A stretch of 64,000 bases of DNA from Halobellus limi. Lineage in GTDB: Archaea; Halobacteriota; Halobacteria; Halobacteriales; Haloferacaceae. The stretch spans positions 1 through 64,000 of the forward strand of contig NZ_CP031313.1 in the NCBI RefSeq assembly GCF_004799685.1, in the 5' to 3' direction. Of this stretch, positions 1-64,000 are shown one piece after another; within the stretch, counting starts at the first letter, position 1, and the number at the start of each line of letters is the position of its first letter. The position numbers and the translations under genes are program-made. Under the pieces are notes generated by a model, which had not been told where the DNA came from, searched no databases, and saw only the letters and a program-made list of their open reading frames with translations.

Positions 1-696
1 ATGACGTCACCTGACAATACGACCCAGATGAGTTCCCACCGGCACCGCTCTCGAACCGGGACCGACCCGGCTTCGAACCGACCGATGTCGCTCTCGGAGA
101 TCAAAGAATCGTACGCCGAGTACGCTGACTGGATCCACCGGTTCGACTGGCTGGCCCGCCTCGTCACTGGCCGCTATCGCCGCGCACAGTTCGGTGATGT
201 TGACGGGAAAATCTTGGACGTTGCTTGTGGGACGGGAACGAACTTCGGATATCTTCCAGAGACGAGTGAACTCGTGGGCATCGATATTAGTCCGGAAATG
301 TTAGCACGCGCTGAAGACCGCCTTGCAGAGCTAGCCATCGATGGCACGCTGTTACAGATGGATGCTCAGGACCTCGATTTTGCCGATGACAGTTTCGACG
401 CTGTGATTTCGTCACTGTCGACGTGTACGTTCCCCGATCCCGTCGCCGCGCTCCGTGAGATGAACCGGGTGTGTAAGCCCGGAGGGACGATCCGCCTGGT
501 CGAACACGGGCGAAGTGGACGTGGGACCGATCGCAAGCTATCAGAAGTGGCGGACCGACGCTCACTACAGCCAGACCGGCTGTCGCTGGATCAACAGCCC
601 CGTGATATCGTTGCTGAAGCGGGGCTTACAGTCCACAATACTACTACTGGACTTCTTGGGATGATCACACTTTCGAGATCACCCCAGGCGGCGGTG
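1..696 (+). pseudogene. Class I SAM-dependent methyltransferase, frame-disturbed
   Basis: Methyltransferase-11-type fold: the SAM-binding motif VLDVACGTGT-like (ILDVACGTGTN, about residue 70) is followed by an acidic VGIDIS strand and a SLSTCTFPDP segment. It is a clear paralogue of the protein at 24590-25153, which has the same STCTFPDPVAAL and EHGRS motifs. Residues about 173-200 do not match that paralogue in this frame, but the +1 frame over 524-600 encodes the matching stretch (QKWRTDAH, GCRW). The reading frame therefore shifts out and back, through a compensating indel pair or sequencing errors. The open frame then runs straight into an unrelated membrane protein (next entry). The true start may lie left of the window, although an ATG is at base 1. 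Confidence 0.7.
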
Positions 697-1021
697 ATGA
701 ATAATGGCTGTGTTGCCTCCAAAACGGTAGAGTGGCTCGTCGCTGGTGGGCACCTGACCGTTCTTGGAGCACTGATCAGGTTCCGCGGATGGACGTTCCT
801 ACTTGCGGGCTACGACGAGACGTCGCGTGTCCCTGACGACGTGGCTCAGCAGGTGGCTGGCAACACGGTTCTCCGCGTCGGAATCGCCGTTTTCGCGTCG
901 GTCTCTTCACCACTGTGACGAACCCACCGCGTTTCTCGGCTCCATACTAGGCAGTGTGATTCTGGTGGCCGTGTTGCGCTTGCTCTACCGACTCAACACG
1001 TGGGCACCGCACTCAACATAG
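697..1021 (+). pseudogene. DUF3784-like small membrane protein, frameshifted
   Basis: From the ATG near 697 the frame encodes a membrane helix (VEWLVAGGHLTVLGALIRF), then FLLAGYDETS, which resembles the FLIAGYNTMS signature of DUF3784 membrane proteins, then a second hydrophobic segment. That frame stops at 918. The last predicted helix (LGSILGSVILVAVLRLLYRL) is in another frame ending at 1021, and the segment between them (GLFTTVTNP) is in the third frame. At least two indels therefore separate it from an intact gene. It reads in frame with the upstream methyltransferase, which looks like an accident of decay, not a real fusion. The function of the family is unknown. Confidence 0.5.
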
Positions 1022-1097
1022 CGCAAAACGGTGAGTTGCCCTCCGACACAGTGATTCTCGAAATCGTTTTTCATACTGGAGTAATGTAGTTCAACTG

Positions 1098-2440
1098 ATG
1101 ACTGATCTTCTGGTTCACGATGCGACCGTTGTGACGGTGAATCGAGAGAACCAGATCCTGCGGAACGGGTCCATTCGAGTGACGGACGGACGCATTACGT
1201 CAGTTGAGCCAACCGAATCCGGAGATCGAACCGCGACGGCGGATCGCGTAATCGACGCCAGCGGGGAAAGTCGTGATTCCGGGCCTCATCGACGCCCATC
1301 GACATACCGATTTTACGCTCGTTCAGGGACTATTCAGCGAACTGGACGGGAGTGAGTTGCTCAAAGAGGCTCTCGCGTTGTACCACACTGCTGAATCGGT
1401 ACTGGGAGATTCCTTCTTTGAAGCCGCGTGGGACCTCGCCTGTCTGCGCCAGCTCACGCACGGCGTACGACAGTGAATGCGATGGACTTCACGCCGGAAC
1501 TCGGTGCGGAAGCGATCGGCGAAGCCGGATTACGCGGTGTGATCGGACCGGAACTTGCGGATCTACTCAATCCTGTATCGGCGGACGAACAACTCCAAGC
1601 CGCTCGTCGATTCGTAGACTCGTATCACGGCAACTACGATGGCCGCGTCACGGCGAGTATCGCACCGGGCGGTGAGTCGGGTGTTCACGAGCCCTTTGGG
1701 AGGGGGTCGCAGTACTACGCGCCGAGTATCCCGAGTTGCGGCTCCACACGCATCTCTATGATTCTGCGGCGGCAGACACGATGGCGGCTGGAAGCGTGCC
1801 GACGATCCGCTTGACCTACTCGAACAGTACGGACTGCTTGATGAGCGAACGTTGCTCACGCATTTGCTCCACGTGATCGGGACGACGCGCGGCGCATCGC
1901 AGAGAGTGGCGCGCACGTGCTTCACTGCCCGACAGTGTACAGCTATTTCCAAGCCGGAGACCAGGCCTGGTTCCCCTGCCTGCTCTCCAAGAGTTCGGTG
2001 CGAACGTCGTGATCGGGTTAGACGATCCGTTCTGGTTCGACTCCTGGGATCTCATCCAGGAGGCCAAACACGCACGCTCCTGTCGAACTTCGAGTACGGC
2101 GCCCAGCAGTGGTCCTCGTATGAACTACTGCAAATGCTGACGATCGATGCTGCACGCGCGCTTGGTTTAGATGATCAAGTAGGAAGTCTCGAACCGGGGA
2201 AACAGGCTGACTTCGTCGTGATCGATGTCGACACGCCACGCCATCAACCGTACAGTAACCTCCCATCGGTGCTGATGAACTCAGTGACTGCGGGCGACAT
2301 CGAGACAGTCGTCGTCGACGGCGACGTCCTGATGAGAAACAAGTCGGTCGAGTCACTGGATGTCGAGCGTGTACACGCAGCGGCGATGCGGGAACGGGAA
2401 CGCCTCCAAGCGCAGACCGGTTGGAAAACGTCTCTCGCGG
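1098..2440 (+). pseudogene. Amidohydrolase (cytosine deaminase / SAH deaminase-like), multiply frameshifted
   Basis: Pieces of one metal-dependent amidohydrolase occur in order but in changing frames. They are the N-terminal beta domain (LLVHDATVVTVNRENQ) from ATG 1098, the metal-site strand PGLIDAHRHTD near 1290, TTVNAMDFTPE near 1465, HTHLYDSAAADTMAA near 1750, DPLDLLEQYGLLDERTLLTH near 1805, HVLHCPTVYSYF near 1915, and GLDDPFWFDSWDLIQEAK running into SLEPGKQADFVVID near 2200. The first shift is in a GGGG run at 1262. At least five frame changes are needed, so no full-length enzyme can be made as read. The order of HxH, the later His and the Asp motif is that of the chlorohydrolase/deaminase branch. 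The substrate is unknown. Confidence 0.75.
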
Positions 2441-2572
2441 CAGTACACCCCCGACATATCGATACTCCGACGCATCTCTGCACGGCCCGTACTCCGAGCC
2501 GTGATCAGTACGGTCACGGCGTTGTTCACCGATATTCTGATCGTTGGAGCTGTACGTGTCTCTTCACCCTCG

Positions 2573-2925
2573 GCCCGACGAGTGATCAGATGTCTGATGA
2601 GCCGATTCGGAAAACCGGACAACTAGCTCTTCAGTCGTCACGGCATACACGGTCATTTCCTTTCCTTTTTCCGAGTACCACGTTCCAACCGGGGCGACGA
2701 GATCACGTCACGAAGCCGATCCAAATGATACGTGACGTTCTGGATCGACTGCCCGATGGCGGTTGCGATGTCGGACGCCGTCCCCGGTTCTCGCTTGAGC
2801 GTTGTCAGGATTTCTTGGGCTGTATCCGATGACAGGACTTGGAGGATATTAGAGTGGTTCTCTTCGCCGACAACGACGTCGGTCTGTTTCTTTGGGGCGT
2901 ATTCGACTGACGGCTGGTGAGGAGG
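2573..2925 (-). pseudogene. ArsR-type winged-helix regulator, frameshifted remnant
   Basis: The minus strand encodes SSDTAQEILTTLKREPGTAS, then IGQSIQNVTYHLDRLRD (about 2912 to 2709). After a frame change it continues with TWYSEKGKEMTVYAVTTEEL (about 2698 to 2630). This matches, segment by segment, the regulator at 8287-8829 (ETAYEIFRLLNETPATPARI, SVQNVHYHLSNLESAG, YSEKGREMNVFVVSEDP). It is therefore a decayed paralogue of that ArsR-like DNA-binding protein. No in-frame ATG precedes the helix-turn-helix. It lies tail to tail with the amidohydrolase remnant. Confidence 0.7.
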
Positions 2926-2957
2926 GCACTGGACATTGATTTTGGAGAGTCAGTTTT

Positions 2958-2983
2958 GTTTGTTCGGTTCACTCCGAACAAAC
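2958..2983. promoter_or_regulatory. Palindromic operator upstream of the GbsR-like gene
   Basis: Perfect inverted repeat GTTTGTTCGG, 6 nt, CCGAACAAAC. An AT-rich TATA-like stretch (CAATTTAACAC, about 2991-3001) follows and the gbsR-like ATG is at 3071. The position just upstream of the probable promoter suggests autoregulation by the downstream regulator. That assignment is inference. Confidence 0.6.
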
Positions 2984-3070
2984 GGATCAAACAATTTAAC
3001 ACTTATGGAGTCTTTGTAGTAGATATGACTCAAGAGGGGACTCATCACACCGGAACACGAGGGATATTGT

Positions 3071-3577
3071 ATGAATGAAGGCGACCGTGACCTCGCACGG
3101 GAACGCGTTATCGAATCGCTGGAACAATCAGCCGAAGTGTATGGATTAAGCCGCAGCGCTGGACGAATCTACGGCGTCCTGTATTTTGCCACCGAACCCC
3201 TCTCGATCCCGGAACTCGTCGAAGAAACCGGCTATGCCAAATCAACTGTGAGTAACGTAACGCGGACACTCACACGCATCGGGTTGATCCATCGTCGCTC
3301 CTCTGAAGGCGGCGGACGACGAGTACACTTCACGGCAGAACGCGAAATCTGGTTTATCCTCCAGGACGTGTTCCAGCAATACATTCAACGCGAGATCCAG
3401 ACGACCCTGCGAACGATCCGGCGAGCTGAGGATCAACTCTCGGACTCAGATACCAGCGAAGCCGAACGGATCCGTGATCTTCGAGCGACCTACGAAGACC
3501 TCGAAGAGATCACCCGACTCGCCACGAACCTCTCTACCGCAGAGCTTCGTGAGGCTCTCGAAGCCTACGAGGACTAA
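3071..3577 (+). CDS. GbsR/MarR-like winged-helix transcriptional regulator
   Basis: A 168-residue GbsR-type regulator. The N-terminal winged helix spans about residues 20-90: GRIYGVLYFATEPLSIPEL, then the recognition helix AKSTVSNVTRTLTRIG, then the wing RRSSEGGGRRVHF. A long C-terminal helical region (about 95-165, coiled-coil-like and Glu/Arg rich) probably dimerises. In haloarchaea such proteins often control adjacent transporters or osmolyte genes, but no such partner is intact here. A perfect 10-bp-arm palindrome 88 bp upstream is a likely operator. It is the only clearly intact gene between 1 and 4.9 kb, and it converges with the frameshifted gene at 3590-4140. Confidence 0.85.
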   Translation: MNEGDRDLARERVIESLEQSAEVYGLSRSAGRIYGVLYFATEPLSIPELVEETGYAKSTVSNVTRTLTRIGLIHRRSSEGGGRRVHFTAEREIWFILQDVFQQYIQREIQTTLRTIRRAEDQLSDSDTSEAERIRDLRATYEDLEEITRLATNLSTAELREALEAYED

Positions 3578-3589
3578 ACCCTGGTCTGG

Positions 3590-4140
3590 TCACCAATACA
3601 CGGTGTAGGTACAGCGATCGTCTCCGTTCCGTCGACAGGTAGATCCGGTTTCTTCGATGAATACGAACGAATCCATCGACGCGTAGTGTTTCGCAACGCC
3701 TCTGATCAGGCCACGATCGAACGGACACGGGTACGGGTTGTAACACGTGACTGTCCCGGCCCGGTCGTCGGTTTGCTCGAATCGATACCACCCAGCTCTC
3801 CACCCCGGTGGTTCCGTTGATACGCCTCGTCGATCGATTGGAGCCCCGCAGGTACTGTGTCAAATTCATCCGGCCACTCGGCGACATCCGGAATTTGTTC
3901 ACCGAGTCGGTCTAGCACGTGTGGTTGGAGCTCTTCAGCAATCGCCTCAAAAGCATTCAACCACGCCTGTTGTGGATACCATTCGTCAGGCTCTGGATCA
4001 GTAATCCCCTCGTCCGCTAACGCGTTTAACGCCCGTTCTTGATAGGCCGCAGAAAATTTCCCCATCCCTTCGTTGACAATCGTAAGCACCGTCTGCCCGT
4101 TGATTTCAACATCCTGATCGAACGCCTCGTAAGAAACCAT
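3590..4140 (-). pseudogene. Conserved WYPQQ / CYNPYPC-motif protein with one frameshift
   Basis: From ATG 4140 the minus strand reads an ~180-residue conserved protein of unknown function found in haloarchaea and bacteria. It has NGQTVLTIVNEGMGKF, EWYPQQAWLNAF, and SIDEAYQRNHRGGELGG near residue 110. Near 3805 the frame is lost, and the correct continuation (WYRFEQTDD, then CYNPYPCPFDRG, then CTYTVYW and a stop at 3590-3592) is in another frame. A single indel, real or a sequencing error, separates this from an intact gene. The Cys-containing NPYPC motif and the RNGDDRC tail are conserved-looking. I do not assign a biochemical role. Confidence 0.65.
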
Positions 4141-4295
4141 TATTCCGTGGTTCCGAGCCGTTCAACATAAATCCACGAGTCACGTGTCGGGACAGCCGCC
4201 GCTCCACTCAGTCCCTGCGTCCTCAAACGATGGTCGCGTAATGGTGGTCGGTGTGTTGTAGTCAGTAAACCGGAACGTGATCGTGGCAACGCCGG

Positions 4296-4780
4296 TTGCT
4301 CCGTCACCCGAACGTGGATTTCGCGTTGGACTTTCTGGATCAGGTGCGTCTCGGTGTCCGCCCAGACGCACTCATCGGTACTGAACTGGCGGAATACTAC
4401 ACGCCCGACTCCAGAGAGGAACTGATCGACGGTGATAGATACGAGCGATCTTTAGAGGTAACTTCACCAAAGAATCCCGTGAACTGGTCACTGCTGACGG
4501 TGATATTGTCGAGACGCTGTTGAGTACCGCAGTTCCGACGACGCGGGTGTCGCGTACGATCGACTCTTCCGGACGTGTCTGTGGCGGATCGAACCGTGGG
4601 ACGAAACCGGAATCCGCGTCGAACGTGATCGAATCGACCGATGGCTCGACACGTCGACTGTCGTGATCGAGTGTCCCGACCGGGAACTACGACTCCCACA
4701 TTTGTACGGCCCCGAACCGATCCTCGACGTGTTCGACCGTCGTGCCAGCGGCACCGAACGTATGGAAAGAATGTAGTACC
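4296..4780 (+). pseudogene. Unrecognised degenerate coding region
   Basis: Three plus-strand frames in succession look protein-like: FALDFLDQVRLGVRPDALIG (from 4319), FTKESRELVTADGDIVET (about 4465-4515), and AYDRLFRTCLWRIEPWDETG through ECPDRELRLPHLYGPEPILD, with a stop near 4777. Composition and codon choice resemble neighbouring real genes, but no single frame covers the stretch and I recognise no family. The most economical reading is one decayed haloarchaeal gene. Confidence 0.35.
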
Positions 4781-4990
4781 ATCCATCCGGCAGGGTATGA
4801 GTCAACGAGAACGATTCTCAGTGTGGTTCATATCAGGCCCAGTACTTCCAGAACGATATTGATGAGCCTGTCTAATCGACCCCGCTGTTCATCATCCTCG
4901 TCTGACGACGTAGTCTCGGTATCATCTGTCAAATCCTAATACACTCTTGAGTCCCACAAATAGCTTGGTAGTCCCGGATGACGGTCCTGT

Positions 4991-5308
4991 ATGGTCGTCC
5001 CCACGTTGCTCGGAATTACAGACGCGACCCTCGGTGCGGGTTTAGGCGTCGCGTGGCTGGTCGTGCTCGGAATCGCTACGTATCGCTACGTGCGCGGCAG
5101 TCAATCTCGGGAACAATTCCAGGCAGTCGTGTCCGTGGGTGCTTTCTGGCTCGCGTACAGTCTGCTGCAGATTTCAACTGCAGTCTCGGGGGTACCCGAG
5201 ATACTCGTCGTGGGGCTCGCAGCCGGATTTTTCCTAACCGGGATCGTTGCTGGGATCCGATGGTGGGACAGCCGCAGTACCGACACTGAGGAGCAAACGA
5301 CCCCCTGA
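4991..5308 (+). CDS. Small three-helix membrane protein
   Basis: A 105-residue protein with three predicted transmembrane segments (about residues 8-30, 44-64, 68-88), a positively charged YRYVRGSQSR loop after the first helix, and an acidic hydrophilic tail (DTEEQTTP). No family was recognised. An AT-rich tract (CACTCTTGAG, AAATAGC) precedes it. The length and clean alternation of hydrophobic segments make it a likely real gene. The role is unknown. Confidence 0.6.
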   Translation: MVVPTLLGITDATLGAGLGVAWLVVLGIATYRYVRGSQSREQFQAVVSVGAFWLAYSLLQISTAVSGVPEILVVGLAAGFFLTGIVAGIRWWDSRSTDTEEQTTP

Positions 5309-5412
5309 GGCTTTCACGGCGATTCTTCCAGTTTGGGTTCTCCAAATCAATCAATACAGGCCGTGTATCGATCTATAAGGCTGGTGAAAGAAACAGAGCC
5401 CAAAAAATTAGA

Positions 5413-5637
5413 ATGTCCACAAACCTACTTCATCAAGTGTCCTCAAATCGCTCTCCTCCTCAGTGGACAAACCCAACATACGTCGCAACTGTCGTCGGAG
5501 TCATTGCGACTGGCGCTCTCGTGTTCTACAGCTCACTAACTCAGTCTGGCCCGACAGTCGATGAAGTCATCTTCGTAATCTTGGCCATCACTATCCCCGT
5601 TACCATCGCTTACGAAGTCGCTCGTCGCTTCGGATAA
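5413..5637 (+). CDS. Small two-helix membrane protein
   Basis: A 74-residue protein with a hydrophilic N-terminus containing QVSSNRSPPQWTNPTY, then two predicted membrane helices (about residues 22-40 and 48-67) and a short basic end (EVARRFG). The upstream sequence has an AT-rich patch (CCCAAAAAATTAGA) directly before the ATG, which fits a leaderless transcript. The function is unknown. It may form a pair with the preceding small membrane gene. Confidence 0.55.
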   Translation: MSTNLLHQVSSNRSPPQWTNPTYVATVVGVIATGALVFYSSLTQSGPTVDEVIFVILAITIPVTIAYEVARRFG

Positions 5638-5770
5638 TAGATACCCACGCTTGATTTAACTGGCCCTGCGTACCGCGGATTCTCCGTACTGAAACGATGG
5701 ACTATCGGTCGTGGCTACATCTAATGACGGATGCGTTTCCCCACCAGTTTCGGATGAATTGAACGTCAGA

Positions 5771-6643
5771 CTACGGCCAGTCGAGGTCGATACCGACCAG
5801 ATCGGCGCTGAGTGTCCAGAGCCGCTGTCGGTTTTCCGGATCGGTCGCTTCCGTTGAGGGGGGCGTGATTCCTTCTCCGGTGACGTACGTACCGGTTCGT
5901 TCACCGCATTCTGGGGCCGTGACGAGGTGACAGAGTCGCCGTGCGCCTTCCTGTTGTGTGGTGCCGATACCGGGGATGATGGCTACCGCTCGGATCATCG
6001 CTCGTGTCCAGAGCGGGGCGTCGCGGAACAGGTTCGTAGACGGGACGAATCCGGGATGGAAACAGTTCGCCGTAATCTCGGTGTCTTCGAGTCGGTCGGC
6101 CAGTTCGAGTGTGAACGCAACGGTGGCGAGTTTCGAACGGGCATACGCTTGGAGTGAATCGTACTCGGTGGTGAACTGGAGATCGTCGAAATCGAACGTG
6201 GCGCGACGGTGAATGTCTGAAGCGGTGACGACGACCCTGGCCGGTGCCGAGGCTCGAAGTCGGTCAAGCAGGTCGTGAGTCAGCAGATACGGCGCGAGGT
6301 GATTGACGGCGAACGTGAGTTCGACGCGGTCTTCAGTTTCTGTTCGGTGGCGAGACGAGAGTCCAGCGTTGTGTACGAGGGCGTCGATCCGGTCATATGT
6401 ATCGAGGAGTTCCGTCGCAAGGGAACGAACGGTTGCCTGCGTGGCGAGATCCGCCTGGTGAAATCGGATATCGCCGTCGAGCGGAGTCGCGTCAGCGACG
6501 AGTGTGTCACCGCGCGTCCGGTCGCGCCCGATGACGGCAACGGTCGCCCCCTGTGCAGCAAGGTCCGTTGCAGCGATGCGACCGATGCCACTCGTCCCAC
6601 CAGTCAGCACCACGACGCGCTGTGTGTCCACACTGACTGTCAC
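5771..6643 (-). CDS. Short-chain dehydrogenase/reductase
   Basis: A 290-residue SDR with the nucleotide-binding GGTSGIG motif at about residues 15-21, an NAG motif in LVHNAGLSS, and the catalytic YxxxK as YARSK (about residue 166). The Ser normally about 13 residues earlier is in the VVTASD region. Closest in style to retinol dehydrogenase/protochlorophyllide-reductase-like extended SDRs (HPGFVPSTNLFRDAP loop). It probably oxidises or reduces a hydroxyl/carbonyl group using NAD(P)H in the cytosol. It is transcribed divergently from the LURP-one gene at 6764. The substrate is unknown. Confidence 0.85.
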   Translation of the reverse strand: MTVSVDTQRVVVLTGGTSGIGRIAATDLAAQGATVAVIGRDRTRGDTLVADATPLDGDIRFHQADLATQATVRSLATELLDTYDRIDALVHNAGLSSRHRTETEDRVELTFAVNHLAPYLLTHDLLDRLRASAPARVVVTASDIHRRATFDFDDLQFTTEYDSLQAYARSKLATVAFTLELADRLEDTEITANCFHPGFVPSTNLFRDAPLWTRAMIRAVAIIPGIGTTQQEGARRLCHLVTAPECGERTGTYVTGEGITPPSTEATDPENRQRLWTLSADLVGIDLDWP

Positions 6644-6763
6644 GTATCGTTGCAGGATTCAAACGGCAGATCGGTGTGAGTTTCGGTACTGAGTACGATC
6701 GGTTCAGGTCGGTGTACCACCGTAAGCGGTAATTACTTTTGCCAGGGTTCAACACGTCAGATT

Positions 6764-7363
6764 ATGACATCTTCACAACAGTATGGACTGTCCGAGATCG
6801 ACCTCTCCGGAAGCCAGTATACTGTCGAGCAGACTGGACGCGATAAGAACTTTCGCCCCGAGTACGAAGCGAGGGACGTTGCGGGTGACACGCTTTTTCG
6901 CACCACGTACCAGATGTACGAGGAAAGAGACGAGTTCCCGTTCGTCGACGCCGACGGAACTGAGATCTGTCGCGTGAAGGCTATTGACACGTGGGACATC
7001 GCCGGCGACTATCTCCTCACGGACAGCCAAACCGAGAAGGACCTCGTAATCTTCGATAACGACCTCTCGCTGTTGCAAGACACGTGGCGGATCCGCGACG
7101 CCGAGGATGAGTCGCTGCTGGCCGAGGTCAACTCCCGCGGTGCACTCGTCACTCTCGCGCGGAAACTCCTGCCGGTCGGTCAAGGCATCGCTCACAAGTA
7201 CGAGATAACCGATTCAGAGGGCGGTTCGGTCGGTTCTATCGAGGGTGAGTTCGCTCTATTCGACTTCGACCAGTACGAGATCACGCTCACCGATACGAGT
7301 TCAGTCCCGACAGAACCGATCGTGATCGCCGCGATCGTTATCGATGCGATTCAGGGAAATTGA
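6764..7363 (+). CDS. LURP-one-related (Tubby-like fold) protein
   Basis: A 199-residue protein resembling the LURP-one-related family, with repeated beta-strand patterns: FRPEYEARDVAGDTLFR, then DLSLLQDTWRIRDAEDE, HKYEITDSEGGSVGSIEGEF, and a hydrophobic C-terminal helix (IVIAAIVIDAIQ). The fold is a 12-stranded barrel around a central helix. In prokaryotes its role is uncertain, with membrane or phospholipid-scramblase-like binding suggested. It is followed convergently by the membrane/HTH/membrane operon. Confidence 0.75.
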   Translation: MTSSQQYGLSEIDLSGSQYTVEQTGRDKNFRPEYEARDVAGDTLFRTTYQMYEERDEFPFVDADGTEICRVKAIDTWDIAGDYLLTDSQTEKDLVIFDNDLSLLQDTWRIRDAEDESLLAEVNSRGALVTLARKLLPVGQGIAHKYEITDSEGGSVGSIEGEFALFDFDQYEITLTDTSSVPTEPIVIAAIVIDAIQGN

Positions 7364-7384
7364 CTTCCAAGCACGACTTCCGGA

Positions 7385-8290
7385 TCACGAAACGACACCC
7401 TGGACGTAGATATGCGCGTACGCGCTGGCCCACACGATCGAGAGCAGTTCACCGATGCTTGATGAGATCACGTCCAAAGCGGGCGGCACCAGCGCCAGCC
7501 CCGTCCCAAGCTCGGGAAGAACTGTTGGCAAATAAAGGCTGAGTGCACTGCCAACTACGATTACGAGGATGAGCAGGAACTTTCCGCGGTAGTTCGTCGT
7601 GATGCGCCAGCTCACCCACAGTGATTCGATCGGGCCGTACTTCCCGATGACGCACGCTTCGGGTGCGAACCAGAACTTGAACAGAAGCAGGAGAAACGGG
7701 ACGGCGAATACGATTCCACCGACCGCTGCAGCGACAGGAAAACCAACCATTTCTACGGGATTGCCCGGAATAACGCCGACCAGAACGAAGAGCGGAAGCG
7801 ACAGGAAGAACGGGATCGTCATCACGGAGAACACCACGAGAAGGACGACGCCGACTAACGCTGGTGTCCGAGCGATGCTTCGACGCAGTCCCTCGCGTAT
7901 CGTGACGGGGTCGCCAGTGAGTTCGCCGGCGACGATCGTTCCTACGTAGGCCCGAATCGAGATGATGAACGCGAACGCCGTCACAGCCTCGACCACGCCG
8001 ACCGCAGGCGTCGGGAGCACGGTGACGGCATCCGTTTCGAGGAGTCGGTTGATGAGGATGATCACGCCGGCGAAGACGACGATTGACGGATAGGATCGAA
8101 ACAGGCGCACGGACCAGACGAGTGCGTCGAGGACGGTCCGGTTGATGGTTGTCGTCTCGATGTTCCGGCATTCGAGACAACCGCAGCCATCGATGTCGTC
8201 TCGGGCTTTAATCGTCGGTGCCACGTCACACGTGGTTTGGTCGGCGGCAGTAGAAGCCCTTCGGACCGGTGCGTCGGTGTGTTCCCTCAT
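7385..8290 (-). CDS. Polytopic membrane protein with Cys-rich N-terminus
   Basis: A 301-residue membrane protein. About six hydrophobic helices lie between residues 60 and 290 (VVFAGVIILI, VVEAVTAFAFIISI, VGVVLLVVFSVMTIPFFLSL, IVFAVPFLLLLF, LLILVIVVGSALSLYL). The N-terminal cytosolic tail has CGCLECRN, a possible metal or redox Cys cluster. The sequence around WFAPEACVIGKYGPIESL resembles the IEDQSVTDAFRRSVGLVRSN region of the 8826-9635 protein, so the two membrane genes are distant paralogues of a haloarchaeal DUF7847/glycerophosphoryl-diester-phosphodiesterase-membrane-domain type. Third gene of a three-gene operon; its start overlaps the HTH gene's stop by 4 nt (ATGA). Confidence 0.7.
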   Translation of the reverse strand: MREHTDAPVRRASTAADQTTCDVAPTIKARDDIDGCGCLECRNIETTTINRTVLDALVWSVRLFRSYPSIVVFAGVIILINRLLETDAVTVLPTPAVGVVEAVTAFAFIISIRAYVGTIVAGELTGDPVTIREGLRRSIARTPALVGVVLLVVFSVMTIPFFLSLPLFVLVGVIPGNPVEMVGFPVAAAVGGIVFAVPFLLLLFKFWFAPEACVIGKYGPIESLWVSWRITTNYRGKFLLILVIVVGSALSLYLPTVLPELGTGLALVPPALDVISSSIGELLSIVWASAYAHIYVQGVVS

Positions 8291-8829
8291 TCCCCAGTGA
8301 CGAAGTGTGAGATGGATTCTCCGGCGGCAAGCAGGATCGATGGCGGCCCGAGTAGCGAGGCGAAGGATTTGAACGCGCGCTTGAGGCTCGGCCGATCGTC
8401 CTCGGTGCCGAGGAAAAGCAGCGTCGGGTCTTCCGAGACGACGAAGACGTTCATCTCACGGCCCTTCTCCGAATAGCACGTGTCAGTGACCTCGATCACA
8501 CCGGCCGATTCGAGATTCGACAGGTGATAGTGCACGTTCTGTACACTCTGGTCGAGTTGCTCGGCGATCCGTGCCGGCGTCGCCGGTGTCTCGTTGAGGA
8601 GCCGGAAGATCTCGTAGGCGGTCTCCGACGACAACGCTTCGATCACGTCTCGCGTCGCGTCGTCGTCGAGGCTCAGGACGGCGGGGTTGTCGCTTCGTTC
8701 GACGGCCGCGTCCGTCTGTGTCGGGAGGAGTCGTGGCATTGGTGTGTTGAATGGTGAGGGGAGTCGTCGGGATCTGTTCTGATCAGTGGCTTTCGAAACC
8801 GTCGTACGTAGTTGTTGGTGAGTGGTCAT
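8287..8829 (-). CDS. ArsR-type winged-helix regulator
   Basis: A 180-residue regulator. A hydrophilic lead is followed by a winged helix at about residues 55-125: VIEALSSETAYEIFRLLNET, then the recognition helix SVQNVHYHLSNLE, then the wing YSEKGREMNVF. The C-terminal part (RAFKSFASLLGPPSILLAAG) is mildly hydrophobic. It is translationally coupled to membrane genes on both sides through ATGA overlaps (8287-8290 and 8826-8829), so it probably works with those membrane proteins, perhaps as a membrane-linked stress regulator. A decayed paralogue lies at 2573-2925. Confidence 0.85.
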   Translation of the reverse strand: MTTHQQLRTTVSKATDQNRSRRLPSPFNTPMPRLLPTQTDAAVERSDNPAVLSLDDDATRDVIEALSSETAYEIFRLLNETPATPARIAEQLDQSVQNVHYHLSNLESAGVIEVTDTCYSEKGREMNVFVVSEDPTLLFLGTEDDRPSLKRAFKSFASLLGPPSILLAAGESISHFVTGE

Positions 8830-9635
8830 ACTGATTCCGTGGTGATGGGTGAGATAGCGATTAATCGCAGGTAGTACGCCGTGTACACCGTATAGAAGTA
8901 CGCGAAGCCAACCGCCGACAGCACGATTCCGATCGGAAGTAGGACAGCTATCGGAAGACCGAGGTCGATCGGTAATACGTCAGCTGGAGCAGCGTCTGTC
9001 AGTGTCAATTGGAGCAGGTACTCGGGGATGAGGAAGGCGTTCAACAGGACAAGCCAGGCCAGCGAGAATCCGACCACACTTTTGAGATTTGAGCGGACGA
9101 GTCCAACACTTCTGCGGAACGCATCCGTAACGCTTTGGTCTTCGATGACGATCGCCGCATCGTAAAACTGTACGAACAGTATGACGGCGAGGATGGCCAC
9201 CAGCCAGAGGAGTAGGGAGACGACACCCGCGGTGAAAGCGGCCATCTCGTGTATCGCTGCGAGTGCCATTGACCCGATCCCGAGGACGAATCCGACGAGT
9301 CCGACCCCGATAGCGGTTCCGAAGACGAGAACCACGAACAATACAGTACCAAGGAGAAGTCGGAGGTAATGTGTCCGCGCGGCAGTGACAAAGTGAGAGA
9401 CCGACGCGTCTGTCCCTTCGACCGCGGCACGGGCAGTTCCGAGGAAGCCACCGAGTACGAACGGGAAAAAGACCAGCCACGCAAGCGATGCGCCTGCCGA
9501 AACCAACGGTGGGTCAATCAGGTGCTCAACGTACTGAAGTTGGCTTCCACCCCCGACGAAGAGACCGGCGACGAGCAGGATCGGATTCGCTCGGAGGGCA
9601 GTGTATCCGTCTTTGAATGCGGAGACGAGGACCAT
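8826..9635 (-). CDS. Polytopic membrane protein (DUF7847-like)
   Basis: A 269-residue protein with about six membrane helices and an N-terminal amphipathic segment (SAFKDGYTALRANPILLVAG). A conserved cytosolic loop VIEDQSVTDAFRRSVGLVRS precedes helix five. First gene of the operon with the HTH at 8287 and a second membrane paralogue at 7385. Its stop overlaps the HTH start by four bases. An AT-rich tract (TTAAATCTGG on the minus strand, about 9690-9700) is a possible promoter. The function is unknown, and the family is widespread in haloarchaea. Confidence 0.75.
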   Translation of the reverse strand: MVLVSAFKDGYTALRANPILLVAGLFVGGGSQLQYVEHLIDPPLVSAGASLAWLVFFPFVLGGFLGTARAAVEGTDASVSHFVTAARTHYLRLLLGTVLFVVLVFGTAIGVGLVGFVLGIGSMALAAIHEMAAFTAGVVSLLLWLVAILAVILFVQFYDAAIVIEDQSVTDAFRRSVGLVRSNLKSVVGFSLAWLVLLNAFLIPEYLLQLTLTDAAPADVLPIDLGLPIAVLLPIGIVLSAVGFAYFYTVYTAYYLRLIAISPITTESV

Positions 9636-9894
9636 CGTGTCTACGACTTACCGGTGCCACATATTAGATCGAATGGAGTATCAAAACCAGATTTAAGCAA
9701 TATTAGGGCCTGTCTTGGCTGTTCTCTCCGAGGGGAGTGCTGTTATGCTCAGTCTTTAAGTACCGCTGTGAGTGCTCGGAGTTGTCCCCACCCGTTCGAA
9801 CGGAGTGCCGCGGGCAACCGTCGGCGTGCGCCCTCGAGCGCGCGCTATGGTGCAATCGAGTGAGTGAAGACTTGCAAACGCTACTATAGAACAA

Positions 9895-10611
9895 TTATCC
9901 GAGCCCGAATGCAACGACGACAATGTATCCCCAAATATTGTTGAGTTGATGCACGAACCAGGCACCACTCAGACTATCGAACCGCAGCCGGAGTGCCGTT
10001 GGCACAATCGCCCACGCACACATCGTGATTACGCCGGCGATGCCGAGCAATGAAACGTGAATGAGGCCGAACGTCATAATTGCCACTCCTCCAGCTACAA
10101 CCGGATGAATACCTCGACCAAGCAAAGTCCCCAGTACGACACCACGAAACAAGACCTCTTCAGCAAGCGGCGAAACAAGTACCGCGCCGAACACGACTGC
10201 TCCGATCACAACCGGGTCAGATAGAGTATATTCGTAGCCACTCATCGTGAGTCCCGCCGCCTGTGTTGCTGCGGATGCACCGAGATACAACGCCGTTCCA
10301 ATCGGGAACCCTAACAGTGCCCACGCCGCTTCATCCTTGCTCGGACGGTCAAACCGGAACGCAACTGCCCGCGCCGCCGGGCTGAATAAGACGTATACTC
10401 CGCTAATGACCAACAGGGATGAGAAGCCGTAGCTGACGTTTTTTCCAACAACGCCATATTCTGTGCCAGGAGCAACCGCTTGGTAGCCCAGCCCGAAGGC
10501 AATAGCTAATGGTACAGGGAGCACAGCAGCAATGAGACCGATAAGTACGTGGTTATCAAGAGCCGCTGCGTTACGTTGGAGCTGTCCCCCTGGAATTGTT
10601 CCAGGCATCAT
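9895..10611 (-). CDS. CPBP-family intramembrane metalloprotease
   Basis: A 238-residue membrane protein of the CAAX protease/bacteriocin-processing (CPBP, Abi) family. It carries the EExxxR motif in SPLAEEVLFRGVVLG (about residue 155) and a downstream FGLIHVSLLG helix with the conserved His. Six or more hydrophobic helices are visible. The conserved Glu/His residues bind the catalytic metal inside the membrane. In archaea these enzymes are thought to cleave membrane-anchored proteins, and the substrate is unknown. Monocistronic; about 295 bp separate it from the divergent dsbA-like gene. Confidence 0.88.
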   Translation of the reverse strand: MMPGTIPGGQLQRNAAALDNHVLIGLIAAVLPVPLAIAFGLGYQAVAPGTEYGVVGKNVSYGFSSLLVISGVYVLFSPAARAVAFRFDRPSKDEAAWALLGFPIGTALYLGASAATQAAGLTMSGYEYTLSDPVVIGAVVFGAVLVSPLAEEVLFRGVVLGTLLGRGIHPVVAGGVAIMTFGLIHVSLLGIAGVITMCAWAIVPTALRLRFDSLSGAWFVHQLNNIWGYIVVVAFGLG

Positions 10612-10859
10612 AGTTTGTTCACATTAGAGCGATGGAACCCATTTTAATCGTGGTTAATTAGCTGCACTTTCAGCCACATCGTCGGCTACCTTTCGGGAGA
10701 TAACACTCTACGTTGAGCAGGGAGTTGGCGAACTCAATGTAGACGACGCTTGTACCGTTCCCGATTGAAGACGGACTTATTAATTGTCTGTATGGTTCTC
10801 GTCCCGCGACAGCTCAAGATCTGACTACACAGGACGGACGGACCCAGGTTTACCGTGCT

Positions 10860-10892
10860 AAACCTGCTTTATTGTACACTGCCTGAAATATA
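10860..10892 (+). promoter_or_regulatory. Shared promoter architecture, copy A (before dsbA-like operon)
   Basis: AAACCTG (10860-10866), a 15-nt spacer, then CCTGAAATATA (10882-10892). The same two boxes with the same 15-nt spacing occur at 15034-15066 and 16234-16266. The AAATATA portion is placed like a TATA box 26 nt before ATG 10919. The AAACC box and spacer are placed like an upstream regulator site. An inverted partner (AGGTTTACCGTGCTAAACCT, 10846-10865) is visible here. Confidence 0.6.
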
Positions 10893-10918
10893 TTTTCTGG
10901 CGGGTTGTGGCCATTCAT

Positions 10919-11770
10919 ATGGCTTCGACAGACACGGAGGACGGGCGACCAACGATAACTCAGTTCACCGACCCAATGTGCACGTGGTGCTGGGGCTCAG
11001 AACCCATCATTCGGCGTCTCCGAACCGCACTCGGCAACCAGGTAGAGTTCAGGTATATTATGGGCGGCCTGGTGGAGGACTTCGACGAATTCTACGATAC
11101 AGCCAACGATATCGCAGCGCCCAGTGATGTTGCCCCACATTGGGAAGAAGCATCTCAATATCACGGGATGCCCGTCGATACGCAGATCTTCGAAACCGAT
11201 CCAGCACAATCAACGTACCCCGCAAGCAAGGCATTCACCGCCGCACGCCAGCAGGATACCGAACTGGCACATCGGTATTTACGCCGCCTCCGTGAGGCCT
11301 ACACCACACAAGTCCGTAATGTCAACCGTCGAGAAGAGCAGGTAAAAATCGCCGAGTCGGTCGGCCTCGACGTCGATGACTTCACTACGGCCCTGGATAA
11401 TGGAACTGCTCAAGCAGCATTCGAGAAGGACCTTGCTCGAACCCGCCAAGCAGACGTTCGAGCGTTTCCGACGTATCACATCGACGGGCCAGCCGGTGAA
11501 ACGAAGGTGTCGGGATTCCAGTCCTTCGAGGAGTTGGTGACCGCACTGAAGACTGTTGATCCTACCTTAGAACAGTCATCTCCCCCACCGATAACGCAAT
11601 TTATCGCCGCATACGAGCCTGTTGCGACGCGGGAAGTCGCCGAAGTGTATGAACTCGACGAAGGAAAAGCGCGACAGGCACTGGAATCGTTCGTCGATGA
11701 CGGATCTGTCCGCCGTGAAGCCCGTGGAAACGGCTTCTTCTGGTACTCGAAGAACGGAGGGGAGAGCTGA
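10919..11770 (+). CDS. DsbA/FrnE-like thioredoxin-fold protein with C-terminal winged helix
   Basis: About 283 residues from ATG 10919; a GTG at 10907 is an in-frame alternative. The ATG is preferred because the TATA-like AAATATA lies about 26 nt before it. The N-terminal domain is DsbA/FrnE-like with the redox motif CTWC in TDPMCTWCWGSEP and the cis-Pro loop in VRAFPTYHID. It has no signal peptide, so it acts in the cytosol. The last ~60 residues (PITQFIAAYEPVATREVAEV to the end) look like a small winged-helix unit, an unusual fusion. First gene of a five-gene run ending with azlD. It overlaps the GST gene by 1 nt (TGATG). Confidence 0.85.
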   Translation: MASTDTEDGRPTITQFTDPMCTWCWGSEPIIRRLRTALGNQVEFRYIMGGLVEDFDEFYDTANDIAAPSDVAPHWEEASQYHGMPVDTQIFETDPAQSTYPASKAFTAARQQDTELAHRYLRRLREAYTTQVRNVNRREEQVKIAESVGLDVDDFTTALDNGTAQAAFEKDLARTRQADVRAFPTYHIDGPAGETKVSGFQSFEELVTALKTVDPTLEQSSPPPITQFIAAYEPVATREVAEVYELDEGKARQALESFVDDGSVRREARGNGFFWYSKNGGES

Positions 11771-12738
11771 TGGGGCTGCTCCACAACGGCGAGTGGGAAT
11801 CCGATGCCACCCGCGACCAGTATGATCACGATACCTTCGACAACCGAATTGAGAATTCCCGAAATGCCACGTTCCCAGCGGAGGCAGGCCGTTACCATCT
11901 CTACATCTCGCGTGCCTGTCCGTGGGCGCACCGAGCAGCACTCACCCTGCGTCTCCTCGGGCTCGAAGACACCATCTCCGTTGGCGTCGTTGATCCCGTC
12001 CGCCGCGACCAGGGATGGGAGTTCTCTCCCGAGAAGGCAAACTGTACGACCGATTCGGTTCACGGCCACAAAACCCTCTACGAGGTCTTTCAAGAGGCTG
12101 ATCCGGACTATACAGGCCGTGTGACGGTCCCTATTCTCTACGACCGAGAAGCTGAGACCATCGTCCACGAGGAATCAGCGGAAATCGCTCGGATGCTCGC
12201 CACCGAGTTTGACCACTACACGTCGGAACCGCTGGATCTCTACCCGTCGTCAATGCAGGACGATATCGACGAAGCCATCGAAGACATCCACTCCTCGATC
12301 AACACGGGCGTCTATCGTGCTGGATTCGCTGACTCACAGGAATCGTACGAGACGGCCGTGCAGGAACTCTTCGACGGTATGGAACGCTGGGACGAGATCC
12401 TGTCCACCCGTCGCTACGTCGTCGGTGATCAACTGACTCTCGCAGATGTGTTTCTCTTTCCAACGTTGTATCGGTTCGATGCCGTCTATCACACGCATTT
12501 CAAGTGTAACATCCGTCGCCTGATCGACTTCGATCACCTCTGGGACTACGCCCGAGACATCTACCAGACGGGAGGAGTCCCCGAAACCTGCAATATGGAT
12601 CACGTCAAGGCCCACTACTACCGGAGCCACGATGACATCAATCCGACCGGTTTCGTGCCTGTTGGACCCGAACTCGATTGGACAGAGCCTCATAATCGGA
12701 ACGAACTGCCCAGTGACGACGATAGTGTCAGAAAATAA
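11770..12738 (+). CDS. Glutathionyl-hydroquinone reductase-type (Xi-class) GST
   Basis: A 322-residue Xi-class glutathione-transferase homologue (ECM4/YqjG family). The N-terminal thioredoxin fold carries the catalytic Cys in ISRACPWAHRAALTLRLLGL. The helical C-domain holds DQLTLADVFLFPTLYRFD and the family's terminal NPTGFVPVGP segment. Known members reduce glutathionyl-hydroquinones. Haloarchaea generally use gamma-glutamylcysteine instead of glutathione, so the natural thiol is probably different (inference). Start and stop are tightly packed with its neighbours (1-nt overlap upstream, 2-nt gap downstream), which places it firmly in the redox operon. Confidence 0.9.
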   Translation: MGLLHNGEWESDATRDQYDHDTFDNRIENSRNATFPAEAGRYHLYISRACPWAHRAALTLRLLGLEDTISVGVVDPVRRDQGWEFSPEKANCTTDSVHGHKTLYEVFQEADPDYTGRVTVPILYDREAETIVHEESAEIARMLATEFDHYTSEPLDLYPSSMQDDIDEAIEDIHSSINTGVYRAGFADSQESYETAVQELFDGMERWDEILSTRRYVVGDQLTLADVFLFPTLYRFDAVYHTHFKCNIRRLIDFDHLWDYARDIYQTGGVPETCNMDHVKAHYYRSHDDINPTGFVPVGPELDWTEPHNRNELPSDDDSVRK

Positions 12739-12740
12739 CT

Positions 12741-13871
12741 ATGGCTAACACACTCAATTCAGATCTCGAAGGTATCACGGTCGCAGAGACCCGACTGAGT
12801 CAAATCAACGGTGAAAAGGGCGAACTCCTCATTCGGGGCCTTCCCATCGACGAACTCGCCAGTAATGCGAGCTACGAGGAGACGGTCTTTCTCCTGCTGA
12901 ACGGACGGCTTCCGACATCCGAGGAAACTGACGAGTTCCGGGGTAAACTCGCATCCCACCGCCAGATCTGCGATGAGGTCCAGGCCGTTCTCCAGCGAGC
13001 AGCCCGAGAGGGGAAACCGGCAATGGATGCCCTCCGTATGGGCGTTGCAGCTGCAAACCTCGGAGTTGAAGAGCAAGACCTTAGAAAGGACATCCATCGG
13101 GTGATTGCTGTTTTTCCCACTATTGTGGCAACCTACTGGCGGTACCAGCAGGGGAAAGAACCGGTCGCACCCCGCGACGATTTGGGACACGCAACGAACT
13201 TTCTCTATATGTTGACGGGCGAGAGACCGTCCGAAGCCAGGGCCGCTGGTCTCGAAACCTATCTGAATACTGTCGTCGAGCACGGGCTGAACGCGTCCAC
13301 ATTTACCGCTCGCGTTGTCGTCTCGACAGAGTCGGATCTCATCTCCGCGGCGACGGCTGCTGTCGGAGCGCTCAAAGGGCCTCTCCACGGGGGTGCACCC
13401 GGTCCCGTGTTGGAGATGCTTCAAGAAGTGTATGAAACAGGGGATGCAGAAAAATATGTCCGCGAAACGTTGGACGCCGGCGAGCGGCTGATGGGATTCG
13501 GTCACCGCGTGTACCGCGCACGTGACCCGCGGGCTGCTGTCTTAGAATCGGCCGCTGAAAGCTTTCACACCGAAAAAGGAGACGGTGAATTCTTCGAGGC
13601 TGCTCAGGAGTTCGAGGATGTCGCTACCGACCTATTGGCAGAATATGTGCCGGACCGTCGGCTGGAAACGAACGTGGAATTCTACACTGCAATTCTGCTT
13701 GACGGTGTCGGTATTCCCAAAGACCTCTTTACGGCTACGTTCGCTATTTCCCGGGTTAGTGGCTGGATGGCTCACGCACTAGAACAACTCGACGATAATC
13801 GGTTGATCCGCCCCAGTTCTCACTACGTCGGTGAGACAAAACGGTCGTGGACGCCGGTTGAAGACCGATAG
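12741..13871 (+). CDS. Citrate synthase / 2-methylcitrate synthase family protein
   Basis: A 376-residue type-II-short citrate synthase family enzyme. It has LSQINGEKGELLIRGLPIDE at the N-terminus, GPLHGGAPGPV with a catalytic His, MGFGHRVYRARDPRA with the second His, and the C-terminal catalytic region FYTAILLDGVGIPKDLFTA. It condenses acetyl- or propionyl-CoA with oxaloacetate. Its place between a GST and an AzlC transporter, and not in a TCA cluster, suggests an accessory 2-methylcitrate-type or stress role. The sequence alone does not decide between citrate and methylcitrate. Same operon as dsbA-like and GST. Confidence 0.88.
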   Translation: MANTLNSDLEGITVAETRLSQINGEKGELLIRGLPIDELASNASYEETVFLLLNGRLPTSEETDEFRGKLASHRQICDEVQAVLQRAAREGKPAMDALRMGVAAANLGVEEQDLRKDIHRVIAVFPTIVATYWRYQQGKEPVAPRDDLGHATNFLYMLTGERPSEARAAGLETYLNTVVEHGLNASTFTARVVVSTESDLISAATAAVGALKGPLHGGAPGPVLEMLQEVYETGDAEKYVRETLDAGERLMGFGHRVYRARDPRAAVLESAAESFHTEKGDGEFFEAAQEFEDVATDLLAEYVPDRRLETNVEFYTAILLDGVGIPKDLFTATFAISRVSGWMAHALEQLDDNRLIRPSSHYVGETKRSWTPVEDR

Positions 13872-13897
13872 TAGGAAAATATGATAACTATTGAAAT

Positions 13898-14656
13898 ATG
13901 ACTCAGATGGACAAAGACACGGCTGAGACATCGTTTGATGAAGAGGATGCGTCAGCCGAGATGGAAAGCGAAGTGCTTGAATTCTCCCGTGACGGGATCT
14001 GGTCTGGCTTCGTCACCTGCGCCCCCGTTGCCCTCGGAGTTGGTGCCTATGGCCTCGTATTTGGTGTTCTCGCGCGCGAAGCCGGCCTGAGCGTCATAAC
14101 GGCCGTCACAATGAGTGCTACCGTGTTGGCAGGGGCAGCACAACTCATCGCTGTTGGGCTCTGGGACTGGCCGATTCCTGTCGTCGCTGTCGTCGGCACG
14201 ACTCTGGTGGTAAACCTCCGGTATCTCCTGATGGGTGCCTCATTGCGTCCGTGGTTTACTCGGCTGTCGTCTCGACAAGCGTATACGAGCCTCTTCTTTA
14301 TGGCCGACGAGAACTGGGCCCTCACGATCAAGGATCTCCGTGCCGGCAACGAACGCGGAGCGTTTCTTTTGGGGAGTGGGCTGGCGATCTGGGTGTTCTG
14401 GGTCGTCGCTACTGCTATCGGGGCAGTCGCTGGAGGTCGCATCGGTAACCCAGAGACCTATGGGTTGGATTTTGTCCTAACGGCCATCTTTCTCTCCCTC
14501 CTCGTTGGGTTCTGGGAAGGACGAACCTCCTTAGCTCCGTGGATCGCAGCTGCCGTCGTCGCAGTCGTCGTTGAAGCTGTCCTTCCCGGCCGTTGGTATA
14601 TCCTGGCTGGGGGGCTTGCCGCAAGTTTAGCGGAGGTGACGCGCAATGTTCGATGA
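13898..14656 (+). CDS. azlC: AzlC family branched-chain amino acid exporter subunit
   Basis: A 252-residue AzlC protein. After an acidic N-terminal tail come membrane helices with the family's GFVTCAPVALGVGAYGLVFG, AGLSVITAVTMSATVLAGAA and FFMADENWAL segments. AzlC and AzlD form a small-solute exporter, known for branched-chain amino acids and azaleucine resistance in Bacillus. The azlD start at 14646 lies inside this gene by 11 nt, giving translational coupling. An acidic leader before the first helix is typical of haloarchaeal versions. Confidence 0.9.
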   Translation: MTQMDKDTAETSFDEEDASAEMESEVLEFSRDGIWSGFVTCAPVALGVGAYGLVFGVLAREAGLSVITAVTMSATVLAGAAQLIAVGLWDWPIPVVAVVGTTLVVNLRYLLMGASLRPWFTRLSSRQAYTSLFFMADENWALTIKDLRAGNERGAFLLGSGLAIWVFWVVATAIGAVAGGRIGNPETYGLDFVLTAIFLSLLVGFWEGRTSLAPWIAAAVVAVVVEAVLPGRWYILAGGLAASLAEVTRNVR

Positions 14657-14966
14657 GGTGTCACTGACTGCGTTGGCAGTCGTGTGTGGGATGAGCCTCG
14701 TCACGTACTCGACCAAGGCCGGTGGGTTCTGGGCACTAGACCGAATCGAGCCTTCCGACTCAGTTCGAGAGGCGCTTGACGCCCTTCCAGGAGGAATCAT
14801 CATCGCGATCCTTACCGTTCGGTTACTGAATGGTGGACCTATTGAGTGGGCTGCTGGAATCGTCGTCGTCCTCGTCGCTCACCGAACTGAGAACGTCTTG
14901 CTAGCAATGGCAGCTGGCATTGTCACGCTGCTAGTCATTCGCGGAACAGGTTCAGGGATCGTGTAG
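14646..14966 (+). CDS. azlD: AzlD family transporter subunit
   Basis: A 106-residue AzlD partner with four hydrophobic helices: ALAVVCGMSLVTYSTKAGGF, then LDALPGGIIIAILTVRLL, AAGIVVVLVAHRTENVLLAM, and a terminal helix. It contains the family-typical sequence around residues 37-55 where a proline-rich turn precedes helix two. It overlaps azlC by 11 nt and is the last gene of the 10.9-15.0 kb operon. Confidence 0.88.
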   Translation: MFDEVSLTALAVVCGMSLVTYSTKAGGFWALDRIEPSDSVREALDALPGGIIIAILTVRLLNGGPIEWAAGIVVVLVAHRTENVLLAMAAGIVTLLVIRGTGSGIV

Positions 14967-15033
14967 CGCCTCCAATCACGGAAACGTCACCTTGGCTGTG
15001 TGCCCCTCTATTTCTGGGGTGGTATAATACAGG

Positions 15034-15066
15034 AAACCAGGTATAGTATAATATTCCTGAAATATA
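15034..15066 (+). promoter_or_regulatory. Shared promoter architecture, copy B (before EamA)
   Basis: AAACCAG (15034-15040), a 15-nt spacer containing GTATAGTATAAT, then CCTGAAATATA (15056-15066). A short open frame begins with ATG 15099, exactly 33 nt after the box, the same distance as in copy C. Confidence 0.65.
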
Positions 15067-15098
15067 CTTACCAAAGGTCTGTACTCCTTCCTGCAACA

Positions 15099-15158
15099 AT
15101 GCCAGCGTCGTATTGGAATTTCAACCGGGTGTCGCAGTCGTGGACGCCGAGTGAATAA
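15099..15158 (+). CDS. Putative 19-residue leader peptide overlapping the EamA start
   Basis: ATG 15099 opens a 19-codon frame (MPASYWNFNRVSQSWTPSE) ending in TAA at 15156-15158. The stop lies inside GTGAATAA, whose GTG (15151) is the possible EamA start. The ATG lies at the same distance from the conserved CCTGAAATATA box as the leader at 16299. It may be a coupling or regulatory peptide. Its translation is inference from position only. Confidence 0.4.
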   Translation: MPASYWNFNRVSQSWTPSE

Positions 15159-16092
15159 GAGTCAAAGTATGCTTTCGATGTTTCACAAAAATACGGTCCT
15201 CTTTCTGGCGTATGGGCTCCTTGGTGCGGCCCCCTTTGTTGGGGCAGTTGCGGGATTATCCTTCTTTCCGCCGGTACTGTTCGCCGCATTCCGAATTGAC
15301 GTCGGAGCTGTGTTACTCCTCCTGTTGGTAGCGGTTAGAGGCGACTATTGGCATCCGAAAACGACTGAAGATATTGCTGGAGTGCTCGTGACCGGAATTC
15401 TCACGCTGGGAGGAAATATCGCACTAGTATTCGCTGGTCAACAGTATATCACGAGTGCTACTGGATCGGTGATTTACAGTCTTGCACCTTTGCTCACCGC
15501 CGTATTCGCGTATATTTTATTGCCATCCGAACGACTCAGTCTTCTGGGTGGTGTTGGAATCGTTCTTGGGTTCGTCGGTGCAGGTATCGTTACGAATCCG
15601 GATCCGTCCAATTTAACGACCGTGACGAACCGCGGAGTCGGGCTAGTGTTCTTGAGTGTACTGTCTTTCGGATTAGGAAACGTGATTACACGACGCATAG
15701 ATCCCGATCTGCCAAGTCTCACACTCACGACTTGGGGGTTAGTAGTCGCAGCCGTGTTCGTCCACAGTGTGAGCGTCCTGCGTGGTGAATCCGTTAGTCA
15801 GTCCGAATGGACGATACAAGCGGTGCTCTCGTTGATTGGAGTTGGGGTTATTGGGACTGCTGTACTGTACCGAGTCCATTTCGAGCTGCTTACTGAGATT
15901 GGAGCAACGAGAACGAACCTCGCATATTACGCCCATCCAGTTTCGACCGCCGTTGCAGGATATCTAATCCTCGACGAGCGGATCACGGTCTTCACAATTA
16001 CTGGGTTAGTTGTGATCTTTGCAGGATTCGTGCTCATTGAGTGGGAAAGAATACAGTCTGTAATTCCACGGTCTTTTCACCGATATTTGTGA
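15151..16092 (+). CDS. EamA/DMT-family transporter
   Basis: About 313 residues from GTG 15151; ATG 15169 gives a slightly shorter form. Ten hydrophobic helices form two EamA repeats. Characteristic pieces are FAAFRIDVGAVLLLLLVA, SATGSVIYSLAPLLTAVFAY and the second-repeat YYAHPVSTAVAGYLILDERI. DMT transporters export amino acids or other small metabolites through the cytoplasmic membrane. It stands alone behind promoter copy B, next to the AzlCD exporter and before the DoxX/MFS pair, all under similar promoters. Confidence 0.85.
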   Translation: MNKSQSMLSMFHKNTVLFLAYGLLGAAPFVGAVAGLSFFPPVLFAAFRIDVGAVLLLLLVAVRGDYWHPKTTEDIAGVLVTGILTLGGNIALVFAGQQYITSATGSVIYSLAPLLTAVFAYILLPSERLSLLGGVGIVLGFVGAGIVTNPDPSNLTTVTNRGVGLVFLSVLSFGLGNVITRRIDPDLPSLTLTTWGLVVAAVFVHSVSVLRGESVSQSEWTIQAVLSLIGVGVIGTAVLYRVHFELLTEIGATRTNLAYYAHPVSTAVAGYLILDERITVFTITGLVVIFAGFVLIEWERIQSVIPRSFHRYL

Positions 16093-16233
16093 CCTTCTGG
16101 GTAGCACGTAACAGCTGAGCAAGCATAGGAAATTCAACAATCCATTTTATATAATATTTTATATATTTATTGGATCCGGTCAAGGCCCTACAAACTCTAT
16201 TATTCCCATATCTATGTCCAGGTTCGGTTTAGG

Positions 16234-16266
16234 AAACCTGGTATAGTATAATTTGCCTGAAATATA
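16234..16266 (+). promoter_or_regulatory. Shared promoter architecture, copy C (before DoxX/MFS)
   Basis: AAACCTG (16234-16240), a 15-nt spacer (GTATAGTATAATTTG), then CCTGAAATATA (16256-16266). It is nearly identical to copy B over the whole 33 bp. ATG 16299 follows after 33 nt. The preceding 16140-16200 is very AT-rich. Confidence 0.65.
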
Positions 16267-16298
16267 ATTGTCGTAAGGCCATATCTCCTCGTGCAACG

Positions 16299-16391
16299 AT
16301 GTCACCAAACGACATTCGATCTACGACGAGTGGAAGCGCACAGACCTACAGAAAGCTGCTTAGCCGCAGTTCATCGAGAGGTGACGCCTGA
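16299..16391 (+). CDS. Putative 30-residue leader peptide coupled to DoxX
   Basis: ATG 16299 opens a 30-codon Ser/Arg-rich frame (MSPNDIRSTTSGSAQ...) whose TGA at 16389-16391 overlaps the DoxX ATG (TGATG). The ATG spacing to the conserved promoter box equals that of the leader at 15099. The two peptides are not similar in sequence. A small gene translated from a leaderless transcript and coupled to doxX is the simplest reading. Confidence 0.4.
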   Translation: MSPNDIRSTTSGSAQTYRKLLSRSSSRGDA

Positions 16392-16807
16392 TGGTGTTCG
16401 ATTCGGCGCTGTCTGAGACGGCATTCCTGCTCAGTCGAGTGCTCTTTGCACTCGTCATCGGCTACCTCGCGCTGGGAAACCTGCTTGACCTCGAGTCGGC
16501 GGTGGGGTACGCCAAGAGTAAGGGTACGCCGCTGGCCTCGGTCACCGTTCCACTGGGAAGCCTCGGGCTGATCGCCGGCGCGCTCGCAGTACTCATAGGT
16601 GTCTACCCCGTCCTCGGTTCACTGGCAGTGGTCGTCTTCCTCGTTCCGATTACGGCCATTATGCACGACTTTTGGACTTTGGAAGGTCAGGATCGACAGA
16701 ACGAACAGATCCATTTCCTGAAAAACATCGGCCTGATCGGGGCTGCACTAGGCTATCTAGCGCTGGCCTCTGTCACCTGGCCGCTGGCAGTCGGCATCGG
16801 GCTCTGA
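16391..16807 (+). CDS. DoxX family membrane protein
   Basis: A 138-residue DoxX/DoxD-like protein with four helices. Characteristic are LSRVLFALVIGYLALGNLLD, then KGTPLASVTVPLGSLGLIAG, VLGSLAVVVFLVPITAIMHDFW, and the terminal IHFLKNIGLIGAALGYL. DoxX proteins are membrane partners in quinone-linked or thiol-redox functions, and in several organisms associate with oxidative-stress systems. It is followed after 6 nt by an MFS transporter and sits behind promoter copy C. Both fit a redox/efflux regulon. Confidence 0.87.
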   Translation: MVFDSALSETAFLLSRVLFALVIGYLALGNLLDLESAVGYAKSKGTPLASVTVPLGSLGLIAGALAVLIGVYPVLGSLAVVVFLVPITAIMHDFWTLEGQDRQNEQIHFLKNIGLIGAALGYLALASVTWPLAVGIGL

Positions 16808-16813
16808 TAACCG

Positions 16814-18016
16814 ATGGGAGCAACCGAGACGTCGCCGAGTACTGAGCGATCAGTAGGTGTTCCCTGGCGTTCGCCAGTCTTGGTCGCCATCCTCGCGGCG
16901 ACACTGATGGCGCCTATGGACGTGCCGCTAATCAGCGCGGTGCTTCCCGAAATCCAGTCGGTATTTGGAGTCACCGAGTCTCGCGCTGGCCTGTTCATCA
17001 CACTATATGCGCTCCCAGGGATACTGCTCGCTCCGGTTATTGGCGCACTCGCCGACCGCCTCGGTCGGCGGTACGTCCTTTCAGTAGCCCTTGCCATCTT
17101 TGGGATCGCCGGTACTGCCATTGCGTTCACAGACGATTTCGCAGTGGCGCTCGGTCTGCGCGTTTTTCAAGGGTTCGCCGCCGGGAGTATCCTCGCAGCA
17201 CTTGCGATGACCGCGGTCGGCGATCGATACTCTGGCCAGCAACACGACTCCGTCATGGGTGTTACGTCAGCTATGCTGTCGCTTGGGACCGCGGCCTACC
17301 CGGTGATCGGAGGGTATCTCGCAGCCCGCGCCTGGAATGCACCGTTCCTTATGTATGCGTTCACGCTGCCGGTTGCGGGACTGGTTCTGTTGGCGTTCGA
17401 CGATATCGAGAGGGCACCTGATAGCAAGGGTAGTGGCTACATCCGTGAGGCACTCAACCTCATCCCAACCCGCCGAGCCATCACGCTGTACGGCATTATG
17501 TTCGTCTCCTTTACCCTCCTCTTCGGTGGATTATACACCGCTCTGCCGTTCTACCTCGCTGATGCGTTCGGCTTTACACCCAGTACAGTAGGACTCGTTA
17601 CCAGCACTGTCTTACTAGCTACAGCTGTTGTCTCAACGCAGAACGGAACGCTGGCTGCAAGAGCTTCGACGACGATACTGCTCACCATCGGGTTTGCCCT
17701 GTACGCACTCGGCTTTCTCGGCGTCGCCCTCGCAAGTACTCCCCTGCTGCTAATCGCCGGACTGCTCGTATTCGGTGTTGGCAGTGGTCTCGTCACCCCC
17801 ACGCTCTTCGCTAGGATTAGTGTCTTAGCTCCAGATGAGGTTCGTGGCGGCGTGATGAGTCTCCAGACAACGACGATCGGAATCAGTCAAGCTGTTGGTC
17901 CAGCAGTGTTCACGCTTCTTGGCGGCGCAATCGGCTACCAGGGCACGCTCCTTTCTGGAAGTGTTGGAGCAGCTCTGGCAGCTGTGCTACTGAGTATCCT
18001 CACATCCAGGTCTTGA
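16814..18016 (+). CDS. MFS transporter (drug/metabolite:H+ antiporter type)
   Basis: A 400-residue major facilitator with twelve predicted helices. The loop 2-3 motif A is seen as GALADRLGRRYVLS, and the helix-five region VTSAMLSLGTAAYPVIGGYL resembles antiporter motif C. A hydrophilic N-terminus precedes helix one (SPVLVAILAATLMAPMDVPL). Likely an efflux pump at the cytoplasmic membrane. It begins 7 nt after doxX and is probably cotranscribed with it. The substrate is unknown. Confidence 0.88.
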   Translation: MGATETSPSTERSVGVPWRSPVLVAILAATLMAPMDVPLISAVLPEIQSVFGVTESRAGLFITLYALPGILLAPVIGALADRLGRRYVLSVALAIFGIAGTAIAFTDDFAVALGLRVFQGFAAGSILAALAMTAVGDRYSGQQHDSVMGVTSAMLSLGTAAYPVIGGYLAARAWNAPFLMYAFTLPVAGLVLLAFDDIERAPDSKGSGYIREALNLIPTRRAITLYGIMFVSFTLLFGGLYTALPFYLADAFGFTPSTVGLVTSTVLLATAVVSTQNGTLAARASTTILLTIGFALYALGFLGVALASTPLLLIAGLLVFGVGSGLVTPTLFARISVLAPDEVRGGVMSLQTTTIGISQAVGPAVFTLLGGAIGYQGTLLSGSVGAALAAVLLSILTSRS

Positions 18017-18055
18017 CAGTCAATATTTATACTGGACTGTGAGGATGCAACGCCT

Positions 18056-18982
18056 ATGGCCAGTGAACAGTCTGACAGAACTCAGGTCGCAACCGACGCT
18101 GAATCAGCGTTTATGACCCTGAGCCACGATCTTCGATTAGAAATTCTGCTCGCACTCTGGGATGCACCAGGGTTTTCATTATCCTTCTCCGAGCTTCGGA
18201 AGGCAGTAGGGGAACGCGATTCAGGCAGCTTTACGTACCATCTCTCGGAGCTACAGGATCAATTCGTCGCGAAAACCGACGATGGCTACGAATTGCAGTA
18301 CCCCGGGCACCGCGTTCTCGATGCAATTCAGAGTGGTGTCTTTCACGATCAGGTCACAGTCGGACCGGTCGGGTTAGACGATGATTGCCGAGAGTGCGGG
18401 GAGCAACTGACCTTCGAATACGATACCGATTACATCGCCCGGATTCGCTGTTCTGACTGTGGGAATCGGGCGCTAGAGTGGCCGTTCGATCCCGGTGGTA
18501 TTGCCGAGCGCGATAGCGACGCCATCGTTGCGGCCTTTGACCGGCGGACGAAACTCATCTGGTCGTGCGCCCTCGATGGTATCTGCCCGTTCTGTGCTGG
18601 CCAAATCAACCGCGAGTTGACTAGCCGCGTCCACGAGCAGGGAGCCTGCATCGGTGTTATCGAACAACTCGACCGGTACGACGAGTACTTCGCCCGCGAT
18701 CATCCTGCGGTCGTGGCAGTTGACTGCGAGCGATGTAGTTTCTACAGCTTCATTCCAGTCGGCGTCGTCTTACTGACGCGTCCGGCAGTCACTGGCAAAC
18801 TTTATGACGTCGATATCGATTCTCGAGAGACGCCGCTGTGGGATCTCGGGTTTGTCGTTGACTCCGATTCAGTCACTGTCCTGCAAACAGACCCTATGTG
18901 TGTCGAGGTTTCTATTCCGGATGCGACGGAGTCGTTAGCAGTTACTATCGATGAGTCGTTCACCGTCACCGTCGAGGATTGA
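18056..18982 (+). CDS. ArsR-type regulator with zinc-ribbon motifs
   Basis: A 308-residue haloarchaeal regulator. The winged helix at about residues 18-85 has MTLSHDLRLEILLALWDAPG and SGSFTYHLSELQDQFV. Two Cys-pair ribbons follow, CRECGEQL with CSDCGNRA near residue 110-140 and CPFCAGQI with CERCSFYS near 180-225, then a beta-rich C-terminus. The Cys pairs could bind zinc or sense oxidants. A TATA-like TCAATATTTATAC lies 25-35 bp before the ATG. Being next to the DoxX/MFS operon and the three shared promoters, it is one candidate for their regulator; the HxlR at 19646 is the other. Confidence 0.8.
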   Translation: MASEQSDRTQVATDAESAFMTLSHDLRLEILLALWDAPGFSLSFSELRKAVGERDSGSFTYHLSELQDQFVAKTDDGYELQYPGHRVLDAIQSGVFHDQVTVGPVGLDDDCRECGEQLTFEYDTDYIARIRCSDCGNRALEWPFDPGGIAERDSDAIVAAFDRRTKLIWSCALDGICPFCAGQINRELTSRVHEQGACIGVIEQLDRYDEYFARDHPAVVAVDCERCSFYSFIPVGVVLLTRPAVTGKLYDVDIDSRETPLWDLGFVVDSDSVTVLQTDPMCVEVSIPDATESLAVTIDESFTVTVED

Positions 18983-19058
18983 CGATATATAATATTAATT
19001 ACTGGAATGTATTCCACCGAGCGCTTAACAGGGTTTAGTGTGTGTGATTTGGCAAGGT

Positions 19059-19643
19059 ATGGACGTGAACGGCACCAAACATATAGTCGCACTATGTGGA
19101 AGTCAGCGGGACGGAAGTCGTACTCGTCACGCACTCGAACAAGCTCTGGGAGCAGCCGAGACAAAGGGCGCCACGACCGATCTCGTGGACCTCAGCACAT
19201 TAGACCTGCCAGTCTTCGATCCAGATCAGAGTGATACCGGGGATGCGAAAAAACTCCGCCAACTCGTGAGAAGTGCTGACGGCGTGTTACTGGGGTCTCC
19301 AGTGTACCACGGGTCGTACTCGTCAGTCCTGAAGACTGCAATCGATTACTGTGGGTTCGACGAGTTTGAGGAAACGACGGTCGGCCTCCTGGTCGTCGCC
19401 GGCGGAGGGTTCCCGACACCCGCGCTGGAGCATCTTCGATCGGTTGCCCGCTCACTCAACGCCTGGGTACTCCCCCACCAGGTCGCAATCCCAAATGCCC
19501 ACAGCACCTTCGAGGCCGGAGAGTTAACCGACGAAGCGCTGGTTCAGCGAGTTGAGGCGCTTGGAACTGAGATCGTCGATTACGCAGGCGTCGAATCGTA
19601 CCCCGAGAGCACTACTGCCTGTGCTGTCCCCACGGCCGATTAA
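19059..19643 (+). CDS. NADPH-dependent FMN reductase family protein
   Basis: A flavodoxin-fold reductase of about 194 residues from ATG 19059; an in-frame GTG at 19038 would add seven residues. It has the FMN phosphate loop GSQRDGSRTRHALEQAL at the N-terminus and SPVYHGSYSSVLKTAIDYCG, the typical NADPH_dep_FMN_red second motif. It reduces FMN or quinone/azo-type substrates. A TATA-like GATATATAATATTAA lies at about 18983-18998. It is 2 nt upstream of the HxlR gene, a common quinone- or electrophile-sensing pair. Confidence 0.87.
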   Translation: MDVNGTKHIVALCGSQRDGSRTRHALEQALGAAETKGATTDLVDLSTLDLPVFDPDQSDTGDAKKLRQLVRSADGVLLGSPVYHGSYSSVLKTAIDYCGFDEFEETTVGLLVVAGGGFPTPALEHLRSVARSLNAWVLPHQVAIPNAHSTFEAGELTDEALVQRVEALGTEIVDYAGVESYPESTTACAVPTAD

Positions 19644-19645
19644 CT

Positions 19646-20029
19646 ATGTCCGCTGAAACTGAATCCCGACAGAACGAGATCGAGAAACAGAACGCATCCG
19701 CCTGTCCAGTCATCCAAGCCATCGAACAGATCGGAACTCCCTGGCGGATGAACATCATCTACGCCCTCAGAGAGGGGGAGAAACGGTTCAACGAACTCAA
19801 GCGAGCGACCGGAGCACGCTCGAAGACCCTCTCCGACGCGCTCGACGAACTGGTGGACAACGACATCGTCGCTCGACGTATGGAGGAAGACGCCCCGGTC
19901 GCGGTCTACTACGGTCTCACAGCAAAAGGAGAGGATCTCCTTGACGTGTTAGCAGACCTGGATGAATGGGCCCAAGATTGGGGCGAAGAAGTCCCCGAAG
20001 GACCGAATCACCGTATCCACGAGGCCTGA
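19646..20029 (+). CDS. HxlR-family winged-helix regulator
   Basis: A 127-residue HxlR regulator. The N-terminal ACPVIQAIEQIGTPWRMNII includes the single Cys used as a thiol sensor in HypR/YodB-type members. The recognition region is RFNELKRATGARSKTLSDAL and the wing carries APVAVYYGLTAKGEDL. It is translated from an ATG two bases after the FMN-reductase stop. It probably regulates that reductase, and perhaps the DoxX/EamA/DsbA promoters, in response to quinones, aldehydes or disulfide stress (inference). Confidence 0.9.
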   Translation: MSAETESRQNEIEKQNASACPVIQAIEQIGTPWRMNIIYALREGEKRFNELKRATGARSKTLSDALDELVDNDIVARRMEEDAPVAVYYGLTAKGEDLLDVLADLDEWAQDWGEEVPEGPNHRIHEA

Positions 20030-20172
20030 AACAGATTATCAGAATGATACAAGAGCAACTATTTGGAGTTCATCACTACCTCAGCAGGGGCGGTCCGGAC
20101 ATATCGCTATCGGGAAGAGGAACGTTCCAATCGATTCGACCGATAGCACGACTTCACTTTGTTAAAACCGCT

Positions 20173-20192
20173 GTCAGAAACCGGGTTCTGAC
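20173..20192. promoter_or_regulatory. 20-bp near-perfect palindrome before the cupin operon
   Basis: GTCAGAAACCGGGTTCTGAC is an inverted repeat with one mismatched pair. It ends 42 bp before ATG 20235, the position of an operator at a basal promoter. The binding regulator is unknown. Confidence 0.5.
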
Positions 20193-20234
20193 GCAGAACA
20201 GCCCCGAATCCTTGGTGGAGCGCTGTTACTCTCT

Positions 20235-20930
20235 ATGACGATCATAACTGGCCGGCCGCTTGGTAACGACGGTAAACCGGCTGACGGCCCCGCATTAGAA
20301 TTGGAGGCTGACGGCCCCGCGACACGATTACTTCGAGAGTCCCCGTATCCATTAGCGTCGAGTCCCGCTGCGGAACTTTGGTCCGTAATTACGCGATATC
20401 CCGAGCGAGATGGATCTTCAGATCCCGCGATGATCGTCTGGGCCAGTCCCGACAGCATGGAACTGCCGCCGCATGTTCACCTCTACGATTCTGAGTACTT
20501 CCGCACACTGCGCGGGGAAGTAACGCTAGTCGTAGACGATGAGCGCCACCATCTCAGTCCGGGTGAGGACATCACTATAGATCCCGGTCAACGACACTAC
20601 TTCCGAAATAACACCGACGACTACGTCGCATTTTACACAGAAACACCTTGGATCCGTACAATCGAGGTGCAGTTCACTTTCTTCGGAATGGACCACGATG
20701 GCGTTTTTTCACGTGATGATTCGTATTCTGAGCCAGATCTCTTCCAGGGACTTCTGATGTCCGAATATCTCCACGAGAGAACACGAATTGCTTCGATTCC
20801 GTTCTCAGTTCAGCGATTTCTCTGGGGGACCTTTGGTCGCTTCGCCAAAATGACCGGACGAGAAGCAGTCGATACGGCATATCTTAGCGACGAATTCTGG
20901 AACGAGACCGTCGAACAACCAGCGTTCTAA
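20235..20930 (+). CDS. Cupin-domain protein
   Basis: A 231-residue protein with one cupin at about residues 60-145. Motif one is PPHVHLYDSEYFRTLRGEVT, with the metal-binding His pair and Glu, and motif two is SPGEDITIDPGQRHYFRNNT. A C-terminal helical extension of about 75 residues (HERTRIASIPFSVQRFLWG) is not part of the cupin core. The N-terminus encodes a repeated ADGPA unit, from a 15-bp direct repeat GGCTGACGGCCCCGC at 20279 and 20306. First gene of a likely operon with acyl-CoA dehydrogenase and a trans-sulfuration enzyme. The reaction is not known. Confidence 0.82.
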   Translation: MTIITGRPLGNDGKPADGPALELEADGPATRLLRESPYPLASSPAAELWSVITRYPERDGSSDPAMIVWASPDSMELPPHVHLYDSEYFRTLRGEVTLVVDDERHHLSPGEDITIDPGQRHYFRNNTDDYVAFYTETPWIRTIEVQFTFFGMDHDGVFSRDDSYSEPDLFQGLLMSEYLHERTRIASIPFSVQRFLWGTFGRFAKMTGREAVDTAYLSDEFWNETVEQPAF

Positions 20931-21018
20931 CATCCATAAAATGACTCCCCGAAGTACCAAATATGTCAAATAAGTTCAAATCACGCGGTATTACGATGGA
21001 GATAGGTGATTCATTCCA

Positions 21019-22185
21019 ATGAAATTCCAACTTACCGAAGAGCAACAGCGACTCCGAGATGAAGTCCGCCAGTACGCACAGGACGAAATCAGACCGCAGG
21101 CGATTGAACTGGACCAAGCTGAGGAACATCCGACCGAGATCCTCAATGAGCTAAGTGACCGTGGATACACTGGGATCACCATCCCAGAAACGTACGGTGG
21201 AATGGGTGAAGGGATGGTTGAACTCGCGCTGATAATCGAGGAACTCGCTGCGGCACTAATGCCCGTCGCAGGTGCAGTGGCCTTACATCTCGGCGTGGCA
21301 GAGGCCATCCAGCGGTTTGGAACCGACGAACAACGTGATACGTACCTGCCGTCGATGGCTTCCTACGACACTGTCGGTGTCCTCGGAATGAGTGAGCAGA
21401 ACGCCGGGAGTAACAAATTGGAAATGGAGACGACCGCCAAGCGGGAAGGCGACGAGTGGGTTCTGAACGGACACAAGCAGTGGCTCACCAACTTTCAAGG
21501 CGGCGATTACGTCCTCACGTATGCGAAGACCGGCCCAGAGAGTGAACGTCCACACAATATCACCGCGTTCCTCGTGTCCACCGATAGGTTCGACGTGGAG
21601 AAAGTCTGGGATACGCTTGGCTCTCAGACGGTAAAATCACCGAGAGGGGTCCTCAGGGATGTTCGCGTTCCGGATCGACAAAGGGTCGGAGAGGTGGGAG
21701 AGGCATACGTCCAGCGCGCGAAGCTCCAGACGGGAGTGAACGTGCCCGCTCGTGGCGTCGGCCTCGCACGCGCCGCACTCGATGACACCGTCGCGTACAC
21801 CAGTCAACGAGAGCAGTTCGACCACCCCATCGGTGACTTCCAGGGCGTCAAGTGGAAAGTTGGCGAGATGGCTCAGCGGGTAGATACCGCACGACTGCTG
21901 ACGTTGCGCGCAGCAGATCGTGCTGACCGGGGGTATGACACGACCCGAGAGTTCAGCATGGCGAAGGTGTCTGCGACACAGGCAGCCGTAGACAACGCCA
22001 ACGAAGCCATGCAACTTCACGGCGGCATCGGCTACACAACGGAAACACACGTGGAACGGTATCTCCGAGACGCTCGCCTGCTGACGATTGCTGGCGGACC
22101 CAACGAAGGACACAAAGACACAGTCGCTGAGTCTGTGTACGCCGATCATCCAAGGTGGGACTCGAATTATGACCGAGACATTTGA
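21019..22185 (+). CDS. Acyl-CoA dehydrogenase family protein
   Basis: A 388-residue FAD acyl-CoA dehydrogenase. It has the N-terminal helical domain (LTEEQQRLRDEVRQYAQDEI), the middle strand motif GVLGMSEQNAGSN, and the C-terminal ACAD signature QLHGGIGYTTETHVERYLRD. At the end, where many family members have the catalytic Glu as YEGT, this protein reads IAGGPNEGHKD with Gly. The base is therefore either elsewhere, as in isovaleryl-CoA dehydrogenase types, or the reaction is altered. It overlaps the downstream trans-sulfuration gene by 17 nt, giving strong translational coupling. Confidence 0.9.
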   Translation: MKFQLTEEQQRLRDEVRQYAQDEIRPQAIELDQAEEHPTEILNELSDRGYTGITIPETYGGMGEGMVELALIIEELAAALMPVAGAVALHLGVAEAIQRFGTDEQRDTYLPSMASYDTVGVLGMSEQNAGSNKLEMETTAKREGDEWVLNGHKQWLTNFQGGDYVLTYAKTGPESERPHNITAFLVSTDRFDVEKVWDTLGSQTVKSPRGVLRDVRVPDRQRVGEVGEAYVQRAKLQTGVNVPARGVGLARAALDDTVAYTSQREQFDHPIGDFQGVKWKVGEMAQRVDTARLLTLRAADRADRGYDTTREFSMAKVSATQAAVDNANEAMQLHGGIGYTTETHVERYLRDARLLTIAGGPNEGHKDTVAESVYADHPRWDSNYDRDI

Positions 22186-23344
22186 ATTCGCAACTGAGGC
22201 AGTTCATCGAGGTGAAACAGATGGTGAACAACAGTATCTCACGGGAGACGTAGTTTCACCGATTCACTTGGCTACACACCACGAAATGGAGGCACCTGGA
22301 GAGACAAAAAACGGATACAAGTATGCTCGATTCGGGAACCCGACCCGGGACGCACTGGAATCGCGGCTCGCTCGCCTCACAAGTGGATCAGAAGCTATCG
22401 CATTCAACTCCGGGACAGCAGCAATAACGACGGCCGCCCTCACGCTCTGTGATCCGGGTGATCACCTCGTAGCGTTCGATGGTGTGTATGGCGGCACGAG
22501 GCTGCTTCTTGAAGACTTATTCAGGGACGTATTAGGCGTCGAAGTGGAATACGTGGACGCTAGAAGCACTGAGACCGTCGAAGAACACGTCAGAGCAGAT
22601 ACCGCCCTCTTCTGGATGGAATCTCCGACGAATCCGCTGTTGAAGCTGTGTGATATCTCCGAACTGGCCGACGTGGCTGATGCGCATAACATCCCACTCT
22701 GTGTGGACAACACGTTTGCGACACCGTATTTGCAGCAACCACTAGACTTGGGTGCCGACGTCGTCATTCATAGCACAACAAAGTACCTGAACGGTCACAG
22801 TGACTCGACAGGTGGTGCTGTCGCCACGAACGATCCGGCGATAGCAGACAGGGTTTCGACGCTGCAAGAATACGTCTTCGGGAACGCATTATCGCCGTTC
22901 GACGCGTATCTCGTGCTACGAGGGACGAAGACGCTTCCACTCAGGATGGAGCAACACGAAACGAACGCTCAGGCAATCGCGGAGTTCCTCGTTGACCACC
23001 CCAAAGTCCAGGGGGTCCACTATCCGGGACTCGAATCGCATCCCCAACACGAGCTCGCCAGACAACAAATGGACGGATTCGGGGGAATCGTCTCGTTCGA
23101 ATTAGACGCTTCGGAAGCTGAAACCAGAGCCTTCATCGAGGAATTAGAGGTATTCACTGTCGCTGTGAGTCTCGGCGGGGTGGAATCCCTCGTTGACCAT
23201 CCGTGGACGATGTCTGCATCATTTATTTCACCGGAAGAACGGCGTGCTGCGGGGATTTCCGACTCGTTAGTTCGAATGCCGATAGGTATTGAGGATAGTC
23301 AGGATCTGATTCAAGATATCGAGCAAGCGCTTTCCCTGTTATAG
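22169..23344 (+). CDS. Cystathionine gamma-synthase / gamma-lyase family PLP enzyme
   Basis: A 391-residue Cys/Met-metabolism PLP enzyme. ATG 22169 (MTETFEFATEAVHRG) is chosen because the family alignment begins there; the frame is open further upstream inside the previous gene. It has the cofactor pocket SGTAAITTAALTL, DNTFATPYLQQPLDLGADVV, and the Schiff-base lysine in HSTTKYLNGHSDSTGG. It may be a cystathionine synthase/lyase or methionine gamma-lyase. Coupling to an acyl-CoA dehydrogenase and a cupin suggests catabolism of a sulfur amino acid or its keto acid (inference). Confidence 0.9.
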   Translation: MTETFEFATEAVHRGETDGEQQYLTGDVVSPIHLATHHEMEAPGETKNGYKYARFGNPTRDALESRLARLTSGSEAIAFNSGTAAITTAALTLCDPGDHLVAFDGVYGGTRLLLEDLFRDVLGVEVEYVDARSTETVEEHVRADTALFWMESPTNPLLKLCDISELADVADAHNIPLCVDNTFATPYLQQPLDLGADVVIHSTTKYLNGHSDSTGGAVATNDPAIADRVSTLQEYVFGNALSPFDAYLVLRGTKTLPLRMEQHETNAQAIAEFLVDHPKVQGVHYPGLESHPQHELARQQMDGFGGIVSFELDASEAETRAFIEELEVFTVAVSLGGVESLVDHPWTMSASFISPEERRAAGISDSLVRMPIGIEDSQDLIQDIEQALSLL

Positions 23345-23378
23345 CCTTGGATATCGTCTGCGTACAGACAAGATGGTT

Positions 23379-23540
23379 TCACCATCTCGAATATCGAACC
23401 GCCAGGCCAGGTGCGAAGGGGTTCGCTACCCAGTCGTAGACGGGCGCGTAGAGTCCGTATCGAATCCGGTTCCACCAGTTCGACGACTGCTCCTCGTCCG
23501 TTCGCTTATTTTCCTCTTCCCCGGAGGTTTCATACTGGAT
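23379..23540 (-). pseudogene. N-terminal fragment of a methyltransferase-like protein
   Basis: The minus strand encodes SSNWWNRIRYGLYAPVYDWV then ANPFAPG before the similarity ends, followed shortly by a stop. The RYGLYAPVYDWVA stretch is like the opening of many haloarchaeal class I methyltransferases. No SAM-binding motif follows, so this is a truncated remnant. The rest of 23345-23774 holds no gene I can support. Confidence 0.4.
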
Positions 23541-23774
23541 TATAATGTTGACTCCATTCGCACGCTTTTGGCTTGCGTTCCGATGTTGGCCATACAACGC
23601 GGAGATGTGTAGCCACAACGATGGCAGTACTGCCAGCGATAGTGGAGACCCCGATAAGGAGAGAAACAGTGGCGGTCTGTGGTCCCTATGGCAGCACGAC
23701 GAATTCGGGTCATAAACCTGCCCACGTCACTGGGAGCAAGGACGAGGGTGAGTTCTCCCGTTGGTTCAGGTGCG

Positions 23775-24455
23775 ATGTGTAACGCAAACACTGATTCGAC
23801 GACAACCGACGCGGCCGATACCTGCTGCAGTAGCAACGCACAGAAGACGAACGGCGATCGAGTCAAGACCCACTGGCTCGATGGCCCCGACCTGCTGGAC
23901 CAGCCACTTCCCGACGACCTGCAATCGGCGCTCGGACGACTCTTCGGTCGGGATTCCGTCGAGACGCTTGCCGAGTGGGCACGCGAGATTCGACAGCGTA
24001 CGGGTGGTGGTTCGATCGATGTCGACCAGCTCTGTCATACCGACGACGAGACCGCCCACTGGGGCGACGTGGACGGCGAGCGCTTCCACTTCCAGTGTTT
24101 CTACGATGCGGTCATCCTGGCCGCGCTGGAAGATCGGGCGGTCGACATCCACACTGTCAGCCCACGGGGTGCGGTCGTCGAAGCCCGCGCCGTCGGGAGC
24201 GAGAAACTGTCGGTCACGCCGGAGACCGCCGTGTTCTCGCTGGGTATCGCGTCCGACGCTCATAAACAGTCCAGTGGGGACCCGACGCTGCAGGACAATT
24301 ACGCTACCGTCTGTCCGTACGTCAAGGCCTTCCCAGACCGCGACGCATACAAGGCCTGGGCCGACGAAGTCCCTGCCGCGACTGTGGCTACGCCACTCGC
24401 CGGTGCAACGGCGTTCGCACGAGCACTGACTGACGAGCGGACACGAGACCAATAA
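23775..24455 (+). CDS. merB: Organomercurial (alkylmercury) lyase family protein
   Basis: About 226 residues from ATG 23775 (MCNANTDS...). The C-terminal half is MerB-like. FHFQCFYDAVILAALE holds the catalytic Cys and, three residues on, Asp (C-x-x-D), and ATVCPYVKAFPD holds the second catalytic Cys. These are the residues that protonolyse the C-Hg bond in known MerB. An N-terminal Cys-rich lead (ADTCCSSN) could bind metal. The product Hg(II) would need MerA or export, and no merA is in this window. A methyltransferase follows at once and then an HTH_10 regulator. Confidence 0.8.
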   Translation: MCNANTDSTTTDAADTCCSSNAQKTNGDRVKTHWLDGPDLLDQPLPDDLQSALGRLFGRDSVETLAEWAREIRQRTGGGSIDVDQLCHTDDETAHWGDVDGERFHFQCFYDAVILAALEDRAVDIHTVSPRGAVVEARAVGSEKLSVTPETAVFSLGIASDAHKQSSGDPTLQDNYATVCPYVKAFPDRDAYKAWADEVPAATVATPLAGATAFARALTDERTRDQ

Positions 24456-24589
24456 CAGAACCACGGACCGACGACGACGGCGCTCCACCAACGGCGACTG
24501 ACGGTGCCGGCACGGACGAGTCACTACTCGCCGGCCACTCCCGCCACACCATCGCCGACGTTCGAGAGACCTACCGCGAACAGGCGGCG

Positions 24590-25153
24590 ATGCTGGGTCG
24601 TATGGAGTGGCTCAACAGGCTGGTGACGCGACGCTATCGGCAGCCACACTTCCAGCAGGCCCGCGGGCGCGTCCTCGATGTGGCCTGTGGCACGGCGACC
24701 AACGCTCGGTACGTTCCAGACGCCACGGAGTACGTCGGCATCGACGTCAGCGTCGATATGCTCGAACAGGCTGCGGCGAACGTCGATTGGCTGACTCGCG
24801 GCGAAACCCTCCGGGAGATGGACGCACAGAATCTCGACTTCGAGGACGACAGTTTCGACACCGTCATCTCCTCGCTGTCGACGTGTACGTTCCCCGATCC
24901 CGTTGCGGCACTCTCGGAGATGGGGCGGGTCTGTGCCCCCGACGGCCAGATTCTGCTGTTAGAACACGGCCGCAGTAGCGTCGGTTCCATTGCCCGCTTT
25001 CAGGACTGGCGAGCCGACGCCCACTTCGAGAAGCACAGCTGTCGCTGGAACCAGGAACCCCTCGATGTCGTTGTCGAGTCGCCGCTGACAGTCGTCGAGT
25101 CATCCTCGGCCCTGCTGGGCATCATCACTGCCATCGAGGCGCGTCCAGAGTGA
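24590..25153 (+). CDS. SAM-dependent methyltransferase downstream of merB
   Basis: 187 residues from ATG 24590. The SAM motif VLDVACGTATNARYVP is followed by YVGIDVS, then SSLSTCTFPDPVAAL and EHGRSSVGSIARFQDW. It is paralogous to the frame-disturbed protein at 1-696. Similarity to that paralogue continues upstream of ATG 24590 (HTIADVRETYREQAA, from about 24540), but no in-frame ATG/GTG/TTG exists between the preceding stop near 24431 and 24590. An indel near the start or use of an unusual start is therefore possible. This enzyme type commonly accompanies merB in haloarchaea; its substrate is unknown. Confidence 0.75.
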   Translation: MLGRMEWLNRLVTRRYRQPHFQQARGRVLDVACGTATNARYVPDATEYVGIDVSVDMLEQAAANVDWLTRGETLREMDAQNLDFEDDSFDTVISSLSTCTFPDPVAALSEMGRVCAPDGQILLLEHGRSSVGSIARFQDWRADAHFEKHSCRWNQEPLDVVVESPLTVVESSSALLGIITAIEARPE

Positions 25154-25243
25154 GCCGAGAGGGACTGCAGGCGATCACCTGATGCGCTTGACGACGACAG
25201 GAGCCGTCGGCGACTGCGCGTGGCCCGATACCTCGGCTGATAC

Positions 25244-25261
25244 TGCCCAGTATACTGGGCA
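25244..25261. promoter_or_regulatory. 18-bp perfect palindrome before the HTH_10 gene
   Basis: TGCCCAGTATACTGGGCA is a perfect inverted repeat with a TATA-like centre (AGTATACT). It ends 35 bp before ATG 25297, so a bound protein would cover the basal promoter. Likely an operator, possibly autoregulatory. Confidence 0.6.
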
Positions 25262-25296
25262 CAAGGTTGTAGTCACTCGTCACTCGATGGAGACGT

Positions 25297-25929
25297 ATGC
25301 GTGAAGCGAAAGTCAGCATCACGGACGGAGATCTCAGTGAGATGGGTATCGAGAAACTCTTCTCGCTGAGTCAGGAGGCAGGCCTCCGCAACTTCGAGGA
25401 ACTGGCCTGTCGTGGGAGGGGAGCGGTCATCCAGGTCGAACTGGAGACGCGGTGTGACGAGACTGCGCTCGACGAGCTCGAGTACGTCAACAAGTGGAAC
25501 CACGTGGCCGAACGCGATGACTCGCACGTCTACGTCATCTCCTTTACCGCGCCGGACCTGCCGGAGAGTCTCGAAGAGACGGCCGGGGATCTCGTGGGGA
25601 CCTGTGACCCCGACGTAGACGAACGTGGAGCGACGATGTCCCTTGTCGGCCCGCATAAGGCGGTTTCTGGGCAACTCAACGAGTACGAAGATGCCGGAAT
25701 CTCGCCGACCCTCCAGCGCATCGGGGGCTACGACGGTCCCGACTACCCGTTGGACGACCTGACCGCGCGCCAGCGCGAGGTTATCCAGACGGCCTGGGAG
25801 ATGGGCTACTACGAAGTCCCCAAGGCGGTCTCTGCCAAGGAGATTGCGACCGAGCTGGAGCTCGATTCTTCAACGGTCAACGAACACCTCCAGCGTGCCG
25901 AGCGGAATCTGCTAGGACAGCTGCTTTGA
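25297..25929 (+). CDS. Bacterio-opsin-activator-type (HTH_10) regulator
   Basis: A 210-residue regulator. The C-terminal HTH_10 domain is at about residues 150-210 (LTARQREVIQTAWEMGYYEV, then AKEIATELELDSSTVNEHLQ, ERNLLGQLL). The N-terminal ~140 residues form a sensor-like alpha/beta region (EAKVSITDGDLSEMGIEKLF) with two Cys (residues about 34 and 50, plus GTCDPDVD) that might bind a metal. The name of the family comes from Bat; no opsin genes are present. Position after merB/methyltransferase and the palindrome suggest control of the mercury genes. Confidence 0.85.
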   Translation: MREAKVSITDGDLSEMGIEKLFSLSQEAGLRNFEELACRGRGAVIQVELETRCDETALDELEYVNKWNHVAERDDSHVYVISFTAPDLPESLEETAGDLVGTCDPDVDERGATMSLVGPHKAVSGQLNEYEDAGISPTLQRIGGYDGPDYPLDDLTARQREVIQTAWEMGYYEVPKAVSAKEIATELELDSSTVNEHLQRAERNLLGQLL

Positions 25930-26067
25930 GTTTCCAATGTCGCTTTTCGCTGAGTGGGTCGCCACCGCGGAGCGAGAGTGCTCCTCATAGTAGGTCTTAA
26001 TCGTCTGTGATCGCCCAGTACGGACGCTTGTGGCATCAAACGCTTTTCGGCCCACTGTACAGAATTT

Positions 26068-26107
26068 TTAACCAACACTTCCCTGGAAGAATCGCAGTGT
26101 TGGTTAG
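26068..26107. promoter_or_regulatory. Inverted repeat TTAACCAACACT / AGTGTTGGTTA
   Basis: Perfect 11-bp arms TAACCAACACT (26069-26079) and AGTGTTGGTTA (26096-26106), 16 nt apart and 72 bp before the cupin ATG at 26179. The core TTAACCAAC/GTTGGTTA also forms an inverted repeat at 30421-30461, so the two sites may bind related regulators. Confidence 0.45.
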
Positions 26108-26178
26108 AATCAAGTCAGAACAGACGAGAACCACGCTCTGTAAACAAACCCAAGGCCTCGCCCGCGAATACACGAATA

Positions 26179-26556
26179 ATGACAGCCACAAATCCCACAC
26201 CAACCATCCGCCGAGCCTCGGAGATCACCTACGACACCGTCGAGTTGGCCGAAGGTCTCCAGAAAGGCGTCTTGCTGGGTGATGAGGATGGGACGCCGAA
26301 TTTCAATATGCGACGGTTCATCCTCGAGCCAGGGGCACGCGTCCCCCGACACACCAACGAGGTCGAACACGAACAGTTCGTCATCGAGGGCGAATACCAG
26401 ATCGGAATCGACGAGGAGATCCACACCGTTTCGGCAGGTGATTCACTTCTGATCCCAGCGGGTGTCGAACACTGGTATCGAAACGACAGCGACGACCGCG
26501 GGTCGTTTCTCTGTGTCGTGCCGAAGGGAGCCGATCAGATCACCATCCGTGAGTAA
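26179..26556 (+). CDS. Small cupin protein
   Basis: A 125-residue single-cupin protein. Motif one is EPGARVPRHTNEVEHEQFVIEGEY, in which the His and Glu metal ligands are visible, and motif two is SAGDSLLIPAGVEHWYRNDS. The core is complete with no extra domain. Such proteins act as small isomerases, dioxygenases or ligand binders. The sequence does not say which. It stands alone between the HTH_10 regulator and the convergent lipoprotein gene. Confidence 0.85.
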   Translation: MTATNPTPTIRRASEITYDTVELAEGLQKGVLLGDEDGTPNFNMRRFILEPGARVPRHTNEVEHEQFVIEGEYQIGIDEEIHTVSAGDSLLIPAGVEHWYRNDSDDRGSFLCVVPKGADQITIRE

Positions 26557-26586
26557 GTCCCAGCACTGACTGTCCGAGTGAAAGTA

Positions 26587-27438
26587 TCAGCTCGTACTCT
26601 CAGTCGAAGTCGCGGTCGAGGATGACTCAGATACGACGGTGACGGTCACACTTGATTTCTCCGTCGGCGTCCGGACGCCATACTCCAGTTCCTGTCCCGG
26701 ATCCGCGTCGTCACTACTCGCCGAAACTGTGGCGTCGCCGGATTCGCCAAGATCGAGCACGATGTCGAACCCCTTCGGCCGGTACAGCGGATACGAGAAG
26801 TTCACCGCGCCACGGAACGTTCCGGGGCCGTCGCCGACGTTCTCGGCAGACACCGTAATGTCGAAGGTCTCGTTGGGCGCGACCGTCTCGGGGGCGCTCA
26901 CAGTCCACTCCCACGCGGGCGGCGGTGCCGTTGCCTTCTCGGTGTTGAGCTCCCATTCCCACGAGTCAGTATCGCGTTCTAGCCGCAGTGATGGGGCTGT
27001 GTCGAGGTGCGCCGGCACATCGAACAGTACCCATCCCTGTGGGTCGCCATCCTGTTGGTCGGGGCGATACGGTTCTCCAGAGACATCGAGGCCGACCGGG
27101 TAGTTGTGCTCGATCGCGACCGGGTCGAAGGTTTCGCCAGTAGTGACGAGTGTGAATGTATCCCGCCCGGGGGTCGGGTCCGCGTCGCGGGCGTCCACAG
27201 TGACGAACACGAACTGCCCATCTGCGGTTCGGATCGCGTTCCAATCCACGTTCTGGATATGCCGATAGGCGTACTGGACGGTCGCCGCCTCGATGGTCAC
27301 CGCAGGACGTGAGGTCGTACTGGATGCTGTTGTCCCCGTTTCGGTTGTCGACGCAGTCGTCGAGTCGGGCGAGTGACCGAGACAGCCAGCGAGCCCGGTG
27401 GCCGCGAGTGTCGTAATATACGCTCGCCTGGAGGGCAT
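26587..27438 (-). CDS. Tat-exported lipoprotein, beta-rich, unknown function
   Basis: 283 residues from ATG 27438; the open frame extends upstream, but this ATG begins a proper signal. The signal is MPSRRAYITTLAATGLAGCL, with twin arginines and a lipobox LAGC, followed by a Ser/Thr-rich linker. The mature part has beta-rich segments (NEPTDWEWTV-like AWEWTVSAPETVAPNETFDI, ENVGDGPGTFRGAVNFSYPL) typical of extracellular Ig-like/CARDB domains. A haloarchaeal surface lipoprotein is the best description. The ligand is unknown. Its 5' side runs into the replication origin repeats. Confidence 0.75.
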   Translation of the reverse strand: MPSRRAYITTLAATGLAGCLGHSPDSTTASTTETGTTASSTTSRPAVTIEAATVQYAYRHIQNVDWNAIRTADGQFVFVTVDARDADPTPGRDTFTLVTTGETFDPVAIEHNYPVGLDVSGEPYRPDQQDGDPQGWVLFDVPAHLDTAPSLRLERDTDSWEWELNTEKATAPPPAWEWTVSAPETVAPNETFDITVSAENVGDGPGTFRGAVNFSYPLYRPKGFDIVLDLGESGDATVSASSDDADPGQELEYGVRTPTEKSSVTVTVVSESSSTATSTESTS

Positions 27439-27588
27439 CACACAGGCATTCACCCATTCGTGTAAATGCTTTCTGCCGTCAAACCAGGACGTACCCTGTC
27501 TGTACGTGTAGTTGCTGTCGTCCTCGAGATCAAACTGCGAGGCTGCTCGCACCTGTCGTTCGCTGATGATCTCCAGCAGAATAGAGAG

Positions 27589-28095
27589 ACACACCTCTAT
27601 CGATGTGTTCAGCGACAGTTAGTGCAACCCCCTTTGATCGCGAAGGCCATCGGATACGAGCGGGACGGCAGGTATCTTGAACGGACAGACACCCCTCTAT
27701 CGATGTGTTCAGAGGAAACGAGAACCCTATGAATAAATGCATAAAGGAGGCTCAGGCGGAGGAGTCAGGAAAGTCGAAAATACGGTGAGAAATAATGGTT
27801 TAGTGTGAGAGGAGCCGATTCCACATAGACGAATACGCTGCGGTGTTGGGGCATAACGGATATCGACTGAACACATCGAACACATCGATAGAGGTGTGTG
27901 TGTGTGTGTTTGTATATAGAAAGAGAAGAATAAGAAGAAAAGATCCCGAATTACCCCATAGACGGTTGTATCCGCGTGATTCTTAATTATCGTATCGTCG
28001 GCTAGAACGCGTGTATTTCACCTCGATCGAGGATCCGTTATAATCCGAAAGCAACCCCCCTTGGGTATCCATCGAACACATCGATAGAGGGGTGT
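27589..28095. repeat. Origin repeats, upstream set (4 copies)
   Basis: Copies at 27589-27609 (+), 27689-27709 (+), 27879-27899 (-) and 28075-28095 (-). Each has the core CTCTATCGATGTGT, with CC or CCCC before CTCTATC. An extra half copy GAACACATCGA lies at 27869-27879. The two outer copies point toward the two inner, oppositely oriented copies, so the AT-rich tract lies within or beside converging repeats. Probable Orc1/Cdc6 binding sites. Confidence 0.85.
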
Positions 28096-28254
28096 GTCTC
28101 TTGCTGCACCCTGCTCAGCAGTGAACACTTCGTTGTCCGTTTCAGAAAATCAGATCAAATGTCTCTCTTTACTACTGAAAGACCCGATTTAACCACCTGT
28201 ACCAACAAAATACACTTCGATAAGGGTGGGGGAACATTTTTGTCCTCCGGTTGT

Positions 28255-29724
28255 ATGGTCGTCACTATGAGGACTCACGATTCTGATGGCTCCACGCCAG
28301 ACTCGGACCCATCGGAAAATGAGACCACGACGGACGCGGATCTCGTATCTAACTCCTCAGAAACTGTGCCTTCGCAATCGACAGAGCAATCGTCATCTCG
28401 CCAATCTGCCGATTTTGACCAGACGACGGAGTCACAATCCATCGAGGAGATGCTTCTTGAGTTCGACGAGCAGGATGGCCTCATCCGTGATCGGTCACTC
28501 CTCGACCCAAACTACATCGTTTCGGAGGACCGCATTGTCGGTCGCGACGAACAACTTCAGGAAGTCACGAAAATGCTTCGCGTTGCACTCGGCGACAACC
28601 GTCCCCCAAACCTGTTTCTGTACGGTCCCTCCGGGACGGGGAAGTCGCTCATTACGAAAGCCGTCTGCAAAAACATTAGTCGCATCTGTGACTCACGAGA
28701 TATCAAGTTTGGTACGATCGAAGTCAACTGCCAGGATCTCGATACGCTCGGCGTCGCGGTCTATGAACTCGCACAGCAAGCCGCAGACGAAGCCGGGGTC
28801 GACGTCGAAGTTCCGAAACACGGGGTCGCAACGAAAGAGAAGTGGGACGAACTCTACCGCATCGTCAACGAGAACTTCGATTCCGTCGTGTTCGTCCTTG
28901 ACGAACTGGATATGCTCGTTGGCCGCCGGGACAAACAGGAGCCTGCGTTCTCCCGGCTGCTCTACCAGCTCTCCCGAGCCGGTGCCGCTGACGACCTGAC
29001 TGCGTATCTCTCTGTGGTTGCGATTTCGAACGACACAAAGATGATGGAGTCCGTCGGCAGTCGTGCACTAAGCTCGTTCACGCCTGAAGATGTCCATTTC
29101 GATGACTACGATGCGAACCAACTTCAGGCCATCCTCCGCCGCCGCCAGGATGCCTTCCACGACGGTGTCGTCGAAGATGACGTCATCCCGCTGGCAGCGG
29201 CGTTCGCTGCACAAACCCACGGTGACGCACGGAAAGCGATCGACTTGATGCGTGTCGCCGGTGAACTCGCTGAGCGGGAAGGCGACGATCGTGTTCGCGA
29301 AGAACACGTCCGACAGGCCCAAGATAAAGTCGAAAAGAACCGCGTTCTCGAGGTTGTCCGTGGGATTAGCACACAAAAGAAACTCTGTTTGTACGCGACG
29401 GCGGCTGTTGCGTCCGAAACGAAAGACGGCACTGCGCGGAGCACGTCCGGATATCGAGTATATCAGTATCTGACCGACTCGATCGATGCAGACCAGTACC
29501 AACAGGAGTCGTACGTCAACAAGATGAAAGAGCTGACGACGTACTCCTTGGTCGATTTCGAGCGCCGGAGCCACGGGCCGAGCTCGGGGATGTTCCTCGA
29601 GTTCCAGTTCGGTGAACGTCCGGAGACGATTTTGGACACGCTACGTGAGGATTCCCGGCTCAAAATGGTCTCCGACGACGAAGTGACGTCGGTTGTGAGA
29701 GCACAACTGCGAAACGAAACCTGA
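28255..29724 (+). CDS. orc1: Orc1/Cdc6 replication initiator
   Basis: About 489 residues from ATG 28255; the frame is open to ATG 28159, and ATG 28267 is also possible. After an acidic Ser/Thr-rich N-terminal tail (about 75 residues) comes the AAA+ module. It has DEQLQEVTKMLRVALGDNRP, Walker A YGPSGTGKSLIT, Walker B VVFVLDELDMLVG and sensor 1 LSVVAISNDTKM. The C-terminal winged helix includes TSGYRVYQYLTDSIDADQYQ and DFERRSHGPSSGMF. It binds the flanking ATCGAT-centred repeats to open the origin and load MCM (family knowledge). The long acidic tail is unusual compared with core chromosomal Cdc6 proteins and fits a plasmid or secondary replicon. Confidence 0.95.
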   Translation: MVVTMRTHDSDGSTPDSDPSENETTTDADLVSNSSETVPSQSTEQSSSRQSADFDQTTESQSIEEMLLEFDEQDGLIRDRSLLDPNYIVSEDRIVGRDEQLQEVTKMLRVALGDNRPPNLFLYGPSGTGKSLITKAVCKNISRICDSRDIKFGTIEVNCQDLDTLGVAVYELAQQAADEAGVDVEVPKHGVATKEKWDELYRIVNENFDSVVFVLDELDMLVGRRDKQEPAFSRLLYQLSRAGAADDLTAYLSVVAISNDTKMMESVGSRALSSFTPEDVHFDDYDANQLQAILRRRQDAFHDGVVEDDVIPLAAAFAAQTHGDARKAIDLMRVAGELAEREGDDRVREEHVRQAQDKVEKNRVLEVVRGISTQKKLCLYATAAVASETKDGTARSTSGYRVYQYLTDSIDADQYQQESYVNKMKELTTYSLVDFERRSHGPSSGMFLEFQFGERPETILDTLREDSRLKMVSDDEVTSVVRAQLRNET

Positions 29725-29761
29725 CTGGGATTCACACTTTTTGATGGTGGACTTGTCGTGC

Positions 29762-30075
29762 CCTCCCCTCTATCGATGTGTATCCGGGAGAGATCCACAT
29801 ACACTCTGATAAGGGTCTCTCCTTCCTGAATTGTGATTGAGGCGATGATTTCAGGTCAGCTAACTCCACACACCTCTATCGATCTGTATTTTGCCGGGAT
29901 AGACGCTGAAATAGCTGAAAATCACAGAGGTCTCATATCTCTATCTCTGATTTTTCTGTAGTGTCTGCACGCGTGACTTGTTGTTTAAGCTGATCTACAG
30001 GTATATACTGATCACACACCTCTATCGATGTGTTTCCTCCACTGCATCGACGATACACACCTTTATTGATGTGTT
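29762..30075. repeat. Origin repeats, downstream set (4 copies, same orientation)
   Basis: Copies at 29762-29782, 29868-29888, 30014-30034 and 30055-30075, all in plus orientation. 29762 differs in the first arm, 29868 has ATCGATCTGTA, and 30055 has TTTATTGATG. The mismatches suggest weaker or degenerating sites. 29725-30082 contains nothing else that I recognise. Confidence 0.8.
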
Positions 30076-30082
30076 ACAGGGG

Positions 30083-30406
30083 CTACTCGTCTGGGTTGAC
30101 CGGCCCTTTATATTTTGACGTCACTGTGTCGCCTTCCCGCCACTGCCAGTAGTAGTAGCGGTTGTCGTTAATCTCCTTGATCGTGATCGTGGCCTTCGCC
30201 GGGACGTCGTCCGGGAGGTCATCGGGGCGCTCCTCCACGTCGGCGTCATCCACCTCCTCCTCGAGACGAGCTTCCCGATCTTCGTGTTCGGCCAACGCCT
30301 CGGCGTAGCTGGCAACGTCCCGAAGATGCTCCGGTGTGGCTTCATTGAGCGCGTTGACTATCTCTGTCGGGAGGTTCGCCGGTGGGATCGGGGGTTCGTA
30401 GGACAT
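30083..30406 (-). CDS. Small conserved haloarchaeal protein (DUF6788-like)
   Basis: A 107-residue acidic protein. The N-terminal helix region is LPTEIVNALNEATPEHLRDV, then an acidic stretch (EEEVDDADVEERPDD), and the end is NRYYYWQWREGDTVTSKYKG, the part conserved in DUF6788-type proteins. These small proteins often lie on haloarchaeal plasmids and near mobile regions. No biochemical function is known. It is divergent from the HTH gene at 30545, with the TTAACCAAC inverted repeat between them. Confidence 0.65.
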   Translation of the reverse strand: MSYEPPIPPANLPTEIVNALNEATPEHLRDVASYAEALAEHEDREARLEEEVDDADVEERPDDLPDDVPAKATITIKEINDNRYYYWQWREGDTVTSKYKGPVNPDE

Positions 30407-30420
30407 CAGCTGCTTTCGTG

Positions 30421-30461
30421 TTAACCAACATAATCCGCTAATCCTTAGCCTTGTTGGTTAA
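30421..30461. promoter_or_regulatory. Inverted repeat TTAACCAAC / GTTGGTTAA in a divergent promoter region
   Basis: Perfect 9-bp arms at 30421-30429 and 30453-30461, 23 nt apart, between the divergent starts at 30406 (-) and 30545 (+). The same half-site builds the inverted repeat at 26068-26107. A two-way operator for the HTH protein at 30545 is plausible. Confidence 0.5.
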
Positions 30462-30544
30462 GACGATGGAGACGACTTCCGTGCCTGCTGTCTGTAACCC
30501 TACTCGAAACTTCTCTATATACAAGTTTCGTACTATGTTACACC

Positions 30545-31468
30545 GTGCTCCGGGGTATCGTATTCGGGGTCCTCGCCACGGTCGACCGCGGCGACACGAT
30601 CTCCGAGCTCGCGACGAAACTCGATCACAGCGAGAGCTACCTCTACCGTGCCATCGCTGACCTCGTCGAGAAGGGGCTCGTGTACACGGAACGTGACGGC
30701 CGCCGAAAACGAGTCGTCCCGTCGGATGCTCGCGCCGTCGAATTTTACCAGGATCTCGTCCGCCAGCACTCCCACATTGACTTCCCCGAGCTGCTGACCG
30801 GCAAGGCACTCGAGGTACTGTACTACCTCGACCAGCCGCGAACCATCTCCGAGATCGCCGACCGGAGCGACAACTACCGCAATACGGTCAACCGCGTCCT
30901 CAAGCGTTTTCGCGACCGTGGGCTCGTCGGGACGGACGACGGCCACTACAAGTTCAACGCCGACTTCGACCGCTTCCAAGCGTTCGCCCGTGAACTCGCA
31001 CACCATCTTCATCGCCACCGCCTTGAAGCCGTTGCCCCCGAAGGGCACGATTCTCTGGGAGGACTACGACGAATTCCTCGCGCAGGCCGAGACGGAGATC
31101 GACGCCAGGAATTCCACGAAACCGGCCTCGCGCTGTTCGCGGCCTTCGACCTCCAGTTCCTGCTTACCGGACACTGTTACTACTTCTACTCTGAGGAACT
31201 TGACGCACTCTCGCCGGCGGTGTTCTGCTGTCACACGCTGCTCATCGACGACGGCAGCCGCCACCGCTCGTACTGTCTCCTCCTGCTCAGCCACGTCGAC
31301 GTCGACGAGGCGGATCTCCGTGAGCGAGCGGGGAAGTATGGCCTCGAAGCCGAAATCGACGCCTTGCTCCGCTACCTCGAGACGCACGGAGATGTCGGCG
31401 ACGACCGGCTCCCGGAGTGGGACGAGTTTCAGGAGCTGGCGGCTGGCTACGAGGTACGACTATCCTGA
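30545..31468 (+). CDS. Tandem winged-helix regulator with an internal compensated frameshift
   Basis: 307 residues from GTG 30545. Winged helix one is at about residues 10-60 (TISELATKLDHSESYLYRAI) and two at about 75-125 (TISEIADRSDNYRNTVNRVL). Residues about 152-190 look non-native. Over about 31008-31110 the protein-like sequence is in another frame (HTIFIATALKPLPPKGTILW, EDYDEFLAQAETEIDA), after which the first frame resumes with FHETGLALFAAFDLQFLLTG. That is two opposite indels about 100 nt apart, real or sequencing error. The C-terminal domain is unrecognised; it may be a regulator linked to the toxin-antitoxin region. Upstream ATG 30535 is out of frame. Confidence 0.65.
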   Translation: MLRGIVFGVLATVDRGDTISELATKLDHSESYLYRAIADLVEKGLVYTERDGRRKRVVPSDARAVEFYQDLVRQHSHIDFPELLTGKALEVLYYLDQPRTISEIADRSDNYRNTVNRVLKRFRDRGLVGTDDGHYKFNADFDRFQAFARELAHHLHRHRLEAVAPEGHDSLGGLRRIPRAGRDGDRRQEFHETGLALFAAFDLQFLLTGHCYYFYSEELDALSPAVFCCHTLLIDDGSRHRSYCLLLLSHVDVDEADLRERAGKYGLEAEIDALLRYLETHGDVGDDRLPEWDEFQELAAGYEVRLS

Positions 31469-31503
31469 GACCGAACGTCGTCGCCAGCCGTTGTCCGCCA
31501 GCG

Positions 31504-31938
31504 TCAGTTCGGGTCATAGGGATTCGTCGCTGTATCGAGCCGATAGACATCCTCGACGGCGTCAAAATCGTCGTCAAACGCATACAGGTAGCCGAGCCCC
31601 TCGGTTTGCATATACGCGACAATGCAGGCATCGACGAAGGAGAGGGGTTCGTGTTGGCGAAAGAGGGCCTTTCCTGTCGCGAGGGCGTCAGTGGTGAGTG
31701 AGTCGATGTGGAAGCGGGCGTTTTCCTCGATGCGATCGAGGAGATCGACGGCTGCGTCGTGGCCGGCGTGGGTCGTGAGGTCGTTGAGCGTTTCTGCGAG
31801 CACGTAGTTGAGGACGACTGCCTCCGGGAGCGTTCCATTGTCGATGCCCTGGAGCACGGGAAGCGCGGCATCGTGGGATCCATCCCGCCGGTATGCGGCG
31901 GCAAAAAGGGCTGTCGTATCGATGAGTGCACGAGGCAT
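31504..31938 (-). CDS. vapC: PIN-domain toxin (VapC-like)
   Basis: A 144-residue PIN nuclease. Acidic active-site positions are visible as Asp in ALIDTTALFAAAYRRDG (residue 7), Glu in YVLAETLNDL, Asp in PLSFVDACIVAYMQ and Asp in YAFDDDFDAVEDV. VapC-type PIN proteins cut tRNA or other RNA with Mg2+. The start follows the stop of the AbrB-type gene directly with no spacer, the normal antitoxin-toxin order. Length and motifs are typical. Confidence 0.88.
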   Translation of the reverse strand: MPRALIDTTALFAAAYRRDGSHDAALPVLQGIDNGTLPEAVVLNYVLAETLNDLTTHAGHDAAVDLLDRIEENARFHIDSLTTDALATGKALFRQHEPLSFVDACIVAYMQTEGLGYLYAFDDDFDAVEDVYRLDTATNPYDPN

Positions 31939-32190
31939 TTACTCGATGTCGACGCCCCAGGCGTCGTGATCGCTCGTCACATCGGTTGTCTCCTCACCAG
32001 CGTAGCCGTCAAAATCGGCGAACGTGCCCGTTTGCTGTTGGATGACGTGGACCCGAATGCTCCCGTCGTCTTCGAGATGCCAACGGAGTTGATCACCATC
32101 GTCGATATCGAGTTCCCGCCGAATCCGGGCGGGAATATTCGCTTGGTTTCCAGACACCTTGCTTTCGGCGTCAATTCTGTCGCTGCTCAT
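31939..32190 (-). CDS. vapB: AbrB/MazE-type antitoxin
   Basis: 83 residues from ATG 32190 (MSSDRIDAESKVSGNQ); an upstream in-frame extension lacks family similarity. The swapped-hairpin AbrB DNA-binding part is SKVSGNQANIPARIRRELDI followed by DDGDQLRWHLEDDGSIRVHV. The acidic C-terminus (AGEETTDVTSDHDAWG) would neutralise the adjacent PIN toxin. It is directly abutted by vapC, so the two are cotranslated. Autorepression of the pair is usual for the family. Confidence 0.85.
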   Translation of the reverse strand: MSSDRIDAESKVSGNQANIPARIRRELDIDDGDQLRWHLEDDGSIRVHVIQQQTGTFADFDGYAGEETTDVTSDHDAWGVDIE

Positions 32191-32256
32191 ACCTCCCGGT
32201 ATGTGGCCGACCGTGAAAAGCCTAGTGTGCCGCCACACTACTTTCAGTATATACGC

Positions 32257-32556
32257 TTATTCTGTATCCGGACGTGGGGCGTTCTCGTACTTGACCATCT
32301 TCTCGGGCTTGTCGGAAATGGTATCGTAGATCTGCTGGAGCGTCTCCTCAGCAGCGAGTAGGTTGTGCCCTTCCAGAAACTCTCGCCCCTCCTCGGTGAG
32401 CCCGTAGAACTTCCAGGGATAGCCCTGCCGTCGCTGGTCGTCGTCCAGAGCGACCCCCTTGACGATCCCGGCGTCGATGAGCTTCTGGATGTGTTTGTAG
32501 ACAGTAGCATCGCTGACACTGGGATTGAGCTCCTCGAGCTCGTACATCGAGGACAA
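32257..32556 (-). CDS. Winged-helix regulator (PadR-like), N-terminus frame-disturbed
   Basis: From TTG 32556 the frame gives 99 residues with LNPSVSDATVYKHIQKLIDAG (recognition helix), the wing RRQGYPWKFYGLTEEG and a C-terminal helix. Family-like sequence continues upstream in the same frame (ASRYLSLVLLQHPEQLSSMYE) back to a TAA near 32625, but without an ATG. The real start is therefore likely lost to an indel. A TATA-like CTTTAAAAGAT (minus, about 32712-32722) and an operator palindrome lie further upstream, which supports a longer original gene. Confidence 0.6.
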   Translation of the reverse strand: MSSMYELEELNPSVSDATVYKHIQKLIDAGIVKGVALDDDQRRQGYPWKFYGLTEEGREFLEGHNLLAAEETLQQIYDTISDKPEKMVKYENAPRPDTE

Positions 32557-32729
32557 CTGCTCGGGATGCTGGAGAAGTACGAGGGAAAGGTAGCGGGATG
32601 CGAGCGAAGAGCGGCCACCGGAGAATTAATTTCGAACGGAACCACGCGGACGAAGGCCCTAGACGATCTGTTTGACTGTTCCAACGACGACCTATTTCCG
32701 TATTCAAACATATCTTTTAAAGTCACTTA

Positions 32730-32752
32730 TTGAGGTACGGGCACTACCTCAA
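32730..32752. promoter_or_regulatory. Palindrome TTGAGGTA-N7-TACCTCAA
   Basis: Perfect 8-bp arms with a 7-nt centre, about 8 bp upstream of the minus-strand TATA-like element of the winged-helix gene (32257). An autoregulatory operator is likely. Confidence 0.5.
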
Positions 32753-32825
32753 ACTGTAATGAGCGACACAACCAGTTCCGCGTCCTCATAAGAATAATAC
32801 AGAAATGCGACGATTAGCCCCAGTA

Positions 32826-33623
32826 GGCACTGTCTAGTTAGCACAGTTTGAGGAACGAGCAGGTCGTTGAGGATCTAGTCCAGAGATGCTCGCAGACCTG
32901 CTCAACAAGGATTTAGACGGTGAATTAGATGAATGTTGGGAGCGTGAGCGGACGGCGACGCCCGTCAGGGCGTTCGCTGTCCAGTTTCACGCGACCGGAT
33001 GTTCAATCAGAGAGACAACAACGATTCTTGCTGAATTAGGCGTTGAACGCTCACATCAAGCGGTTTGGCAGTGGGTACATCGGCTGGTTGACAGCGCTTT
33101 TGACCCGCCGTCGTTCCCGAGAGCAAAGCTCTCGTGAGCCAACCAGAACGCACAGCGTTCTAGTGACGGCGAAGCCGACGCGGATCGCTGTCGACGAGAC
33201 CGCTGTCTGAGTCAACGGCAAGTTGTCTTGGGTATACGATGCAATAGACCTCGACTCAAAATTACTGCTTGACGTTGATCTCTTCGAACGGCGAGGAACT
33301 GATCCAGCAACTGAGTTTCTTGAGCACCTTATCGAGAAACACGATCTATCGGACACTGAGTCCCTAGTTGATGGCTACGGCTACCTGACTATCCTCTTTC
33401 GTGTCGGGTTGAGCGATCACCTGGACTACGTCGACCGAAACCTCGTCGACAAATGGTTTCATACTCTCAAAATGAGAATCGACCGCTTTCATCACTCGTG
33501 GGTCGGCAGTCGGTCTGCCGTCGCCCAGTGGCTTGCACAGTTTGCGTACTACTATATTTTTCAAAGACCGCATCAGACGCTAGATAATCGAACGCCAGCT
33601 GAAGCTGTTAACTAGACAGTGCT
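32826..33623 (+). mobile_element. IS6-family-like insertion sequence, inactivated
   Basis: 798 bp bounded by inverted ends GCACTGTCTAGTTA (32827-32840) and its exact complement (33609-33622). The length and GGCACTGT-type end fit IS6-family elements. A clean 8-bp target duplication is not seen. The flanks CCCCAGTA and CCCCGGTA match 7 of 8 but are offset by a base on the right. Confidence 0.8.
32886..33615 (+). pseudogene. IS6-type transposase with internal stop
   Basis: The first part (to 33137) has the N-terminal HTH (FHATGCSIRETTTILAELGV, QAVWQWVHRLVD). After a frame change comes RIAVDETAV, with the first catalytic Asp, then a TGA stop at 33208, then LSWVYDAIDLDSKLLLDVDL and a C-terminal RDE-type region (VDKWFHTLKMRIDRFHHSWV, FAYYYIFQRPHQTLDNRTPA). 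DDE transposase broken by one frameshift and one stop. It would need an intact copy elsewhere to move. Confidence 0.85.
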
Positions 33624-33786
33624 ACCCCGGTAGTATTGGTGCCTATGACGGAAGACTTGGGAGTGGAATAAATATGATGAGAAGAACAGCCACTAGTGCA
33701 GCTATCGGTCCTAATCCAATCATATTGATGAGTGTCTTCCACAGTTGAAGCGTGTCTTCGGTCGCTGTTTAGTCATTATCGCCGCC

Positions 33787-34060
33787 TTATATGAGCCTTC
33801 TGCGCGGTTCGGTAGTCACACCCCGATAGTCGCTCGATGATGCGAGGGCCTTGTCGAGGTTGTGAACCAGACAGACGAGGGTCATCTCACGACACCGCTT
33901 CCAACACTTCCGTGAGCAGATGAACGCCCCGTACTTTCGTTTGAGGCCGGAGTTTACCGTCTCGTTTTGACTACGTTGACCGTAGAGGTCGGCGTCTAGC
34001 CGAGCATTCCACGCCTTGTGGAGTGACGAGAACTCTCGATGCTTGATAAATGGACTGCCC
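33787..34060 (-). pseudogene. C-terminal remnant of an IS5-like transposase
   Basis: The minus strand encodes PFIKHREFSSLHKAWNARLD, then ADLYGQRSQNETVNSGLKRK and REMTLVCLVHNLDKAL, ending at TAA 33787-33789. This is the C-terminal third of an IS5/ISH-type transposase with the catalytic Glu in the ETVNSGLKR motif. No N-terminal part is present. The rest of 33624-34155 contains no gene I can support. Confidence 0.7.
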
Positions 34061-34155
34061 CCTCTTCACGGGCTAGCGTAAGTAGACTGTAAATTGATCT
34101 ATGATACCGAGTGTTTCCACAGATTGTAACGTAGTTGTCTCATATGACGACGGAG

Positions 34156-34914
34156 TTAGGAATATGTCAAGTTGACCTCAATGGCGTTCGCACTTTGGAG
34201 TACTTGTTCAGGAATCTCTTCGGTGAATTTGTCGCCTTTCATCCGTCGTTTGAGCCCTGAAATGCTAACCGCTGCCATCGCTCGCCCCGCTTCATTCGTA
34301 ATCGGGACTGCGATACAGCGCATTCCTTCGACTCGTTCCTCGTCATCGGTCGCGAATCCCCGTTCCCGTATCGCTTGGAATTCCTCAAATAGTCGTTCAC
34401 GGCCTGTGATAGTGTTCTCGGTGACTTTGGTAAGACCTCGACAGTCGATGATCTCCTCTACTTCATCTCGGGGAAGATAGGCCATAATTGCTTTTCCAAG
34501 CGCCGTCGTGTGTAACGGGACACGCATCCCGGCGTGCGTATCTAGGCGGACTGCTTCTGGTCCCTGGGCCGTGTATATGAATACCCCGATGTTGTGTTCT
34601 TCGATCATCAGGTTTGCGTGCCCGCCAGTTTTCTGGGCTAGCTTGTCAATTTCCGGCTGAGCGATCGTGAACAACTTGCGCCGCGAACGGGCATAATCGC
34701 CTAATTGGAGAAACCGAGCCCCAATATAGTACTGGTTATTTTCTTTTATCAGATATTCCTCTTGCGTGAGTGTCTGGAGATGATCATAAACCGTACTGGT
34801 GGGCATAGACACGTGTTGCGCCACCTCGGAGACTCCAGCTCCGTTGAGTTCCCTGAGTGCTTCAACGATCTTCATCGAGTTTTTGGCCGCCTTCACGGGG
34901 ATTGTCGATGACAT
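34156..34914 (-). CDS. IclR-family regulator
   Basis: A 252-residue IclR protein. The N-terminal winged helix is SMKIVEALRELNGAGVSEVA then MPTSTVYDHLQTL. The effector domain begins near residue 75 with IDKLAQKTGGHANLMIEEHN, HTTALGKAIMAYLPRDEVEE and the C-terminal MRCIAVPITNEAGRAMAAVS. IclR proteins bind small catabolic intermediates and usually repress neighbouring pathways. The promoter side (34915-34950) is very AT-rich. A second IclR gene lies at 44566 beside the second alcohol dehydrogenase, so the two probably control matching modules. Confidence 0.92.
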   Translation of the reverse strand: MSSTIPVKAAKNSMKIVEALRELNGAGVSEVAQHVSMPTSTVYDHLQTLTQEEYLIKENNQYYIGARFLQLGDYARSRRKLFTIAQPEIDKLAQKTGGHANLMIEEHNIGVFIYTAQGPEAVRLDTHAGMRVPLHTTALGKAIMAYLPRDEVEEIIDCRGLTKVTENTITGRERLFEEFQAIRERGFATDDEERVEGMRCIAVPITNEAGRAMAAVSISGLKRRMKGDKFTEEIPEQVLQSANAIEVNLTYS

Positions 34915-35281
34915 CCTACTAAATATATATTACAATATGTATATAAGCATTTCCGCTACTACCGGAAGGGGTGTCAACCTTAGCGTTCTAATTTAGGTCG
35001 TGTTTAGTTTGGAGGTGTTGAGCGCTATCGAGCATAAAAACGGTGGATTCGGCGTTGTGTTTCTGGCGAGGTTCTCAGAGAAACGTCTTGGTTACTGCGG
35101 TCATTGTTGTGGAAAACAGCCGCAATGAAGCAACTCGTTTGTCTCGGGATCGGCGGCAGCGTACAGCCAGAATTGCTGATTATTGGCCTTGTTGAAACCC
35201 TCAATCGGTGATAGGTTTCAGCGGTAATGCTGCATAACGAGGGTGTATCTATCACTAACTCCCGGGGTCAATTGACCACTC

Positions 35282-35479
35282 TCACTCTTCCTCAACGGTC
35301 GAGACGTCCTGCCACGACGACTCACCGAAGAACGTCTGTAGCGCCCCGAGGACCCCTAAGTACGTCCCAAAAAGGACGATAACGAACGGGACTATAAGTG
35401 CCAGCACTAAACTACCGAGTGGGTTGATTCCGAACATTTGGAGGGGAGTCATATCCGGTGGTAGGCTCCACTTTTTCAT
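35282..35479 (-). CDS. 65-residue single-helix membrane protein
   Basis: From ATG 35479 (MKKWSLPPDMTPLQMFG), followed by one strong hydrophobic helix (SLVLALIVPFVIVLFGTYLG) and an acidic tail (WQDVSTVEEE). Downstream of and in the same direction as the antiporter, but separated from it by an IS6-type end at 35594. It may be an accessory subunit of the transporter or an unrelated passenger. No family recognised. Confidence 0.5.
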   Translation of the reverse strand: MKKWSLPPDMTPLQMFGINPLGSLVLALIVPFVIVLFGTYLGVLGALQTFFGESSWQDVSTVEEE

Positions 35480-35572
35480 AATATTGTCGATATTGAGCAC
35501 AACTAATTCACATCTGTGACTTCTGGAAGTGGCCGATATGCGCCCTGTATGCAGCACGCCGTTTGTATCAAC

Positions 35573-35594
35573 AGCTGAGGGTTTCAACAGAGCC
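35573..35594 (-). repeat. Third IS6-type inverted end inside the unit
   Basis: The complement reads GGCTCTGTTGAAACCCTCAG, like the ends at 35185 and 37027. With 35185 it would delimit a 410-bp subunit, but the following octamer AAAGAAGC does not match the TGATTATT duplication. It is probably a relic of an earlier IS copy or deletion event. Confidence 0.6.
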
Positions 35595-35648
35595 AAAGAA
35601 GCAGTTCGACAGCCGTGCGAGATACAACGCGCATATCTCAAAGCGTCG

Positions 35649-36813
35649 TTAGTCGGGCCTGTTTGTTCGGCTCAACATAGCTTGGAGAAGAGATGGCGAG
35701 ATCAATACGGACACCAGTACGAGCGCTACGAAGGCCGAGAACAGCCGTCCTGAGATGAATCCCGCTGCGAGAGCGGTGCTGATGATCGCCAGTCCGACTC
35801 CCGTCTTCGGAGTCATACCGACGCCGATCGCGGCGGACTCGCGGATATCTCCGCCCGCAATCAGGTTGCCGACGAACCCGCCGACAAACTTCGCTGTTAG
35901 ACCGAATGTAACGACGGCGATGACGAATGCGTCAAGAGTGGTCAGGACACGGAGATCGATTTGTGCTCCCACGCCTGCGAAAAAAGCGGAATAAACATCC
36001 CGTACGCGATACCGGCGATACCCTCACGAACTTCCAACCGCGAGAGACGCTCATCTTCACCCACAAGCAGCCCAATAATGAGCGCTCCGAGAGTAACATC
36101 GAGACCGACCGCCTCCGCGCTGAAACTAACGAGGAAGATCACACTAAAGAGGGCCAGTATGTCTGCTTCTATCTGTCGTGAGCGCGCCAGCAGTGACGAG
36201 AGTTGTTGGATAACGGTGAACCGAGCGATCACCGCCAGGGCAAAGAACCCAATCACTTGTCCAAGAGTCGCCACGGCCTCGATGGTACCGTCCCCGGAGA
36301 CTGCGAGCAAGAGCAGTGCAAACGCGAGAAGGCCTACGACGTCGTCCACGATCGCGGCCCCGACAACACGACGCCCGACACGCGAATCGAGCTGGTGTAG
36401 GTCAAGTAACGTTCGAGCGGTTACGGCGATAGAAGTCACCGAGAGCGCGAGTGCCAGAAAAGCACTCTCGGCGACGCTATAGTCGAACGCGAGGCCGAGT
36501 ACGAGGCCGGTGCCTGCGGGTATTATCATTCCAAATAGCGCGATACTGATGGCGGCAGAACCAACTGACAGGAGTTCTGTGAGGTCGAGGTGTTCGTAGC
36601 CGATATCGAAAAAAAAAGCATTGCGCCGATCATCCCGAACACGGCGAATGTCTCATCGTAGTCAATGAGACCAATGATAGACGGCCCGAGAACCAGTCCT
36701 GCGATGATCTCACCGACGAGAGCAGGTTCACCCACCCGTTCGAGGGCCTCGCCGAAGACAAACGCGACCAACAACGTCACGCCGACCACTAGCAGTATAT
36801 CCACCATCAGCAA
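35649..36813 (-). pseudogene. CPA2/Kef-type Na+(K+)/H+ antiporter, two frameshifts at A-runs
   Basis: Three frames together give about 388 residues. From ATG 36813: LVVGVTLLVAFVFGEALERV, ALVGEIIAGLVLGPSIIGLI. After a run of nine A's at about 36606-36616: FDYSVAESAFLALALSVTSI, RVVGAAIVDDVVGLLAFALL with the ion-site DD. After an A6 run near 35986: FVGGFVGNLIAGGDIRESAA, IGVGMTPKTGVGLAIISTAL. Both shifts fall in homopolymers, so slippage in vivo or a sequencing error could each explain them. An intact version would be a typical 12-helix exchanger without the C-terminal TrkA-N domain. Confidence 0.8.
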
Positions 36814-37027
36814 CGAGATGCGCTCGAATATGCTTGTTTCTTGCTCCCAAGGTGAGAACTTTGACTAACAAAACGCACGAGTGTAGCGACTGTTCCGCCG
36901 TTCCATACACGCTCTGAATCGAACGATCCCAGCCTCAGCGAAATTGGGGTACTCACGCGCGAGATACGCGCTGTACATCCAGCAGGACGCCGAGAACATA
37001 TTACCAATTGAGGATTTCAACAGAGCC

Positions 37028-37278
37028 TGATTATTGGTTCGAATCACGGTTTCGTCAACCGCAATGTGATTCGGAGTTCGACTTTCTGGGGGCTGTAGGT
37101 CAGCCTTCTGCACCCAATCGTAGATTGCTTTTCGAGATCGTTCGACACCAAGTTCTTCGAGGATACCGAACTTCATCGCACGCTCGGGCATCCGCTGTCG
37201 CTCCACAAAATCCAAATCAATCCAGTCCGTACATCCGGTGAGGCGGGCGATTTCTGGCATAGAGTACCACAAAAGCAC
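37028..37278 (-). pseudogene. N-terminal half of an ISH/IS6-type transposase
   Basis: Minus strand from ATG 37278: MPEIARLTGCTDWIDLDFVE, FGILEELGVERSRKAIYDWV, then HIAVDETVIRTNNQ, with the first catalytic Asp of the DDE triad. It ends exactly at the TGATTATT target octamer where the 1843-bp unit inserted. It is related to the intact transposase at 57914 (YVAVDETVIRVNDPRYWLFA). The open frame continues a further ~160 bp into the insertion as nonsense. Confidence 0.75.
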
Positions 37279-37317
37279 ACCGCCTCACTCTTCATCCGTA
37301 ACTAACCACGACCCTAA

Positions 37318-37406
37318 TTTACGGTAAAATTACTGTAACTCTACATTCTACCTCTCGCTGTATCGCGATTTAGGCTCATCTCGAAGATTACCGTAAATTC
37401 ACTGTA
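37318..37406. repeat. Two copies of a TTAC(G/C)GTAAA...ACTGTA motif
   Basis: TTTACGGTAAAATTACTGTA (37318-37337) and ATTACCGTAAATTCACTGTA (37387-37406) are direct repeats, each with a small inverted TTTAC/GTAAA core. They lie between the IS right end and the ADH stop. They may be a relic operator. The flanking 37407-37539 shows no gene. Confidence 0.4.
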
Positions 37407-37539
37407 CACTAACTTTGACACCCTTGTCATCGAGAGTTTTAGTATTTAACACGAATAATTCCCAGAACTCGATGAATACAAAAGTGGGTTCCGAGATTAC
37501 AAGTACGGACTATTGACCGTTTAGCCGCATTCGTTACGC

Positions 37540-38571
37540 TCAGGCCCCGAACTGGAATATGGGCTTGCAGGACTCAGAATTGAGGAACGCCTCGAACGCT
37601 CGGGTCGGCTCATCCGTACTGAAAGAAGTGTCGAGGATTGTATCGACCGCAATCTCGCCACGTTCCATTAGTCGGAGTGCCTGTTCGAAGTTCGACCAAG
37701 TCGATCCGTACGAGGTGTTAATATCAATCTCGCCACGAACACCAGACGTGAGCGTGATCTCGCTCTCCTCGTTAGGAATGCCTACGACGACAATCTGCCC
37801 TCCTTTTCGAACCTTTTCGAGCGCTATGCCAGCACCGGAGTGGTGTCCTGTCGCGTCAAATACGATGTCGAACCCGATTCCATCGGTCAGTTCGTCGGTT
37901 CGCTCCTCAAGACTCTCGGCCGCCATATTCACTGTCTCGATACCTAGGTCGTTCAACAGCGGCAGTCGGTAGGCAGCGTCCTGTTCAAGTCCCGAAACGA
38001 CGACATTGGCACCAAGCGAGTTGACGACGGCCGCGATGAGGGTTCCGATCGGACCCGGACCTTCTACGAGAACGTGGTCTCCTGGTGTGGTGACGGACTG
38101 CTCGAAGACCGCCCGTGTTGCGATGCTCGTCGGTTCGGTGATAGCAGCATGTTGCAGCGAGACGCTGTCGGGAACGGCGTGGAGGTGTTCTGGAGTGACG
38201 GCGACGTATTCTGCGTATGCACCATCCCGATGGAGGCCAGTTATTGAAAAATTCTGACAGACATTCTCTTGATCATTTTTACACTGGAAGCACCGCCCAC
38301 ACTCGTGAATCGGTTCCTCAACTATTTTATCCCCTTCGATGAATCCATTAACGTCGTCCCCCACAGTAACTATTTCACCTGAATACTCGTGGCCCATAAT
38401 TCGCGGGATAGGGATCCACTCGTATCCGTCATCGTATTTGTATGCGTGGGCGTCACTCCCACAAAGACCGGCGGTGTGGACCTTTACAAGCACTTCGTTG
38501 GATTCGATTGAGGGAATTTTTTGTTCTCGTGTCTCAACGGAGCGCGGTCCGGTTTGAATAATTGCTTTCAT
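37540..38571 (-). CDS. Zinc-dependent alcohol dehydrogenase (sorbitol/threonine DH type)
   Basis: A 343-residue medium-chain dehydrogenase. Catalytic zinc ligands are in AGLCGSDAHAY and IMGHEYSGEIVTVGDDV. The structural zinc site is the four-Cys loop HECGRCFQCKNDQENVCQ. The Rossmann motif is VLVEGPGPIGTLIAAVV. It oxidises a secondary alcohol or polyol with NAD(P)+. It is closely paralogous to 43453-44496 (shared LCGSD, ECxRCxxC, DATGHxSG), so the two form part of a duplicated IclR/ADH/LigM-like module. Transcribed away from the LigM-like gene at 39563 across an IS remnant. Confidence 0.92.
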   Translation of the reverse strand: MKAIIQTGPRSVETREQKIPSIESNEVLVKVHTAGLCGSDAHAYKYDDGYEWIPIPRIMGHEYSGEIVTVGDDVNGFIEGDKIVEEPIHECGRCFQCKNDQENVCQNFSITGLHRDGAYAEYVAVTPEHLHAVPDSVSLQHAAITEPTSIATRAVFEQSVTTPGDHVLVEGPGPIGTLIAAVVNSLGANVVVSGLEQDAAYRLPLLNDLGIETVNMAAESLEERTDELTDGIGFDIVFDATGHHSGAGIALEKVRKGGQIVVVGIPNEESEITLTSGVRGEIDINTSYGSTWSNFEQALRLMERGEIAVDTILDTSFSTDEPTRAFEAFLNSESCKPIFQFGA

Positions 38572-38689
38572 TTTTTATCAAGGAGAACCTACGGCTCCCC
38601 AAGTAATCAAGGATACACGGTTATCAATAAAAAGGTTTTGTTTAGATATTTCGTCGTGTTTGCTCTATTGAACCCGAAGACGGCGGCAG

Positions 38690-39492
38690 GAGAGCGTCGC
38701 TCGCTCAAAAGCGCTGTGCCGCCAGCCCCACGGCGGTGGTGAGTGACCCGGCTGGCCACGGATTTGCCGACTGGAAGCACCTGACGCTGCATTTTCTTCG
38801 CGTTCATATGGACGCGAGCTACGCGGAAATCGTCGATTGGGCCAGCGAGATGAACCGAGTACGCGCCGTCTTGCAGTTGGCCAGGACCGAATTTCCGGGA
38901 CTCGCGACGCTGTGGCGGGCGCTCCAGCGGGTACCCACCCGCATCTGGCGCCAACTGCTCCACCGGTCAGCGACCACCTGCGATCCTGGGGAGCAGAGCG
39001 CCCTGGATGACACCTTCTTTGACCGTCAAGCGGCATCCAGCCATTACCGAGATCGCTCGAATCGCCACATACGCCCGCTGAAAACGACGGCGTTAGTCGA
39101 TGCGGGGTCGTGTGTCGTTTTGGATTGACACTGTTCGGCATACTGGCGTCACGACAACCGGAGTGGCCGTCGAGTCGCACTTAACAATTTCGAGGGAATC
39201 GAAAGTTTCGCGGCTGACAAGGGCTACGGTGACCAGTCGTTGAGGGATGCTCTCCGCTCGGAGAGCGTCCGACCACTCATCAAACACCGGCTGTTCCCCC
39301 ACTTACGATCACGCGCATAACGGACGGTTGGTCAGCGAACTCTAGGGACAACGCTGGACGCTCGAAAATGCCGTCTCGGTCATTCAGCGCCGATTTGGCT
39401 CCGCTGTCAGGCCGAGCGCGTTTTACGGTGAATTTAGAGAACTCGTTCTCACCACCACAGTCTACAACCTCGAACAAGCACTCAAACAGTGA
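38690..39492 (+). pseudogene. IS5-family (ISH-type) transposase, degenerate
   Basis: Pieces in order: MDASYAEIVDWASEMNRVRA and ALDDTFFDRQAASSHYRDRS (first catalytic Asp), KTTALVDAGSCVVLD with a stop at 39128, then FAADKGYGDQSLRDALRSES (second Asp) and VRPLIKHRLF. After another shift come TLENAVSVIQRRFGSA (Glu) and FYGEFRELVLTTTVYNLEQA to TGA 39490. At least two frame changes and stops (TGA, TAG) are present. It was probably inserted between ADH1 and LigM-like 1, separating what may once have been one divergent promoter region. Confidence 0.8.
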
Positions 39493-39562
39493 TCCCTACG
39501 CTGTCCGCTGATTCAATGGATTATACAAAACATTTATTTGCTTGGTAAATCGTTTCCGAACG

Positions 39563-40924
39563 ATGTCCGATAGCCTACAAGCACGTCTTGAGTCCGTCGA
39601 CAGTACTGTCGATATGTTACGTGACGCTGATTTAGAGTTCAATCAGTACGTATTCCCCGATGAACACACGAACTGGATTGAGGAACAGCGTTCCGTTCGA
39701 GAGTCGTGTGCTATTGTTGATCAGTCGTATCATATGGAGCCGTGTTTTGTCAAGGGGCCGGAAGCAATCGACTTCTTGGAGAACATCGGTGTAAACAGTT
39801 TTTCGAAGATACGCAGTCAGGACCCGCCACAGGCGATTAACTTACTGATGTGCAATCCAAATGGATACATCATTGGCGACCAGATCCTGTTTTATTTAGG
39901 AGAGAACGAGTTCTCTTCAGTAGGCTCGGTCTGGGCGAACAACTGGATCCGGTACACTTCTGAGACGCTGGATTACGATGTCGAAACGGAGACCCCATAC
40001 AGCCCGTATATGGAAAATGCGATGCCCCCACGGTACCGGTTCCAGATCCAGGGGCCGAACGCTCTTGACGTAATGGAAGATATCGTCGACGGCTCGCTAC
40101 CGGAAATTTCGCTCTTCGAGATGGACGTTATCGAAATCTGCAACCACGATGTATACGCTCTAGGCCACGGAATGGCAGCTACAGCAGGATTGGAGATATT
40201 CGGGCCGTATGAGTACCACGGTGAGGTACTCGATGCAATCCTCGCCGCAGGTGAAGCGTACGACATTCGTCAGCTTGGATCGAAGGCGTACAAGACTGGG
40301 AAAATCGGCTCTGGATGGCTTGTCGGCCCCGTTCCAGCGATTTACGAGAATGAGGAAATGAAAGGCTACCGGGAGTGGCTTGACGCTGAGGGTACGGAGG
40401 CAACCTTTTCTATCGGTGGCAGCTTTGTCTCTGACGACATCAGAGACTATTATATGACGCCAATGGAGCGCGGTCAGGGTCACCTTGTGAATTTTGACCA
40501 CGACTTCGTCGGGCGAGAGGCGCTTGAGGAGATGGTCAACGAGCCGCAGCGACAGCGGGTCACATTCGTCTGGAACGAGGAGGACGTCATCGACGTATTC
40601 GCCTCTCTGTTCCGGGACGGAAAGACGAGCAAGTTCATCGATATGCCCGACACAGCGAATACATGGTCGAAGAGTCACTACGACAAAGTCAAGAAGGATG
40701 GAGAGATAGTTGGCCTCTCGAAGTACCCCGGATATCTGTTCTACGAACGTGAGATGTTGTCCTTAGGGACGATCGATCGCGCCTATAGCGATCCAGGGAC
40801 GGAAGTGACGTTTGAGTGGGGCGACCAGTCCAATAAGCAGCGTGTCGAACAGCACAAGCCCGTGGAAATCCGGGCGACAGTCGCACCAGCTCCTTATGTT
40901 ACCGGCGGTCGGGAGTCGATGTAA
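39563..40924 (+). CDS. LigM/DesA-family tetrahydrofolate-dependent O-demethylase homologue, copy 1
   Basis: 453 residues from ATG 39563; a TTG further upstream is less likely. The length and motif order match the GcvT-fold O-demethylases LigM/DesA, not the shorter GcvT or DmdA: YVFPDEHTNWIEEQRSVRES, VDQSYHME, RYRFQIQGPNALDVMEDIVD, GHGMAATAGLEIFGPYEYHG, LGSKAYKTGKIGSGWLVGPV, IGGSFVSDDIRDYYMTPMER. The Tyr of GSKAY aligns with a catalytic-region Tyr in LigM (GSRAYPS). These enzymes move a methyl group from an aryl methoxy group to tetrahydrofolate. The haloarchaeal substrate is unknown. A TATA-like AACATTTATTTG lies about 30 bp upstream. Confidence 0.85.
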   Translation: MSDSLQARLESVDSTVDMLRDADLEFNQYVFPDEHTNWIEEQRSVRESCAIVDQSYHMEPCFVKGPEAIDFLENIGVNSFSKIRSQDPPQAINLLMCNPNGYIIGDQILFYLGENEFSSVGSVWANNWIRYTSETLDYDVETETPYSPYMENAMPPRYRFQIQGPNALDVMEDIVDGSLPEISLFEMDVIEICNHDVYALGHGMAATAGLEIFGPYEYHGEVLDAILAAGEAYDIRQLGSKAYKTGKIGSGWLVGPVPAIYENEEMKGYREWLDAEGTEATFSIGGSFVSDDIRDYYMTPMERGQGHLVNFDHDFVGREALEEMVNEPQRQRVTFVWNEEDVIDVFASLFRDGKTSKFIDMPDTANTWSKSHYDKVKKDGEIVGLSKYPGYLFYEREMLSLGTIDRAYSDPGTEVTFEWGDQSNKQRVEQHKPVEIRATVAPAPYVTGGRESM

Positions 40925-41137
40925 AGCCCGGCCAGCAAGAAAGTGTGAATACACTGGCTGAAAACGGCCTCACGGAACGATTGTTTTGTGGTTTAATTCA
41001 AGCGCAGATCTGTACTTGTCGAGAATCTCAATGGGTGGTTTCTACCAGTGGCTACCCTTTGTACCTATGTGATATCTGGCTATATACTTACTATAAGGAA
41101 ATGGTCCACTCAACATCGCTTTTTCACATAAATTTCT

Positions 41138-41345
41138 GGTCGTGTTTAGTTAACCCTGTAAGTAATTATTTTGTGTAGCACCTGATTTGTGAGGTTTTGA
41201 GTATTCTCACACGTCTGCGTTCCGTTCAGAGTTTGACGTTGATTACGTTACTAATTGTAATCGTAAACTCAGTTTGCCTGGTAAATTATCGACGTTGTAG
41301 CTCTTCCACGTCGAATATTACTCTGGTGCTTAACTAAACACGACC
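41138..41345. mobile_element. MITE copy 1 (208 bp)
   Basis: Terminal inverted repeats GGTCGTGTTTAGTTAA (41138-41153) and TTAACTAAACACGACC (41330-41345). The inside is non-coding and closely similar along its whole length to 49725-49931 (e.g. AGTAATTATTTTGTGTAGCA and GTCTGCGTTCCGTTCA in both). The ends equal those of the IS remnant at 34996-37313, so that IS family probably mobilised it. No clear target duplication. Confidence 0.85.
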
Positions 41346-42324
41346 CATAGGGACCACCACCAAGCATCCAAATCAAATCGGTATATGATTCAATTCACAA
41401 AATATAAACGAATCAGGCCATCGCACACGAACCTGAAATCAGTGAGTCAAGCGTCGAGATCGACTTAACAGCTGGATCGGATTTATACGATATTTAGGAT
41501 GACTCTTTATTTTCGCGGGAGAAGCTTTGAATCGCTGTACTCACTTGACTGTCCGAGACATCGACTTTGATCGAACCCTGTTATCGGGAATAGTAGTCGG
41601 ATCTGCCTCTCGTACACTACTTATTCAATAGTGAATTGTATTTAGATTTGCTTAGCGGGACACGTCGCACGTTGGGGTGAATCCTGACTAACATCGAACC
41701 TGATTCCGAACGACATCCGGCATTGCCGGATAAACTTATCTAAGCGACAGGGCTCCTACTTTTTGAGAATTTCCGAGACCGACCTCTTTCGATAACAGGT
41801 GTACCCTTGTTACTACAACGGTCAGTTTCTCAGTCTCTGCGATGGTTCTATCGAATTAATCAGAACTATTCCCATCGACTATATTAATCAAATCAGCATC
41901 GAAATTTTCCGGCTATGCCGGATAATTTTTTATGCTGATATCGGTCTCGCAGAAACGTCCCGACAAAGACTTCGTCCGCTTTGCTCCCGTTGCACATCAC
42001 TATTGAAATTATGCGTAGGCGACAATAACTGATTCTTTAGTCTTGGGCGAATGCCGTTATGGCTAGAAAGGTTCGATTGAACGGCTTGACTCTTGTTATC
42101 TTGACGGAAGACGGCGCCGATGCTCCAGACTGTCCCGGCGTCGTAAAGGGTGCAGCCTAAAGGATCAGTCGCGGGTTCGCATCGTGCGCTACAGAAGCAA
42201 GTCCAAATTTTATCATCTTTGATGTGATACAGACACGCCACCGAGACCGGATCACCCGTGGAGGACAAGAGGTGTATTGGCAGGTAAGAAAAGTGGACGT
42301 GAGTACTCTAAAATTTTGCACCTG
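41346..42324. other. Gene-poor AT-rich intergenic region
   Basis: 979 bp between MITE 1 and the hypothetical gene at 42325. Short frames here have no recognisable domains and are interrupted on both strands. The only structure I see is the pair of GCCGGAT hairpins listed separately. The minus-strand stretch about 42100-42268 (CLYHIKDDKIWTCFCSARCE) is weakly protein-like but unassigned. Confidence 0.5.
41715..41922. repeat. Two GCCGGAT-type hairpins
   Basis: ATCCGGCA-T-TGCCGGAT (41715-41731) and TCCGGC-TAT-GCCGGA (41908-41922). Each is followed by an AT-rich tract (AAACTTATC, TAATTTTTTAT). Similar palindromes near TATA-like DNA could be operators or RNA hairpins. No adjacent gene explains them. 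Confidence 0.4.
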
Positions 42325-42717
42325 TCATTCCGAGATGCGACGCTGCGGAACGACGCCATCCGAACAGCATCCCCGTCCCTCATAGTATTCGTCCAATGCC
42401 GTGTCGAACTCAGGAAGTTCGTACGGTAGTCTATCGTCTTCCCTATCGAAACCACGCTGGTTGTTGAAATGTCGCTCCAGCGTGACGATCCGTGCTCTGA
42501 CAGCCAGTAGTCGCGAGAAATCCGCATCGAAGAGCACCTCGTCCCGTTCTGTTGTCGTAAAGTTTCGCGAGAACTTGCAGACGACGCCGCTGTCATTCAA
42601 CGCCATCGAGTTCTCGCGCTTGATGAGCCGATCCACTTTCCCGACCGTTCCCTCGGGGGTGACCGCCTCCTCCTGCGGAACGAGCGGATACTCGACCGAG
42701 TAAAACGTTGCGTACAT
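42325..42717 (-). CDS. Hypothetical protein
   Basis: A 130-residue frame (MYATFYSVEYPLVPQEEAVT...) with an acidic C-terminal half (DREDDRLPYELPEFDTALDE) and a mid-part RNFTTTERDEVLFDADFSRL. Amino-acid composition is haloarchaea-like, and no domain is recognised. It could be a small plasmid gene or a fragment of a larger regulator. There is nothing coding-like in 42718-43270, which is strongly AT-rich. Confidence 0.35.
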   Translation of the reverse strand: MYATFYSVEYPLVPQEEAVTPEGTVGKVDRLIKRENSMALNDSGVVCKFSRNFTTTERDEVLFDADFSRLLAVRARIVTLERHFNNQRGFDREDDRLPYELPEFDTALDEYYEGRGCCSDGVVPQRRISE

Positions 42718-43270
42718 ATGATCTGCGCCCCGATTCGCAACCGCGTACGATCTTCGACCGCGAAAATGCCAGTAAGCACTACTGCCGCCGGACGAATTAT
42801 CGCGTTCATACTAACGAGAATTCCGTGACCCTGTCTTGAAATGTGTCGTTTACAACATCAAACGAGCAGTGAAATCATAAAATCAAGCGCGGTAAGGTGA
42901 TTCACCAGAGCCAAATATGTAATTTATATGATTAATGTCTGTAAATTCTGAGGAAGTGTACTAAAATTTAAATTTAATCCAAATTCTAGAGTATAAACTA
43001 TAATAAATACAGTTTGAATCAAAACTAACGGTTTTCCACCTATAGAGTTGATTTAATTTTAGAATTACAACAGTAGCATTGTAATATTATGCTCGAATTG
43101 ATAGTTCAGATTGTCCATTTGAGCGGAGCGTCACAAAGTTGATCGCACCTGCGATCTTCTCAGACAAGCACTTGTCTGAGGAGTTCGAAACGCTGTTGCT
43201 ACAACTGCGAGATCTCGCAAAACACCCGTTAGGAGCTTGTTGCAGGTGAGGCTCTTCTGATCAAAAATTA

Positions 43271-43391
43271 TGTTGCTTTGCAAAATGGATATATTGTATG
43301 AGAAAATTATGCAGGAATGGCGGAGTAGACAGGTATGGCTCCTACCGGGGGTAAAGTAACATAGCGATTGACCGTATGGAAGGTCGTTGTA
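43271..43391 (+). repeat. ~120-bp direct repeat, copy A
   Basis: Begins TGTTGCTTTGCAAAATG and ends TGACCGTATGGAAGGTCGTT then GTA. It is roughly 80-85% identical by eye to 45446-45568, which is the promoter/leader of the MaoC gene. After GTA the similarity stops, so copy A is a promoter without its gene. It lies just past the end of the ADH2 gene. Confidence 0.75.
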
Positions 43392-43452
43392 GAGAGACGG
43401 GCCGATCTCGTCGGCGATTTCGTGGATAGCCCGGTGAGGAGCGGACGTTACC

Positions 43453-44496
43453 CTACCCATTCTCCCCGGCGAATTCAATCAGGGGCTTGATCGTCTCGCC
43501 GTGCATAGCCGCCTTAAACAGCCCCTCCTCGTCGGCCAGTGTGAATCCGTCGTCAAGGAGCGGGTCGACATTGACCGCACCAGATCGAAGAAGTTCCGTC
43601 GCCCGACCAAAGTCAGGCCACGTGGCGGCGTAAGAACACTGGAGGTCGATTTCGCCACGGATGAAGGGGGTGAAATCGAGCGATACGTGTCCGCTTTGGC
43701 CAACAACGACTACTTGACCTCCCTTCCGGACGGCGTCGGCGGCGCCGACCAAGCCGGACTCGTGACCCGTGGCGTCGAAGACGACATCGAACCCGCGGCC
43801 TCCGGTGTACTCCCCCCGGACCGTCTCGATATCCCGTTCGGCGACGTTCTCGGTGTCGAAGCCGAGTTCGCGTGCAGTCGGAAGCCGGACTCGCTCGTCT
43901 TGGTCGACACCGGTGACGACGACGTCGCCACCTTGTCGACGGGCGATCATCGCCGTCAGGAGGCCGATCGGACCGGGGCCCTCAACGAGGACCCGGTCAC
44001 CCGCCGTCGTTCGGGAGTTCCGGCAGACGGTACGAGCGGCGACAGCGGTGGGTTCAGTCGCGGCCGCCGCCCTGAGCGACAGGTCGTCTGGAATCGAAAA
44101 GAGGAACCGCTCCGGGACGGCGACGTAGTCGGTGAAAGCGCCGTCGTGGTGGACGCCGGTGATGGTGAAGTCCTGACAGAGGTTCGGTGTCCCACTCTTG
44201 CACCGGAAACACTCGCCACAGCCGTGGTTTGGTGCTTCTACGACGCGGTCACCGATAGACACCCGCGTCACGTCGTCACTAACTTCCACGACCGTTCCGG
44301 CATACTCGTGGCCGAGGATCCGTGGGAAGTCCATAAAGTCGTAGGCGTTTTCGAACTCATAGATACCAACGTCGCTCCCACATAGCCCCGCGTAGGCCAC
44401 CTCCACGAGTGCCTCACCGGATTGGATCTCCGGTCGGTCCACGTTGATCACGTCGATACACCCCGCTTTGCCGGCGGTCTTTGCTAATCCGCGCAT
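43453..44496 (-). CDS. Zinc-dependent alcohol dehydrogenase, second copy
   Basis: About 347 residues from ATG 44496; ATG 44514 would add six. Catalytic zinc ligands are in AGLCGSDVGIY and ILGHEYAGTVVEV, the structural zinc site is HGCGECFRCKSGTPNLCQ, and the Rossmann motif is VLVEGPGPIGLLTAMIA. It is a paralogue of 37540-38571. It converges with nothing and lies directly downstream of the IclR gene at 44566 in the same direction (69-bp gap), so the two are probably cotranscribed. Likely NAD(P)+-linked oxidation of an alcohol intermediate in the surrounding catabolic island. Confidence 0.92.
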   Translation of the reverse strand: MRGLAKTAGKAGCIDVINVDRPEIQSGEALVEVAYAGLCGSDVGIYEFENAYDFMDFPRILGHEYAGTVVEVSDDVTRVSIGDRVVEAPNHGCGECFRCKSGTPNLCQDFTITGVHHDGAFTDYVAVPERFLFSIPDDLSLRAAAATEPTAVAARTVCRNSRTTAGDRVLVEGPGPIGLLTAMIARRQGGDVVVTGVDQDERVRLPTARELGFDTENVAERDIETVRGEYTGGRGFDVVFDATGHESGLVGAADAVRKGGQVVVVGQSGHVSLDFTPFIRGEIDLQCSYAATWPDFGRATELLRSGAVNVDPLLDDGFTLADEEGLFKAAMHGETIKPLIEFAGENG

Positions 44497-44565
44497 ATCA
44501 AGTATGGAAACCAATGGATATTAGGCGTTCCCATTAGTGAACTGACGGTTCTGTGCCTGATGGAC

Positions 44566-45333
44566 TTAGGAGTAGACGATATTAAGTTCAATCACCTCTA
44601 CGTGGCGCTGGAGGATGTCTGGTAACTTCTCACGGAACCGGGGGCCATTGATGCGGTTACTTGGCCCGGCAACGGCGAGAACACCCAGCGTCTCACCGGT
44701 CGTCCGTTTGGTTACCGGAACTCCGATGCCTCGTGACCCATCGATCCGCTCGTTATCTTCGAGAGAGTATCCGCGCTCTTTGGTGTCTGCCAGCTCTGCG
44801 CGTAGTTCATCAGGGTTAGTGATCGTCTGGTCAGTAAACGCTGTGAGGCCCACCTCCTCGATGTAGGTGTCGACCTGCTCTGGCTCCATAGCGGCCATCA
44901 TTGCTTTCCCGGTCGCCGTCGCGTGGAGCTGGAATTGCGACCCAAGGTACGTGTCCATCGATAGCGCTCCCTTCCCTTCGATCCGATACACGTGCATCGA
45001 TCGGAACTGATGCTCGGCGGCGAGCGTGACGTACTCGCCCGTGGCATCGGCTACCTCCTCGACTACCGATCGGCCGTGTTTGACCAATTCTATATTGTCC
45101 CGGCAGTAGCCGCCAAGAGTAACGAGTCCCAGTCCAAGTTTGTAATGGTCGTCGTGCTTCTCGACGTACCCGCGTCGCCTGAGCGTCTCGAGGTGCTGGT
45201 ATATCGTACTCTTCGATGGCTCCAGAACGGCTTCGAGCTCCGAGACCGTTCCAGCGTCAGTTTGAACCAGCGCTTCGAGGATGTCAAGAGACGTTTCAAG
45301 TGACTGAATGGAATGATCACGACTTGTTCCCAT
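44566..45333 (-). CDS. IclR-family regulator, second copy
   Basis: A 255-residue IclR protein. The winged helix is SLDILEALVQTDAGTVSELE then PSKSTIYQHLETLRRRGYVE. The effector domain has VTLAAEHQFRSMHVYRIEGK, ATATGKAMMAAMEPEQVDTY and SRGIGVPVTKRTTGETLGVL. It shares general organisation with 34156-34914 but differs in ligand-pocket sequence, so it may sense a different compound. Divergent from maoC, whose repeated promoter segment (45446-45568) lies between. It probably controls ADH2, maoC and the LigM-like gene 2. Confidence 0.92.
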   Translation of the reverse strand: MGTSRDHSIQSLETSLDILEALVQTDAGTVSELEAVLEPSKSTIYQHLETLRRRGYVEKHDDHYKLGLGLVTLGGYCRDNIELVKHGRSVVEEVADATGEYVTLAAEHQFRSMHVYRIEGKGALSMDTYLGSQFQLHATATGKAMMAAMEPEQVDTYIEEVGLTAFTDQTITNPDELRAELADTKERGYSLEDNERIDGSRGIGVPVTKRTTGETLGVLAVAGPSNRINGPRFREKLPDILQRHVEVIELNIVYS

Positions 45334-45445
45334 ATCTCGCTAATATTTAGCCAGGGAACAAATATGTTTTGCTCTCCAAAACAACCGCCAATCCCTCAGC
45401 CTCATTTATTATAATCCCGGGAAAAGTTCAGCTGGTCAAGAACTG

Positions 45446-45568
45446 TGTTGCTTTGCAAAATGAGTATATTGTATGGAAAAATTATGCAGGAGTCGCGGCG
45501 TAGACGGGTATTGCCTCCTACCGGGAGAAAAAGTAAAATAGCGGTTGACCGTATGGAAGGTCGTTGTA
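45446..45568 (+). repeat. ~120-bp direct repeat, copy B (MaoC promoter)
   Basis: Same sequence family as 43271-43391, including TGTTGCTTTGCAAAATG and a terminal GACC-GTATGGAA-GGTC hairpin that ends directly before the MaoC ATG. An AAAAAGTAAAATAG tract 25-35 bp before the ATG could be the TATA element, giving a nearly leaderless transcript. Confidence 0.75.
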
Positions 45569-46008
45569 TGGAACGAAACAGGTACTACGAGGAGATTGAC
45601 GTTGGCGAGGAAGGCGTCTCCCAAGCACGTACGATCACGGAAGCTGATGTCGTCAACTACGCCGGCGTGTCTGGCGATTTCCACCCGTACCACACTAACG
45701 AGGAGTTTGCAAGTAAGTCCGACTTCGGTGGCCGAATTGCTCATGGGTTACTGGTTCTCAGCATCGCCGCTGCGCTTGAAGCCCCCGAGAACGAGCACGC
45801 GTTCCTCTACGGCTTCGAGTCGATGCGGTTCGTGAAACCTACGATGCTCGGAGATACGATTCACGTCAAATCAGAGGTAACGGACAAGTCAGAACGGTCC
45901 GAAGAGTATGGCATCGTCACGACCAAGATCGACGTCAAGAACCAGCGCGAAGAGACAGTTCTTGCCTGCGAAAGACAGCTGATGATCGAACGGAAATCCG
46001 AAACCTAA
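45568..46008 (+). CDS. MaoC-family (R)-specific hydratase
   Basis: 146 residues from ATG 45568 (MERNRYYEEIDVGEEG); the open frame upstream lies in the repeat. The hotdog-fold hydratase has the catalytic Asp/His in VVNYAGVSGDFHPYHTNEEF and the following GGRIAHGLLVLSIAAALEAP. MaoC-type enzymes hydrate enoyl-CoA or related thioesters such as itaconyl- or mesaconyl-CoA. The neighbours (CaiB transferases, HpcH remnant) resemble itaconate or methylmalyl-type CoA pathways. No C-terminal extension. Confidence 0.9.
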   Translation: MERNRYYEEIDVGEEGVSQARTITEADVVNYAGVSGDFHPYHTNEEFASKSDFGGRIAHGLLVLSIAAALEAPENEHAFLYGFESMRFVKPTMLGDTIHVKSEVTDKSERSEEYGIVTTKIDVKNQREETVLACERQLMIERKSET

Positions 46009-46135
46009 ATTGAGAGTATCGACCGCGTCTCAATCGGCGCGAATGTATTTTTTAGTGTACTGACACCCTCGAACTCGAATTCAACGACATCGCCGTCGCT
46101 CAACCTGCCGATGTCCGACGTCGTCTCGGTACGGT
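46005..46135 (-). pseudogene. C-terminal remnant of a fumarylacetoacetate-hydrolase-fold enzyme
   Basis: The minus strand encodes ETTSDIGRLSDGDVVEFEFE then GVSTLKNTFAPIE and a TAG overlapping the maoC stop. This is the typical C-terminal end of FAH-domain proteins (…LxDGDVVEVEIEGxGTLxN). The catalytic N-terminal part is absent. 46136-46465 shows no gene. Confidence 0.6.
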
Positions 46136-46465
46136 GACGAGAACACCCTCTATTGGGCATCCTCACTCGCGGTCTATCGCGAAATACTGATCAGTAATCG
46201 CCTCAATCGAATGCCGCGGCTGCAAGCAGGTCGGTGGTGGCCGGATCCGATTCTACCACGAGACGGTGGGATTCAGAACACCGTCTAACAAACTTTCAGC
46301 GAGGGATGACGATGAATGACCCCCGCTCTCACTGTTTTCAACCACATTCACGCAATTACCCCGGAATCAATTATTCGGCTTCGCGCGAAATTAGCTGATC
46401 AGACTACTTGGGGCAAACGTCTACCTGGGTTTTAATACGTATAAACAAAAGTTACAGATGCAAGT

Positions 46466-47824
46466 ATGGCTGAGAATCTCGAGAACTTCCTGCAATCAAT
46501 CCAGAATCCTGTCGAAACGTTCCGGAACAACGATCTCGGCGGACTCGATCAGTACGTCTTCCCCGACGAGTACACCAACTGGATCGAAGAACAGCGCGCT
46601 GTCCGCGAATCGGCCGGGATCGTCGACCAGTCCTTCCATATGGAGACGCTTCGTATCGAGGGGCCCGAGGCCGTCGACTTACTGGCTCATCTCGGAATCA
46701 ACAACTTCACTCGAATCCGGACCGAGGATCCGCCGCAGGCAATCAATTTGGTCGTGTGCAATCACGAAGGATATGTGATCGGTGACGTCATCCTCTTCTA
46801 CTTGGGGGAGGAGACGTTCGATGCAGTCGGCGAAAACTACGTTAACAACTGGATCAAGTATAACGCCGGGATCAGCGACCTAGACGTGACGACTCGCTCG
46901 CTCTACGATCCATACGTCGAAGGTGGGTCTCCTCCAGACTTCAGATTCCAGATTCAGGGACCGCACGCGATCGACATTATGGAAGAAGTCGTCGACGGGT
47001 CACTGCCAGAGATTCCGTTCTTCCAGATGGATACGATCGAGATTGATGGCGTCCAAACCTACGCGCTGGGCCACGGGATGGCGGCAATGCCCGGCTTGGA
47101 AATTTTCGGTCCCTACGAGGCGCACGACGACGTCCTCGAGAAGATCCTCGCCGCAGGTGAGCAGTACGGCATCCGGCGACTGGGCTCGAAGGCCTACAAG
47201 ACCGGTAAGATTGGCTCGGGATGGTTCGTAATGTCTGTGCCTGCAATCTACGAGAACGACGAAATGAAAGGGTACAGGGAGTGGCTGGACATCGACACCA
47301 TTGAAGCACAGTTATCAATTGGGGGAAGCTACGTCTCCGACGACATCACCGACTACTATATGGACCCGCTGGAGCGGGGCTGGGGGCCGCTCATCGACTT
47401 TGACCACGATTTTATCGGGAAAGAAGCCCTCCAAGAGATGGACCAGGAGCGCGAGCGGGTGACGTTCGTCTGGAACCAGGAGGACGTCGTCGACGTCTAC
47501 GCGTCGCTGTTCCGCGAGGGAGAGACAAAAAAATATATCGACTTGCCTGACACGGCGAATACATGGTCGAAAACGCACTACGACACAGTTCTCAAGGACG
47601 GAGAACACGTCGGATTCTCGAAGTACCCGGGATACCTCTACTACAAGCGTGAAATGCTTTCCCTGGGAACCATCGACGTCGAATACAGCGATCCGGGGAC
47701 TGAAGTGACGTTCATCTGGGGGGACGATTCGAAGAAACGAGGCGTCGAGCGCCACCAGCAGACCGAGATTAGGGCGACTGTCGCGGCCTCGCCGTACGTC
47801 CGCGGCGGTCGTAAGGATATGTAA
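46466..47824 (+). CDS. LigM/DesA-family O-demethylase homologue, copy 2
   Basis: 452 residues, colinear with copies 1 and 3: YVFPDEYTNWIEEQRAVRES, VDQSFHMETLRIEGPEAVDL, DFRFQIQGPHAIDIMEEVVD, LGHGMAAMPGLEIFGPYEAH, LGSKAYKTGKIGSGWFVMSV and IGGSYVSDDITDYYMDPLER, ending VTFIWGDDSKKRGVERHQ and TVAASPYVRGGRKDM. The GcvT-like folate pocket is inferred from family membership. The promoter has TTTTAATACGTATAAAC about 30 bp before the ATG. It follows maoC and the IclR/ADH2 pair, forming a second copy of the IclR-ADH-LigM-like set. Confidence 0.85.
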   Translation: MAENLENFLQSIQNPVETFRNNDLGGLDQYVFPDEYTNWIEEQRAVRESAGIVDQSFHMETLRIEGPEAVDLLAHLGINNFTRIRTEDPPQAINLVVCNHEGYVIGDVILFYLGEETFDAVGENYVNNWIKYNAGISDLDVTTRSLYDPYVEGGSPPDFRFQIQGPHAIDIMEEVVDGSLPEIPFFQMDTIEIDGVQTYALGHGMAAMPGLEIFGPYEAHDDVLEKILAAGEQYGIRRLGSKAYKTGKIGSGWFVMSVPAIYENDEMKGYREWLDIDTIEAQLSIGGSYVSDDITDYYMDPLERGWGPLIDFDHDFIGKEALQEMDQERERVTFVWNQEDVVDVYASLFREGETKKYIDLPDTANTWSKTHYDTVLKDGEHVGFSKYPGYLYYKREMLSLGTIDVEYSDPGTEVTFIWGDDSKKRGVERHQQTEIRATVAASPYVRGGRKDM

Positions 47825-48315
47825 TCTCCTCTGCATATCTTCTAATTAATACGCGTTCTGCGGTACCTGCCTACTAACCGAGGAAACCTCCGAGCGCGTG
47901 AATTACATATCGAGACATCGCCATACGTCTCAACGGAACCATCATCGACGTCACTATACTGTCGTTTCCGATCGGGGCGTAGGTAGATGGAAGCAGTAAC
48001 GACAAGGCGAATCATAGGACCGTCATCATTGAGGGCCGACTCCAATGTGACTGGTCGCACGTTCTCGGGGAGATCTCGGGGATATAGACGAGGAAAAGAG
48101 GAGACGGTAGTCGAATTAATCCGGGGAGGAAACTCCGCTCGAAACTCCTCGGTGAGCAACTACCCCTATACTGGCATTGGTCAGATTAGCTAATTGCAGC
48201 AGACGATGAGTGCTTGCAACCACGTTTCTGCGACCGGTATATGAAGACCGTTCAGTGGGACGAGTGTTTAGCGGTTCAATTCGACGCCAAACCCAGGATC
48301 GTCAGGAATCTCCAA
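47825..48315. other. Intergenic region between convergent LigM-like genes
   Basis: 491 bp. A minus-strand frame at 47842-48159 (SSFPRLYPRDLPENVRPVTL...) is somewhat protein-like, but I recognise no family and it has no promoter. It may be a remnant. Nothing else seen. Confidence 0.4.
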
Positions 48316-49677
48316 TTACATCTGCCGCCGACCGCCCCGGACGTACGGTGCCTCGGCGACGGTCGCGCCGATCTCGACGGGGTCGTGGCGTTCGACCCGG
48401 CGCTTGTCTGTCTGGTCGCCCCAGACGAACGTCACCTCGGTCCCGGGGTCGCTGTACTCAAGGTCGACTGTCGCCAGCGAGAGGAATTTCCGCTCGTAGA
48501 CGAGATAGCCGGGGTACTTCGAGAGTCCCACGACCTCGCCGTCTTTCAGTATCTTGTCGTAGTGGATGGACGACCACTGGTTCGCGACGTCGGGCATATC
48601 GATGAACTTGTTGGTGGGACCGTCTCCGAACAGCGAGGCATAGACGTTGACAACATCCTCGGCGTCCCACAGGAGTGTCACCCGCTCGCGTTCCTGGTCC
48701 ATCTCTTCGAGGGCCTCCCGGCCGACGAACTCGTGGTCGAAGTCCACCATATGGTCCTGTCCCCGTTCCATCGGCGTCATATAGTAGTCGGTGATGTCGT
48801 CCGAGTCGAAGCTCCCCCCCAGCGACAGGCTCGCCTCCCTGCTGTCGGCGCCGAGCCACTCTCTGTACCCGTCCAGTTCGTCGTGGTCGTAGATGGCCGG
48901 TACCGATGCGACGAACCAGCCCGAACCGATCTTGCCGGTCTTGTAGGCTTTCGAGCCCAGCTGCCGGATGCCGTACTGGTCGCCCGCGTTGAAGATCGCG
49001 TCGAGAACCTCGTCGTGGTATTCGTGTGGACCGAAAATCTCCAGTCCGGGCATCGCCGCCATCCCGTGGCTGAGCGCGTAGGTCTCAACGCCATCAATCT
49101 CGATCGTATCCATCTGGAAGAACGGAATCTCTGGCAATGACCCGTCGACGACTTCTTCCATAACTTCCAGCGCGTTCGGTCCCTGGACCTGGAACCTGAA
49201 GTTCTCCGGATCCTGCTGACCGTACATATCGGGATGATAGGTGACCTCCGTCTGAACGTCGTAGTCACCGGCCTCGGCGTTGTACCGGATCCAGTTGTGG
49301 GGCCACTCTGCACCGACGGACTTGAACTCGTTTTCGCCCAGGTGGAAGACGATGTTGTCGCTGATCACGTACCCGTCGGGGTTGCACGCCACGTAGTTGA
49401 TCGCCTGGGGTGGCTCCCCGGTCCTGGCCTTTTCGAAGTTGTTCACACAGACGTACTCGAGCAGGTCGATCGCGTCGGGTCCTTTGATGTCCAGAACCTC
49501 CATATGGACCGACTGGTCGACGACTGCGACCGACTCGTGGACCGCCCGCTGTTCCTCGATCCAGTTCGTGTACTCGTCCGGGAATACATACGGTTGCCAG
49601 TTTATGTCGGTGTTCCGGAACGTGTCTGCGATATTGTCCGTCGACTCCAGCACCTGTTTCAGGGTTTCCGGCGCCAT
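48316..49677 (-). CDS. LigM/DesA-family O-demethylase homologue, copy 3
   Basis: 453 residues from ATG 49677. Same order of motifs: YVFPDEYTNWIEEQRAVHES, VDQSVHMEVLDIKGPDAIDL, NFRFQVQGPNALEVMEEVVD, LSHGMAAMPGLEIFGPHEYH, LGSKAYKTGKIGSGWFVASV, LGGSFDSDDITDYYMTPMER. The three copies differ mainly in the substrate-facing middle (e.g. 160-180), so they may act on different methyl donors. It faces convergently toward copy 2. MITE 2 lies just upstream, and the promoter is an AAGTTTATCCTTTT tract before the ATG. Confidence 0.85.
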   Translation of the reverse strand: MAPETLKQVLESTDNIADTFRNTDINWQPYVFPDEYTNWIEEQRAVHESVAVVDQSVHMEVLDIKGPDAIDLLEYVCVNNFEKARTGEPPQAINYVACNPDGYVISDNIVFHLGENEFKSVGAEWPHNWIRYNAEAGDYDVQTEVTYHPDMYGQQDPENFRFQVQGPNALEVMEEVVDGSLPEIPFFQMDTIEIDGVETYALSHGMAAMPGLEIFGPHEYHDEVLDAIFNAGDQYGIRQLGSKAYKTGKIGSGWFVASVPAIYDHDELDGYREWLGADSREASLSLGGSFDSDDITDYYMTPMERGQDHMVDFDHEFVGREALEEMDQERERVTLLWDAEDVVNVYASLFGDGPTNKFIDMPDVANQWSSIHYDKILKDGEVVGLSKYPGYLVYERKFLSLATVDLEYSDPGTEVTFVWGDQTDKRRVERHDPVEIGATVAEAPYVRGGRRQM

Positions 49678-49724
49678 AGTTCTGAACTCGATTGTAAAAG
49701 GATAAACTTTTGCCTTGGTTTTTC

Positions 49725-49931
49725 GGTCGTGTTTAGTTAATACTGAGAGTAATTATTTTGTGTAGCAGCTGATTCGTGAGGTTTCGAGTAGTCTCAGACG
49801 TCTGCGTTCCGTTCACAGTTTGGTATTGATTACGTTACTAACCGTAACCGGAATCGCAGCTTGCCTAGTAATTATCGACGTTGCAGCTCTTCTACGTTGA
49901 ATATTACTCTGACATTTAACTAAACACGACC
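49725..49931. mobile_element. MITE copy 2 (207 bp)
   Basis: Ends GGTCGTGTTTAGTTAA (49725-49740) and TTAACTAAACACGACC (49916-49931), as in copy 1. By-eye similarity to 41138-41345 is about 85% over the full length. It lies 47 bp upstream of the copy-3 LigM-like gene and could influence its transcription. Confidence 0.85.
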
Positions 49932-50215
49932 GTTTTGCCGGTCGTGGAGTGTCAGAGAGTACGCGGACGAGTTCGACATCGCCTTCGAGGCCGCGAGTCG
50001 AAGAGACACCCACAGCAAGTCCTGATGTACGAGGAACTGGGGCGGTTCGCCATTGACCTGACGCCAGCGGTGGTCAGACGTCCGATGTCGACCCCCGCGA
50101 GGCCTTCGTCGAACGCGGCGAGGTGGCGGTTGTCGGCGATCAGGAGGACCTCATCACTGGCGTCGCCGCACGACTGTCCAAGGGCGGGAAGGTATGCACC
50201 GAGTCTGATGACTGA
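49932..50215 (+). pseudogene. Unidentified gene remnant
   Basis: Protein-like pieces in changing plus frames: VREYADEFDIAFEAASRRDT (about 49960-50015), MYEELGRFAIDLTPAVV (50024-50075), SDVDPREAFVERGEVAVVGD and LITGVAARLSKGGKVCTESD (about 50085-50212). No family is recognised with confidence. Tail of a gene cut by MITE 2. Confidence 0.35.
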
Positions 50216-50352
50216 CGGTTCCCGCGGTCGAATCGCAACGATCTGAACGTTACACGCCTATTTTTTACTGTCTTGGTTCGAGCCTGCGGACCGCGTCATC
50301 GGTCGTTCCAGTAACAATAATGTTTATGTATGAGAGTTTGGAATGCTTTCCT

Positions 50353-51504
50353 ATGGCAATGGAAGCTGATTCCTCATCCACAAAAGACGACATCGGTGAC
50401 TCTGTCGACGCCGGGAAGGGAACCATCCGGATGGAGAACATCCGGAAGACGTTCGACAACGGGGAGATCGTCGCCTGCGCGGACATTAACCTCGAGATCA
50501 ACCCGACCGACTTCGTTGTACTGCTGGGACCTTCCGGATGTGGCAAGACGACGACGCTCCGGTGTCTGTCGGGCCTCGACGTCCCGGATTCGGGTCACAT
50601 CTACATCGGTGACGAGGAGATGACCTACGAGAAGCCCAAAGACCGGGACTTGGCGTTTGTCTTCCAGAGCATCGCGCTGTTCCCCCATATGTCTGTTAGA
50701 AAGAACATTGCGTTCGGCCTTGACATGACCACGGATATGAGCAAGGACGAGAAGAACGAGCGAGTTCGGGAGGTTGCCGAAATGCTCGGCATCGAGTCGA
50801 TGCTCGACCGGAGCCCCGACGAGCTCTCGGGTGGCCAGCAACAACGGGTCAGCCTCGGCCGAGCGATGGTGATGGAACCGGCCGCGTTCCTGCTTGACGA
50901 ACCGTTCTCGGCACTCGATGCGAAGCTCCGCGACCAGATGCGCGTCGAGGTCAAGCAACTCCAGCGCGAACTCGAGACGGCGATGATCTTCGTCACCCAC
51001 GACCAGGAGGAGGCGATGACCCTGGGAGACAAGATCGTCGTGATGGACGACGCCCGGATCCAGCAGATCGGTTCCCCATACGAGATCTACAACGAGCCGA
51101 CCAACCAGTTCGTCGCGTCGTTCATCGGATCGCCCTCGACGAATATGCTACCTGTCGAGGTTGTCTCCACTGGCGAGGGTTACGATGTCGTTGGCGACTT
51201 CTTCCGCTTCCCGCTGTCGGACGAGCAGGTCGACCGATACCAGGGCGGCGAGCAGGGGAACGTTCAGTTGGGCGTTCGACCCGAGTATCTCCAGTTGGAC
51301 GCCGACGAAAAGCTATTCGATGCCGACGTGTCAGTCATCGAACCCCACGGCGCGCGCGACGCCGTCCACCTGACGGCCGACGACTACGACCTCACGGCGG
51401 TCACTCCCCAGGAGAAGATCCCGGGAGGTACAGAGTCCGTGTCCGTGGACTTCGAGATAGACCAAATCTGGCTGTTCGACGGGGACGGCCAACGACTGCT
51501 TTAG
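50353..51504 (+). CDS. ABC importer ATPase (MalK/UgpC-like)
   Basis: About 383 residues from ATG 50353; ATG 50320 lies inside the AT-rich promoter-like AATAATGTTTATGTAT and is less likely. Walker A LLGPSGCGKTTTLRCLSG, Q-loop FVFQSIALFPHMSV, signature ELSGGQQQRVSLGRAM, Walker B AAFLLDEPFSALDA, H-loop FVTHDQEEAMTLG, and a C-terminal TOBE region (NVQLGVRPEYLQLD). It energises a CUT1-type sugar/solute importer. Its probable partners, binding protein and two permeases, are at 58618-61940, separated by CoA-metabolism genes and an IS. Confidence 0.93.
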   Translation: MAMEADSSSTKDDIGDSVDAGKGTIRMENIRKTFDNGEIVACADINLEINPTDFVVLLGPSGCGKTTTLRCLSGLDVPDSGHIYIGDEEMTYEKPKDRDLAFVFQSIALFPHMSVRKNIAFGLDMTTDMSKDEKNERVREVAEMLGIESMLDRSPDELSGGQQQRVSLGRAMVMEPAAFLLDEPFSALDAKLRDQMRVEVKQLQRELETAMIFVTHDQEEAMTLGDKIVVMDDARIQQIGSPYEIYNEPTNQFVASFIGSPSTNMLPVEVVSTGEGYDVVGDFFRFPLSDEQVDRYQGGEQGNVQLGVRPEYLQLDADEKLFDADVSVIEPHGARDAVHLTADDYDLTAVTPQEKIPGGTESVSVDFEIDQIWLFDGDGQRLL

Positions 51505-51555
51505 ACACTCGTCGCGTGGGAATTTTTATATAACCGTTCGTCCAATCAACAGACG

Positions 51556-52317
51556 ATGCAGTACGAGCATCTCATCCAGGAGACGGACGGACACGTATCG
51601 CGTATCACTCTTGACCGGCCGGACAAGCTGAACTGCCTCGCTGAGCAGACGTGGGACGAACTCGAACACGCGCTCGAAGCGGCGGACGGGGACAAGGACG
51701 TCCGCGTCATCGTGCTCTCGGGGAATGGGAAGGCGTTCTCCTCGGGCGACGACATCAGCGATCTCGACTTCCAGGACGCCTCTGACGCACGTGATTACGC
51801 GCGGTTCGTGATGGATCGGGCTGTAGCCCTCGAACGAATCGAGACGCCGGTCTTGGCGAAGGTGGACGGTATCGCTCACGGCGGCGGCTGTGAATTGGCC
51901 GCCTCTGCGGACGTGACGATCGCAACGGAGTCCTCAACCTTCAGGCAGCCCGAAGCTTTGCTCAACGCGGCTCCCGGCATCGCGCTCGTCCGCTACGCGG
52001 AGATGATCGGGATCAGTCACGCGCGCGAACTCTGTCTGACGACGCGGAAACTCGACGCGAAGGAAGCACAGGTCGTTGGGCTGGTAAACGAGGTCGCGCC
52101 AGCCGACGAGTTCGAAGACGTCGTCGCCGAGCGCGTCGATCAGCTGACGACCATCTCGCCGACGTCCGCTCGCGTGATCAAGAACGCGTTCAACAGCCAG
52201 CTCGGGATGGAAGAGGAGGCTGTCGACTCGCTCTCGTATCTCTTCTCGATGGACGATATGGAGGAGGGAATGGAGGCGTTCTTCGGGAAGCGCGACCCCG
52301 AGTGGAAGCTTCAATGA
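51556..52317 (+). CDS. Enoyl-CoA hydratase/isomerase (crotonase) family protein
   Basis: A 253-residue crotonase. The oxyanion hole is SGNGKAFSSGDDISDLDFQD and VDGIAHGGGCELAASADV. The catalytic region SSTFRQPEALLNAAPGIALV has a Glu in the first usual position. It hydrates or isomerises an acyl-CoA. A TATA-like AATTTTTATATAACC ends ~30 bp before the ATG. It lies between the ABC ATPase and a convergent AMP-forming CoA ligase, consistent with CoA-thioester degradation of an imported acid. Confidence 0.92.
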   Translation: MQYEHLIQETDGHVSRITLDRPDKLNCLAEQTWDELEHALEAADGDKDVRVIVLSGNGKAFSSGDDISDLDFQDASDARDYARFVMDRAVALERIETPVLAKVDGIAHGGGCELAASADVTIATESSTFRQPEALLNAAPGIALVRYAEMIGISHARELCLTTRKLDAKEAQVVGLVNEVAPADEFEDVVAERVDQLTTISPTSARVIKNAFNSQLGMEEEAVDSLSYLFSMDDMEEGMEAFFGKRDPEWKLQ

Positions 52318-52362
52318 GCGCTCTCTCGAGAGCGCCGTCGACTGTCTGAATCTCGTCTCGAG

Positions 52363-53964
52363 TCAGGAATCGAGGCGTTTGGAGAGTTGTTGTTTGTCAA
52401 ACTTCTCGGTCGACGTTCGTGGGAGTGCGTCGACGAACTCATACTCGTCTGGAAGCCACCACTTCGGGAACCGCTCGCGGAGGTGTGCGTTCAAGGTTTC
52501 CGCGTCGACGGTCCGGTCGCGCTCGGTGACGACGAAGGCAAACGGGCGTTCCTGCCAGATGTCGTGGTCCACCGCTATGACGGCGGCCTCTGCGACAGCG
52601 TCGTTGCGCATAAGTTCGGACTCTAGTTCCAGCGAGGAGATCCACTCGCCTCCGCTCTTGATGATGTCCTTCTTGCGGTCGACAACGTCGACGAAGCCGC
52701 GCTTGTCCCACGTCGCGACGTCGCCGGTCCTCAGCCAGCCATCGCAGGTAAACCCGTCCGCGTCCGCGTCTGGGCGTTCGTAGTACGAATCGATGACCCA
52801 CTCGCCGCGGACCTGGAGTTCCCCGACGGTTTCTCCGTCGCGGGGCGCGGATTCTCCGTCCTCGTCGCGAACGCGCACCGAGATTCCGGGGACGGGTCGG
52901 CCCGCCTTCGCCCGAGACGCGTACAGATCGATCTCTCCGCAATCAGCTTCGAGCCCGGAGGGGGCTCTGCTGATAGTCGCGAACGGCGCCGTCTCGGTCA
53001 TTCCCCACGCCTGAATCATTTCGACGTCGAACGCGTCGTCGTACCGCCGGATGAGCGATTCGGGAACCGCGCTCCCGCCGGATTGGATCCGTTCGAGGCC
53101 GGCAATGGATTTCCCGCTTTCGTCGAGGTAAGCGGCGACGTCGAGCCATATCGTAGGCACAGCGCTGGCGATGGTCACGCCCTCGCGCTCGATGACGCTC
53201 GTGAGCGCCTCTGGCGACGTGTGTGAGTCGGCGAGGACAAGTTTGCTGCCAGCGATCGTCGCCACGTAGGGATACGCCCAGGCGTAGCCGTGAAACATTG
53301 GCACGATCGGGAAGACGACGTCTGACCCACTGACCGCGACTGTGTCCGTCTGAAGCATCATATTACACGCCCGGACGAGCATCCCGTGCGTGTGCTGGAC
53401 GCCCTTCGGAATCCCAGTGGTCCCGGACGTGTGACACAGGCCACACTCGGTCTCCGGGTCGAGGGACGGCCACTCGTACTCGGTGGGCCGTCCTTCGAGC
53501 AGTGATTCGTAGTCCGTGACAGGTTCGAGGGCGGTGTCAGGCACCTCGTCGTCGAGAACGACGAACGCCGAGACGTCCTCGAAGGCGTCGCGATGGCACT
53601 CGACGCGCTCGATGAACTGTGGATCAACGAAGAGGACGGCATCCTCGGCGTCTTCGACGACGTACTCGAAGTGTTCGTCGGGGAGCCGGTGGTTGATGGT
53701 GTGGAGGCTCCGCCCGCTCCCGGGGACGGCGAAGTACAGTTCGTAGTGCCGGTCGTGGTTCGCCGCCACCGTCCCGACCCGTTTCCCGGCCCCGATTCCA
53801 AGTTCGTCGAGAGCGTGTGCCAGCTGGCAGACGCGTTCGTACGCGTCCTGGTAGGTGTATTGGTGCCACTCGCCATCCTCTCGCTTGGTCGCTATCTCGC
53901 CGTCCGGCGCCAGCGACGTCGCTCGGAGGAGCACGTCGGAGAGCGTCCACTGCGATCTTGTCAT
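52363..53964 (-). CDS. AMP-forming acyl/aryl-CoA synthetase
   Basis: A 533-residue ANL-family ligase. The phosphate loop is HTSGTTGIPKGVQHTHGM, GMTETAPF, the hinge region GWLRTGDVATWDKRGFVDVV, DRKKDIIKSGGEWIS and the C-terminal catalytic lysine region LPRTSTEKFDKQQL. It activates a carboxylic acid with ATP and CoA. The pocket around YAWAYPYVAT does not by itself tell fatty from aromatic acids. It is minus-strand, convergent with the crotonase and divergent from the first CaiB gene. The acid could be the skeleton left after O-demethylation (inference). Confidence 0.92.
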   Translation of the reverse strand: MTRSQWTLSDVLLRATSLAPDGEIATKREDGEWHQYTYQDAYERVCQLAHALDELGIGAGKRVGTVAANHDRHYELYFAVPGSGRSLHTINHRLPDEHFEYVVEDAEDAVLFVDPQFIERVECHRDAFEDVSAFVVLDDEVPDTALEPVTDYESLLEGRPTEYEWPSLDPETECGLCHTSGTTGIPKGVQHTHGMLVRACNMMLQTDTVAVSGSDVVFPIVPMFHGYAWAYPYVATIAGSKLVLADSHTSPEALTSVIEREGVTIASAVPTIWLDVAAYLDESGKSIAGLERIQSGGSAVPESLIRRYDDAFDVEMIQAWGMTETAPFATISRAPSGLEADCGEIDLYASRAKAGRPVPGISVRVRDEDGESAPRDGETVGELQVRGEWVIDSYYERPDADADGFTCDGWLRTGDVATWDKRGFVDVVDRKKDIIKSGGEWISSLELESELMRNDAVAEAAVIAVDHDIWQERPFAFVVTERDRTVDAETLNAHLRERFPKWWLPDEYEFVDALPRTSTEKFDKQQLSKRLDS

Positions 53965-54094
53965 ACGATGATTGTAAGCCCGATAGCGACAATAATGAAG
54001 TTACTGCTCACGCCCCGGATCGGTTGTCGAGCGAAAACAGACTAAATCCCCGGAACCGATGGGTACTTATGCCGTTACTATCTGGAGATTATCT

Positions 54095-55279
54095 ATGCAA
54101 CAGATACTGGACGATATCGTCATCGCAGACTTTACGCAACTTATGCAGGGGGGCTGGGCCGCCCAGAAACTCGGCGATATGGGCGCGGACGTGATCAAGA
54201 TCGAACCGCCACACGGTGAACCGGAGCGACAGGTCGCGTTCGCCGGCGAATTCTTCGACGGCGTCGCTCCCGGCTTCCTGGCCAAGGACCGAAACAAGCG
54301 TAGCGTCGCGCTCGACCTCAAGAGCGACGAGGGTCGCCAGGCCGCCCTCGACATCATCGCCGAAGCCGACGTCCTGATGGAAAACTTTCGTCCCGACGTG
54401 ATGGAGCGACTGGAACTGAGCTACGAGGACGTTCGGGAGGTCAATGAGGATATCATATACGTATCTGCGTCCGCCTACGGCTCCTCCGGGCCGTACGTCG
54501 AACGCCCAGGGCAGGACCTGCTGTACCAAGCGATGACCGGGCTGACCGCGCTGACCGGTCGGGCGGACGATCCACCGACGCCGGGCGGCACGGTGTTCGT
54601 CGACGAACACTCCGCGACGCTGATCGCGTACTACACCGTCTCGGCACTGTTCCACAGGGAACGGACCGGAGAGGGGCAGAAGCTGGAGGCGAGCCTCCTC
54701 GATTCCGCCGTGGACTTTATGTGCCAGGAGATCACGTTCGCGCTGAACTCCGAAAACGAGCCGAAACGGGGCGAAAAGATGCACGGTCACCATATGCTCA
54801 ACCCGCCCTACGGCATCTACGAGACGGCCGACAGCTACCTGGCACTAGGGTACTCCCCGCTCCCGCTGGTCGCAGAGACGCTCGACCTTGAGGACGAACT
54901 CGATACGTACGAGTCGCAAGCAGAGTTGTACGAATACCGGGACCAAATCCACGACGTCATCGAGGCCGAGACCCGACAGTGGCAGATCGACGAACTCGTC
55001 GACCACCTCTCGGCAGCGGACATCCAGGCCGTGGAAGTCGCCAAGCCAGGGGAGGTGGCAGACGACCCACAGATCCAGCACAACGAGATGATCATCGAAG
55101 TCGAACACCCCAACGGTGGGACCTTCCAGACGACCGGATTCCCGGTAGATATGTCTGAGACCGAGGAGGCTGTCACTCAGCGCCCGCCGGAATTGGGCGA
55201 ACACACGGCCGAGGTCCTCGCAGAACTCGGGTACGACGACGACAAGATCGCCGCGATCACCGGCGTAAACGACACCTGA
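54095..55279 (+). CDS. CaiB/BaiF-family (class III) CoA-transferase, copy 1
   Basis: About 394 residues from ATG 54095 (MQQILDDIVIADFTQLMQGG). The upstream in-frame ATG 54059 adds a leader unlike the family. Class III features are AAQKLGDMGADVIKIEPPHG, FLAKDRNKRSVALDLKSDEG, GSSGPYVERPGQDLLYQAMT, where the Asp is the probable acyl-accepting residue, and FVDEHSATLIAYYTVSALFH. The C-terminal lid has QIDELVDHLSAADIQAVEVA. It transfers CoA between acids. Followed after 69 bp by a close paralogue. Two subunits or two substrates are possible. Confidence 0.92.
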   Translation: MQQILDDIVIADFTQLMQGGWAAQKLGDMGADVIKIEPPHGEPERQVAFAGEFFDGVAPGFLAKDRNKRSVALDLKSDEGRQAALDIIAEADVLMENFRPDVMERLELSYEDVREVNEDIIYVSASAYGSSGPYVERPGQDLLYQAMTGLTALTGRADDPPTPGGTVFVDEHSATLIAYYTVSALFHRERTGEGQKLEASLLDSAVDFMCQEITFALNSENEPKRGEKMHGHHMLNPPYGIYETADSYLALGYSPLPLVAETLDLEDELDTYESQAELYEYRDQIHDVIEAETRQWQIDELVDHLSAADIQAVEVAKPGEVADDPQIQHNEMIIEVEHPNGGTFQTTGFPVDMSETEEAVTQRPPELGEHTAEVLAELGYDDDKIAAITGVNDT

Positions 55280-55348
55280 CCCGCAGGCGGCGAGCCTTGA
55301 TCGGCTGACAGTGGTTTTTTTGTGTCAGTGGCGCTATCGTCTATCCGT

Positions 55349-56551
55349 ATGCGACAGCCACTAACCGGTATCACGATCGCCGACTTCACGCAGTTGATGC
55401 AGGGGGGCTGGGCCGCCCAGAAACTCGGCGATATGGGTGCGGACGTGATCAAGATCGAACCGCCACGAGGCGAACCCTCCCGTCACTATAGCGCCGCGGG
55501 GAAGTTCCACGAGGGGGTCAGCCCTTATTTTCTGACGATGAACCGAAACAAACGAAGCCTCCCTATCGACCTCAAATCCGACGAGGGACGCGAGGTCGCC
55601 CTCGACGTCATCGCTGAGGCGGACGTCCTAATGCAGAACTTCAGACCGGGTGTCATGGAGCGGCTAGGACTGAGTTACGAGGACGTCCAGCAGGTCAACG
55701 ACGACATCATTTACGTTTCGGCCTCAGGCTACGGGTCCACCGGTCCGTATTCGGACCGGCCCGGCCAGGACCTGTTGTATCAGGCAATGACTGGGCTGAC
55801 CTCGTACACGGGTCGGTCCGACGACCCGCCGACGCCGGCTGGCACCGTCGTAATCGACGAACACTCCGCGACCTCGATCGCACTCAACGTGATGTTCGCG
55901 CTCTTCCATCGCGATCGAACTGGCCAGGGGCAGAAACTCGATGCCAGCCTACTCAACTCCGCGGTGGATCTGCAGTGCCAGGAGGCGACGATCGCGCTCA
56001 ATATGGATGTCGACGTCGAGCGCGGCCGGAAGACCCACGGCCATCCGACGCTGTGGCCCCCCTACGGCGTCTATGAGGCGACTGACGGATACGTCGCGAT
56101 CGGGATGGCCGACCTGCACCACGTGGCAGACACGCTCGACGTTGACGGCCTCGAACAGTACGACTCGGAGCGAGAGCAGTTCGAACACCGCGATGAGATC
56201 CACGACGCCATCGAGGCGGCAACCAGCGAGATGCCCGCAGAACGTGTCGTCGAGGACCTCGTGGACGTCGACGTTCAGGCCGTCGAGATGTCGGGGATTG
56301 AGGACCTGCCCGACGACCCGCAGGTCCAGCACAACGAAATGCTCATCGAAGTCGAGCATCCCAACGGCGGGACCTACACCACTACCGGGTCGCCGGTCGA
56401 ACTCTCCGAGACGCCGATGGAGGTCCGACAACGCCCGCCACGGCGCGGCGAACACTCGGTGGCAGTCCTGCAAGAAATCGGATACGAGGACTCGGAGATC
56501 GACCGGCTCGTGGACGGGGGCATCGTCCTGGTAGAAGAAGACGAGGAGTGA
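55349..56551 (+). CDS. CaiB/BaiF-family CoA-transferase, copy 2
   Basis: About 400 residues from ATG 55349 (MRQPLTGITIADFTQLMQGG). It shares with copy 1 the stretches AAQKLGDMGADVIKIEPP, NRNKRSLPIDLKSDEGREVA, RPGQDLLYQAMTGLTSYTG and IDEHSATSIALNVMFALFHR. Differences fall mostly in the middle (residues 215-270) and C-terminus. A tandem duplication is evident from the two genes' order and 69-bp gap. It may form a heterodimer with copy 1, or each may use its own acid. Confidence 0.92.
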   Translation: MRQPLTGITIADFTQLMQGGWAAQKLGDMGADVIKIEPPRGEPSRHYSAAGKFHEGVSPYFLTMNRNKRSLPIDLKSDEGREVALDVIAEADVLMQNFRPGVMERLGLSYEDVQQVNDDIIYVSASGYGSTGPYSDRPGQDLLYQAMTGLTSYTGRSDDPPTPAGTVVIDEHSATSIALNVMFALFHRDRTGQGQKLDASLLNSAVDLQCQEATIALNMDVDVERGRKTHGHPTLWPPYGVYEATDGYVAIGMADLHHVADTLDVDGLEQYDSEREQFEHRDEIHDAIEAATSEMPAERVVEDLVDVDVQAVEMSGIEDLPDDPQVQHNEMLIEVEHPNGGTYTTTGSPVELSETPMEVRQRPPRRGEHSVAVLQEIGYEDSEIDRLVDGGIVLVEEDEE

Positions 56552-56555
56552 CTGC

Positions 56556-57221
56556 TCAAAACTCGCCAAACTCGTCGTAGGCGTTTATCGGCAACGTGCC
56601 GTCGCGGACGGCCTCGCGAACCTCGTTTTCGGTGTCGACGAGTTCTTCGGCCTCAAGCAAAATCTCCTCGCGAACCGCCTCGGGGACCACGACGACGCCG
56701 TCGACGTCGCCGACGACGACGTCGCCCGGTGAGACTTCGATACCGCCGACCACGGCATCGACGCCCCAGTCGAGAATCTCCCATCGAGGGACGGCGTCGG
56801 CCGGCGTGTTGTAACGGGCGAACACCGGGAAGTCCCGTTCGAGGATGTAGGCGACGTCCCGCGCGCCGCCGTCGACGACCGCACCGCGACAACCCCTCGC
56901 CTTGAGCGACGTGACGGAGAGCTCGCCGATGTGGGCCGCCCGGTCGTCATTCGTGTCGTACATCAGCACCGAGTCCTCGGGTGCGTCGCCGAACATCTCG
57001 AGGATGTTTCGGATGTTCTCCTCGTCGTCGACCGCGCGGTTGGGCCGGCCGACGACGGGATAGGCGACGCCAGCGGTCCGCATATCCTGGGTGAGTGGCG
57101 CGATGTCGGGGTGGAGGGTCTGGTCGACGATGTCGTGGTCGTCGAGGACGTCGGTCAGCGCGCCCGTGTACAGCCGTTCGTATCGCTCGCAGAGTTCCGG
57201 CGTCTCGATATCGCTTGTCAT
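56556..57221 (-). CDS. RraA-family aldolase-like protein (CHA/HMG aldolase type)
   Basis: A 221-residue RraA-fold protein. The core is TGALTDVLDDHDIVDQTLHP, GELSVTSLKARGCRGAVVDG then GARD, with the substrate-binding Arg and metal-binding Asp, and PGDVVVGDVDGVVVVPEAVR. Family members are 4-hydroxy-4-methyl-2-oxoglutarate/4-carboxy-4-hydroxy-2-oxoadipate aldolases, including those of protocatechuate and gallate meta-cleavage routes, or RNase E inhibitors in bacteria. An archaeal catabolic context favours an aldolase or decarboxylase. It converges with CaiB copy 2 (4-bp gap) and lies downstream of a broken HpcH-type aldolase. Confidence 0.87.
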   Translation of the reverse strand: MTSDIETPELCERYERLYTGALTDVLDDHDIVDQTLHPDIAPLTQDMRTAGVAYPVVGRPNRAVDDEENIRNILEMFGDAPEDSVLMYDTNDDRAAHIGELSVTSLKARGCRGAVVDGGARDVAYILERDFPVFARYNTPADAVPRWEILDWGVDAVVGGIEVSPGDVVVGDVDGVVVVPEAVREEILLEAEELVDTENEVREAVRDGTLPINAYDEFGEF

Positions 57222-57279
57222 AACGTGTCTACGGTAACAGCGCAGAACTACATAAAACAGGGTGCCGATCCCTTCTACC

Positions 57280-57860
57280 GTCGTGCTGGCCAGGCCCTCG
57301 GACAGCGCGGTCGATACTCCTCGTTACGTCAGCCAGTCGCTCGGTCAGTAGCTCCGCGTCGACTTTGACCGTCACGTACTGGACGCCGGCGTCTATTCAT
57401 CGCTGGGCCATCGACGGGCCTGTCCGCGTACGCGCCACCGCCGACGTCTCTGTCGACAGCCTTCTCACAGACTTCTCCCATCAGTTCTTCCACTCGCTCG
57501 TCACATACTTGGCTGGGAATCTCGAGCGACTGGCGCTGGCCGTAGGGCCCGGAGAAGAGTATACCGGATCTCTCGGCTTCTACGATCTCCTCGACGTTGT
57601 CGTTCCTCCGTTTCCCTTCGATGTGGACGATGACGGCCACCGTCTCGTTTTGCTGGTCAGTGTAGTCGAGATCGCTGGTGTACCCGCTGGCTCGGACGTA
57701 CGGTGGGGGGCCACGTTCGCCGATCGGATCGAACCGGGAGTCGTCGACGGCCACCTTTGCCTCCTTTCGCGAGTCTCTATCTAGAGAATCTGGACGCCGC
57801 TGGTCCCGATATCGAGGGCCCGCTGTATTTCGAGCTTCGTGTTTTTATGCATCCGGACGA
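57280..57860 (-). pseudogene. HpcH/HpaI aldolase (citrate-lyase-beta family), truncated and frameshifted
   Basis: Minus-strand pieces in order: IQRALDIGTSGVQIL with a TAG, DDSRFDPIGERGPPPYVRAS, VAVIVHIEGKRRNDNVEEIV, ILFSGPYGQRQSLEIPSQVC, and after another shift DAGVQYVTVKVDAELLTERL. This order, with GVQI, GERG, IE and the FxGPYDLS-like segment, is that of HpcH/HpaI aldolases. The 5' part stops at base 57860, exactly where the IS at 57861 begins, so the insertion removed the N-terminus. The remainder has decayed. In the intact state it would probably have been cotranscribed with the RraA-like gene. Confidence 0.7.
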
Positions 57861-58557
57861 GGCACTGTTCAGATAAGATCGAAAAGTGAGGCGGTCGTAG
57901 TTCGTTGGTGCCTATGCAAGAACCGGACCGCCGCATCGGATGTAGTGACTTTCCGGAGTTAGCGTTTGTGGGGCGAGAGGCGACACCCGAGCAGGCGATG
58001 AGGCTGGGTATCCAACTGCATTTGGCGGAAGTATCGCTATCGGATACCGTCTCAGTCCTCGCAAACGTGGGTGTCCAACGGTGTCGCTCTCCCGTTCAAA
58101 ACTGGATTCAGAAGGCCGATCGACAGCCCACAGAGGGTTACGAACCGAATTACGTCGCGGTTGATGAGACCGTAATTCGAGTGAATGACCCGCGCTACTG
58201 GCTGTTTGCGGCGGTCGACCGCGACACAAGTCGCCTGCTACACGTGCGGCTCTTCCCGACCAGAACCCAAGCGCTGACCGAGATGTTCCTCACGGAACTC
58301 CGCGAGAAACATCTCGTCGACGACGCGATCTTTCTGGTCGATGGCGCACCCTGGCTGCAGGCGGCCTGCCATCGCCACTCGCTCCGATTCCAACACGTCA
58401 CCCACGGGAATCGGAATGCCGTCGAACGCGTCTTCAAAGAACGCAAACGCCGAATTGAGCCGTTTGCAAATCACTTCAAGCACGTTGATCTGAACACAGC
58501 GGAAACGTGGCTCCAAGCGTTCGCTGTCTGCTTCAATCAGCTACTCTGAAAAATGCC
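57861..58557 (+). mobile_element. IS6-family-like element, apparently intact transposase
   Basis: About 697 bp from GGCACTGTTCAGATAAG (57861-57877) to the inverse of GGCATTTTTCAGAGTAG (ends 58557). The ends match at 13 of 17 positions. No 8-bp target duplication is visible (CCGGACGA versus TGTCAGTC), so one side may be rearranged. It separates the HpcH remnant from the ABC-binding-protein promoter. Confidence 0.75.
57914..58549 (+). CDS. IS6-family transposase
   Basis: About 211 residues from ATG 57914. The N-terminal helix-turn-helix part is HLAEVSLSDTVSVLANVGVQ. The DDE catalytic core is YVAVDETVIRVNDPRYWLFA (first Asp), DDAIFLVDGAPWLQAACHRH (second Asp) and NRNAVERVFKERKRRIEPFA (Glu). The frame is continuous and of normal length for haloarchaeal IS6-type enzymes, so it could be active. 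Related fragments are at 32886-33615 and 34996-37278. Confidence 0.9.
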   Translation: MQEPDRRIGCSDFPELAFVGREATPEQAMRLGIQLHLAEVSLSDTVSVLANVGVQRCRSPVQNWIQKADRQPTEGYEPNYVAVDETVIRVNDPRYWLFAAVDRDTSRLLHVRLFPTRTQALTEMFLTELREKHLVDDAIFLVDGAPWLQAACHRHSLRFQHVTHGNRNAVERVFKERKRRIEPFANHFKHVDLNTAETWLQAFAVCFNQLL

Positions 58558-58617
58558 TGTCAGTCAAATCCAAAAACTTTTATACATAACCGTTATTTAT
58601 GCGATTAGGCTACGGCT

Positions 58618-60090
58618 ATGAAAGATAATCCCACACAGATCGACGGATCCAGCAACGCGGTTCGCCGCCGCTCGATGCTCAAACTCACGGGCGCAAGCCT
58701 CGCCACGTTCGGCCTCGCGGGCTGTTCGGGCAACGGTTCGACGGACGATGGCGGTTCAACGCCGACCGAAACGGACAGCTCGATTGATACGCCAACACCA
58801 GGCGATGAGTCTACTGACCTGTCTGACGTATCGATCGACTATTGGAACACAGTCAACGTCCAGTCGCGCAAAGCGAAAGCAGTGAGCCAGGCGCTCGTCA
58901 GCGCGTTCACGACGAACACCGGCGCAGAGGTTAATATGAACTGGACCGGCTACGGCGGGGTCATCGGCGCCAAGTGGAAGACCTCGTTCAGCCAGGGTAA
59001 CTATCCGGTTCTGTACGACTCGACGTCCGCATGGGACGGCCAGTTCCAAGAGTGGATCCACCCGTTCTCCGAGTACCAGGACCAGTTCTCCGACGACTTC
59101 CTCTCGGCGATCGAGTGGTACACGCCACTGGCGAAGGAGCAGTGGAACGGATTCGGCAAGGATGTTATCTACGAGGTGCCGCTGGGCTTCTCGGTGCAGG
59201 TCCCCTTCGTCGCTCGTATGGACCACTTCGACGAGGCGGGGCTGAGCCGGGATCGCTTCCCACCCAAGGACTACGACGACCTCATAGATATCGCGACGAC
59301 GCTGCAGAACGACGGTCCCGGCGAGTACGGCTACCAGATCCACGGGACGAAGTTCGACGCGTTCGACGCGCGAGCGCCCACGCTCGTCTCCGACGTTGGC
59401 GGCGAGGAGGGGACATTCCTCAATGACGACTGGAGCGACACGTACTGGGACAACGAAGCGTATAAAACGGGCGTCCGGCGCTGGGTCGAGATCTTCACCG
59501 AGCACGAACTCTCCGGCCCCGGTACGCCGACCCACGACGACGAGTCGATGGTCCAAGAGATCGTCTCCGGACGGTGCAGTATGACCGGCGGCGACTTCCT
59601 CAACCATCCGAACTTCCTTGATGCCGCCCCTGAGATGATGGCCAACGGTGATATCCAGTGGGGTGCGATGTGGCAGGGCGGGACGAGCGACACGCCCTCG
59701 GCCGGATTCATCCGCCCGCTCACCTTCGGCATCACGAAACCACCTGAGGGAGCGGACTCTGCAGAGTGGGAGAAGCAACAGCAGGCGGCTATCGAACTGA
59801 TCAAGTACTTCACCAGCAAGTCGAACCAGCGGGCACTGTTCGAGAACTTCGGGCTGATGCCGATCCGCGACGACGTGTGGTCCGACCTGCCGAGCAAGTC
59901 TCACAACGTCTATGGTGCAGCGAAGACAATGGCAGAAAACACCGAGATGCTGTGGGAGGCCCACCCCGCGACCGTGTCGATGCAGTATAACGTACCCGGG
60001 CCGGAACTACAGAAGGCACTCAAGGGGCAAATATCGCCGGCCCAGGCCTGTGATAACGTAGCTGAAACCATTCGGAACGACTTCTTGTAA
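58618..60090 (+). CDS. ABC importer substrate-binding lipoprotein (CUT1-like)
   Basis: A 490-residue extracellular solute-binding protein. The Tat signal and lipobox are RRRSMLKLTGASLATFGLAG followed by C, then a Ser/Thr/Asp linker. Mature motifs include VSIDYWNTVNVQSRKAKAVS, EVPLGFSVQVPFVARMDHFD and AAIELIKYFTSKSNQRALFE, as in family-1 binding proteins for sugars and related solutes. A promoter element CTTTTATACATAACC lies about 35-45 bp before the ATG. First gene of an operon with two permeases. The ATPase at 50353 probably serves it. Confidence 0.92.
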   Translation: MKDNPTQIDGSSNAVRRRSMLKLTGASLATFGLAGCSGNGSTDDGGSTPTETDSSIDTPTPGDESTDLSDVSIDYWNTVNVQSRKAKAVSQALVSAFTTNTGAEVNMNWTGYGGVIGAKWKTSFSQGNYPVLYDSTSAWDGQFQEWIHPFSEYQDQFSDDFLSAIEWYTPLAKEQWNGFGKDVIYEVPLGFSVQVPFVARMDHFDEAGLSRDRFPPKDYDDLIDIATTLQNDGPGEYGYQIHGTKFDAFDARAPTLVSDVGGEEGTFLNDDWSDTYWDNEAYKTGVRRWVEIFTEHELSGPGTPTHDDESMVQEIVSGRCSMTGGDFLNHPNFLDAAPEMMANGDIQWGAMWQGGTSDTPSAGFIRPLTFGITKPPEGADSAEWEKQQQAAIELIKYFTSKSNQRALFENFGLMPIRDDVWSDLPSKSHNVYGAAKTMAENTEMLWEAHPATVSMQYNVPGPELQKALKGQISPAQACDNVAETIRNDFL

Positions 60091-60165
60091 AGGGGCCTTC
60101 GTCCGTTTTCCCTTGCCCAACCGATTTAACTAACTCCAATCATTATAATCAATTATCAACCACAT

Positions 60166-61113
60166 ATGGCAACAGATACCCAACAGGCCAGAGAACGCGA
60201 TTTAGATGGCGTCAGAGGACGCTTTAGGCTGTACGGGCAAACGATCAAGGACAACTGGTTCGCGTACGCCTTACTGCTTCCGACGCTCGCGTACCTCGTC
60301 GCGCTACTATGGTACCCGTTCGTCCGCGGCATATGGATGAGCTTCCACAGCTGGCCGTTCCTCGGCGAGCCGGAATGGGTCGGCATCCAGAATTATGTAA
60401 ATCTGTTCAGGTGGGACGCCTTCTTCACGTCGATAGAGGCGACCGTTATTTACGGGCTGGCTATCTTCGTCCAGCTGTTCCTCGCGCTCGTGGCCGCACT
60501 CGTCGTCGCGAACCTCGATCGCTTCCAGAACGTCGTCAGTGGGAGCCTGCTGGTTTCGTACACGATGCCACCGGTTGTCACAGGGACGGTATGGCTCTTC
60601 CTGCTGAACCCGTCGATCGGGCCGGTGTTTACCTACCTGACGAACAACAACATCCTCAATGAGGCGATCTACTGGACGGTCAACGGGGACTCCGCCATCA
60701 CGGTGGTGACGTTGGTGACGGCCTGGACCTTCTGGCCGTTTATGTTCATCATCATCCTCGCGAGTCGCCAGAACATCTCCGACGAACACTACGAAACCGC
60801 GCGAGTGTACGGCGCGTCCAGGCTCCAGACGTTCCTGCGAATCACGCTTCCGCAGCTGAAGTCAGCGATACTGATCGCGGTCAGCATCCGCCTCATCTGG
60901 AACCTCTCGAAGATCTCCCAGCCGCTGCAGCTCACCGGCGGTGGTCCGGGCTACGAGACGTCCATCCTTGCAGTGCTGATGTACAACCTCGCGTACTTAG
61001 ATGGCCGACTGGGCGTCTCCTACGCGGTCGGGATGGTACTGCTCGTACTTACGCTCGCGTTCGTGTTCGTGTTCATCCGCGAGTTCAACCGCCAGAAGGA
61101 GGCTGGTGCGTGA
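60166..61113 (+). CDS. ABC importer permease 1 (MalF/UgpA-like)
   Basis: A 315-residue permease with six predicted helices: YALLLPTLAYLVALLWYPFV, then GLAIFVQLFLALVAALVVAN, and so on. The cytosolic EAA loop is YETARVYGASRLQTFLRITL, which docks on the ATPase. The C-terminal tail is short. It overlaps the next permease by one base (TGATG). It imports the ligand delivered by the 58618 lipoprotein. Distance and direction give one transcript from the promoter before 58618. Confidence 0.93.
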   Translation: MATDTQQARERDLDGVRGRFRLYGQTIKDNWFAYALLLPTLAYLVALLWYPFVRGIWMSFHSWPFLGEPEWVGIQNYVNLFRWDAFFTSIEATVIYGLAIFVQLFLALVAALVVANLDRFQNVVSGSLLVSYTMPPVVTGTVWLFLLNPSIGPVFTYLTNNNILNEAIYWTVNGDSAITVVTLVTAWTFWPFMFIIILASRQNISDEHYETARVYGASRLQTFLRITLPQLKSAILIAVSIRLIWNLSKISQPLQLTGGGPGYETSILAVLMYNLAYLDGRLGVSYAVGMVLLVLTLAFVFVFIREFNRQKEAGA

Positions 61114-61940
61114 TGTCGGTGAAACAGCAGGGATACGGCGACTACCTGTACAAGATCGCCCTGTACGGGACGCTCGTCGTGTTACTCGCGATGGCACTCC
61201 TGCCGTTCATCTACGCGTTGAGCATCTCGTTCAGGCCATACAGCGAGGTTTTTGGTACGGTACACTGGATTCCGAAGAACCCCACCCTCGACCCATGGAG
61301 GACGGCATTCAGTGACCTGGCGACACCCCTGAAAAACAGCTTCTTAATCGCGACGGGTACGGCAGTCCTCTCGCTGATCATCACTATCCCCGGCGCGTAC
61401 GTCTTCGGTCGGAAGCAGTTCCCAGGCAAGGACATCGCGTTCTATGCGATCATCGTCGCGTTGCTGTTCCCGTACATCCTACTCATCGTTCCGATCGTCG
61501 ACATCTGGAACGATTTCGGTCTGTACAACACCATTCCGGGGCTGTGGCTCGCTTACCAGGTGTTCGTCACGCCCTTTGCCATCTGGATCCTGCGGGACTT
61601 CTTCGAGGGGCTCCCGGACAACATCGAGGAGGCCGCACAGGTCTACGGCTGTACACAGTTCTCGGCGTTCCTCCGGGTGATTCTTCCGCTGTCGATGCCC
61701 GCTATCATCGCAGTCGGTTTCATTTCCTTCCTCGTCGGCTGGAACGACTTCCTGTTCGCGAATATGCTGACAACTGGGAGCGGACCGCGCCCGGCGGTCG
61801 TCCAGTTGTTCATCTCGACAACCGGCGGTGAGCAGACCTCCTGGGCGCTCTTGATGGCGGAGACGATCCTCATTGGGACGCCGCCGACCATCCTGTATAT
61901 GATCTCCCGGCGCTACCTCGGGAACGCGTTCGCGACGTAG
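61113..61940 (+). CDS. ABC importer permease 2 (MalG/UgpE-like)
   Basis: 275 residues from ATG 61113; a GTG directly before it is an alternative. Six helices begin at IALYGTLVVLLAMALLPFIY. The EAA motif is EEAAQVYGCTQFSAFLRVIL, and the end is ILIGTPPTILYMISRRYLGN. It pairs with permease 1 to form the membrane channel. A CUT1-type (di/oligosaccharide or glycerol-phosphate) importer is the closest known type, but the substrate cannot be read from the sequence. Confidence 0.93.
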   Translation: MSVKQQGYGDYLYKIALYGTLVVLLAMALLPFIYALSISFRPYSEVFGTVHWIPKNPTLDPWRTAFSDLATPLKNSFLIATGTAVLSLIITIPGAYVFGRKQFPGKDIAFYAIIVALLFPYILLIVPIVDIWNDFGLYNTIPGLWLAYQVFVTPFAIWILRDFFEGLPDNIEEAAQVYGCTQFSAFLRVILPLSMPAIIAVGFISFLVGWNDFLFANMLTTGSGPRPAVVQLFISTTGGEQTSWALLMAETILIGTPPTILYMISRRYLGNAFAT

Positions 61941-62008
61941 CGTCCGGTACCCCCTTCTCTTCTCGCGGTAGCTCCCCGGTTGAGTCCTCGAAACGGTGTC
62001 GCTCGTCG

Positions 62009-62725
62009 CTAGATGTTCCGACCGCCGTCGACGACGAGCACCTCGCCGGTGACGCCGGTCGCCGACGCGAAGTACTCGACCGCGTCGGCGACCTCTTCCG
62101 GTCGCGTCAATCGACCGAGCGGTGACGACTCCCTGATTCCGGGTCGGCGTTCCTCCCGCATCATCGGCGTCGCTGTCGGACCCGGGGCCACGACGTTCGC
62201 GAGGATCCCGTCGCTCGCGTACATCCGGGCGATTGACTTCGTGAAAGATATGACGCCGCCCTTCGTCGCCGCATAGACCGGATCAGTGGGGCTCCCGTGG
62301 GGTCCGGAGGTCGACGCGATGGTGATGATCCGGCCGTACTCGGACTTCCGTATCGATGGGAGGGCAGCTTTTGTACAGTGTACGGTCCCTTTCAGGTTGA
62401 CGTCGACCTCGAGGTCTATCTCGTCGCGCGTGATGTCCTCGAGGGCCGTCTCGAGGAAGACGGCGCCGTTGTTGACGAGTAGATCGATCTGTCCCAGTTC
62501 GGCCTCGGCCGTCTCGACCATTTCCGCGACCGCGTCTGGGTCGGCGATGTCACACTGATGGACGGCGGCCCGGTTGCCGTGTTCCTCGACCGTCTTGACA
62601 GCCGTCTCCGCGCCCTCGAGATCGCTGTTGTAGTGGACGAGTACGTCGTAGTTGGGTGCGAGCACCTCGACGCAGGCGTGTCCGATACCGCCGCTACCGC
62701 CGGTCACGATGGCTGTTCGTGCCAT
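62009..62725 (-). CDS. Short-chain dehydrogenase/reductase (classical)
   Basis: 238 residues from ATG 62725 (MARTAIVTGGSGGIGHACVE); the open frame continues further but without family similarity. It has the cofactor motif GGSGGIG, LVNNGAVFLETALEDI, the catalytic Ser in IITIASTSGPHGSP, and Tyr/Lys in YAATKGGVISFTKS, followed by NVVAPGPTATPM. Classical SDRs of this kind include 3-oxoacyl reductases and 2-keto-3-deoxygluconate dehydrogenases. Convergent with the permease genes. The acyl-CoA genes and the broken GH88-like enzyme both leave its substrate open. Confidence 0.9.
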   Translation of the reverse strand: MARTAIVTGGSGGIGHACVEVLAPNYDVLVHYNSDLEGAETAVKTVEEHGNRAAVHQCDIADPDAVAEMVETAEAELGQIDLLVNNGAVFLETALEDITRDEIDLEVDVNLKGTVHCTKAALPSIRKSEYGRIITIASTSGPHGSPTDPVYAATKGGVISFTKSIARMYASDGILANVVAPGPTATPMMREERRPGIRESSPLGRLTRPEEVADAVEYFASATGVTGEVLVVDGGRNI

Positions 62726-62877
62726 TAGGAGAAAGCTCGTTAGGAACCAATAAGTAGCTTTCCACCGCCGGAGCCTGAGGCACACGAACCGAATCTTACT
62801 GATCTAACTGCGGAAATCCCTCCCTATAGGATCAGAAAACACTCTCGCCGGAGAGGGTCGACGCCGCCATAGACGCT

Positions 62878-63555
62878 ATGGTTTCGCATATCGACGAGAC
62901 GCTCGGACAGACCGGCGGAGAGTTCCCGTACTTCACCGACCCAGCGACCGGCGAGTGGGAAACCCTTGACGACGGAAACTGGGCCGGCAGGCACTAGCTG
63001 GGTCTATCGTGGTTCACCAGCGAACACGCCGAAACCGAGACCCAGCGACAGCGGTTCGTCGACGCCGCATACGGGCACACGGAGGCACTCAGCCAGTCGG
63101 GCATCATCGACTCTATGTTCAGCGGGATGAACTACCTGTACGTGAGGTTCCGCGGGTACGACGCCAGCGGCGACCAAACGTACGTCTGCTACGGTCTCAC
63201 CGCGGCTGACGCGATGATCGAGATGTACGACTAAAACTCTCGGCAGATCCCCTCAGACCGTGTTCGCCGGTTCCGGCGAGTTCGATGTCCACGACCCCGA
63301 CTCCGCCGACGCGGACGACGCGGATGACACGAGCACGCGCACACGAGCGCAGTCGAGTGCAGCTACACGACGTTGGGCGTCCTCTGGCGGGCCTACAAGG
63401 AGACCAACGACCCGCAATTCCGCGATGTCGCAATCTTCTATGCCGACCGGTACCTGGATCTTTATATTCGGGATGAGGGGAAGATCTACAATCTCGTGGA
63501 ATTCGACGAGGAGACGGGCGAAGTGGTCCGCAAGTACAATCTCCTGGCTCATTAA
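62878..63555 (+). pseudogene. GH88-like (unsaturated uronyl hydrolase-type) protein, broken
   Basis: From ATG 62878 the frame reads MVSHIDETLGQTGGEFPYFT then DDGNWAGRH followed by TAG at 62995, then LGLSWFTSEHAETETQRQRF and a stop at 63232. Further on, YTTLGVLWRAYKETNDPQFR and YNLLAHxDETV appear in another frame. The order (NW.G, GLSWF, LGVLWRAYKETND, DETVxxRG-like) resembles the (alpha/alpha)6 GH88 family of glucuronyl/rhamnogalacturonyl hydrolases. At least two stops and one shift make it nonfunctional. It hints that the adjacent importer once handled an oligosaccharide. Confidence 0.5.
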
Positions 63556-63708
63556 GATGAGACGGTCCAGCACGTCTGCTTCGTTCGACCGACCGAGTTC
63601 GTCATAGACAACGAACTGGTCTGAACCGACTACTACGTCGCCTACGCGCTCTAAGACCTGTTGAGCTGTTGAATCTCTCACTCTGCGAGCGGAGGGCCAC
63701 ACTCGTTC

Positions 63709-64000
63709 TCAGGTCTCGGTCTCCCAGGGGAGCGACCGAGCCAGCGCCGCTATCTCCTCGTCGGTCGCGTCCAGTTCAGGGAACAGTAGGTAGCCGTGGG
63801 CGTGCCCGTCGACGTCGACGGACTCAACCGCCACGCCGTCGGCTTCGAGGCGTCGGGCGTAGTCTCGTCCCTCGGCCCGCAGCGGGTCAAACTCGCAGGT
63901 TAGGACGGTGGCCGGCGGTAGGTCCGCGAGCGTCTCTGCGCGGAGCGGCGCCGCGTACGAGTTGGCGCCGTGGACGACGTCGCCGAGGTACTGGTTCCAG
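63709..64000 (-). CDS. Alpha/beta hydrolase-3 (HSL-type esterase), C-terminal part
   Basis: The minus strand reads WNQYLGDVVHGANSYAAPLR from the window edge, then PPATVLTCEFDPLRAEGRDY, with the catalytic Asp in the CEFDPLRAEG motif, and VDVDGHAHGYLLFPELDATD, with the catalytic His in GHAHGY. It ends with TGA at 63709-63711. The nucleophile elbow and N-terminus lie outside the window. Probable carboxylesterase or lipase-like enzyme. Not broken in the part seen. Confidence 0.85.
   Translation of the reverse strand, partial: WNQYLGDVVHGANSYAAPLRAETLADLPPATVLTCEFDPLRAEGRDYARRLEADGVAVESVDVDGHAHGYLLFPELDATDEEIAALARSLPWETET

Follow-up and report, generated by a model that had tools for sequence, protein, structure and literature searches.

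The window analysed here is a stretch of 64,000 nucleotides from Halobellus limi (contig NZ_CP031313.1, positions 1 to 64,000). As listed in Table 1, it carries an island of detoxification and transport genes in which three copies of one promoter element (A, B and C) are found, together with two candidate regulator genes, one encoding a DUF7347/DUF7351 protein and the other an HxlR-family protein. For the closest match of the Xi-class glutathione transferase, the enzyme of Natrialba magadii, gamma-glutamylcysteine has been proposed as the thiol, and the tagged protein had no detected hydroquinone reductase activity.

Table 1 Genes and promoter elements of the island, with positions in the window
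Feature	Position	Strand	Remarks
Operator/promoter A	10847..10892	+	Before DsbA-GST-citrate synthase-AzlCD
Operator A, upstream dyad GGTTTA-N6-TAAACC	10847-10864	+	Perfect in copy A
Operator A, second repeat	10866-10883	+	
Operator A, BRE/TATA-like CTGAAATATA	10883-10892	+	
DsbA-family protein, YjbH-like	10919..11770	+	PDB 6ghb, E 6e-29
Xi-class glutathione transferase (GST)/glutathionyl-hydroquinone reductase	11770..12738	+	6gzf, Natrialba magadii, E 4e-108
Citrate synthase/2-methylcitrate synthase-like	12741..13871	+	
AzlC and AzlD, branched-chain amino acid exporter type	13898..14966	+	AzlD by position and by the naming in the earlier note
Operator/promoter B	15021..15066	+	Before EamA; BRE/TATA-like 15057-15066
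19-aa upstream ORF, promoter B	15099..15158	+	End resembles citrate synthase 3' end
EamA-family transporter	15151..16092	+	Start may be ATG 15172
Operator/promoter C	16221..16266	+	Before DoxX-MFS; BRE/TATA-like 16257-16266
30-aa upstream ORF, promoter C	16299..16391	+	Stop overlaps DoxX ATG (TGATG)
DoxX-family membrane protein	16391..16807	+	
MFS efflux-type transporter	16814..18016	+	
DUF7347/DUF7351 wHTH zinc-ribbon protein, ArsR-like	18056..18982	+	Rival regulator
Second conserved promoter element TTACTGGAAYGNRTTCCACCGAGCGCTTAA	18999..19033	+	Before FMN reductase-HxlR operon
NADPH-dependent FMN reductase, azoreductase-like	19062..19643	+	YhdA, 3gfq
HxlR-family wHTH regulator, YodB-like	19646..20029	+	Single N-terminal Cys20; proposed binder of operators A-C

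A pattern search of the window found AAACCWG-N15-CCTGAAATATA exactly at 10860-10892, 15034-15066 and 16234-16266, always on the + strand, and no further match with up to three mismatches (0.03 expected). In the rest of the 3.75-Mb genome there was no other site, even when a looser pattern was used at three mismatches. The three identical sites described in an earlier note on this DNA were thus borne out exactly, and they are unique in the genome. That note had also proposed a scan of the genome and its relatives. When 170 genomes of the family were scanned with 2 mismatches allowed, the pattern gave 20 matches in 13 genomes, most of them in clusters ahead of DsbA, GST or DoxX, and the reversed pattern used as control gave 4 matches in all. 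A 20-base consensus was then run against 392 genomes of the order; 17 matches were obtained in 8 of them, with 0 matches of the reversed-pattern control, and a second family was reached. Exact search of GTDB contigs found the site in Halobellus, Halorubrum, Halorarius, Halomicroarcula, Natronomonas, Haloglomus and Halopenitus. Altogether, about fourteen other haloarchaeal genomes carry it ahead of the detoxification and transport genes found here, usually with an HxlR/YodB-type regulator gene nearby, and the clustered matches are far above chance. Isolated two-mismatch matches in the family (G040, G042, G103 at C1:3428194 and G151) are probably due to chance and were left out of the site alignment. 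A chance origin of the motif itself was ruled out by shuffles and by the reversed-pattern controls.

The alignment of 38 sites showed a conserved stretch from about -15 to +34, with the consensus CC-n-GGTWTM-n6-n-AAACC-T-GGTWTAnTRTAAnnTGCC-T-GAAATATA. The earlier note had described two boxes exactly 15 nt apart. An arrangement with a free spacer was rejected, as the spacer itself is conserved (GTWTAnTRTA), and conservation reaches about 15 nt further upstream than the first of those boxes, giving an element of about 46 bp. Self-comparison gave lag 19 as the best match in 27 of the 38 sites, as against 7% of shuffles. The operator consists of CC-T-GGTWTA units repeated in tandem at a 19-bp pitch; equivalently, it can be written as GGTWTA-N6-TAAACC dyads, of which the second has a degenerate right arm. 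Of the six pairs in the first dyad, four show complementarity in 71-89% of sites and two in roughly one site in three. The second dyad has poor symmetry, with good retention (95%) of the outermost pair alone. Read from sequence, the earlier boxes correspond to neighbouring copies of a CC-T-G(G/A) repeat with this pitch, and the putative third unit merges with the BRE/TATA-like box CTGAAATATA. The earlier layout is therefore replaced by an array of half-sites running into BRE/TATA, which gives a fuller definition of the operator.

The leaders behind the three promoters were also compared. Of the three promoters, A alone is leaderless with respect to the gene behind it; its box and the DsbA ATG are 26 nt apart, as would be expected of a leaderless transcript. 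Copies B and C share GTATAGTATAAT and each have an ATG 33 nt after the site (32 bases between them), as the earlier note had pointed out; their leaders are homologous. These ATGs are not the starts of EamA and DoxX; they open short upstream ORFs that overlap the starts of those genes. The end of the promoter-B ORF matches the 3' end of the citrate synthase gene (19 nt, 89%, SWTP), which, together with a citrate synthase-EamA operon in another genome (G441), suggests a deletion remnant. The ORF before DoxX has 27-31 aa (M-S-x-N-D-I-R...) and is open in 11 of the 11 orthologous leaders compared. A functional peptide is not supported for it, as its codon positions diverge by 0.33/0.42/0.42 with no third-position excess. 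It carries a GGAGGTGA-like sequence and the TGATG overlap, and with the kept open frame these features suggest translational coupling.

Sites in other genomes are mostly paired or tripled and precede DsbA(-GST-citrate synthase-AzlCD), DoxX(-MFS), GST, citrate synthase-EamA or AzlC. EamA is a target in G441 as well, where the citrate synthase-EamA operon stands behind a weaker site. Quinone or azo reductases are both linked and targeted by homology: an azoreductase-like FMN reductase lies in the HxlR operon, and the Xi-class hydroquinone reductase is itself a target. The same element precedes the same genes in many genera, far above chance, and the shared regulon suggested earlier is well supported. 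Judged by its sequences, it is a real, conserved and island-borne regulon, and a thiol/quinone stress theme would fit the homologies of its targets. Divergent operator copies were seen before a MATE efflux gene in a genome of the same genus (G086, L022 8361) and before an isochorismatase-like hydrolase gene (G157, L028 1017, minus strand); both genes are likely to be further members. A decayed copy of the island was observed in G072 (L064, about 9577-11286), with a stop in DoxX, a fragment of HxlR and an operator degraded to a low score.

The HxlR protein matched PF01638 with an E value of 3.5e-20 and 72.1 bits, against a cut-off of 20.8, which places it in the HxlR/DUF24 family. Its matches to the structures of YodB, HxlR and HypR are clear, and the best PDB match is the quinone sensor YodB. 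Cys20 is its only cysteine; it aligns with the sensing cysteine of YodB (CP motif) and was found in every intact motif-linked HxlR orthologue. A second, C-terminal cysteine as in YodB is absent from the protein, which excludes a YodB-like two-cysteine inter-subunit disulfide switch. S-alkylation or other Cys20-based chemistry would be possible. The FMN reductase-HxlR operon is preceded by a different element, TTACTGGAAYGNRTTCCACCGAGCGCTTAA, which occurs once per genome in 5 of the 170 family genomes, all with a close HxlR, and lies directly before HxlR in G074. No operator of the A-C type was seen before HxlR in this island, and with this different promoter element there is no visible autoregulation through the regulon operator.

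About 30 loci across the family (L097-L114 and L040-L056) in which an HxlR paralogue is divergent from a DoxX gene were inspected, and several distinct operator types were found. The HxlR-DoxX intergenic regions of genus g18 have 19-bp tandem GGTRAC...CC repeats before TATA, with lag 19 the best in 6 of 6, and GGTRAC stands there where the regulon operator has GGTWTA. Related repeats, judged by eye, occur in the corresponding regions of G075 and G103. The recognition-helix region parallels the half-sites, being of SKTLSDALD type in motif genomes and of SRTLSRVVD type in g18. This parallel, which is correlative, points to HxlR. We consider it probable that the linked HxlR protein controls operators A-C as one electrophile/quinone regulon.

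The earlier note had offered the ArsR-type DUF7347/DUF7351 protein and HxlR as candidate regulators, and both are usually present in motif genomes. Co-occurrence with the motif is significant for a close HxlR (Fisher p=6e-9) and almost equally so for the ArsR-like protein (p=4e-8; 7 of 9 motif genomes), which is found in most motif islands and here lies directly behind DoxX-MFS. The operators could thus be bound by this protein, with HxlR acting via the second element on nothing but the operon that encodes it, and the different site before that operon would agree with this. However, the protein is missing from the 20 kb taken around the motif loci of G407, G358, G074 and G075, where HxlR is linked to the motif; elsewhere in G407, G358 and G075, and in G167, just distant homologues (33-43%) were found, and the protein occurs in G068 and G133, both with no motif match. 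Its binding would also leave the 19-bp layout at HxlR-DoxX pairs unexplained. Control by the DUF7347/DUF7351 protein therefore appears unlikely, and HxlR is the better of the two candidates, with G167 as a clear exception in having two strong motifs and no close HxlR. That duplication has merely spread a strong core promoter, perhaps one read by a particular TFB paralogue, and that no dedicated regulator is involved, is very improbable. Copies B and C, with their homologous leaders, may be duplicates and CTGAAATATA resembles BRE/TATA, but the tandem structure and the conservation about 30 nt upstream of BRE argue against it, as do the non-homologous genes behind the same site in several genera and its near absence elsewhere in those genomes. 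That the DsbA/YjbH-like protein controls the sites through its wHTH-like C-terminus is hardly credible: this protein is among the targets in many islands and its fold is that of a thiol-redox family, yet its gene is missing at the motif loci of G358, G061, G167 and G075, and the YjbH match covers almost its whole length, so that no DNA-binding domain has to be assumed at the C-terminus.

From the operator, its conservation, the gene set and the linkage we infer that HxlR dimers would sit side by side on the 19-bp-pitch array just upstream of BRE/TATA. Electrophiles or oxidants such as quinones or disulfide stress would modify Cys20 and change binding or activity, and the genes for hydroquinone reductase, YjbH-like DsbA, DoxX and efflux would be switched on. 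As regards the sign of control, HxlR might instead act as a repressor that blocks TFB at BRE until quinones release it, differing from the preferred explanation in sign only. The nearest solved relative, YodB, is a repressor, YodB, CatR and QsrR are all repressors released by quinones (PMC6798810), and the last repeat overlaps BRE/TATA. On the other side, BRE/TATA is preceded by the main conserved dyads, and archaeal activators usually bind in that upstream position (PMC5937170); moreover HxlR, the name-giver of the family, is annotated as an activator. The position of the dyads gives a slight lean, little beyond even odds, to activation through TFB/TBP recruitment, and we regard the repressor mode as somewhat less likely but a real possibility.

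A more far-reaching reading, less likely than not, would be a large, unstudied haloarchaeal family of HxlR-DoxX sensors, with a one-cysteine quinone/electrophile switch and with members that would be true activators, their dimers stacked at 19-bp pitch and recruiting TFB; the version described here would be a mobile multi-operon regulon in a two-tier circuit, with the HxlR operon on a different element. A literature search, mostly of papers outside subscription, returned no haloarchaeal HxlR-DoxX link and no HxlR operator there. With the element come a precise, testable operator, a probable sensor and targets that are well delimited. It would make archaeal thiol/quinone signalling directly testable, and likewise the meeting of a bacterial-type regulator with a TBP/TFB promoter.

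Electrophile/quinone sensing is well mapped in Firmicutes. The YodB, CatR and QsrR regulons have inverted-repeat operators, and catD encodes a DoxX-family protein. YodB and QsrR respond to quinones through an N-terminal cysteine, and their targets include azo/quinone reductases (PMC6798810). Like YodB and CatR of Bacillus subtilis and QsrR of Staphylococcus aureus, the system described here combines an HxlR-family regulator, an N-terminal cysteine in the sensing position and an azo/quinone reductase theme. Unlike them, it has an archaeal core promoter, a tandem operator of 19-bp pitch upstream of BRE/TATA and one cysteine only. Its targets also differ, being GS-hydroquinone reductase, YjbH-like DsbA, citrate synthase, AzlCD, EamA and MFS, and in contrast to those systems no ring-cleavage dioxygenase was seen among them. 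Among haloarchaea, the TrmB-family thiol regulator of Haloferax volcanii is named OxsR. This thiol-based regulator is reported to act in haloarchaeal thiol/oxidative stress control (PMC9426492); the likeness, drawn by theme and family only, is in that stress theme, whereas OxsR belongs to the TrmB family and the present regulator to HxlR. The position of the site immediately upstream of BRE/TATA resembles that of the TFB-RF1 and GvpE activators, although the protein families are unrelated and TFB-RF1 has a single 13-nt palindrome in place of a tandem 19-bp array (PMC5937170). On this comparison, the regulon would work like a YodB/CatR/QsrR quinone regulon, minus the two-cysteine switch and with an archaeal operator layout of its own.
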